This document shows positions 1 to 34,325 of a stretch of DNA of 34,325 bases, piece by piece. A program made the position numbers and the translations under genes. The notes beneath the pieces are model-generated. The model searched no databases, was not told the DNA's origin, and saw only the letters and a list, made by a program, of their open reading frames with translations. The number at the start of each line of letters is the position of its first letter. The stretch's first letter is position 1. Source of the DNA: Pantanalinema sp. (GTDB taxonomy: Bacteria > Cyanobacteriota > Sericytochromatia > S15B-MN24 > UBA4093); the NCBI GenBank assembly GCA_036704125.1, contig DATNQI010000052.1, forward strand, positions 1 through 34,325, written 5' to 3'.

Positions 1-23
1 GAAAGCGTCGTGCTCTACAAGTT

Positions 24-138
24 TCTGGTGATTAGGCGGCTTGGTCCCACCCGTTCCCATCCCGAACACGGTCGTGAAACGAGCCAGCAGCGAAAATACT
101 TGGCGGGTGACTGCCCGGGAAGATAGCCCATCGCCAGA
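24..138 (+). rRNA. rrf: 5S ribosomal RNA
   Basis: The 5' end TCTGGTGA pairs with TCGCCAGA at the 3' end to form the closing helix I, about 115 nt apart, the normal 5S length. The highly conserved loop stretch CCCATCCCGAACACGG lies at its usual place about 30-50 nt in. It is the large-subunit RNA and would be the last gene of an rRNA operon whose 23S gene lies before the window. No tRNA follows it before the terminator. The ends are set by the helix and could be off by one or two bases. Confidence 0.93.
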
Positions 139-147
139 TTAATCAAA

Positions 148-191
148 GCCTGTGCTAGCCGCAGGCGCTGCCTGTGCTAGCCGCAGGCGCT
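148..191. repeat. Tandem duplication of a 22-bp unit after 5S rRNA
   Basis: Two exact adjacent copies (148-169 and 170-191) of a 22-bp unit that begins GCCTGTGCTAGCC. Each unit can form a small GCCTG/CAGGC hairpin. The pair lies between the 5S gene and its terminator, so it would be transcribed and then removed in RNA processing. No function is evident. Confidence 0.8.
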
Positions 192-239
192 GCCCTCGAG
201 GCGCCTCCCCCGAATGGGTCGAGGCGCCTCGGGCTTTTT
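192..239 (+). terminator. Rho-independent terminator of the rRNA operon
   Basis: The arm ending in GAGGCGCCTC (198-207) pairs with GAGGCGCCTCGGGC (221-234), followed by a T run TTTTTG. The 10-bp core is itself a palindrome, so each arm can also fold alone. The position, right after 5S, fits the end of the rRNA transcript. Confidence 0.85.
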
Positions 240-260
240 GCGCCTGAGCCTTGAGGGCCG

Positions 261-269
261 TGCTACGAT
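261..269 (+). promoter_or_regulatory. Extended -10 promoter element for the acetyltransferase gene
   Basis: TGCTACGAT matches the TGnTAnnnT extended -10 form; the same sequence precedes the gene at 3687 and related ones occur at 6916 and 30160. The predicted transcription start is near 276. No good -35 hexamer is seen, which is allowed for extended -10 promoters. Confidence 0.5.
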
Positions 270-323
270 CTTGCCATGAACGCCTGCGGCTCATGCGGCA
301 GGAGAGTGGGAAGGAGGCCTGGA

Positions 324-902
324 TTGGAACATGCCGCCTTACGGGTCCCCTTGCAGGACCAGCGAGTCGCCCTGTGCCGGCACACGCCGGCGGACCTTCC
401 CTGCTTCCTGGAGTGGCACTCCGATCCAGAGCTTGCTCGCCTGACCCGCCACGACCAGACCCCCCTCAAGCGCGAGCAGATTGCCACCTATTTCGAGACG
501 ATCGTACTGCCTAGCTCGGCTCAGGGCATGTGCTTCGGGATCGAGGCCACCGACGCCACGCCGCATCGCCTCATCGGTACCTGTTCGCTGACGGATCTCG
601 CGCGCGAGACCGGCACCCTGCGGATCCTCATCGGGCCCCACGACTGCTGGGGCAAAGGGTACGGCACCGAGGCGGTCCGCCTACTGGTCGCCTATGGCTT
701 CGAGCGCCTCAAGCTGCGCGAGATCGTGCTCGGGGTGTTCGACTTCAACGTTCGCGCCATTCGATCCTACGAGAAGGTCGGCTTCCGGCACGCCTCGACG
801 ATACGCCTCAGCAGGCCAATCGGCAGCCCTCCTGCCCATGAGTACCTGATGACCATCACGCCCGCCACCATCCGACGCACGAATCACGAGAGGTCCCTTT
901 GA
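324..902 (+). CDS. GNAT family N-acetyltransferase (RimJ/RimL type)
   Basis: The product (192 aa from TTG 324) would transfer an acetyl group from acetyl-CoA to an amine; the substrate is not predictable. The central part has the GNAT acetyl-CoA loop region (ILIGPHDCWGKGYGTEAV) followed by the typical strand and helix VFDFNVRAIRSYEKVGF, the hallmark of the RimJ/RimL-like branch. I chose TTG 324 because AAGGAGG lies 6 bp before it (311-317), whereas ATG 276, in the same frame, has no ribosome site and coincides with the predicted transcription start. The last codons overlap the biotin ligase start in a TTGA junction, so the two genes are probably co-translated. Confidence 0.8.
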   Translation: MEHAALRVPLQDQRVALCRHTPADLPCFLEWHSDPELARLTRHDQTPLKREQIATYFETIVLPSSAQGMCFGIEATDATPHRLIGTCSLTDLARETGTLRILIGPHDCWGKGYGTEAVRLLVAYGFERLKLREIVLGVFDFNVRAIRSYEKVGFRHASTIRLSRPIGSPPAHEYLMTITPATIRRTNHERSL

Positions 903-1687
903 GCTTCGATCGCGCCGCCTATCATGCCCTCCTCGAGACGTGCTGGCTCGGCCAGGCCCTCGACCACCATCCCGAAATCGACTCGACCAGCGCCCACCTC
1001 AAGCGCGAAGCCCGTAACGGCTCCGCGCTCGAGGTGGGCCTGGCCGTGCTGGCCGACTCGCAGAGCGCCGGCTACGGCCAGCACGGGCGCAAATGGAGCT
1101 CGCAGGAGCAAAGCGGCCTCTACGTCTCGATCTGGCTGCCCGCCCACTATGCTCAGAGCCCCCTCACGCTGCTGGCGGGCGTCGCGACGGTCGAGGCGCT
1201 CCGGGCGCTGAGCGACCACGAGGGCATCGGCCTCAAATGGGTGAACGACCTGGTGGCCGAGCGCCGGAAACTGGGCGGCATCCTGGCGGAGATGGTCGGG
1301 GGACCGGCCACCCCCGGCGTTCGCCATGGCCTCATCCTCGGCATCGGCCTCAACCTGGCGGCCCAGGAGGCCCTGCCCGAGGCGATCGCCCTGGCCGATC
1401 TGGCTCCGGTCCCTTCCCGCGAGCAGCTCCTCGCTTCGATCGCCAATCGCCTGGAGCACTGGCTCGACCGGGTGAAAGCCGAGGGCGAGGAGGTCCTCTG
1501 CGAGCGCTGGCGCGCCTACTCGGTCACCCTCGGGCAGCACGTCCGCGCGCAGCTTCACGCGGAGACGATCGAAGGCCTCGCCGAGGACATCACCCGCACG
1601 GGGGCTCTGCGCATCAGGTGCGCGGACGGGACGCTGCGCGAGATCGCCAGCGGCAGCGTGCGGCTGGCGGACGGTCGCTATTGCTAG
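899..1687 (+). CDS. birA: Biotin--[acetyl-CoA carboxylase] ligase, BirA without DNA-binding domain
   Basis: Cytoplasmic enzyme that activates biotin with ATP to biotinyl-AMP and transfers it to the carrier lysine of acetyl-CoA carboxylase. The protein (262 aa) has the biotin/ATP loop GYGQHGRKW at about residues 58-66, in place of the usual GRGRRGRxW, then KWVNDL and KLGGILAE with the conserved lysine. The two loop arginines of the E. coli enzyme are Tyr and Gln here; Q at the second position is also familiar from cyanobacterial enzymes. The N-terminal helix-turn-helix of E. coli BirA is absent, so it should be an enzyme only. It starts at TTG 899, overlapping the stop of the acetyltransferase gene by 4 bp, with GAGAGG upstream. 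Confidence 0.9.
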   Translation: MSFDRAAYHALLETCWLGQALDHHPEIDSTSAHLKREARNGSALEVGLAVLADSQSAGYGQHGRKWSSQEQSGLYVSIWLPAHYAQSPLTLLAGVATVEALRALSDHEGIGLKWVNDLVAERRKLGGILAEMVGGPATPGVRHGLILGIGLNLAAQEALPEAIALADLAPVPSREQLLASIANRLEHWLDRVKAEGEEVLCERWRAYSVTLGQHVRAQLHAETIEGLAEDITRTGALRIRCADGTLREIASGSVRLADGRYC

Positions 1688-1775
1688 GGGCAAACCTGTG
1701 ACGGATCGCATAGTGGCGCTCGAACGCCGAGCCTACACTGGAGATCGGTTTTTCCCTAGCAGAGAGGTGTTGCGC

Positions 1776-2036
1776 GTGTTAGCGATCCAGGCCATTGATA
1801 TCGAGCGCTCGGACGACAAGGCCTACTGCGGGACGCTGGATTACCAGACGGTCTACCGCTCGGGCGTTCTGCTCTGGACCGTCGAGTGGCGCCAGACCCC
1901 CGAGGTGGTCGTCGAGTTCTTCCCGGGAGAGTCCTTCGAGGACGCCGAGCTGGTGCGCGATCACCAGACCCTCTTGATCCGCAGCCTCCTCGACACGCTC
2001 ACCGAGCGCATGGGCCGAGAGACCCTCTTCACCTGA
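1776..2036 (+). CDS. Small conserved-looking protein of unknown function
   Basis: I do not recognise this 86-residue acidic protein. It has alternating hydrophobic and charged residues compatible with a small alpha/beta fold (LLWTVEWRQTPEVVVEFF forms two likely strands) and a C-terminal helix; no signal peptide or cysteine pair. The start GTG 1776 is preceded by AGAGAGG at 1761-1767 and, further up, by a possible -10 TACACT at 1734-1739. An in-frame GTG at 1698, 10 bp after birA, would add 26 residues and make it part of the birA operon, but it lacks a ribosome site. Confidence 0.55.
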   Translation: MLAIQAIDIERSDDKAYCGTLDYQTVYRSGVLLWTVEWRQTPEVVVEFFPGESFEDAELVRDHQTLLIRSLLDTLTERMGRETLFT

Positions 2037-2214
2037 AAACCAACGGCCCAGTGCCCGCCACCGACTCATTGGGCAGAAGCGCCAAAAAGCTTCAGCACAA
2101 GCAACCCTCTAGCAAAGCGTCGAGTTGGGTATAAGGGGCGTACGGCCAGGTTGGCCGGAAGGGAATCGCGCCACACACCATCCATCGCTGCAACGTGCAG
2201 AGAGGAGGACGGCC

Positions 2215-3633
2215 ATGCGGTTACACTTCCTGGGCGCCGCCCAAACCGTCACGGGATCCGCCTACCTGCTTGAAACCAACAAGCAGCGGTTCCTGATCGA
2301 CGCGGGCCTCTCGCAAGGCAGCTCCCACTCGCACGAGCTCAACGCCCGGGCCCTGCCCTTCCACCCCCGCCACCTGGACGGCATCATCCTGACGCACGCC
2401 CACGCGGACCACAGCGGCCTCATCCCTCGCCTGGTCGCAGAGGGCTTCCGCGGCCCCATCTACGCGACGCCGCCGACCATCGACCTCTGCCGCATCATCC
2501 TGCCCGACGCCGGCACGATCCAGGAAGAGGACGCCAGGTCCGAGAACAAGTGGCGCCGAAAGCACGGCAAGAGCCTGCTCACCCCTCTCTACACCAAGCA
2601 GCAGGCCGAGCATGCCCTCAAGTACTTCGAGCGCCTGCCCTACCTGAAGCGCACCACCCTGGGACGCAACATCCGGCTGACCCTGCACGACGCGGGCCAC
2701 ATCCTGGGCTCGTCGATCGTCGAGCTCGAGGTCGAGGGGTCGCGCCTGGTCTTCACCGGGGACCTGGGCAACGTCAACAACCAGCTGCTGCGCAACCCCG
2801 CCACCCTTGCGCATGCCGACTACCTGATCACCGAGTCGACCTACGGCAATCGCTCGCACGGCCGCATCAGCGATCGCGTCGCCAAGCTCAAGGAGGTCAT
2901 CCTCGGCGCCCGGGGGCCCGTCATCGTCCCTGCGTTCGCGGTCGAGCGCACGCAGGAGCTGCTCTTTGACCTGCACCGCCTCATCGCCCAGGGCGAGATC
3001 CCGCCCTTGCCCATCTACGTGGACAGCCCCATGGCCGTCTCGGCCACGGCCCTCTTCGAGAAGCACCCCAACTGCCTGGCACCCGAGATCCAGGCCATGT
3101 TCCGCGCGCGCTCGCCCTTCGAGATGCCGAACATCCACTTCATCCGCGAGGCGGAGGCCTCGGCCCGCCTCAACAAGATGAACGAGCCCTCCATCATCAT
3201 CTCGGCGAGCGGCATGTGTGAGGGGGGCCGCATCCGGCACCACCTCTACCACCACCTGGCCCAGGAGGAGACGACGGTGCTCTTCGTCGGTTACCAGGCC
3301 GAGCGAACCCTCGGCCGGCGTATCCGGGACGGCGCCCCGCACGTCACCCTCTTCAACGAGACGATCCCGGTGCGCGCCCGGGTGGTCGCGATTGACGCCT
3401 ACTCGGCTCACGCCGACGCCAACGGCCTGATGGACTGGATCGGCGCCTTCCAGGAGGCTCCGGCCCTGACCTTCATCACCCACGGGGAGCTGGCCGCTTC
3501 CGAAGCGCTGGCCGAGCGCCTGGCCGAGGAGCACGGCCTGATCTCCGTCATCCCCGCCCCGGGCGAGGCCTACGAGCTGATGCCCGCCTCCTCGAGCCTC
3601 TCGACCCTGCGCCTGCGCGAGGAAACCGCCTAG
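2215..3633 (+). CDS. Metallo-beta-lactamase/beta-CASP ribonuclease (CPSF-like)
   Basis: Predicted zinc-dependent RNase of the beta-CASP group, which trims or cuts RNA in the cytoplasm. The 472-aa protein has the metal motif HAHADH at residues 61-66, a second-metal region with DAGHILGSS and FTGDLG, then the beta-CASP domain (TESTYGN, and SASGMCEGGRIRHHL, typical of CPSF73-like bacterial members), and a C-terminal RMMBL segment with SAHADANGL. The length fits the bacterial family. The longer frame from 2125 lacks support; ATG 2215 has AGGAGG just before it. The 178 bp upstream hold no other gene that I can see. Confidence 0.9.
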   Translation: MRLHFLGAAQTVTGSAYLLETNKQRFLIDAGLSQGSSHSHELNARALPFHPRHLDGIILTHAHADHSGLIPRLVAEGFRGPIYATPPTIDLCRIILPDAGTIQEEDARSENKWRRKHGKSLLTPLYTKQQAEHALKYFERLPYLKRTTLGRNIRLTLHDAGHILGSSIVELEVEGSRLVFTGDLGNVNNQLLRNPATLAHADYLITESTYGNRSHGRISDRVAKLKEVILGARGPVIVPAFAVERTQELLFDLHRLIAQGEIPPLPIYVDSPMAVSATALFEKHPNCLAPEIQAMFRARSPFEMPNIHFIREAEASARLNKMNEPSIIISASGMCEGGRIRHHLYHHLAQEETTVLFVGYQAERTLGRRIRDGAPHVTLFNETIPVRARVVAIDAYSAHADANGLMDWIGAFQEAPALTFITHGELAASEALAERLAEEHGLISVIPAPGEAYELMPASSSLSTLRLREETA

Positions 3634-3656
3634 CCCCGATGTGTCAGGCTCCTCTG

Positions 3657-3665
3657 TGCTACGAT
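3657..3665 (+). promoter_or_regulatory. Extended -10 promoter of the SpoIIE-phosphatase cluster
   Basis: TGCTACGAT, identical to the element at 261, lies 24 bp after the RNase stop codon and about 22 bp before the TTG start at 3687, with GGAGGA between. The distance gives a short leader. The -35 region is poor. Confidence 0.55.
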
Positions 3666-3686
3666 AGGGGCCGGAGGAGCCTTAGA

Positions 3687-5300
3687 TTGCCGAAGCAGAA
3701 ATCCCTCCTGCGACCGAGCTTGCAGACGCGCCTCACCGTGGTCTTCCTCACGATGACGAGCATCCTGCTCGCCGCGTCCATCGGGATCTTCTACAACCGG
3801 GCGAGCCACGTCTTCCGCCAAGAGCTCCGCGGCCGCCTGATGTCACTGGCGAGCACGGTGGCCGTCCAGATCGATGCTCCCGACCACACCCGCATCGGCC
3901 AAGAGGGCGACCCGACCTACCAAAAGGTACGGGAGCTCCTCCTGCGCGTCATGAGCGTCAACCCGAACGTCCGCTACATCTACTCCATGAAGGTCGACGG
4001 CAAGGGAACCTGGCGCTTCGTGGTGGACTCGACCGCTCCGGAAGACGAAGCCCACTCCGACTTCGGCGAGCCCTACACCGGTACGGGCACCGAGAGCATG
4101 TTCGCCGCCGCCGTGGCTCCTTCGGCCGATCAAGAGTTCACCGTCGACCAGTACGGCACCTGGCTCTCGGGCTTCGCCCCCATCCGCGACGCGAACGGCA
4201 AAGCCGTCGCCATCCTCGGCGTGGACATGAGTGCCACCGAGGTGCTCAACGAAGAGCGCAAGCTCGTCTGGATCGCGCTCGTCATCCTGCTCGCGGGCCT
4301 CGCCTTCGCGCTGGGGATCAGCGTCTGGCTCGCCCGCATCCTCTCCAAGCCCATCTCTCAGCTGGCCGAGGGTACCCGCAAGGTCTCAGAAGGGGACCTT
4401 ACGATCCGCGTCCCGGCCGCACGCAGCGACGAACTGGGCGATCTCGCCCGCTCCTTCAACGCCATGACCCAGGCGATCGCCCAGCACCGCGACGAGCTCA
4501 AGGAAAACGAGCGAATGATCCAGGAGCTCGCCACCGCCCGCAAGATCCAGCAGGCCATGCTCCCCACCGAGGCCCCCAGCGACGGGGCCCTCAACATCGA
4601 CTTCTACCTCGAGACCTCCACCGAGGTCGGAGGCGACTACTTCGACTTCCTCCCCGTCGAAAAGAACAAGCTCGCCCTGGTCATCGGGGACGTCACCGGC
4701 CACGGAGTGCCCGCCGCCCTCCTCATGGCCGTCATCAAGAGCTGCCTCCACACCCAGGTCCTCACCGACTTCCGCGTCCCCAACGTCATGGGCATCGCCA
4801 ACAACATCCTCCACCAGGGCAGCTTCGAGCGCCGCTTCATGACCTTCTTCTACTCGCTCCTCGACACCGAGACCGGCCGACTCGCCTACGCCAACGCCGG
4901 TCACCCCTACCCCTTCCACTACCGCAGCGCCCAGCGCACCGTCGAGATGCTCGAGATGGCCTCCTATCCGCTGGGGGTGCGCGCAAGCATGCCCATCCAG
5001 GAGCAAGAGGTCACCCTCGACCCCGGCGACGTACTCGTCTTCTACTCCGACGGCATCATCGAGGCCAAGAACGCTCACGGCGAGGAGTTCGGCTTCGAGC
5101 GCATGGAGAAGCTCATCCTCGACCACGGCGATCTCAGCGCCGGTGCCCTCAAGGAAAAGCTGCTCGCCTCCTGGCGCAAGTACGTCTACGACGGCACGCA
5201 GCCTCTCGACTACCAGGCCGTCAAGGCCGACCGCGCCGACGACGACATCACCATCGTAGTCGTCAAGTACGCCCCCGCAATCGCCTCACTGGAAATCTAA
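3687..5300 (+). CDS. Membrane sensor PP2C (SpoIIE/RsbU-type) serine phosphatase, paralog 1
   Basis: Predicted inner-membrane receptor whose cytoplasmic phosphatase would dephosphorylate a protein, in this family usually an anti-sigma-factor antagonist. Order (537 aa): TM helix about 15-38, periplasmic Cache-like sensor to about 190 ending AILGVDMSATEVL, TM helix about 193-214, HAMP linker, short coiled segment, PP2C domain from about 310. Metal-site motifs are GGDYFDF, GDVTGHGVPAALLM and FYSDGIIEA. The start is TTG 3687 with GGAGGA before it; this gives an N-terminus matching both neighbours (LLRPSLQTRL), while the longer frame from 3639 would begin before the promoter. First of three tandem paralogs; 16 bp separate it from the next. 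No kinase or STAS partner gene is in the window. Confidence 0.9.
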   Translation: MPKQKSLLRPSLQTRLTVVFLTMTSILLAASIGIFYNRASHVFRQELRGRLMSLASTVAVQIDAPDHTRIGQEGDPTYQKVRELLLRVMSVNPNVRYIYSMKVDGKGTWRFVVDSTAPEDEAHSDFGEPYTGTGTESMFAAAVAPSADQEFTVDQYGTWLSGFAPIRDANGKAVAILGVDMSATEVLNEERKLVWIALVILLAGLAFALGISVWLARILSKPISQLAEGTRKVSEGDLTIRVPAARSDELGDLARSFNAMTQAIAQHRDELKENERMIQELATARKIQQAMLPTEAPSDGALNIDFYLETSTEVGGDYFDFLPVEKNKLALVIGDVTGHGVPAALLMAVIKSCLHTQVLTDFRVPNVMGIANNILHQGSFERRFMTFFYSLLDTETGRLAYANAGHPYPFHYRSAQRTVEMLEMASYPLGVRASMPIQEQEVTLDPGDVLVFYSDGIIEAKNAHGEEFGFERMEKLILDHGDLSAGALKEKLLASWRKYVYDGTQPLDYQAVKADRADDDITIVVVKYAPAIASLEI

Positions 5301-5316
5301 CCCCCCAAGGAGCCCC

Positions 5317-6921
5317 ATGTCCCGGCCTACCCTGCTGCGCCCCAGTCTGCAGACCCGCCTCGCCCTCATCTTCCTCGCGATGACCGCCACTCTGCTGGCG
5401 GGGACCCTCGGAATCTTCTACGCCCAGACAAGCAACGTCTTCCGCCAGCAGCTCCGTGAGCAGCTCAAGGCGCTCGCCGGTACCGCCGCGCTCATGGTCG
5501 ATGTCGACGCGCACCAGCGCGCCCGATCCGAGGGCGATCCCTTCTACCAGCGCTTCCATGGGCTCTTGCGCCGGATGAAGGAAGCCAATCCTGGCATCGG
5601 CTACATCTACACCATGCGCCAGGATGCGAGCGGAAGGTGGCACTACCTCATCGATTCGGCAAAGCCTGGTGAGCCCGGTCACTCGGCCTTCGACCAGCCC
5701 TACGACGGCACCGGCTATCGGACCATGGACCGCGCCCTCACGCACCCCGCCGCCGATCGCAAGTTCTCCACCGACACCTTCGGCACCTGGCTATCGGGCT
5801 TCGCCCCCATCCGCGACGCGAGCGGCAAGACCGTCGCCATCGTGGGCGTCGACATGAGCGCCGCAGACGTCCTGCACGAAGAGCGCCGCCTGCTCGAAAC
5901 CGCGCTTGCCATCTTCATTGCCGGCCTGGCCTTCGCGCTGGGGACCAGCGTCTGGCTCGCCCGCATCCTCTCCAAGCCCATCGCGCAGCTGGCCGAAGGC
6001 ACCCGCAAGGTCTCCGAGGGCGACCTCTCGATCCGCGTCCCGGCCGCCCGCAGCGACGAGCTGGGCGATCTCGCCCGCTCCTTCAACGCCATGACCCAGG
6101 CGATCGAGACCCACCGCGACGAGCTCAAGGAGAGCGAGCGCATGACCCAGGAACTCGCCACCGCCCGCAAGATCCAGCAGGCCATGCTCCCCGCCGAGGC
6201 CCCCAGCGACGAGGCCGTCAACATCGACTTCTACCTGGAGACCTCCACCGAGGTCGGGGGCGACTACTTCGACTTCCTGCCCCTCGGCGACAACAAGCTC
6301 GCCCTGGTCATCGGTGACGTCACCGGCCACGGCGTGCCTGCCGCCCTGCTCATGGCCGTCATCAAGAGCTGCCTCCACACCCAGGTCCTGACCGACTTCA
6401 GGGTCCCCAACGTCATGGGCATCGCCAACAGCATCCTCCACCAGAGCAGCTTCGAGCGCCGCTTCATGACCTTCTTTTACTCCCTTCTCGACACCGAGAC
6501 CGGCCGCCTCGCCTACGCCAACGCCGGCCACCCCTACCCCTTCCACTACCGCAGCGCCCAGCGCACGGTCGAGATGCTCGAGATGGCCTCCTACCCTCTC
6601 GGCGTCCGGCCCACCCTGCGCGTGAAGGAGCAGGAGGTCACCCTCGAGCCCGGCGACGTGCTCGTTTTCTACTCCGACGGCATCATCGAGGCCCAGAACG
6701 CCCGCGGCGAGGAGTTCGGCTTCGAGCGAATGGAGAAGCTCATCCTCGAGAACGGCCACCTCAGCGCCGAAATCCTCAAGGAAAGGCTGCTCGAGACGTG
6801 GCAGCACCACGTCTACGACGGCACGCGCCCCCTCGACTACCATGCCATCAAGGCTGCTCAGGCCGACGACGACGTCACCATCGTGGTCGTCAAGTACGCG
6901 CCGCTCGCCCCCCTGTGCTAG
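5317..6921 (+). CDS. Membrane sensor PP2C (SpoIIE/RsbU-type) serine phosphatase, paralog 2
   Basis: Same architecture as the preceding gene (534 aa): TM, Cache-like periplasmic sensor (YIYTMRQDASGRWHYLIDS region), TM, HAMP, PP2C. The HAMP and phosphatase halves are nearly the same as in the flanking paralogs, while the sensor half differs at many positions, so the three probably sense different signals or ligands but act on the same target. ATG 5317 has AAGGAG 5 bp upstream. Its stop codon TAG lies inside the extended -10 of the third paralog, so that gene can also be transcribed separately. Confidence 0.9.
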   Translation: MSRPTLLRPSLQTRLALIFLAMTATLLAGTLGIFYAQTSNVFRQQLREQLKALAGTAALMVDVDAHQRARSEGDPFYQRFHGLLRRMKEANPGIGYIYTMRQDASGRWHYLIDSAKPGEPGHSAFDQPYDGTGYRTMDRALTHPAADRKFSTDTFGTWLSGFAPIRDASGKTVAIVGVDMSAADVLHEERRLLETALAIFIAGLAFALGTSVWLARILSKPIAQLAEGTRKVSEGDLSIRVPAARSDELGDLARSFNAMTQAIETHRDELKESERMTQELATARKIQQAMLPAEAPSDEAVNIDFYLETSTEVGGDYFDFLPLGDNKLALVIGDVTGHGVPAALLMAVIKSCLHTQVLTDFRVPNVMGIANSILHQSSFERRFMTFFYSLLDTETGRLAYANAGHPYPFHYRSAQRTVEMLEMASYPLGVRPTLRVKEQEVTLEPGDVLVFYSDGIIEAQNARGEEFGFERMEKLILENGHLSAEILKERLLETWQHHVYDGTRPLDYHAIKAAQADDDVTIVVVKYAPLAPLC

Positions 6922-6924
6922 GAT
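6916..6924 (+). promoter_or_regulatory. Extended -10 promoter before phosphatase paralog 3
   Basis: TGCTAGGAT overlaps the stop codon of paralog 2 and resembles the element before paralog 1; the surrounding leader GGCCGGAGGA is also shared, as if the promoter and leader had been duplicated with the gene. Confidence 0.5.
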
Positions 6925-6942
6925 GAGGGCCGGAGGAAAGTC

Positions 6943-8553
6943 ATGAAGCGGATTTCCTTGCTGCGTCCCAGTCTCCAGACCCGCCTCGCCCTCGTCTTCC
7001 TGGGCACGACCGCCCTGCTGATGGGAGGCACCCTCGGGATCTTCTACGCGCAGGCGAGCAACGTCCTACGCCAGCAGCTCCGCGCGGAGCTCAGGGCCCT
7101 CGCCGGCACCGCCGCCAACCTGGTCGACGTCGACGCGCACCAGCGCGTCAAGGCCGAGGGCGACCCTGCCTACCAGCACTTCCATCATTTCTTCCGCCGG
7201 ATCACCGAGGCCAACCCGGGCATCGGGACCATGTACACCATGCGACAGGACAAGAACGGCACCTGGCGCTTCATGGTCGACTCGGCCAGCCCCGGCGATC
7301 CCAGCCGGGCCTCGTTCAACGAGGCGTACACCGGCACCGGCAGCGACACCATGGACCGCGCGCTGGCACGTCCATCCGCCGACCGCACGTTCTCCACCGA
7401 TGCCTTCGGCACCTGGCTCTCGGGCTTCGCCCCCCTCCGCGACGCGAGCGGCAAGACCGTCGCCATCGTGGGGGTGGACATGAGCGCCGCCGATGTGCTC
7501 AACGAAGAGCGCAAGCTCGTCTGGATCGCGCTGGTCATCCTGCTCGTGGGCCTGGCCTTCGCGCTGGGCATCAGCGCCTGGCTCGCCCGCATCCTGACCA
7601 GGCCCATCGCGCAGCTGGCCGAGGGCACCCGACAGGTCTCCGAGGGGGACCTCACGATCCGCGTCCCGGCCACCCGCAGCGACGAGCTGGGGGATCTCGC
7701 CCGCTCCTTCAACGCCATGACCCAGGCGATCGCCCGCCACCGCGACGAGCTCAAGGAAAACGAGCGAATGATCCAGGAGCTCGCCACCGCCCGCAAGATC
7801 CAGCAGGCCATGCTTCCCGCCGAGGCCCCCAGCGACGAGGCCCTCAACATCGACTTCTACCTGGAGACCTCCACCGAGGTCGGAGGAGACTACTTCGACT
7901 TCCTGAGCGTCGAGCAGAACAAGCTCGCGCTGGTCATCGGCGACGTGACCGGCCACGGCGTGCCCGCCGCCCTGCTCATGGCCGTCATCAAGAGCTGCCT
8001 CCACACCCAGGTCCTGACCGACTTCAGGGTCCCCAACGTCATGGGCATCGCCAACAGCATCCTCCACCAGAGCAGCTTCGAGCGCCGCTTCATGACCTTC
8101 TTCTACTCGCTCCTCGACACCGAGACCGGCCGCCTCGCCTACGCCAACGCCGGCCACCCCTACCCCTTCCTCTACCGCAGCGCCGAGCGCACGGTCGAGA
8201 TGCTCGAGATGGCCTCCTACCCCCTCGGCGTCCGGCCCACCCTGCGCGTGAAGGAGCAGGAGGTCACCCTCGAGCCCGGCGACGTGCTCGTCTTCTACTC
8301 CGACGGCATCATCGAGGCCCAGAACGCCCACGGCGAGGAGTTCGGCTTCGAGCGAATGGAGAGGCTCATCCAGCTCCACGGCCACCTCAGCGCCGAGGCC
8401 CTCAAGGAGAAGCTGCTCAAGACGTGGCAGCAGCACGTCTACGAGGGCACCCGCCCCCTCGACTTCCAGGCGATCAAATCGGACCGGGCGGACGACGACA
8501 TCACCATCGTGGTCGTCAAGTACGCGCCGGCCCGGAGGTTCGTGGAGGCCTAG
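6943..8553 (+). CDS. Membrane sensor PP2C (SpoIIE/RsbU-type) serine phosphatase, paralog 3
   Basis: Third copy (536 aa) with TM, Cache-like sensor, TM, HAMP and PP2C with intact metal motifs (GGDYFDF, GDVTGHG, FYSDGIIEA). The stretch from the second TM to the C-terminus is nearly identical to paralogs 1 and 2; the sensor has its own sequence (MYTMRQDKNGTWRFMVDS region). ATG 6943 has GGAGGAA upstream. It ends 3 bp from the convergent zinc-ribbon gene, with no hairpin between them. Confidence 0.9.
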   Translation: MKRISLLRPSLQTRLALVFLGTTALLMGGTLGIFYAQASNVLRQQLRAELRALAGTAANLVDVDAHQRVKAEGDPAYQHFHHFFRRITEANPGIGTMYTMRQDKNGTWRFMVDSASPGDPSRASFNEAYTGTGSDTMDRALARPSADRTFSTDAFGTWLSGFAPLRDASGKTVAIVGVDMSAADVLNEERKLVWIALVILLVGLAFALGISAWLARILTRPIAQLAEGTRQVSEGDLTIRVPATRSDELGDLARSFNAMTQAIARHRDELKENERMIQELATARKIQQAMLPAEAPSDEALNIDFYLETSTEVGGDYFDFLSVEQNKLALVIGDVTGHGVPAALLMAVIKSCLHTQVLTDFRVPNVMGIANSILHQSSFERRFMTFFYSLLDTETGRLAYANAGHPYPFLYRSAERTVEMLEMASYPLGVRPTLRVKEQEVTLEPGDVLVFYSDGIIEAQNAHGEEFGFERMERLIQLHGHLSAEALKEKLLKTWQQHVYEGTRPLDFQAIKSDRADDDITIVVVKYAPARRFVEA

Positions 8554-8556
8554 AGC

Positions 8557-8898
8557 TCAGGGCTTCTTCGCACCCAGCTTGAGGGGCTTCTCGCAGTTGA
8601 AGCAGGGGAAGTTCGTCACCTGCTGGAGGATCTGGTTGACCTCTCCGCAGCTGGGGCACTTGATCTGGCGCGTCTTGGCGCCGATCCCCGTGTAGATCCT
8701 GAAGGCGCCGTAGCCCACCAGGAAGAGGGCCATCAGGGTCATGGTGACGCCCGCCTGGCGCAGGAACTCGTTGCCCAGCCCGAAGCCCAGCCCCAGGACG
8801 CCGAGCCCGAGCACGAGGGTGACGACCCCGCCGGAGACGCGGCCGACGCCGGGGCTGACGAGATCGAAGCGGGTCTTGGGTTCGTCGGAGTTGGCCAC
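8557..8898 (-). CDS. Small membrane protein with C-terminal zinc ribbon
   Basis: Unknown function. The 113-aa protein has two hydrophobic helices (about 24-45 and 50-70, with a GLGVLGLGFGLG glycine pattern) and then CPSCG and CFNC, two CxxC pairs about 15 residues apart, which should bind one zinc. It begins at GTG 8898 with AGGAAC upstream. The ribbon would face the cytoplasm if both helices cross the membrane. Convergent with phosphatase paralog 3. Confidence 0.75.
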   Translation of the reverse strand: MANSDEPKTRFDLVSPGVGRVSGGVVTLVLGLGVLGLGFGLGNEFLRQAGVTMTLMALFLVGYGAFRIYTGIGAKTRQIKCPSCGEVNQILQQVTNFPCFNCEKPLKLGAKKP

Positions 8899-8997
8899 GA
8901 ATGTTCCTCGAAGGTCGGTGGGGATCGATCCTCGTATTCCCTCGTCCGATCCGTTTTAATCGGGTCGCGTCCGGTATGATGGGAGGAGCGAAGGGCC

Positions 8998-9003
8998 TAT
9001 AAT
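8998..9003 (+). promoter_or_regulatory. -10 element for exbB-exbD
   Basis: A perfect TATAAT about 70 bp before the ExbB-like start. The -35 region at the right distance is poor. The 176 bp between the divergent zinc-ribbon gene and this one contain nothing else recognisable. Confidence 0.45.
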
Positions 9004-9074
9004 AGAACCTTTGTCGCCCATGTCTCGTCTTGGAATTGCCCAGGCCCCAGAGCACCAGCCTCGAAAGGAGTCCC

Positions 9075-9689
9075 ATGTTCCGCTTGATCGCCTTGATCCA
9101 GACCGGCGGGTGGATGATCATCCCCATCCTCCTGGCCTCGATCGTCACCGTCGCCTTGATCTTCGAGTGCGCATGGATGCTCGGCAAGTCCCGCAAGCGC
9201 TTCGAGGCGTTCCTCATGAACCCCCAGGGCTTCCAGCCCATCCATCCCGGCGAGCGCCCCGACCCCGTCTCGACCCTCATCGCCTACCGCCTCGCCAACC
9301 CCAAGTCGAGCGCCGAGGAGGTCCGCGCCTACGGCGAGGTGGCCTTTGGCCCCGTCGATCGCAAGGTGGGCTGGCTCCAGGTGATCGCCGCGATCGCCCC
9401 TCTGCTCGGCTTGCTGGGCACCGTCTCGGGCATGATCCAGAACTTCGGCCTGGTCGCCTCGACCCGCCCGACCAACCCCCTGGCCCAGCTCTCGGCGGGC
9501 ATCTCGGAGGCGCTGGTCGCCACCGCGGGCGGTCTGGTCGTCGCCATCATCGCGGCCATCGGCCATCACTGGCTCTCGAACCGGGTGGACGCCCTCATGC
9601 TGAGCGCCCAGGGCGCCGTGACCGACCACGAGCCGGATCGCGGCCCCAAGCCCCGCCGCGGCATCGAGGAGGCCAACTTTGGCTCGTAG
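9075..9689 (+). CDS. MotA/TolQ/ExbB proton channel family protein
   Basis: Inner-membrane subunit of a proton-driven motor, 204 aa. There is an N-terminal TM helix (about 10-32), a cytoplasmic loop, and two closely spaced C-terminal TM helices with the family signature (IAPLLGLLGTVSGMIQNF, then EALVATAGGLVVAIIAAIGHH). ATG 9075 has AAAGGAG upstream. The ExbD-like gene starts inside its 3' end, so the two should form one complex. No TonB, TolA or TolB gene is next to them, so the process powered (nutrient uptake, envelope constriction or gliding) cannot be told. Confidence 0.88.
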   Translation: MFRLIALIQTGGWMIIPILLASIVTVALIFECAWMLGKSRKRFEAFLMNPQGFQPIHPGERPDPVSTLIAYRLANPKSSAEEVRAYGEVAFGPVDRKVGWLQVIAAIAPLLGLLGTVSGMIQNFGLVASTRPTNPLAQLSAGISEALVATAGGLVVAIIAAIGHHWLSNRVDALMLSAQGAVTDHEPDRGPKPRRGIEEANFGS

Positions 9690-10086
9690 CATGCGCCGGC
9701 GTCGAAAGGCGACCACCTTCGAGGTGGTGCCCATGATCGACGTGTTCATGATCATCACCCTCTTCCTGATGGTGATGGCCTTCCTGCCGCAGATCTCGGA
9801 CTCGCTCCAGGCCGAGCTGCCCTCGAGCCAGACCGCCGAGAAGAGCCCCCCCTCGATGGTGGTGCAGCTGACCAAGGACGGGGCGATCCGCTTCCAGGAC
9901 CAGGTCGTCGAGCCCGCCACCCTGCAGGCCAAGCTCAAGGAGGCCGTCACGGCCAAGCCCGACACCGCCGTCATCATCGCGGCGGACAAGAGCATCGCCT
10001 ACGAGAAGGTCGTCACCCTCATCGACCAGCTCAAGACCAGCGGCATCAAGCGCCTGGCGCTCGCCACCGCCCCCCAGGGGCAGTAG
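9679..10086 (+). CDS. ExbD/TolR family biopolymer transport protein
   Basis: Partner of the preceding ExbB-like channel, 135 aa. A short basic N-terminus precedes a single TM helix carrying the proton-path aspartate (VPMIDVFMIITLFLMVM), followed by a periplasmic domain ending in VVTLIDQLKTSGIKRLAL, typical of ExbD/TolR. TTG 9679 is supported by GAGGAGG 6 bp before it and overlaps the exbB stop by 11 bp; ATG 9691 is the alternative. Confidence 0.88.
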   Translation: MARSMRRRRKATTFEVVPMIDVFMIITLFLMVMAFLPQISDSLQAELPSSQTAEKSPPSMVVQLTKDGAIRFQDQVVEPATLQAKLKEAVTAKPDTAVIIAADKSIAYEKVVTLIDQLKTSGIKRLALATAPQGQ

Positions 10087-10091
10087 CCTCG

Positions 10092-10138
10092 ACGCGCGAG
10101 GGGCCGGGACGGTACTGCCGTCCCGGCCCCTCGCGCGT
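10092..10138. terminator. Perfect 21-bp palindrome between convergent genes
   Basis: Arms 10092-10112 and 10118-10138 are perfectly complementary over 21 bp around a 5-nt loop. It lies 5 bp after exbD and 6 bp from the stop of the convergent lipoprotein gene, so a two-way terminator is the likely role, although there is no T run. Confidence 0.7.
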
Positions 10139-10144
10139 GTCACC

Positions 10145-10951
10145 CTACTCGGCGCTGAGGGGGGTGAGCTTCACGTCCTTGTAGGCGACGTAGTTGCCGT
10201 TGGAGACCAGGGCCATGCCGTGCTTCACGTCCTTGATGAAGGTCGGGTCCTGGATCAGGGTCTGGAACTCGTCGTTGAGCCAGAGCTTGAGGGTGCCGGC
10301 CTTGGTGTCGACCTCGGTCTTGAAGGCGATGGGCTCGTTGACGGCCAGCGATCCGGTGGCCATCAGGTCGAACTTGCGGTAGACCTCGGCGTTCCACTCG
10401 TCGCCGGGCGTCAGGCCGTCCACGAACCATACCTCGTAGAGGTTGTTGACCCGCTCCACGATGGCGTAGTGGGTGGTGTCGAGGTAGTAGGGGATGATCG
10501 CGACCACCCCGGCGGGCGCCCCGGCGATGATCGAGGCGCTGGCCGTGACGGGCCGGTAGGCGAAGGCCGTCGCCTCGATCCGGTACTTGCTGGGGGCCTG
10601 GCCGTCGGCCATGCCGAAGCCGTCGCCCTTGTAGCGCTGCATCATGAGGGTGGCGGTGGAGACCTGCTGCTGCTGGCGGTACGCGCCGTCGATGGCCGCC
10701 CAGCGCCCGGCGGCCCAGCGGGTCGAGAAGCGCTGGTCTCCCGTGGTCGGGTCCTCGAAGACCGGGGCGGTGCCGCCGCTGAAGTCGAGGGTGGTGGTCC
10801 TGGAAACGAAGGGCTCGGTCCGCAAGGGTGCCGGCCTGGGCTTGGTGTCCTTGCCGGGGTTGTTCGGCGCCACCATGCAGCCGATCAGGCCGATGCACAC
10901 CGCCCCGACGGCGACCGCCAGACCCCGGGGCATCCGAGAGTGTCCTGCCAT
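10145..10951 (-). CDS. Lipoprotein with a probable beta-sandwich domain
   Basis: 268 aa with an N-terminal signal peptide ending in the lipobox LIGC (Cys 25), then a Pro-rich linker and a domain rich in beta strands. The strand pattern with YAIVERVNNLYEVWFVDG and the C-terminal NGNYVAYKDVKLTPL resembles concanavalin A/LamG-like or DUF1080-type jelly rolls, which often bind carbohydrate; this is a fold-level guess only. ATG 10951 has AGGAGG upstream. It stands alone: 144 bp separate it from the asparaginase gene upstream. Confidence 0.7.
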   Translation of the reverse strand: MAGHSRMPRGLAVAVGAVCIGLIGCMVAPNNPGKDTKPRPAPLRTEPFVSRTTTLDFSGGTAPVFEDPTTGDQRFSTRWAAGRWAAIDGAYRQQQQVSTATLMMQRYKGDGFGMADGQAPSKYRIEATAFAYRPVTASASIIAGAPAGVVAIIPYYLDTTHYAIVERVNNLYEVWFVDGLTPGDEWNAEVYRKFDLMATGSLAVNEPIAFKTEVDTKAGTLKLWLNDEFQTLIQDPTFIKDVKHGMALVSNGNYVAYKDVKLTPLSAE

Positions 10952-11095
10952 GATCGTCCTCCTATTCCGACTGAGGAACGTGGAAGTAGATCCCCCATCC
11001 CTCGCTTCGTAAGCGGACGGGGCGATTCGGACCCATGGTAGGCGCGTCGATGGCTCGGCCGTGAGTGCAGGCCGCCCAAGAATCGGCTGTTGTAA

Positions 11096-12076
11096 CTAGC
11101 GAGCGGGAATTGCGGCCCGGATACTGCCGACCGTCTCTGCGCGGCGGTTCTTGACCTCGACGACGGCCAAAGGCGCGATCGCCTCGGCCTTCGGGTCAAG
11201 CACCCCCTGCCGCGCGAGCATGGCGACCACCACCGGGGGGATCGCCCGGCGGTTGCCGTCGGCGATCTTCACGGCCCAGCCGAGGCCCGTCACGCGGTCG
11301 GCCCCCGCGTGGATCGCCTCGGCCCCGGCCTTGGCCACCAAACGGCCGTTCGCGGCCTCCATCAGCTGGGTGTCGAAGCGCCCGGGGCCCGCCACCAGGC
11401 CGGGATGGCGGGCCATGGCCTCGGCGATGGGGGAAAGCGAGGGGTCGCGCACCAGGCGCGAGAAGGCGATCGCCAGGGACGGGAGCGGCAGGCGCCAGGC
11501 GGGCACCCCGCAGCCGTCGACGCCGGCCGTGAGCGAGGCCGGCTCAAGGCCCGCGATCGCGGCGAGCGCATGCCGGATCGCCACCTGCAGGGGATGATCC
11601 AGGCGATCGTAGGTCGCGAGGTCCCAGCCCTGGTCCGCGCACAGGGCGAGCATGGCCGCGTGCTTGCCCGAGCAGTTGTTGTGCAGGGCGGTCGGGGCCT
11701 CGCCCCGGCACAGCATGGCCTCGGCCGTCGGCTCGTGCAGGGGCGGGTGGGCCCCGCAGCGCAGCATGTCGCTCGACACCCCGGCCTTGTCGAGGATGGA
11801 GCGCGTGAGCGCCACCTGCTCGGGGGTCGCGCTGTGGGAGCTCACCGCGATCGCAAGCTCCGCCTCGCTCAGGCCGAGCCGGCTCGCCGCCCCGGACGTC
11901 ACGAGCGGAATGGCCTGGAAAGGCTTGAGCGCCGAGCGCACGAAGACCGTGCCGGGCTCGCCGTGGGCCTCAAGCACCTTGCCCCCGGCGTCCACCAGCA
12001 CCGCCCAGCCGTCGTGCCAGCTCTCCTCCCAGTCGCCCCGCGTCACCCGTGCTAAGCGAGCGAATCTCTCCGTCAC
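11096..12076 (-). CDS. L-asparaginase (Rhizobium etli AnsA / asparaginase_II type)
   Basis: Hydrolyses asparagine to aspartate and ammonia. The 326-aa protein belongs to the family of R. etli ReAV rather than the E. coli type: it has the S-x-x-K dyad at Ser48 and Lys51, NNCSGKH with Cys135 and Lys138, and Cys189 in GVDGCGVP, at the same positions as the catalytic and zinc residues of ReAV. No signal peptide, so cytoplasmic. It starts at GTG 12076, 40 bp after the protease gene, and is probably the last gene of the MoxR-transglutaminase operon, though its link to that operon's job is unclear. Confidence 0.9.
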   Translation of the reverse strand: MTERFARLARVTRGDWEESWHDGWAVLVDAGGKVLEAHGEPGTVFVRSALKPFQAIPLVTSGAASRLGLSEAELAIAVSSHSATPEQVALTRSILDKAGVSSDMLRCGAHPPLHEPTAEAMLCRGEAPTALHNNCSGKHAAMLALCADQGWDLATYDRLDHPLQVAIRHALAAIAGLEPASLTAGVDGCGVPAWRLPLPSLAIAFSRLVRDPSLSPIAEAMARHPGLVAGPGRFDTQLMEAANGRLVAKAGAEAIHAGADRVTGLGWAVKIADGNRRAIPPVVVAMLARQGVLDPKAEAIAPLAVVEVKNRRAETVGSIRAAIPAR

Positions 12077-12116
12077 CGGCTATTCCCCCCGTCGTGGTCC
12101 ACAAGTCGAGCGAAGG

Positions 12117-13433
12117 TCATTGCACCGCTCCTCCCGCCTGGATCAGTCCCGCTCCGAACATCGCATCGAGCCCCGCCGGCGCCATGTCCATGGCACTCTT
12201 GCGCAAGGCCGTCATCACCTGGGCCGGCCCCCAGTCGGGGTGGGCGCTGAGCATCAGGGCCACCACCCCCGACACCAGGGGGGCTGCCATGGAGGTGCCG
12301 CTCGCGTAGCCGTAGGGGTAGTCGTAAACCTTGTCGGGGCTGCGGAAGCGCTGCGGCAGGGTCGAGAGGATGTCCACCCCCGGGGCCGCGATGGTGACGA
12401 AGGGGTTGAAGTTGGAGAACTCGGCCCGCGAGTAGACGTCGGCGCCGTTCGCGTCCTTGTCCCTCCGGATGGCGGCCACCGAGATCACCCCGTCGATCGC
12501 CCCCGGGTAGCTCAGGGGGTTGCCGCTCAGGGCCTCGTTGCCGGCGGCGGCCACCACCACGATCCCCGCCCCGAGCGCCCGCTTGATGGCGTCCTCCTCG
12601 GCGCGGCTGTACTGGTTGGACCCCAGGCTCATGTTGATCACGCGGGCCTTCTTCTCGATGGCCCAGTTGAGGCCCTGGATCAGGCTCGCCGTCGTGCCGC
12701 CCTCGACCCCGAGCACCCGGATGGGCATCACGCGGCAGCCGGGCGCGACCCCCGCGATCCCCAGGCCGTTGTTGGCCCGAGCCGCGATGATCCCCGCCAC
12801 GTGCGTGCCGTGGCCGAAGTCGTCGTCAGGGTTGGCCACGTCCTCGCCGGCCATGAAGTTGCGCGCGTTCGCCTTGTCGAGCCCGCCCACCAGGTCCTCG
12901 TGGGACATGTCCGCCCCCGTATCCAGCACGGCGACCGTCACGTCCGCCTTGCCCTGGGTGCGATCCCAGGCGTCGAGGACCTTGGAGACGCCAAGGCCCC
13001 ACTGACCGGGCAGGCCCTCGCGCACGACCTCATTGATCCTGGGGTTCGCGGTGTAAAGCGGGTCGGACGGGGGCCCGGCCTGGATGCTGCGCTCCGCGGG
13101 CCGGAAGCCTCCCACCATCTGGGTCGAGAGCCGACGGTTGACCTCGGTGTAGGCCACCGAGCGCATCCCGCGATAGCGATCCATCTGGGCGCGCTCCTGG
13201 CCCACGGGGACCGCGACGCGCCACAGGCCGTCCATCAGCTCCGTGGTCTCGGCAGCCCCCATGGCCCGGAAGACGGCCATGGCCCCCTCGGGCCGGATGT
13301 CGGGGCGGAACCGGACGAGCAGCTGGCCGGGCACGTAATCGCCCGTGGGCTCGGCCACCGGGAACAGGCCCGCGGGCTGGCAGGCGGCGAGGGTGGCCAT
13401 CGCGCCGGCCAGCAGCAGCACGCGCGCTCTCAT
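12117..13433 (-). CDS. Subtilisin-like serine protease (S8), lipoprotein
   Basis: Exported protease of 438 aa. A lipoprotein signal (lipobox LAAC, Cys18) is followed by an N-terminal propeptide-like domain (YVPGQLLVRFRPD, about 33-100), then the catalytic domain: Asp171 (LDTGAD), His208 (GHGTHVAG), oxyanion Asn299 (AAAGNE) and Ser381 (SGTSMAAP). All are intact. It begins at ATG 13433 in an ATGA overlap with the upstream lipoprotein gene; the longer frame to 13664 is only overlap with that gene. Its place behind a transglutaminase and a lipoprotein suggests a role in processing envelope proteins. Confidence 0.92.
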   Translation of the reverse strand: MRARVLLLAGAMATLAACQPAGLFPVAEPTGDYVPGQLLVRFRPDIRPEGAMAVFRAMGAAETTELMDGLWRVAVPVGQERAQMDRYRGMRSVAYTEVNRRLSTQMVGGFRPAERSIQAGPPSDPLYTANPRINEVVREGLPGQWGLGVSKVLDAWDRTQGKADVTVAVLDTGADMSHEDLVGGLDKANARNFMAGEDVANPDDDFGHGTHVAGIIAARANNGLGIAGVAPGCRVMPIRVLGVEGGTTASLIQGLNWAIEKKARVINMSLGSNQYSRAEEDAIKRALGAGIVVVAAAGNEALSGNPLSYPGAIDGVISVAAIRRDKDANGADVYSRAEFSNFNPFVTIAAPGVDILSTLPQRFRSPDKVYDYPYGYASGTSMAAPLVSGVVALMLSAHPDWGPAQVMTALRKSAMDMAPAGLDAMFGAGLIQAGGAVQ

Positions 13434-14767
13434 CGCGAGAACCTCATCCCGCTCGTCACCGACTCGAAGCGCCGCTGGCGATACGGCTGGACCTTGGGCA
13501 GGTCCGCGCGCAGATCGCTCGCCTTTCGCGCGTAGCCCGAATCCGATCTGAGGGCATGCACCGCCCACGAGTAGCTCGCCTGCGGGAAGAGGATTCCACC
13601 GTTCAGGTCGTTGTCCCAGAAACCCGGGTAGCGGATGCTGGTGCCCGTGGTGTAGCCCCGCCACTTGGCCTGGGCCGTCGGCGCCCCCGTGTTCTCCAGC
13701 ACCTCCACGTAGTAGCTGTGCGCGTCAGGCACGGGGTTCCAAGAGAAGGTCGGGCTGGAACCCGCATTCGGCTCGCTCGCCGCCGGAGCCGTCACCTTGG
13801 GCGGCGCCAGCAGGGGCAGCGACACCTTGGCCGACGCGTTGGTCGTCACGGTCGCGGAGCTGGCCGTCCTGAGGGTTCCATCCGTCCCCTCCGCCTTGGC
13901 CGCGACCACGTACTTGGCCGTCTCGACCCGGGGCACGCGCAAGGGCTGGTTGGAGCTGACGCCGCGGGCGATCGGCACCGCGCCGAGCATGCCGAAGTCC
14001 AGGGAAACATCCGTCTGGATGGTGGGCGCCTTGACGGAGGCCAGGTTGTCGTACTGGACCATCATGTCGAGGAAGGGCAGGTTCTGCACCTTCACCGTCG
14101 CGGTCGCCGTCATGGTCGAGCTGCCCGGCACCGTGGGCACGTCGATCATGCGATAGCCGAAGGACTCATAGTTGAAGGGGGCGCTGCCCACCGGGCCACC
14201 CGCGATCTGGCCCCCAGCGAGCACTCCCGAGAAGATCGTGCCGGAAAAGCCCGCATCGACGGGAAGCGCGAAGGCCCCCTCGACATTCGTATTGCTCGAC
14301 ATCCCGGCGCTGATGCTAACGTTTCCGTTGGCCGTCAGGGGACCTCCCTCGTGGGTCTGGAGGAGGGCCGTCACGTTCAGGGTGCGATGGGGCAGAGTGC
14401 CCGAGCTCGCGAAGATCGGGTCGATGTAGTAGGTGTCCCCGTCCGCCAGCTGGCCGAGCTCGTAGGTCACCGACGTGTAGCCGGCCCGCGAGAGCGAGAC
14501 GCTGCGGCCCCCCGTCATGTCCCAGTACAGGCTGAAGTTGCCCTGGTTGTCCGTGTTGGTGGCGCTCCAGGCGGCCATGACCGTCGCCTTGCCGATGGGC
14601 AGGCCCGTCTGGCTATCCAGCACCCGCCCGGTCAAAGGCCGCCCGAGGCCGGGCGCGAGGCCCGGCATGGTCGGCGACAGCAACAGCAGGTCGCAACCCG
14701 AAAGCAGGGTGGCGACCGTGAGCGCGCTGGAGATCAGGGCGAACGAGGGCTTCATGCTCCCCATCAT
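13430..14767 (-). CDS. Lipoprotein with carboxypeptidase-regulatory-like and Fn3-like domains
   Basis: 445 aa. A signal peptide with lipobox LSGC is followed by a carboxypeptidase-regulatory-like beta domain (GRVLDSQTGLPIGKATVMA, then DNQGNFSL and SLSRAGYTSV), a long Thr/Ser/Gly-rich beta region, and a C-terminal Fn3-like module (PTFSWNPVPDAHSYYVEV). These are adhesive or scaffold folds and no catalytic motif is seen. The first ATG (14767) makes an ATGA overlap with the transglutaminase stop; ATG 14755, with GGGGAG before it, gives a tidier signal peptide. It may be a substrate or partner of the neighbouring protease or transglutaminase. Confidence 0.75.
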   Translation of the reverse strand: MMGSMKPSFALISSALTVATLLSGCDLLLLSPTMPGLAPGLGRPLTGRVLDSQTGLPIGKATVMAAWSATNTDNQGNFSLYWDMTGGRSVSLSRAGYTSVTYELGQLADGDTYYIDPIFASSGTLPHRTLNVTALLQTHEGGPLTANGNVSISAGMSSNTNVEGAFALPVDAGFSGTIFSGVLAGGQIAGGPVGSAPFNYESFGYRMIDVPTVPGSSTMTATATVKVQNLPFLDMMVQYDNLASVKAPTIQTDVSLDFGMLGAVPIARGVSSNQPLRVPRVETAKYVVAAKAEGTDGTLRTASSATVTTNASAKVSLPLLAPPKVTAPAASEPNAGSSPTFSWNPVPDAHSYYVEVLENTGAPTAQAKWRGYTTGTSIRYPGFWDNDLNGGILFPQASYSWAVHALRSDSGYARKASDLRADLPKVQPYRQRRFESVTSGMRFSR

Positions 14768-16818
14768 ACCCGGTTCGAGCTGCTCGAACGCTTGTGGTGA
14801 TCGCGTAGCAGGGAGGCGATCGCCTCCACGCGCCCTTCGAGCGCCGCGCCGTCAGCGTCGCCGAAGCGCGCCGCCTCGTAGGCCCGCACGAAGGCCTCGG
14901 CCTCGGGCCCGATCGCCTCCCATGCGGGCTCCTGCCGCAGCCGAAAGAGCACCTCACCCGGGGTGTCCCCCTCGCGCACCGGAATCCCCTCGCGAGCGAC
15001 GAGCGCCACGAAGCGCCGGTAAGCCCGGGTCGGCGCGAGCTCGGCCCCTGGCCGCGGGCGGCCGAGCCACCACACCACAGCGCCGAGCGAGGCGAAGGCG
15101 GCCCCGAGCGCGATCGCCACCCCCAGGCCGCCCCTGAGCCATCCCAGCAGCTCGCGCCACGGCAGCTGCGCCTCCTGCTGCGAGAGCAGCATGGGATCAC
15201 CGTTGCCCGGCGTCGGATCGAAGGCCGCCCAGCCCACCCCCGGGAAGAACGCCTCCACCCAGGCGTGCGCGTCCGAGGTCTTGACCTCGTAGAGCCCGGT
15301 GAAGGGGTTGTAGTTGCCCGGAAGATACCCGGTGACCAGGCGCGTCGGGATCCCCAGCTCCCGCCCCATCAGGGTGAGCGAGGTGGCGAAGTGCTCGCAG
15401 TACGCCTCGCGCCCGGGCTGCTCGAACAGGAAGTAATCCACCGTGTCCGCCCCCTCGGGGAAGGGCGGGATGTTCAGGTTGTAGCGGTAGTTCGTCCTCA
15501 GGTAGCCCTCCAGGCGCTTGAGCGCCGTGTAGGGATCCGGGGCATCCCCCGCCACGCGCCGGGCCAGCGCTCTGGTGCGCGGCGTGAGGCTCTTCGGCAC
15601 CTCGAGGTAGGGCGCGAGCAGGCGCTCCTCGCGCGAGCTGAGCAGGCGCGCGTTTTTCAGCCACTCGGTCCTGTAACCCGCCAGATCGACCACCGCCGTG
15701 TAGTACAGGTCCGACTCCAGCGCCAGGGGGCTGCGCAAAGCGCCGTTCACGTCCCGGAACAGGATGCTGCTCGGGAAGTACAGGTAGCGCGCACGCTCCG
15801 GCATCAGGACCAGGTTGGTCTGATCCTTCGCCACGAAGAAGGTCACGATGCCGCTGGTGCCCGAATCGTGGCCATAGCGATCGCCCCCCAGCTCGAACGG
15901 CAGGCTCCCGATCGACATGGTCGACACGTCGTTCGGGGCGAACATGCGCCAGCTCTTGCCGTCATAGCGATCGTAGGCCATCCCGCGCCAGTACTGCCGG
16001 CGCGGCGAGCGAACCTTGAGGGCGATCGCGTCGCTCAAATGTCCCCGGTAGTTGAGGTCCAGCTCCTCGGCGAAGCCGTAGTACGCCTGGGGATTGACCT
16101 TCCCCCCCTCGCCCGAGCCCTTGCCCACCGGGTAGGCCGGGTTCCTGACGCGCGGGTCCAGGTGCGACGGCAGCGAGATCATGGTGGAGACCGGCAGCTG
16201 CTTGATGAAGCCCCCCTCGCTGCGCGGCACGACCAAAAACAGGATCATCCCCAGGAGCATCACCGCCCCGAGCGCTCCTCGCCAGTACCGGCGCGCCGCA
16301 TGGCCCGCGAAGGGAGCGCGAACCCCGAGCTCCGAGGCCATGTCCTGCTGCCCCCACCACAGCCCCACGGCCGCGTAGGCGAGCAGGAAGATCCCAAACG
16401 TCATGTCCAGGCTCAGGGTCGCCGTCGCCACCAGCAGGATCGCGCCCACCATCTGGGCGATGCGCAGGTTGTGCCGGCGCGGCAGGTCGTAGGCATTGAG
16501 CACCTGCAGCCACAAGAGCAGCTCCGCCAAAGGCAGGCGGGTGTCCTGGAGGTTCAGGACCAGCTCCTGAAGGAAGCGCCACAGCAGGTACAGCATCCCG
16601 ACGGCGAGGCCGGTCTTCACCCAGCGCGAGCTCTTGCCCTTCTCGCGGTGGGAGAACCAGCAGCCCGCCAGGCACAGGGCCACCCCCGCCAGGTACCAGC
16701 CGTTCGGGTTCACGCTGTAGAGCGCGAGCATGCCCACCGAAAGCGAGGCCGCGCTCGCCAGGCGCAAGCCCAGCAGCGGGTCCGTGGGGTCCAGCAAGGC
16801 GAACGCCCTACGCGCCAT
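14764..16818 (-). CDS. TgpA-like membrane transglutaminase (DUF3488, transglutaminase, DUF4129)
   Basis: 684 aa. Several N-terminal TM helices form the DUF3488/TgpA part; a large extracytoplasmic domain contains the transglutaminase-like core with Cys about 474 (YCEHFA), His about 518 (SDAHAWVE) and Asp about 534 (FDPTPG); one TM helix (GVAIALGAAFASLGAVVWW) and a cytoplasmic DUF4129-like tail end it. Such proteins cross-link or cleave peptides at the cell surface; substrates are mostly unknown. ATG 16818 has GGAGG 6 bp upstream and overlaps the DUF58 gene by 11 bp. MoxR, DUF58 and TgpA genes are a conserved trio. Confidence 0.92.
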   Translation of the reverse strand: MARRAFALLDPTDPLLGLRLASAASLSVGMLALYSVNPNGWYLAGVALCLAGCWFSHREKGKSSRWVKTGLAVGMLYLLWRFLQELVLNLQDTRLPLAELLLWLQVLNAYDLPRRHNLRIAQMVGAILLVATATLSLDMTFGIFLLAYAAVGLWWGQQDMASELGVRAPFAGHAARRYWRGALGAVMLLGMILFLVVPRSEGGFIKQLPVSTMISLPSHLDPRVRNPAYPVGKGSGEGGKVNPQAYYGFAEELDLNYRGHLSDAIALKVRSPRRQYWRGMAYDRYDGKSWRMFAPNDVSTMSIGSLPFELGGDRYGHDSGTSGIVTFFVAKDQTNLVLMPERARYLYFPSSILFRDVNGALRSPLALESDLYYTAVVDLAGYRTEWLKNARLLSSREERLLAPYLEVPKSLTPRTRALARRVAGDAPDPYTALKRLEGYLRTNYRYNLNIPPFPEGADTVDYFLFEQPGREAYCEHFATSLTLMGRELGIPTRLVTGYLPGNYNPFTGLYEVKTSDAHAWVEAFFPGVGWAAFDPTPGNGDPMLLSQQEAQLPWRELLGWLRGGLGVAIALGAAFASLGAVVWWLGRPRPGAELAPTRAYRRFVALVAREGIPVREGDTPGEVLFRLRQEPAWEAIGPEAEAFVRAYEAARFGDADGAALEGRVEAIASLLRDHHKRSSSSNRV

Positions 16819-17908
16819 GGCTGCCTCCGAGCGCCCGGCGCACATCGCCGCCCACCGGGCAGGGGATCGCCCGCGCCGGGGGCGTGCCGGCCCCCACGTA
16901 GACGCGCAGCGAGGCGAGCTCGCCCCCCGCGTCGCTCGAGGTCACCAGGACCGTGGCCTTCTCGTGCGCCAGGACGCGCGCGATGGGCTCCTCCAGCGGC
17001 CCCGCGAGGCGGGCCAGCCAGTCGAGCTGACCGTCCAGGTCCTGCACGCTCGGCTCTCCGGCCTGCGAGAGCAGGCGCAGGGAGATGCCCCGCTCGTGGG
17101 CGTAGGCGCAGAGCGAGGCCGTCACCGCGATCGCATGCTCGAACGTCTCGGCGTCCGGGGCCGAGAGGTCCAGCGCGAGCCGCACGCCTGGGCGCGCGGC
17201 CTCACCCTCGCTCTCCTTGACCCGAAGCTCGCCCGCCTTGGCCGTGGCGCGCCAGTGGACCGTTCGCAGGGGGTCTCCCGAGCGGTAGTCGCGCACCGTC
17301 CGGGTCAGCTCCGAACCCTGGTCGCTGACGGCGCTCGACGCGTCGCCCTCGACCGCATGGCCCGCGGGGAACCAGGAAAGAAACGGCAGCTCCACCGTGA
17401 AAGGCCGCACGAGGACCTCGCCGGGCAGCGGAAAGGAGCGGTGGACGGCCCCCATGCCGTGGGCGGGCGCCTGCACCACCAGCTCGGGCAGGGAATGGGC
17501 GCCCCGGCGGGGGGTCGGGAAGCGGATCGCCACCCGGGCGCGATCGCCGGGCGCGAGGGTCTCGACGAGGGCATGGCCCCACCCCTCGGGCACCAGGCTA
17601 CCCCGGACGAGCCACCAGGGGCGGCGCGATCCGACCGGCCGAGCGAGCAAGCTCAGGTAGTGCCGGTCGCCCCGGCCCGGGTGAGAGAGAAGGACGGTGC
17701 ACTCGACGGCTGCCCCAGCGATCGCGCGCTCCGCGAGCCGGACGGTGACGCGCAGCCCCCGCAGGCTCAAGGCAGCCCGAGCGAACCCGACGACCCCGAA
17801 GGCCACGAACAGGAAGCCCAGGGCGTACAGCCAGCCCACGCCGACGTTGACCGCGGCGAACAGCGTCGCGGCCGCAATCATCACCAGAACCAGCGCGCGC
17901 CCCGTCAA
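16808..17908 (-). CDS. DUF58 domain protein
   Basis: 366 aa. Two N-terminal TM segments (about 5-40) are followed by a cytoplasmic region with the DUF58 signature RDYRSGDPLRTVHWR at residues 206-220. DUF58 proteins resemble a von Willebrand A fold and go with MoxR ATPases, which are thought to act on them as chaperones. It overlaps the TgpA-like gene by 11 bp. The upstream gap to moxR (80 bp) holds a G-rich repeat, so transcription from moxR may be weakened here. Confidence 0.88.
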   Translation of the reverse strand: MTGRALVLVMIAAATLFAAVNVGVGWLYALGFLFVAFGVVGFARAALSLRGLRVTVRLAERAIAGAAVECTVLLSHPGRGDRHYLSLLARPVGSRRPWWLVRGSLVPEGWGHALVETLAPGDRARVAIRFPTPRRGAHSLPELVVQAPAHGMGAVHRSFPLPGEVLVRPFTVELPFLSWFPAGHAVEGDASSAVSDQGSELTRTVRDYRSGDPLRTVHWRATAKAGELRVKESEGEAARPGVRLALDLSAPDAETFEHAIAVTASLCAYAHERGISLRLLSQAGEPSVQDLDGQLDWLARLAGPLEEPIARVLAHEKATVLVTSSDAGGELASLRVYVGAGTPPARAIPCPVGGDVRRALGGSHGA

Positions 17909-17933
17909 ATCACCTCCCCCCCCCGCACGCCTC

Positions 17934-17987
17934 CTCCCCGCCCCCCGGTGGGGCGGGGTCGGGGGTGGGGGGATTCAATCAAGTTCC
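17934..17987 (-). repeat. G-rich hairpin repeat, copy 1 (between moxR and DUF58 genes)
   Basis: On the + strand: CCCCGCCCC, 5-nt loop, GGGGCGGGG (hairpin 17936-17958), then G5-T-G6 and ATTCAATC AAGTTCC. The four + strand G runs with 1-2 nt loops fit a G-quadruplex. It begins 1 bp after the moxR stop codon, read on the - strand. Confidence 0.9.
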
Positions 17988-17988
17988 G

Positions 17989-18906
17989 CTATACCGGAAC
18001 CGGCACCCCCGCCAGCAGCTCGTCCAGGAGCGCCAGCCGCCCCTGCCGCGAGGGCCTGCCCGCGAGCACCAGCCGGTGCCCCAGCACCGCGCGCGAGAGC
18101 ACGCGCAGATCATCCGGCGTCACGTAAGCCCGGCCGTCGAGGAAGGCATGCGCCTGCGCCAGCCGCTGCCAGACCAGGTTGCCGCGCGGGCTCAGGCCGA
18201 GCAGGATCTGCGGGTGGTTCCGCGTCTCGTTCGCCACCCGCACCATGTAATCCCGCAGGCTCGCATCCACCTTCACGGCGTGCACCTCCGAGCGCCAGGC
18301 CAGCAGCTCCTCCGGCGTCACCACCGGCGCAAGCTCCGCCTCCTCGGCGCGGGCCCAGTGGCCCGAGAGCAGCTCGCGCTCCGCCTCGGGCGACGGGTAG
18401 CCCAGCGACAGCATCACGGCGAAGCGATCGAGCTGCGCCTCCGGCAAGGGGAAGGTGCCGTGGAACTCGACCGGGTTCTGGGTCGCAATGACGAAGAAGG
18501 GACGGGGCAGGGGGTGGGACTCGCCGTCCACCGTCACCCTTCCCTCCTCCATCGCCTCGAGCAGGCTCGCCTGGGCGCGGGGCGAGGCCCGGTTGATCTC
18601 GTCGGCCAAGAGGACGTGCGCGAAGGCCGGGCCCGGCACGAAGCGAAAGGAGCCCGCCTGCGGGTTGAAGACGTTGGTCCCCGTGACGTCCGAGGGCATC
18701 AGATCGGACGAGAACTGCACCCGCCGGAACACGCCCGCGATCGACTGGGCCAGGGTCTTGGCGAGCAGGGTCTTCCCCACGCCCGGCACGTCCTCCAGGA
18801 GCACGTGCCCTCCGGCCAGGAGCGACGTCACCACCAGCTCGAGGGCCCGGTCCTGCCCGACCACGGCCTGCCGCATGTTCTCGATGAGGATCCTGGGATG
18901 GGCCAC
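17989..18906 (-). CDS. MoxR-family AAA+ ATPase
   Basis: Cytoplasmic chaperone-like ATPase, 305 aa. Walker A is GVGKT at residues 42-46, Walker B LLADEINRA at 99-107; the sensor-1 region ATQNPVEFHGTFPLPEAQLDRF is typical of MoxR. It is first in the operon with DUF58 and TgpA-like genes, whose products it probably helps to mature. The G-rich repeat copies 1 and 2 lie directly after and before it. The start at 18906 has only a weak ribosome site (GGAGGCGCG). Confidence 0.93.
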   Translation of the reverse strand: MAHPRILIENMRQAVVGQDRALELVVTSLLAGGHVLLEDVPGVGKTLLAKTLAQSIAGVFRRVQFSSDLMPSDVTGTNVFNPQAGSFRFVPGPAFAHVLLADEINRASPRAQASLLEAMEEGRVTVDGESHPLPRPFFVIATQNPVEFHGTFPLPEAQLDRFAVMLSLGYPSPEAERELLSGHWARAEEAELAPVVTPEELLAWRSEVHAVKVDASLRDYMVRVANETRNHPQILLGLSPRGNLVWQRLAQAHAFLDGRAYVTPDDLRVLSRAVLGHRLVLAGRPSRQGRLALLDELLAGVPVPV

Positions 18907-18925
18907 TCGCGCCTCCGGTAGGGAT

Positions 18926-18969
18926 CCCCCGCCCCCTGGTGGGGCGGGGCTAGGGGTGGGGGGATAAAA

Positions 18970-18978
<9 letters not shown>
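18926..18978 (-). repeat. G-rich hairpin repeat, copy 2 (overlaps the end of trpG)
   Basis: Hairpin CCCCGCCCC/GGGGCGGGG at 18927-18949, then G-rich tract and ATAAAATC AAGTTCC. The stop codon of the TrpG-like gene (18970-18972, - strand) and its last two codons lie inside the repeat, so the repeat supplies the C-terminus. Confidence 0.88.
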
Positions 18979-19551
<573 letters not shown>

Positions 19552-19578
19552 GAGAGGGCTCCTTCCAGGCTTGGGTAA

Positions 19579-19656
19579 GAGCGCCTAAAAAAACCAGGCA
19601 TGTTACGACCGTTGGCCGCCGTGAGCGGCTCGGCGGAACAGTTTTGTTGGGCGCTC
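19579..19656 (+). repeat. 78-bp palindromic element, copy A
   Basis: Ends GAGCGCCTAA and TTGGGCGCTC pair over about 16 bp with one mismatch; an inner GGCCGC/GCGGCT hairpin sits in the middle. On the + strand it aligns over its full length (about 80% identity by eye, one gap) with the reverse complement of copy B at 20701-20777. It lies between the trpG start and the stop of the reductoisomerase-like gene. Confidence 0.85.
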
Positions 19657-19663
19657 TCAGCTA

Positions 19664-20653
19664 CTATACCCTTGCGAGCCAGGGCATCATCGCCCGCAGG
19701 CGCGCGCCGACCTCCTCGATCGGATGGGCGTCCTCGGCCGCCCGCTCGGCCGCGAGCGAGGGGCACCCATTGGCGCTCTCCGCGATCCAAGCCCGGGCGA
19801 AGCTCCCGTCCTGGATCTCCGAGAGCACGGCCCTCATCTCCTGCTTCACCCGCGCGTCGATCAGGCGCGGGCCCACCCGGTCGGCCCCGTACTCGGCCGT
19901 GTTCGAGATGAGCCGGCGCTGGCCCGCGAGCCCCTCGCGCTGCAGCACGTCGATCACCGCCTTGAGCTCATGCAGGGAACTGAAGTAAGCCACCTCGCTC
20001 TGGTAGCCGGCCTCGACCAGGGTCTCGAACGAGGCCTTGATCAGCGCGTTCACGCCCCCCACCAGCACCGCCTGCTCCGCGAAGAGGTCCGTCTCGGTCT
20101 CCTCCTTGAAGGTCGTCTCCAGGATCCCCGCCCGGTGGGCGCCCAGGCCCTTGGCGTAGGCCAGGGCGAGCGCCATGGCATTACCACTCGCGTCCTGGTG
20201 CACGGCCACCAGGCACGGCATTCCGCCGCCCTCGGTGAACAGGCGCCGCACCGCGTTGCCCTGGCCCATGGGAGCCGCCAGGATCACGTCCACGTCCGAG
20301 GGGGGCCGGATCTGGCCGTACTGGACGGCGAAGCCGTGGGCAAAGAAAAGAGCGTCGCCCGCCGAGAGCCGAGGCGCGATCGCCCCCTCGAACAGGGCCG
20401 GGATGCGCTCGTCCGGCACCATCACGGCGATCGCGTCGGCCTCGTCGCAGGCCTCTTCGACCGTCATCACCCGCAGGCCCGCGGCCTTGGCCCGCGCCCA
20501 CGAGGGCGAGCCCTCGTACAGGCCCACCCGCACGTCGAAGCCGCTGTCGCGCAGGTTCAGCGCGTGGGCATGGCCCTGGGCCCCGTAGCCGATCACGGCG
20601 ATCCGCCGCCCCGTGAGCGGCGCGACGTCGGCGTCGTAGTGCATCACACCCAT
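19664..20653 (-). CDS. ilvC: Ketol-acid reductoisomerase family protein with altered active site
   Basis: By family this would be the NADPH-dependent isomeroreductase of branched-chain amino-acid synthesis; 329 aa, the usual class I length. The N-terminal Rossmann motif is GYGAQGHAHALN (22-33), followed by FAHGF (His106), ETTFKEETETDLF (Asp189), Glu193, HELK (Glu229) and ISNTAEYG (Ser250). Two residues needed for catalysis in known enzymes are replaced: the lysine of APKxPG is Met129 (APMGQG), and the first glutamate of the FExxHE metal pair is Ser225 (YFSSLHEL). I infer either a changed reaction or a non-catalytic role; a standard IlvC may be encoded elsewhere. ATG 20653 has TAGGAGA upstream. 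The gene ends in two stops in a row and is bracketed by palindrome copies A and B. Confidence 0.85.
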   Translation of the reverse strand: MGVMHYDADVAPLTGRRIAVIGYGAQGHAHALNLRDSGFDVRVGLYEGSPSWARAKAAGLRVMTVEEACDEADAIAVMVPDERIPALFEGAIAPRLSAGDALFFAHGFAVQYGQIRPPSDVDVILAAPMGQGNAVRRLFTEGGGMPCLVAVHQDASGNAMALALAYAKGLGAHRAGILETTFKEETETDLFAEQAVLVGGVNALIKASFETLVEAGYQSEVAYFSSLHELKAVIDVLQREGLAGQRRLISNTAEYGADRVGPRLIDARVKQEMRAVLSEIQDGSFARAWIAESANGCPSLAAERAAEDAHPIEEVGARLRAMMPWLARV

Positions 20654-20673
20654 GAACGTCTCCTAAAAATAAA

Positions 20674-20805
20674 CCCCCCGCCCCCCGGTGGGGCGGGGAC
20701 GAGGGCCTAACGAAACTGTTCCATCTAGCCGCTAACAGCGGCCAAACTCAACACATGCCTGGTTTTGTTAGGTGCTCGGGGGGTGGGGGGATCTCATCCA
20801 AGTTC
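20674..20805 (-). repeat. G-rich hairpin repeat, copy 3, interrupted by palindrome copy B
   Basis: The hairpin CCCCGCCCC/GGGGCGGGG (20676-20698) and the distal part G6-T-G6 ATCTCATCC AAGTTC (20778-20805) are separated by 77 bp that are absent from the other five copies. The distal end touches the stop codon of the response regulator gene (- strand). Confidence 0.88.
20701..20777 (-). repeat. 77-bp palindromic element, copy B, inserted in a G-rich repeat
   Basis: Read on the - strand it starts GAGCACCTAACAAAACCAGG and ends GTTAGGCCCTC, matching copy A in order. The shared first 25 bases differ at only two places. With copy A it forms an inverted pair around the reductoisomerase-like gene. Confidence 0.85.
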
Positions 20806-20806
20806 A

Positions 20807-21505
20807 TTATGCGCTCTTGATCGTGTACCCGTGCCGCGCCACCGTCAGGATGATCTGCGGGTTGCCGGGATCCGCCTCGATCTTCTGGCGGATGTTCCGG
20901 ATGTGCGTGCGCACGATCTCCGAGTTCCCCACGTTGGGCGGGTACGCCAGCGCCTCGACCAGCAGCTGCTCGGCCGAGACCACCTCGTCCGAGTGGGTCA
21001 TCAGGTGGCCCAGGATCGAGAACTCGCTCTTGGTCAGCTGGATGGCGCGATCGCCCACCTGCGCCTGGTAGTTGCGGCGATCGAGGCGCAGGTTGCCGAT
21101 CTGAAGAGCCTCGGCGACGGGCCGGGTGCCGGTGACCGCGCGCCGCAGGTGCGCCTGGATGCGGAAGACCAGCTCGACGGGATCGAACGGCTTGGTCAGG
21201 TAATCATCGGCCCCCTCGCGGAAGCCCTGGTACTTGTCGAGCTGCTCGTCCTTGGCCGTCAGCATCAGGATCGGCACCTGGTTGAACTGCGTCTGGGACC
21301 GGATGAGACGGCACAGCTCGATGCCGTCCATCCTGGCCATCATCACGTCGGTCAGCACCAGGTCGGGCGTCTTGCGGTTGATGGCGTCCCAGGCCTCCTC
21401 GCCGTTGCCCACGGCGGTGACCTCGTAGCCCTCCTTGCCGATGATGACCTCCAGCAGCTTGCGAAGGTTCGGCTCGTCCTCGACAACCAGGATTTTTGCA
21501 CTCAC
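20807..21505 (-). CDS. OmpR/PhoB-family response regulator
   Basis: Two-component DNA-binding regulator, 232 aa. The receiver domain has the acidic pair Glu9/Asp10, phospho-acceptor Asp53 (LTDVMM), the Thr in MLTAKD and Lys in LTKPFDP; the C-terminal winged helix has the OmpR pattern (LTKSEFSILGHLM, then VRTHIRNIRQKI and VARHGYTI). I start it at GTG 21505, which gives the canonical receiver N-terminus; a GTG at 21580 would add 25 poorly ordered residues. No histidine kinase gene is adjacent, so it is an orphan here. It diverges from the EttA gene. Confidence 0.9.
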   Translation of the reverse strand: MSAKILVVEDEPNLRKLLEVIIGKEGYEVTAVGNGEEAWDAINRKTPDLVLTDVMMARMDGIELCRLIRSQTQFNQVPILMLTAKDEQLDKYQGFREGADDYLTKPFDPVELVFRIQAHLRRAVTGTRPVAEALQIGNLRLDRRNYQAQVGDRAIQLTKSEFSILGHLMTHSDEVVSAEQLLVEALAYPPNVGNSEIVRTHIRNIRQKIEADPGNPQIILTVARHGYTIKSA

Positions 21506-21662
21506 AGGCGACTCACTCGCTCTCTCGTCGGAACCCGAAACGATACGGTCGAATCCTTTTGTACCCCGCCGTTCCGGCACACTACCAGAGGTAGGTGAAG
21601 GGAAGCTGAAAGTCCGTAGAAACTACCCCCCACCCGAGCAGCGCCCGCTACTGGGCCTCAAC

Positions 21663-21691
21663 TTGGCTTATGGCGTCACCCGGGCTATCAT
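21663..21691 (+). promoter_or_regulatory. Sigma-70 type promoter for ettA
   Basis: -35 TTGGCT (21663-21668), 17-bp spacer, -10 TATCAT (21686-21691), about 35 bp before the GTG start of the ABC-F gene. Confidence 0.65.
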
Positions 21692-21733
21692 GGTGCCTAT
21701 TGCCCCATCGACCTATGCAAGAGAGGGTTTTTC

Positions 21734-23395
<1,662 letters not shown>

Positions 23396-23410
23396 CCGGG
23401 CGTTTCGAAG

Positions 23411-23447
23411 CGCAGGCGGAGTTTCGGCTCCGCCTGCGTTTGCTTTT
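23411..23447 (+). terminator. Rho-independent terminator after ettA
   Basis: CGCAGGCGGAG (23411-23421), 6-nt loop, CTCCGCCTGCG (23428-23438), then TTTGCTTTT. An outer pair CGTTTCGAA/TTCGAAACG extends the structure on both sides. Confidence 0.9.
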
Positions 23448-23511
23448 CCGTTCGAAACGAGCGACAATTGGAAGCTAAAGTTTTGTGACGGCATCATAGG
23501 AGACGGAGCGC

Positions 23512-24705
23512 ATGTCGAACCATCCCCTCACCTTCCTCTGCGTCATGGCCGCCACCAAGGGCCTGTACGCCGAGCCCTTCCTCAGGCAAGCCAAGGAGCT
23601 GGGCTGCCGCATCCTGGTCCTGACCAACGCCAAGGCCCTCGGCTACGACTGGCCGCGCGACCTCATCGACGAGCTCTACGCCGTCAAGGACATCTTCGAT
23701 CCCGTCGACGTCCGCAACACCGTCAGCTACGTCGCGCGCCACGAGCAGATCGACCGCATCGTGGGCCTGGGCGAGTACGACATCGAGATCGCCTCGGCGC
23801 TGCGCGAGCACCTGCGCCTGCCCGGCATGGGCCTCAGCACCTCCCACTACTTCCGCGACAAGCTCGCCATGCGCAAGCGCGCCCGGTTCCTGGGCATCCC
23901 CGTGCCGGAGTTCGTCCACGTCCTCAACTACCAGGCCGTCGGCGAGTTCATGCAGCGCGTGCAGGGTCCCTGGGTCCTCAAGCCCCGCACCGGGGCCTCG
24001 TCGCTCGGCATCAAGAAGATCGACGACCCCGAGACCCTCTGGCGCCTCCTCGACACCATGGGCGACCAGCAGTCGAACCACCTGCTCGAGCAGTTCCTGC
24101 CGGGCGAGGTCTTCCACGTGGACTCGATCGTCGATGGGCGCCAGGTCCTGTTCGCGGTCGCCCACCGCTACGGCACCCCCATCCTCGAGCTTCACACCGT
24201 GGGCGGGGTCTACACCACCCGCGGCCTCGAGCGCGGCACCCCCGACGAGGTGGCCCTCCAGGCGATCAACCGCCAGGTCATCGAGGGGCTCGGCCTGCAC
24301 GAGGGCGTCACGCACATCGAGTACATCAAGAGCGCGGCGGACGGTCGCTTCTACTTCCTCGAGGCCAGCGCCCGGGTCGGCGCCGGCATGATCGAGGACA
24401 TGGTCGAAGCCGCGAGCGGCCTGAACCTCTGGAAGGAGTGGGCCAAGATCGAGGTCGCCCAGCACCGGGAGCCCTACCGCATGCCCGAGCCCAGGCAGGG
24501 CTACGCCGGGGTGGCCATCTGCATGACCACCATCGAGCACCCCAACGTCTCCAGCTACGCCGCCCCCGGCGTCCGGCCCCTCGAGCCCAAGCCCTATCAC
24601 GCGGGCGTCCTCGTCCAATCCGACGACCCCCGCGAGGTCGAGGCCAAGGTCGCCCAGTACGCCCGGCGCCTCACGCAGGACTTCCTCGCCCCCGCCCACG
24701 CCTAG
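23512..24705 (+). CDS. ATP-grasp domain ligase of unknown substrate
   Basis: 397 aa. An N-terminal Rossmann-like preATP-grasp half is followed by the ATP-grasp fold (YFRDKLAMRKRARFLGIPVPEF, then WVLKPRTGASSLGI as the nucleotide lid and FYFLEASARVGAGM as the metal site). The E-x-x-A-R signature in place of the E-x-N of biotin carboxylase is found in ATP-grasp amino-acid or peptide ligases such as the BacD group, so it probably joins a carboxylate to an amine through an acyl phosphate. The substrate is not predictable. ATG 23512 has TAGGAGA upstream. The next gene, an MBL-fold protein, lies 80 bp downstream behind a G-rich repeat. Confidence 0.82.
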   Translation: MSNHPLTFLCVMAATKGLYAEPFLRQAKELGCRILVLTNAKALGYDWPRDLIDELYAVKDIFDPVDVRNTVSYVARHEQIDRIVGLGEYDIEIASALREHLRLPGMGLSTSHYFRDKLAMRKRARFLGIPVPEFVHVLNYQAVGEFMQRVQGPWVLKPRTGASSLGIKKIDDPETLWRLLDTMGDQQSNHLLEQFLPGEVFHVDSIVDGRQVLFAVAHRYGTPILELHTVGGVYTTRGLERGTPDEVALQAINRQVIEGLGLHEGVTHIEYIKSAADGRFYFLEASARVGAGMIEDMVEAASGLNLWKEWAKIEVAQHREPYRMPEPRQGYAGVAICMTTIEHPNVSSYAAPGVRPLEPKPYHAGVLVQSDDPREVEAKVAQYARRLTQDFLAPAHA

Positions 24706-24726
24706 CCCAATCTCGCCCCCCCTCTT

Positions 24727-24780
24727 CTCCCCGCCCCCCGGTGGGGCGGGGCTGGGGGTGGGGGGATCTCAATAAGTTCC
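24727..24780 (+). repeat. G-rich hairpin repeat, copy 4
   Basis: Hairpin CCCCGCCCC/GGGGCGGGG (24729-24751), CT, G5-T-G6, ATCTCAAT AAGTTCC. This is the one copy whose AAGTTCC end faces a start codon (ATG 24786) instead of a stop codon. Confidence 0.9.
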
Positions 24781-24785
24781 TTAAT

Positions 24786-25436
24786 ATGCCTGAAGCCCTT
24801 CTCGACAACCGCATCCTCACCTGGACCAGCGACGCCCCCGCCGGCTTCGCCTTCCGAGGCTACGCCCTCAAGGCCGACGACGGCACGATCGCCTGGATCG
24901 ACCCGCCCGACCCCGGCGAGCACGAGGCCGAGCTCGTCGCCTTCGGCCGTCCCCAGCACATCCTGGTCACCTTCCGCGACCACGATCGCGCCGTGGACAG
25001 GCTCGCCGCGCGCTACGGCGCCAAGGTCTGGATCCCCAAGGGCAAGGGGGGCGACATCAAGCGAGTGGATGTCGAGTACGACGAGAAAACCGCGCTGCCC
25101 GCCGGTCTCAAGGCCCTCTCCCTGCCGGCGGTCGGCTACGGCGAGCATGCCCTCCACGGCACCGTGGGGGGCCACCGCTTCGCCTTCATCGGCGACGCCG
25201 TCATGAACATGGACTACGACCGGCTGCCCTGGATCATCCGGGGGCTCTTTCTCGGGCGCAAAAAAGGCCGCCTGCAGTACAAGAAGCACTACCGGGGCGG
25301 CAACACCCGCGAGGCCCTCAAGCAGGTCCGCGGGCTCCTGGCGCTGGAGCTCGACGCGCTGCTCTGCTCCCACGGCGACCCCATCGAATCGGGCGCCGCC
25401 GCCGTGCTCAAGGAGAGCATCGAAAGCTGGGGATAA
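24786..25436 (+). CDS. Metallo-beta-lactamase-fold protein with degenerate metal motif
   Basis: 216 aa. The overall order is that of small MBL-fold hydrolases: strand pair with AWIDPPDPG, a motif after ILVT, a central GHRFAFIGDAV strand, and the C-terminal LLCSHGDPI typical of this fold. The place of HxHxDH reads TFRDHDR, so most first-site metal ligands are missing; related proteins with an NxDHxR-type variant are common, so this may be a family trait and not decay. The start ATG 24786 has no ribosome site; the G-rich repeat ends 6 bp before it. It may be co-transcribed with the ATP-grasp gene. Confidence 0.7.
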   Translation: MPEALLDNRILTWTSDAPAGFAFRGYALKADDGTIAWIDPPDPGEHEAELVAFGRPQHILVTFRDHDRAVDRLAARYGAKVWIPKGKGGDIKRVDVEYDEKTALPAGLKALSLPAVGYGEHALHGTVGGHRFAFIGDAVMNMDYDRLPWIIRGLFLGRKKGRLQYKKHYRGGNTREALKQVRGLLALELDALLCSHGDPIESGAAAVLKESIESWG

Positions 25437-25474
25437 AATGAAGGGGGGCCAGGCTGAGCCTGGCCCCCTTCATT
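25437..25474. terminator. Bidirectional terminator hairpin
   Basis: AATGAAGGGGGGCCAGGC and its complement at 25458-25474 form a 17-bp stem with a single bulged G and a 3-nt TGA loop, between the convergent MBL-fold and nfu genes. Confidence 0.88.
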
Positions 25475-25482
25475 CAAGCAAG

Positions 25483-26022
25483 CTACTGCGCCGAAACGAC
25501 GCTCAGGGCCGGGTCCACGTCCACCCGCAGCATGTGCTCGATGGCGCGCAGGGTCCCCGAGATGGAGCTGGGGCAGGTCCCGCAGGCGCCCTGGTAGCGG
25601 ATGGTCAGGACGTAGTTCTCGTAACCCACGATCTCGAGGCCGCCGCCGTCGCCCGCGAGCGCCGGCCGAACGCGGGTGTCCATGACCTCCTCGATCTTGC
25701 GAAGCATCGCATCCTCGGGGGAGGTCGGCGCCGCGACCTGCACGGGGGCCGCCGCTTCCGGAGCGTAGGCCTCGATGGCGCCCTTGACCTGCTCGGCCAG
25801 AGGCCCCCACTCGGCCTCGGGGTCCTTGGTCACGGTCACGAAGGTCGGCATGAAGAACACCGCCTTGATCTCGGGCATCCGGAACAGGGACTTCGCCAGC
25901 GAATGGCCCTCGGCCTCGCTCGCGCTCTCGAACGATCGCGACCCCATCTCGATCACCTTGCCGTCGAGCGTCATCTTCACGGCGTTGGGGTTGGGGGTCG
26001 GCTCTATCTTCATGACTTTCAT
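25483..26022 (-). CDS. Nfu-type iron-sulfur cluster scaffold/carrier
   Basis: Carries Fe-S clusters to target enzymes in the cytoplasm; 179 aa. The N-terminal Nfu_N domain (IEPTPNPNAVKM, about residues 6-17, and FFMPTFVTVTK) is joined by an Ala/Pro-rich linker to the NifU C-terminal domain (RPALAGDGGGLEIVGY) with the cluster-binding CxxC in ACGTCPSS. ATG 26022 has AAGGAGA upstream; the longer frame to 26067 has none. Divergent from the epimerase gene. Confidence 0.9.
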   Translation of the reverse strand: MKVMKIEPTPNPNAVKMTLDGKVIEMGSRSFESASEAEGHSLAKSLFRMPEIKAVFFMPTFVTVTKDPEAEWGPLAEQVKGAIEAYAPEAAAPVQVAAPTSPEDAMLRKIEEVMDTRVRPALAGDGGGLEIVGYENYVLTIRYQGACGTCPSSISGTLRAIEHMLRVDVDPALSVVSAQ

Positions 26023-26050
26023 GGTCGGTCTCCTTCCAAGCGAAGCCTCC

Positions 26051-26059
26051 ATTATATCA
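26051..26059 (-). promoter_or_regulatory. Extended -10 promoter of nfu
   Basis: On the - strand TGATATAAT, a perfect -10 with the TGn extension, about 30 bp before the nfu start. Confidence 0.6.
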
Positions 26060-26076
26060 GTCGGCACCTGCTCGCG

Positions 26077-26085
26077 TGGTAAACT
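26077..26085 (+). promoter_or_regulatory. Extended -10 promoter of the epimerase gene
   Basis: TGGTAAACT, 40 bp before ATG 26125; the start has AAAAAGGAGG before it. Confidence 0.45.
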
Positions 26086-26124
26086 GGGGGGCTGCCACGA
26101 ACGACCGAAAAAGGAGGCGCGCGC

Positions 26125-27084
26125 ATGTCATCGCTTCGAATCCTCATCACCGGCGGAGCGGGCTTCGTCGGCTCTCACTCCGCCGAGCGGCTCGTCCGGG
26201 CGGGCCACGAGGTGGTGGTCTTCGACAACCTCTCGACCGGCAAGCGCGAGAACCTCTCGGGCCTCGAGGTCCCGCTCATCGAAGGGGACGTGCGCGACCA
26301 CGAGGCGGTGAGCCGCGTCCTGTCCGGCGGCTTCGACGCGGTACTCCACCTGGCCGCGGTCGTGTCGGTGCCCCTCTCGGTGGCGGATCCCCTCGGCAGC
26401 CATGAGACCAACGCCGGGGGCACGCTGCACGTGCTGGAGGCCTGCCGCCGCCACGGGGTGAACAAGGTCGTGTACGCGAGCTCGGCCGCGGTCTACGGCG
26501 ACCAGGCGCCGCCGCTGAGCGAGACGCAGCCCTGCGAGGCGCTCTCGCCCTACGCCGCTCAGAAGTACGCCAACGAGATAGACGCCGGCGTGTACGCCAG
26601 GCTCTTCGGGATCCAGACCATCGGGCTGCGCTACTTCAACATCTTCGGCCCCCGCCAGGACCCCAAGTCGCCTTACTCGGGCGTGCTCTCGATCTTCATC
26701 GACGCCCTCAAGGGCGGCCAGGCCCCGACCATCTTCGGGGACGGCTCGCAGACCCGCGACTTCGTCTACGTGGGCGACATCGCCCAGGCCAACCAGCGCG
26801 CCCTCGAGGCGCCTTCGAGCCTCTCGGGCGAGGTCTTCAACGTGGGGACCGGCATCCGGACGAGCGTGCTCGAGGCCTACGAGGCGATCGCGAGGGCCAT
26901 GGGCCTCGACCTTTCGCCTCGCTTCGGGCCGCCCCGCGAGGGCGACATCCAGCACTCGGGCGCGAACATCGAGAAGATCACCCGCCTGCTCTCCTACCGC
27001 CCCGAGATGCCCTTCAACGAGGGCATCCGCCACACGGTCGAATCACTGACGCGAGCAGTTGAAAAACCCATCCACTTAGGATGA
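26125..27084 (+). CDS. NAD-dependent sugar-nucleotide epimerase/dehydratase (extended SDR, GalE-like)
   Basis: 319 aa, cytoplasmic. NAD-binding GGAGFVG at residues 10-16, DNLSTGK, ASSAAVYG with the catalytic Ser near 120, Tyr143 and Lys147 in SPYAAQKYANE, and RYFNIFGPRQ. The last pattern and the DGSQTRDFVYVGDIA motif are typical of UDP-GlcNAc or UDP-Glc 4-epimerases of cell-surface polysaccharide pathways. The polysaccharide export gene at 32959 shows that such a pathway is present. The exact sugar cannot be told. Confidence 0.88.
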   Translation: MSSLRILITGGAGFVGSHSAERLVRAGHEVVVFDNLSTGKRENLSGLEVPLIEGDVRDHEAVSRVLSGGFDAVLHLAAVVSVPLSVADPLGSHETNAGGTLHVLEACRRHGVNKVVYASSAAVYGDQAPPLSETQPCEALSPYAAQKYANEIDAGVYARLFGIQTIGLRYFNIFGPRQDPKSPYSGVLSIFIDALKGGQAPTIFGDGSQTRDFVYVGDIAQANQRALEAPSSLSGEVFNVGTGIRTSVLEAYEAIARAMGLDLSPRFGPPREGDIQHSGANIEKITRLLSYRPEMPFNEGIRHTVESLTRAVEKPIHLG

Positions 27085-27091
27085 GAGGCAG

Positions 27092-27271
27092 TTGGACACG
27101 GGGTTCACGGTAGATTGGCTGCTTGCCGGCGTGTTTGGCGGCGAGACCTGGATGGCCCGCCTCCGCTCCGAGAACGCGCGCTTGGGGGGCCGTGCCACCT
27201 CCGAGGCCAAGCGAAGCGCCGCCCGCGAGAACGGCAAAAAGGGCGGCCGGCCGAAGAAAGCCGCCCCCTAG
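27092..27271 (+). CDS. Small basic protein with AT-hook-like tail
   Basis: Predicted 59-aa protein from TTG 27092 with GAGAGG upstream, 7 bp after the epimerase stop. The N-half (TVDWLLAGVFGGETWMARLR) looks like an amphipathic helix; the C-half is basic and ends GKKGGRPKKAA, which matches the GRP core flanked by lysines of an AT-hook DNA-binding motif. No family recognised. A terminator follows 6 bp after the stop, which supports a real gene end at 27271. Confidence 0.5.
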   Translation: MDTGFTVDWLLAGVFGGETWMARLRSENARLGGRATSEAKRSAARENGKKGGRPKKAAP

Positions 27272-27277
27272 ACTTTG

Positions 27278-27309
27278 AAAGGCCGCTTGCGATGCAAGCG
27301 GCCTTTCTT
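27278..27309 (+). terminator. Rho-independent terminator
   Basis: AAAGGCCGCTTGC, 3-nt GAT loop, GCAAGCGGCCTTT (13-bp perfect stem), then CTTGATTTT. It ends the epimerase/small-protein transcript and could also serve the truncated pfkB remnant on the other strand. Confidence 0.9.
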
Positions 27310-27314
27310 GATTT

Positions 27315-27403
27315 TACGCGACCACGGTCGGGACGAAGGTGTCGCCCAACTTCTCGAAGCCGCTCATCCCGTGCAAGACGTTGTAACGCTTGAAGATCGC
27401 CTC
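27315..27403 (-). pseudogene. Remnant of a pfkB 3' end (direct repeat 1)
   Basis: 89 bp that match the 3' end of the intact kinase gene (29167-29255) with 8 differences by eye (about 91%). Read on the - strand it still encodes FEKLGDTFVPTVVA and a stop codon (TAA in place of TAG). Similarity stops abruptly at 27403. Most changes are silent, so it looks like a diverged copy and not a recent exact duplication. Confidence 0.85.
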
Positions 27404-27421
27404 AGTTGCCCGGCGTCAAGA

Positions 27422-27465
27422 TTGAGTATTGTCACCATACTCAATGAGTACTATTATCATACTCA
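27422..27465 (+). promoter_or_regulatory. Promoter with two overlapping operator palindromes, TA-like module
   Basis: -35 TTGTCA (27429-27434), 17-bp spacer, -10 TATTAT (27452-27457). Palindrome 1, TTGAGTAT/ATACTCAA (27422-27429 and 27437-27444), covers the -35; palindrome 2, TGAGTA/TACTCA (27445-27450 and 27460-27465), covers the -10. A fifth half-site ATACTCAC begins at 27481. The arrangement is that of an autoregulated operon; the region is strikingly AT-rich for this genome. Confidence 0.78.
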
Positions 27466-27502
27466 AATAGAACCTTGAAGATACTCACTGAAGGGGGGAT
27501 CT

Positions 27503-28105
27503 GTGAGCCTATCCGCTCAGACGATTGAAACCCTGCTGGAAGCGCTAAGCGAGCAACTCGCCGCAGCAGATGCCTGCCCCGTCGACCTCGTGGTTTGCGG
27601 GGGCACCGCGATGAACTTCCTCGGTTTCGCCGCGCGCCCCACCAAGGACGTCGACGTCGTCGCGCTCTTGAACCTGCCCGGCAAGGGAGAGCCAGAGTTC
27701 CTCATGGCCAAGCCCCTGCCCGCATATGTGCTGAAGGCCAGCGCTCTGGTCGCGAAGGATTTCGGCATCTCGCCGGACTGGCTCAACGATGGACCGGCCG
27801 ATCTCTTGCGCTGGGGGCTGCCCGAGGGCGCTGAGTCTCGCCTGATAGAGCGACGGTTCGGAGCATGTCTGACCGTCCATTTCCTGGCGAGACCGGATCT
27901 CATCTGTCTTAAGCTTTACGCCTACGCAGATAGCCAGGCGCCTCGACACCGCCAAGATCTCCTCGCCCTCGAGCCGACCCACGAAGAACTGGAAACGGCC
28001 GCCAACTGGGTCAGAACCCACGACGATTCAGACGCCTTCCTGATCGATATTCGCGGTGCCCTCGCTACCCTCGGAGCCCCTGATGTCGCTGCACGCATCG
28101 GCTAA
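27503..28105 (+). CDS. Nucleotidyltransferase of the AbiEii/DUF6036-like type (putative toxin)
   Basis: 200 aa. The nucleotidyltransferase core is CGGTAMNFLGFAARPTKDVD, with the GG-T motif at residues 33-35 and the metal aspartates Asp49 and Asp51; RPDLICLKLYAYADS and RHRQDLLAL follow, as in small MNT/AbiEii-like proteins. Such enzymes often act as toxins of type IV systems by adding nucleotides to tRNA; the same fold also occurs in resistance enzymes. GTG 27503 has AAGGGGGG upstream. It overlaps the winged-helix gene by 23 bp, so the two are one operon. Confidence 0.78.
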   Translation: MSLSAQTIETLLEALSEQLAAADACPVDLVVCGGTAMNFLGFAARPTKDVDVVALLNLPGKGEPEFLMAKPLPAYVLKASALVAKDFGISPDWLNDGPADLLRWGLPEGAESRLIERRFGACLTVHFLARPDLICLKLYAYADSQAPRHRQDLLALEPTHEELETAANWVRTHDDSDAFLIDIRGALATLGAPDVAARIG

Positions 28106-29111
28106 GGCGTTCCGAGAGGAGGTCCTTTCGTTCATCTGGCGGCAGTGGGGCCAGATGGGGCTCTCCGCGCCCTTCGCACACGAAGACGTCTGGTGCCAGG
28201 ATCCGGAGGCCCTCCTGGTATTCAGCCTCGAAGCCGCTCGCCGGGATCCTCGGATGTTCGACGAAATCCTCGACTGGCTCACCGCCAATGGCCGCAGCTT
28301 GCTGCGTCAGCGCGTCGAGAACCTGCTCGCGCGCGATCCGGATGCCCCCCGCCCCGTCATCGAAGCGGCGCTCGCGCGCACCTTGCCAGCTATTTCGAGG
28401 CGATCGCGCGAGACGCAAAGCACGCTGGACAGCACCGGGCCGACGCCCCTGTTCGAAGGGGAGCTGACCGAAGCGGCCGCCTTCGGCGAGAGCGAGCCGA
28501 TCTTCTTGCGCTTCGGGCTCGTCCGTCCGCCCTTTCGCCGCAGCCGCAAGAGTCGCGAACTCGATCTGCTTGCCCCTTTCAACATGCCGTTCCGGCTTCG
28601 TGCGATTTTCGGACCGGGCAGCCGCTCGGAGGCGATACGATACCTGCTGTTGCGCGGGGATCAGGGCGGGACCACGGTTGAAATCGCCGAGGCGATCGCA
28701 TTGAGCCGCCCCAATGTGCAGCAAGCGCTTGAAGGTCTGAGCGCTGCCGGGATCTGCATCAAGCACCCCCGAAACAAAAAGGAGCTCATGTGGAGACTGG
28801 ATGTGGAAAGATGGCAGACCTGGCTCGAACTCGATGAATCACGGATTCCTCGCTGGATCGACTGGCCTGCCGCGTTCGCGGGGCTGGCCACGATCTGGCG
28901 CTGGATCCACGCGCCGCAGCGCGAGAGCGAATCCCCTTATATCCGCTCGTCGAGAGCACGACAGCTAATGGAACAGGCGGCTCCGCTCATCGCCAACGCT
29001 GGGATAAAGTGGCACCCTGCAGATCCGCAACGTTATCCGGGCGAAGGCTACCTGCCCGCCTTCGAACACGATCTCGCCACGCTGGGCACGGCCTTGAACC
29101 CAAGAACTTAA
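28083..29111 (+). CDS. Winged-helix protein paired with the nucleotidyltransferase (putative antitoxin/regulator)
   Basis: 342 aa from ATG 28083 (GGAG 8 bp upstream). I do not recognise a named family. A helical N-terminus leads to a basic middle part (FRRSRKSRELDLL) and a winged helix-turn-helix at about 180-235 (EAIRYLLLRGDQGGTTVEIAEAIALSRPNVQQALEGLSAAGI, quoted in parts: TTVEIAEAIALS and RPNVQQALEGLSAAGI). Its gene overlaps the nucleotidyltransferase gene, and the operator palindromes lie just upstream, so I infer that it represses the operon and may neutralise the enzyme. In the AbiE systems the regulator comes first; here it comes second. Confidence 0.65.
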   Translation: MSLHASAKAFREEVLSFIWRQWGQMGLSAPFAHEDVWCQDPEALLVFSLEAARRDPRMFDEILDWLTANGRSLLRQRVENLLARDPDAPRPVIEAALARTLPAISRRSRETQSTLDSTGPTPLFEGELTEAAAFGESEPIFLRFGLVRPPFRRSRKSRELDLLAPFNMPFRLRAIFGPGSRSEAIRYLLLRGDQGGTTVEIAEAIALSRPNVQQALEGLSAAGICIKHPRNKKELMWRLDVERWQTWLELDESRIPRWIDWPAAFAGLATIWRWIHAPQRESESPYIRSSRARQLMEQAAPLIANAGIKWHPADPQRYPGEGYLPAFEHDLATLGTALNPRT

Positions 29112-29112
29112 A

Positions 29113-29150
29113 GCGCGAGCGGCCCCTGGAAATCCAGGGGCCGCTCGCGC
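29113..29150. terminator. Bidirectional terminator hairpin
   Basis: A perfect 17-bp stem (29113-29129 with 29134-29150, loop AAAT) 1 bp after the winged-helix stop and 15 bp from the end of the convergent pfkB gene; on the + strand GAAAAAGG follows. Confidence 0.88.
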
Positions 29151-29165
29151 CGAAGTCGAAAAAGG

Positions 29166-30110
29166 CTACGCGACCACGGTCGGGACGAAGGTGTCGCCCA
29201 GCTTCTCGAAGCCGCTCATCTTGCGCAGGACGTTGTAGCGCTTGAGGATCTCCTCGTGGGTCACGGAGCGCAGCCTGTCGCAGCTGAACTCCTCGACGTT
29301 GTACGACGCCATGACGCTGCCCAGGATGATGGCGCGGCGCAGGTTCTCGTTCGAGAGGTCGTCGGTGTAGGCCAGGTACCCGAGGAAGCCGCCCGCGAAG
29401 CTGTCGCCGGCGCCGGTGGGGTCCGAGACCTCCTCGATGGGGTAGGTGGGCGAGATGAAGATGTGGCCGTTGTCCTGGACGAGCATGGCGCCATCCTCGC
29501 CCTTCTTGATGATGACGGCCTTGGGGCCGAGCTCGAGGACGCGCTTGGCAGCCTTGAGGAGGTTGTTGGTCTCGCAGAGCTGGCGAGCCTCGCCCTCGTT
29601 GAGCAGGGCGATGTCGACCCGCTTGAGGGTCTCGACCAGCGCCGCGCGCTTGCTTGTGATCCAGAAGTTCATGGTGTCGCACACCACGAGCTTGGGGCGC
29701 TCCATCTGGTCGAGCACCAGGCTCTGGAGCTCGGGGTCGATGTTGCCCAAAAAGAGGTACTCGCTCTGCGCGTAGTTCTGGGGGAGCTTGGGCTGGAAGT
29801 CGGCGAAGACGTTGAGGTCCGTCATGAGGGTGTGGGCCGTGTTGAGGTCCTCGTCGTAGAAGCCCTTCCAGCGGAAGGTCTTGCCCTCGACCCGCTGCAG
29901 GCCCTCGACGTTGACGCGGCGGCTGCGGAAGAGCTCGACGTGCTCCTCGGGGAAGTCGGTGCCGACGACGCCCACGAGGTTGACGGGCGAGAAGAAGCTC
30001 GCCGACATGGAGGCGTGGGTGGCGGAACCGCCGAGCGCCTCGATCACTTCTCCACGGGGGGTCCGGACGGAATCCAGCGCGACCGATCCGACGATGGTGA
30101 TGTTACTCAT
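29166..30110 (-). CDS. PfkB-family carbohydrate kinase
   Basis: Ribokinase-fold enzyme, 314 aa, that phosphorylates a sugar or nucleoside with ATP; substrate unknown. The N-terminal substrate region is GGSATHASMSASFF, and the C-terminal signature DPTGAGDSFAGGFLGYLAY carries the catalytic Asp and the anion hole (GAGD). NEGEAR marks the metal-binding NxxE-like site. The start at 30110 is ATG with AGAAGGG upstream and an extended -10 further up. Its last 89 bp are duplicated at 27315-27403. Confidence 0.92.
   Translation of the reverse strand: MSNITIVGSVALDSVRTPRGEVIEALGGSATHASMSASFFSPVNLVGVVGTDFPEEHVELFRSRRVNVEGLQRVEGKTFRWKGFYDEDLNTAHTLMTDLNVFADFQPKLPQNYAQSEYLFLGNIDPELQSLVLDQMERPKLVVCDTMNFWITSKRAALVETLKRVDIALLNEGEARQLCETNNLLKAAKRVLELGPKAVIIKKGEDGAMLVQDNGHIFISPTYPIEEVSDPTGAGDSFAGGFLGYLAYTDDLSNENLRRAIILGSVMASYNVEEFSCDRLRSVTHEEILKRYNVLRKMSGFEKLGDTFVPTVVA
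29167..29255. repeat. Direct repeat 2: pfkB 3' end matching 27315-27403
   Basis: The intact gene's last 89 bp, in the same orientation as the remnant at 27315. The two copies bracket the nucleotidyltransferase/winged-helix module and nothing else. Confidence 0.85.
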
Positions 30111-30159
30111 TTAGCCCTTCTCTAACTCCCGTAAGCGGCATGGACAGGCAAACTTGGAC

Positions 30160-30168
30160 ATTATAGCA
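30160..30168 (-). promoter_or_regulatory. Extended -10 promoter of pfkB
   Basis: TGCTATAAT on the - strand, a perfect extended -10, about 50 bp before the pfkB start. Confidence 0.65.
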
Positions 30169-30184
30169 GATCTCAAAAGCAGCA

Positions 30185-30207
30185 TGTCCCCCCATTCAGG
30201 GGGGACA
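30185..30207 (-). terminator. Terminator of the small lipoprotein gene
   Basis: TGTCCCCCC/GGGGGGACA, 9-bp stem with a 5-nt loop, followed on the - strand by TGCTGCTTTTG. It lies 30 bp after the lipoprotein stop and just before the pfkB promoter. Confidence 0.7.
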
Positions 30208-30237
30208 GCAGGGGGGTGATCGCAATCGCTCCGAGCC

Positions 30238-30615
30238 CTACTCGGCCAGGTAAGCCTCCAGGCCGCGCCGGATCGTCTCCATGTGGCGCTCCGCCCCGCT
30301 CATCTCGGGCTCGTAGTGAAGGCCCAGCTGGCGAGCGTCACCCGGCTTTCCCAGCGCGACGCGCACGATGGCCAGGCGTTGCCCCATGGGGGGATACGCG
30401 CTCCAGAGCTCGGCGCTCACCGCGTCGGGCGCGCTCGTGATGTTGCGGTAAACGCCCTCTGCGGGCGCGTTACCCCCGAGGAAAAATCCCTTGACCCGCT
30501 CCTGGGTCAGTTCCCCAGGGCGAGCGACCTGCATGTCCTGGATGCTCGCCTTCTCTTGAAGGTGCGCGCATCCCCCGAGCGCGAGCATCGCGCAAACCAC
30601 CAAAAACCGCATCAT
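30238..30615 (-). CDS. Small lipoprotein of unknown function
   Basis: 125 aa. The signal peptide ends in the lipobox LGGC (Cys16), followed by a small soluble domain with conserved-looking SAELWSAYPPMGQRLAIVRVALG and a helical C-terminus. No family recognised. Two ATGs in a row begin the gene, with GGGGGA upstream. It lies 155 bp from the YjbH-like gene on the same strand; the AT-rich gap shows no clear promoter. Confidence 0.6.
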   Translation of the reverse strand: MMRFLVVCAMLALGGCAHLQEKASIQDMQVARPGELTQERVKGFFLGGNAPAEGVYRNITSAPDAVSAELWSAYPPMGQRLAIVRVALGKPGDARQLGLHYEPEMSGAERHMETIRRGLEAYLAE

Positions 30616-30770
30616 GAGCCGATCCCCCTACGGGCAAGAAGGCGAGTCCCTGCATTCAGGATAGATCAGGTCGGCACTCGATCGATGCGTTCCGCGGAAA
30701 GCCTCACGAAACATTTACTTCATTAGTAACTAACAAAATTAGCTTCATGGCGAAGGGAAGCAGGGGTAAC

Positions 30771-31478
30771 TCAGAGCGACCAGGAGAGGACTCCGGAGTA
30801 CGCCCAGTCGTCAGGCCACAGCTTCGCGGCCTGCAGGGTGAGCCATCCGACCGGGCGCCAGCTCACCCCGGCGTTCCATTCTTGGCTGTCGTGCTCGATC
30901 CTGAGGTTGAGGCCGCCACCGACCTCCCAGTCGGCCCCGCCGAACACGCCCTTGATGAAGCGCGGGCTGTCCCCGTAGCCCAGGTGCAGGGACACGGGCC
31001 CGAGCGGCTGGGTGGCGACCCCGTAGAAGGTATTCAGGCCGTAGTCGGTCTTGCCGATGCTACCCCGGGCCAGGAAGTTGGCCCCGAGGGGATCCTGGGC
31101 GCCCACGGCCACCCGAGGCCAGCTCGCGGGCAGCGGCAGTTGGTACTTCACGTTCCACATCCGGTGAAAGCCGTAGGCCACCCCCGGCGCATCCCCCGGG
31201 TACCAGCCCACCACCTGGAGCTGGTCGAGCGTCATCTCGAGGCCCGGCAGCAGGGCCAAGGCGGCGAAGTAATGCCGGTTGGTCTTGGGCTGGTAGAGGT
31301 AGCCCCGTGGCCCTCCGATCCAGCTGAAGCCGAGCGCGAACTCGCCCTCCTCGAGGGTCAGGGCCGTCGGCGTCTTGATGAGGCCGGTCCCCCCGCCCAG
31401 GTTGAGCGACGCCGCGTCGACGGGCCCGCCCGCGGCGAGCAGTCCCAGACACATCAAACAAGCACCACATACGCGCAT
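30771..31478 (-). CDS. YjbH/GfcD-like outer-membrane barrel protein
   Basis: 235 aa with a cleavable signal peptide (cut near AAGGPVDAA) and alternating beta-strand segments ending in an aromatic-rich final strand (WAYSGVLSWSL), as in outer-membrane barrels. The N-terminal GGGTGLIKTPTALTLEEGEF matches the YjbH/GfcD signature, proteins linked to exopolysaccharide secretion. The nearby polysaccharide export gene supports this. At 235 aa it is much shorter than E. coli YjbH (about 700), so it may be a single-barrel relative. The ribosome site is weak. Confidence 0.65.
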   Translation of the reverse strand: MRVCGACLMCLGLLAAGGPVDAASLNLGGGTGLIKTPTALTLEEGEFALGFSWIGGPRGYLYQPKTNRHYFAALALLPGLEMTLDQLQVVGWYPGDAPGVAYGFHRMWNVKYQLPLPASWPRVAVGAQDPLGANFLARGSIGKTDYGLNTFYGVATQPLGPVSLHLGYGDSPRFIKGVFGGADWEVGGGLNLRIEHDSQEWNAGVSWRPVGWLTLQAAKLWPDDWAYSGVLSWSL

Positions 31479-31531
31479 CGCATCACCCTACATCGCAGGA
31501 GCGGAAACTATCAAGGTGGCCCATCGCCCTC

Positions 31532-31656
31532 TGGGTGAGCGCAAAGTAGGGCGCCGACACTCGCTTTCCCTCTCCCCGCCCCCGGGTGGGGCGGGGCTGG
31601 GGGTGGGGGGATTCAATCGCCGTAGGCGCTGCCTTCTTCGAGGAGGGCGTGAGGGC
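31532..31656 (-). repeat. G-rich hairpin repeat, copy 5 (long form, hicAB-flanking repeat L1)
   Basis: The common core (hairpin 31574-31596, then G5-T-G6 ATTCAATC) is extended on both sides by sequence shared with L2 at 32466-32588 (GCGCAAAGTAGGGCGCC on one side, CGCCGTAGGCG on the other). Read on the - strand the outer part encodes ALLEEGSAYGD and a TGA stop just before the core. The rest of the 311-bp gap (31479-31789) shows nothing recognisable. Confidence 0.88.
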
Positions 31657-31789
31657 GGGTTTGTGGTGAGGATCTAGCGACCGTCGAGGCCAATACCCAT
31701 GGCGACGGACAGGCTCGGATCACCGAAGAGCTGAACACTGAGGGGTCCACTATACCGACAAGCGGATCCGTTGGCTGTTGCTGCTGAGG

Positions 31790-32185
31790 CTATGCCTTGC
31801 GTAGCTCCGCTCGAGCGGCATCCGCGAGGAAGGCCGAGCGGGTCTTGCCGAGGCGCGCGGCGGCCTCGTCGATCTGGATAACCAGGCGCTTATCCAGCGA
31901 GATGTTGAGCCGCACGGGCTCAGACTTCTCGATCTCAATCCTCACCAGGAAGGGGATCTGCTTGGCGTACTCGGGGTTGTTCGCGATCGCCTCGATCTCA
32001 GACGGGGCAGGGATGGGGTCGCCATCCTCCATCATCCCCTCGAGGTGCAGGCGCAGGGCCTGGTGAGCATTCTGGATCGCATCGTCCGGGGTTTTCCCTC
32101 CGGACGTGCAGCCAACAAGGTCGGGAAACCAGACACCCCAGGTATCCAGCGGCGTGCGTTCGAGGAGCGCAACGTAAACAGCCAT
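31790..32185 (-). CDS. hicB: HicB-family antitoxin
   Basis: 131 aa. The N-terminal HicB fold (WGVWFPDLVGCTSGGKTPDDAI, here cited as VWFPDLVGC and GKTPDDAIQNA) binds the HicA toxin; the C-terminal ribbon-helix-helix (PVRLNISLDKRLVIQIDEAA) binds DNA and represses the operon. ATG 32185 has AAGGAGG upstream and lies 11 bp after hicA. Its complete length and motifs suggest a working antitoxin. Confidence 0.92.
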   Translation of the reverse strand: MAVYVALLERTPLDTWGVWFPDLVGCTSGGKTPDDAIQNAHQALRLHLEGMMEDGDPIPAPSEIEAIANNPEYAKQIPFLVRIEIEKSEPVRLNISLDKRLVIQIDEAAARLGKTRSAFLADAARAELRKA

Positions 32186-32196
32186 GGGCGGCCTCC

Positions 32197-32391
32197 TTAC
32201 TTCCAACCGGCCTGTTTGAAGATGCTGTCCAGCGTGCTCCCGTAGAGGTCTTTCTTGGGATGCTGGACGGTCACCTTGCCGGGCCTGGTGTCGTGCTTGT
32301 ACTGGTGGTGATCGCCACGGACCTTGGACAGGTACCAGCCGTCAGCCTCAAGGCGCTGGATGATTTCACGGCTGCTGAAGACCTTGCCCAT
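32197..32391 (-). CDS. hicA: HicA-family toxin (mRNA interferase)
   Basis: 64 aa. Double-stranded-RNA-binding-like fold that cleaves mRNA during translation. The active-site histidine region is VRGDHHQYKH, followed by GKVTVQHPKKDL and the C-terminal LDSIFKQAG, all standard for HicA. ATG 32391 has GAGGAGG upstream. First gene of the operon, followed by hicB. Confidence 0.93.
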   Translation of the reverse strand: MGKVFSSREIIQRLEADGWYLSKVRGDHHQYKHDTRPGKVTVQHPKKDLYGSTLDSIFKQAGWK

Positions 32392-32421
32392 CGATGCGAC
32401 CTCCTCGCAGTTGACGGGCTA

Positions 32422-32450
32422 ACCATACACAAAAAATACACAAAATGCAA
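32422..32450 (-). promoter_or_regulatory. hicAB promoter with 11-bp-spaced direct repeats
   Basis: On the - strand: -35 TTGCAT, 17-bp spacer, -10 TATGGT. On the + strand ATACACAAAA occurs twice, at 32425 and 32436, one helical turn apart within the spacer, a likely HicB operator. Confidence 0.72.
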
Positions 32451-32465
32451 GCGCGAACCAGGGAG

Positions 32466-32588
32466 TGGGTGGGCGCAAAGTAGGGCGCCAAGGCTCGCTT
32501 GCCCTCTCCCCGCCCCCGGGTGGGTCGGGGCTGGGGGTGTGGGGATTCAATCGCCGTAGGCGGTGCCTTCTTTGAGGAACGCCAGGGC
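32466..32588 (-). repeat. G-rich hairpin repeat, copy 6 (long form, hicAB-flanking repeat L2)
   Basis: Same layout as L1, with a few substitutions that break the hairpin and one G run (GGGTCGGGG and GGGGGTGTGGGG). Read on the - strand the outer part encodes AFLKEGTAYGD and a TGA stop, matching L1 at the protein level. Confidence 0.85.
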
Positions 32589-32958
32589 TTCGCCGGCGAT
32601 CACCCCCCTGTAGTCCCCCCATTACGCCTTCGGCTTAGATGCGCTGCGGCGCGAGCGAGGAGGGACAAGGGTCGGCTCCCCTGTTTTCGTTCACCCATGG
32701 CCCCCTCTCCCGGGGGGAGCGCGAAGGGCCGGCGGAGAAAATCAACCCAGAGCGGCGGAGGGGTAGGGCCTGAAAAGCCTCGGATTGAAGGCACGCCAGG
32801 GCCTCATATGGTACGATCGGACGCAATAGCGTTACCAGCGCCACAGCGCCCCGGATAACCCCCGGAAGCCTATATTTACCGGGGATTCAGGGGTTTATCG
32901 CAAAAGGCGGCGCGGGTATGCAAACGTCAGCACCTTGCTGAGAGCCCGGCCGAGTCGT
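32589..32958 (+). other. Gene-free stretch and leader before the polysaccharide export gene
   Basis: No convincing gene. On the - strand a short remnant of coding-like sequence (GDYRGVIAGEA) continues the L2 tail until an in-frame stop. A hairpin-prone CCCCCTCTCCCGGGGGGAG lies near 32702-32720. An extended -10 (see 32809) is followed by about 140 bp of leader with CCCCGG/CCGGGG pairing around 32852-32883; I could not match it to a known riboswitch. Confidence 0.5.
32809..32817 (+). promoter_or_regulatory. Extended -10 promoter for the export operon
   Basis: TGGTACGAT, related to the TGCTACGAT elements at 261 and 3657. No -35 at proper spacing. Confidence 0.5.
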
Positions 32959-34325
32959 ATGCCCGAGAGGAATTCACCCTTCGTGAGACGCCCCAATCCC
33001 TGGTTCAGCGCCCTGACAGCGGCCACCTTCCTGCTCGCCTCGCCCGCCACCGTCGTGGCCGCCGAGTTCAGCTTGCCCAGCGCCCCGATGGCGAGCCCAA
33101 CCCCCGGCCCCAGCGACGCCCCAGCCGCGAGCCCTAACATCCACATCTCGCCCGACGCCTTCAAGCAGCTGAGCCCCGAGCAGCAGCAGCTGGTGCAGCA
33201 GCGCATGCAGCAGAAGGGCGCTGGCGCAGCCCCCGCCTCGTCGCAGACCAGGACCCTCGACCCCAGCCAGGACAAGCCCGTCGACGAGCCCGCCGTGGCC
33301 GCCTCGGCGCAGCCCGCCCCCGAGGCGGAGGAGCTCTCCAGCTTCGAGCAGGAGCTGCGCCAGCGCCCGCCCGAGGCGATCTCGCTCCAGCTGACCCACT
33401 ACGGCCACGACCTCTTCCGGGGGGCGCCCTCGACCTTCGCTCCGGTGGACGACATGCCCGTCCCGAGCGACTACGTCATCGTGCCCGGCGACGAGATCAT
33501 CGTCAGCGCCGTGAGCCCCCGCCGCAGCGGCGACAACAGCCTCACGGTCAACCGCGACGGCACCGTCTTCTACCCGAACATCGGGACGCTGAGCGTCGCG
33601 GGGATGAGCTACTCGCGGATGGTGCAGGTCCTCACCCAGAAGATCAAGGGCGGCGCGCGGGACATGCAGCTCTCCATCCGGATGGGCAAGCTGCGCAGCA
33701 TCAACGTCGTCCTGGTCGGCCGGGTCAAGAAGCCCGGCAGCTACACCATCAGCTCGCTAACCAGCCTCTCCAACGCGCTCATCGCGTGCGGCGGCCCCAC
33801 CAAGATGGGAAGCCTGCGCGACATCCAGCTCAAGCGCAACGGCAAGGTCGTCGCGCACTTCGACCTGTACGACTTCCTGTTCAAGGGCGGCAGCAGCCAG
33901 GATTTGCGCCTGCAGGGCGGCGACGTCATCTTCGTCCCGGACAGCGGCCCCCAGGTCGCCGTGGCGGGCAACGTCAAGGCGCCCGCGATCTACGAGCTCA
34001 AGGGCAAGACGAACCTGGAAGAGGTCTTCAAGCTCGCGGGCAACCTCACCCCCATGGGCTTCGCCCAGCAGATCCAGATCGAGCGCTTCAGCCAGAACAC
34101 CTCGCAGAAGATCCTCGACGTGGACCTGACCAGGCCCGGCGCCGCCCGGGGCACCGCCCTCCAGGACGGGGACATCGTCAAGGTCTACGCCCTTTCGAAG
34201 AAGCTGCTGAACGGCGTCATGCTGAGCGGCCACGTGGAGCGCCCGGGCAAGTACGAGTACCGCCCCGACCTGCGCCTGCGAGACGTGATCAAGGGCGAAA
34301 ACGATCTGAAGCCCGAAGCCTACCT
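32959..34325 (+). CDS. Polysaccharide export protein (Wza-type, SLBB repeats), 3' end beyond window
   Basis: At least 455 aa, cut by the window edge. A signal peptide (WFSALTAATFLLASPATVVA) is followed by a low-complexity Ala/Pro/Gln-rich region (about 40-130), the Poly_export domain (YVIVPGDEIIVSAVSP, then VNRDGTVFYPNIGTLSVAG) and at least three SLBB-type beta-grasp repeats (VVLVGRVKKPGSYTI; VAVAGNVKAPAIYELKG; VMLSGHVERPGKYEY). Such proteins form the outer-membrane channel for exopolysaccharide. The Gln-rich linker before the domain is unusual for Wza. ATG 32959 has a poor ribosome site; GTG 32983, with GAGAGGA 11 bp upstream, is an alternative that keeps the signal peptide. Confidence 0.88.
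   Translation, partial: MPERNSPFVRRPNPWFSALTAATFLLASPATVVAAEFSLPSAPMASPTPGPSDAPAASPNIHISPDAFKQLSPEQQQLVQQRMQQKGAGAAPASSQTRTLDPSQDKPVDEPAVAASAQPAPEAEELSSFEQELRQRPPEAISLQLTHYGHDLFRGAPSTFAPVDDMPVPSDYVIVPGDEIIVSAVSPRRSGDNSLTVNRDGTVFYPNIGTLSVAGMSYSRMVQVLTQKIKGGARDMQLSIRMGKLRSINVVLVGRVKKPGSYTISSLTSLSNALIACGGPTKMGSLRDIQLKRNGKVVAHFDLYDFLFKGGSSQDLRLQGGDVIFVPDSGPQVAVAGNVKAPAIYELKGKTNLEEVFKLAGNLTPMGFAQQIQIERFSQNTSQKILDVDLTRPGAARGTALQDGDIVKVYALSKKLLNGVMLSGHVERPGKYEYRPDLRLRDVIKGENDLKPEAY

Follow-up and report, generated by a model that had tools for sequence, protein, structure and literature searches.

Direct repeats around a hicAB pair and the possible entry of toxin-antitoxin cassettes at homologous flanks in Sericytochromatia

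How chromosomal toxin-antitoxin (TA) modules move without a transposase or an integrase is an open question, and one locus of Pantanalinema sp. poses it in compact form: a hicAB pair lies between two long direct repeats. We therefore asked what the repeats are, whether TA loci elsewhere in the class Sericytochromatia are bracketed in the same manner, and which route of insertion could leave such an arrangement. The window, namely the whole stretch of DNA analysed, is a contig of 34,325 nucleotides (G000:C52) from a 3.5-Mb, 102-contig genome, and the features of the locus are as follows.

31532-31656 (core 31532-31644), no strand assigned: L1, left direct-repeat copy, 92% identical to L2 without gaps
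32466-32588 (core 32466-32578), no strand assigned: L2, right direct-repeat copy, matching L1
31790-32206, minus strand: hicB antitoxin (HicB_lk_antitox with C-terminal RHH; PF15919 E 3.8e-32, PF01402 E 6.4e-5)
32197-32391, minus strand: hicA toxin (PF07927 E 6.6e-19)
31572-31618, plus strand: arm of REP1, a GC-rich dispersed palindromic repeat, within L1 (97.9% to the REP1 sequence)
32506-32552, plus strand: REP1 arm within L2 (93.6% to the REP1 sequence)
32575-32620, plus strand: REP2, a second dispersed repeat, abutting the end of the L2 homology (95.7%)

The repeats on either side of hicAB

Aligned without gaps, 31532-31644 and 32466-32578 match over 113 nt at 92% identity; the copies share one orientation at a spacing of 934 bp, and their longest identical run is 23 bp. 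The gapped local alignment spans 31532-31656 and 32466-32588 and agrees to the base, orientation included, with the repeats of the preliminary description of this DNA. Its score of 90.5 far exceeds the maximum of 13 reached when this arrangement of flanks is slid to other positions of the stretch, so the match is not due to chance. Only hicB and hicA were recognised between L1 and L2, confirming that the repeats bracket hicAB alone, and neither an integrase nor an integrase remnant was found there. Adjacent, on the same strand and carrying the HicA and HicB domains, the two genes constitute a predicted type II toxin-antitoxin pair; the hicB reading frame begins with TTG, but translation more probably starts from an ATG at 32185. 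Among plasmid and phage homologues, considered as close mobile relatives of this hicB, all are below 60% identity.

The genome search revealed that L is a composite. L1 matched 56 places when partial matches were counted, 54 of them only within or near the centre of L (about positions 40-88), and REP1 itself occurs at more than 50 places, often as a doublet in which some 80 bp separate two arms of opposite orientation, whereas L1 and L2 each hold a single arm. The full 113-bp unit, in contrast, is found at L1 and L2 only, and therefore L1 and L2 are a duplicated intergenic segment, i.e., a segmental duplication carrying one REP arm. Two independent REP1 insertions were rejected as the source of the pair, since the portion of L not covered by REP1, about 65 bp, is unique to these two copies. 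L had no match to a known RNA element in Rfam, and we also rejected it as a strongly structured unit because it folds not clearly better than shuffled sequences (z -0.4 to -1.5).

REP and REPIN elements are palindromes that occur as inverted doublets (PMC3116915), and REP1 is like them in being GC-rich, palindromic, dispersed, present in high copy and often arranged in inverted doublets (PMC3116915). It differs in that this genome has no cognate RAYT and in that L is a larger unit with a single arm. Namely, the REP-associated transposase (Y1_Tnp, PF01797) had no match in the genome, which is 96% complete, and the Y1_Tnp genes of relatives have neither REP1 nor REP2 nearby; RAYT mobilisation of the two repeats was rejected on these grounds. 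REP2 is unrelated to REP1; the sister genus (G001) has about 50 matches to it and the Pantanalinema genome a handful. REP1 is spread over many contigs of the genome (e.g., L008, L011 and L020), and within the window two direct-orientation REP1 arms bracket an AAA-ATPase gene, MoxR-like by sequence, at 17931-18978. Another part of the window, 3639-8553, holds a tandem array of three genes, each coding for about 540 aa and sharing about 80% DNA identity, which resemble HAMP/SpoIIE-type phosphatases by sequence.

We searched the relatives for the locus in its other possible states. None was found with hicAB at the homologous place, and an empty site with a single L and no hicAB, which the preliminary description had proposed to look for, was likewise absent from a class that is sparsely sampled, with one other genome (G001) in the family. 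The homologous yjbH-like/SLBB neighbourhood of G002 has the two genes adjacent, with neither hicAB nor L and with the yjbH-like gene oppositely oriented, and G001 has a different upstream gene.

Toxin-antitoxin loci between direct repeats across the class

The same window holds a second TA-like module between direct repeats, as had been proposed from the sequence alone, and here the repeat is the end of a gene:

27315-27403, minus strand: orphan copy of the pfkB 3' end, 89 nt, 91% identical to 29167-29255, frame kept (EAIFKRYNVLHGMSGFEKLGDTFVPTVVA)
29167-29255, minus strand: the matching repeat, at the 3' end of the complete pfkB gene (29166-30110, PF00294)
27503-28105, plus strand: AbiEii-like nucleotidyltransferase, first gene of the module (PF08843 E 2.5e-7; weak PADLOC AbiEii)
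28056-29111, plus strand: partner of the nucleotidyltransferase, with no Pfam match and only weak similarity to HTH proteins

The idea of a duplicated gene tail is thus correct for the pfkB pair, and the repeat around the AbiEii-like genes is consistent with the bracketing of TA loci described below. As a candidate for the AbiE type, which combines the AbiEii nucleotidyltransferase with a wHTH antitoxin, AbiEi, the module shows a weak AbiEii match and a partner that matches no Pfam family. Homologues of the partner, 45-46% identical, lie directly downstream of nucleotidyltransferase-like genes in G001 and G007; the two genes are thus kept as a pair in three genomes, and the G001 and G007 homologues have no bracket.

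To place these two modules in a wider context, we searched 18 Sericytochromatia genomes for HicA loci and examined each of the 16 obtained for direct repeats on both sides. Six of them are bracketed, by repeats of 26, 70, 86, 113, 139 and 145 bp, and all three HicA loci of G010 are among the bracketed ones. Brackets of at least 60 bits occur at 5/16 loci versus 12/1118 control positions (Fisher p 1.6e-6), the controls being anchors placed each 500 bp, with the same search radius, along 40 stretches of four genomes. The comparison is conservative, because some G010 and G013 control stretches had been chosen for their TA genes, and the 12 control matches comprise tandem paralogues, one intragenic coding repeat, one pair of REP elements and, again, the TA loci themselves. 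Bracketing of HicA loci in Sericytochromatia is therefore non-random. HicB homologues in G010 and G001 supplied the first bracketed cases, one hicAB pair with a vapC 3' end on each side (86 bp, 87%) and another flanked by 26-bp repeats; the brackets of HicA loci in other genomes are of unrelated sequence and contain neither REP1 nor REP2. ParE loci are strongly bracketed in 2 cases out of 30 (p 0.05), and a 390-kb sample of the Pantanalinema genome beyond the window contained no bracket of this kind. Elsewhere, a stretch of G001 (L249, G001:C38:85028-88165) carries two antitoxin/ParE-like modules, each after a long repeat (397 bp at 95% along its best part), and so forms a further TA array with repeats as separators.

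At six places, namely L208, L212, L221, L269, L250 and the pfkB pair of the window, the repeat corresponds to the 3' end of the gene next to it. The duplicated tails belong to vapC, a dinG-like helicase, a VgrG3-like gene, a hexapeptide acyltransferase, an NHL-repeat gene and pfkB; these coding repeats end at, within a few bases of, or beyond the stop codon, and the intact gene retains one copy. L269 (G010:C299, 1889-4741) forms an array in which the acyltransferase tail appears three times (1889-2038, 2894-3052 and 4583-4727), with higBA separating the first tail from the second, and hicAB together with a Gp49/HTH pair separating the second from the third, and both orphan tails meet the gene sequence at one and the same point. 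Orphan tails stay in frame, and 22 of 51 changed codons are synonymous (hand-pooled) against an assumed neutral 27% (p 0.009), a small test in which pfkB taken alone shows no third-position excess. The kept frame and the synonymous excess suggest, on that assumed neutral rate, that orphan tails derive from different alleles that have come together and not from the decay of copies.

Among hicAB loci from many bacteria, 6/80 are bracketed versus 6/826 shifted controls (p 2e-4), and three of the six are from Sericytochromatia. Outside the class, 3/77 hicAB loci are bracketed, two with integrase traces: L110 has an integrase beside the bracket, and at L111 a tRNA-Glu 3' end and an orphan duplicate of it enclose hicAB together with a weak Phage_integrase fragment. 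The latter stretch (L111:3631-4786, Rhodospirillaceae) looks like an integrative element eroded nearly down to its addiction module.

The class is thinly sampled and the genomes concerned are drafts, MAGs among them. At 87-94% identity the repeats cannot have been generated by the assembler from a single sequence, and strain mixtures may lie behind some of them.

Insertion at homologous flanks and its alternatives

The pattern suggests that TA pairs enter, and perhaps leave, genomes via recombination between duplicated flanks. We give an even chance to the reading that small TA cassettes became inserted where short homologous flanks recombined. In general form, homologous flanks on incoming TA DNA and on resident DNA would yield the order target-TA-target. 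For hicAB, an acquired cassette of about 0.8 kb would have entered a site that already held one L copy, either by a Campbell-type crossover between the resident L and an incoming circle or fragment on which an L allele accompanied hicAB, or by an insertion homologous at one side only. The outcome would be hicAB between two slightly different L alleles, and the reverse crossover of L1 with L2 would remove hicAB and leave one L. The possibility that recombination between the repeats could delete or gain hicAB, raised in the preliminary description, can be fairly drawn from the non-random bracketing across the class, and such a deletion would be rare because the longest identical run is 23 bp. 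The same route may have placed the AbiEii-like pair within its pfkB bracket and, in other Sericytochromatia loci, may have set hicAB, higBA and parE-relB modules between copies of a gene's 3' end. In these gene-tail cases the upstream gene stays whole, and insertion should therefore be tolerated. The alternation of tails and TA modules at L269 is what serial insertion predicts.

Several observations argue against insertion at homologous flanks. An identity of 23 bp is short for RecA today; L1 and L2 are intergenic repeat DNA, unlike the gene-tail cases; and the relatives offered no single-L site. In addition, the AbiEii-like homologues of G001 and G007 are unbracketed, few ParE loci have strong brackets, and the synonymous excess comes from small numbers and an assumed neutral expectation. 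A broader generalisation, which we regard as doubtful, is that Sericytochromatia experience recurrent, integrase-less entry of TA cassettes beside genes, with the 3' end duplicated each time and the cassettes stacking into tail-separated arrays, hicAB with L1 and L2 being an intergenic instance.

A lost integrase fits the data nearly as well as recombination at homologous flanks. L1, L2 and the gene-tail repeats would then be attL and attR of eroded tyrosine- or serine-integrase elements that had inserted at gene 3' ends, which we consider possible although on balance unlikely. When an element integrates at an att site, the typical result is a second copy of a gene's 3' end while the gene itself is made whole again; the two integrase-associated brackets outside the class agree with this reading, and the single junction point shared by the L269 orphan tails is what a fixed element end would give. 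However, the small Sericytochromatia brackets examined (0.6-1.8 kb) hold no integrase, the targets differ nearly every time and would each need a different integrase, and L is not a gene end.

The bracket may instead be a coincidence, a segmental duplication or REP-mediated rearrangement having produced L1 and L2 without any connection to hicAB; we think this improbable, and slightly more so than a lost integrase. L does hold a REP1 arm, REP1 is very common in this genome, and its arms bracket the AAA-ATPase gene as well, but the part of L beyond REP1 is limited to L1 and L2, and the HicA loci of other genomes are bracketed by unrelated sequences lacking both REP1 and REP2.

Least probable by far, and already largely refuted, is the origin proposed in the preliminary description, namely that L1 and L2 are the last codons of a once-duplicated gene together with its G-rich 3' element. 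The minus strands can indeed be read as LLEEGSAYGD and FLKEGTAYGD, each followed by a stop, so that the shared frame stands, and genuine gene-tail brackets surround other TA modules; a gene tail is nevertheless unsupported, and we rejected it. The peptide pattern, even with the stop not required, matches L1 and L2 alone across the 18 genomes of the class; the preliminary description had held that its reading should fall if no protein carried this C-terminus, and none in these genomes does. Upstream of the tail the frame is open for 24 codons at L2 and 58 at L1, the latter a mere read-through past the hicB stop, and there is no gene at either. All three differences in the shared tail codons (CTC/TTC, GAA/AAA and AGC/ACC) change the amino acid and none is at the third position. 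From about 32575 L2 is REP2, to which part of the tail frame thus belongs, and the G-rich part belongs to the genome-wide REP1 family rather than to a gene's 3' element. Short peptides readable in REP-like DNA should not pass as gene tails.

Comparison with known systems

In this lineage a trace of insertion can be read at about one third of the HicA loci, and at several of these the neighbour's 3' end is present twice. This makes the route testable: it predicts one-repeat empty sites, excision circles and the direction of insertion. Duplicated gene 3' ends around TA modules were not found described in a literature search of limited coverage, and the following known arrangements come close.

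Cis-mobilizable elements and eroded islands hold accessory DNA between attL and attR without an integrase of their own. The brackets described here are alike in that short, integrase-less accessory DNA lies between direct repeats of gene or tRNA 3' ends, and differ in that the cargo is one or two TA operons, the targets vary and L is intergenic repeat DNA. Namely, of the hallmarks of an integrative element, L1 and L2 show the repeats at both ends but neither an integrase inside nor a gene or tRNA 3' end as target, whereas pfkB and other modules do have a gene 3' end as target.

Integron cassettes with TA genes are small TA units between direct repeats of about 120 bp and can form arrays. The hicAB locus is similar in being a small TA unit between direct repeats of about 120 bp, and differs in that its flanks, like those of the other modules, are gene tails or REP DNA. 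An attC cassette was rejected: L1 contains no GTT or AAC at all, so it has no RYYYAAC or GTTRRRY core sites.

A Mycoplasma TA pair differs from hicAB in consisting of an AAA-ATPase and a subtilisin-like protease, and the relevant part of that report gives neither duplicated gene 3' ends nor an estimate of frequency (PMC8562856). It is nonetheless like hicAB in that a TA pair there is flanked by two direct repeats, which that part of the report takes as scars of recombination (PMC8562856).
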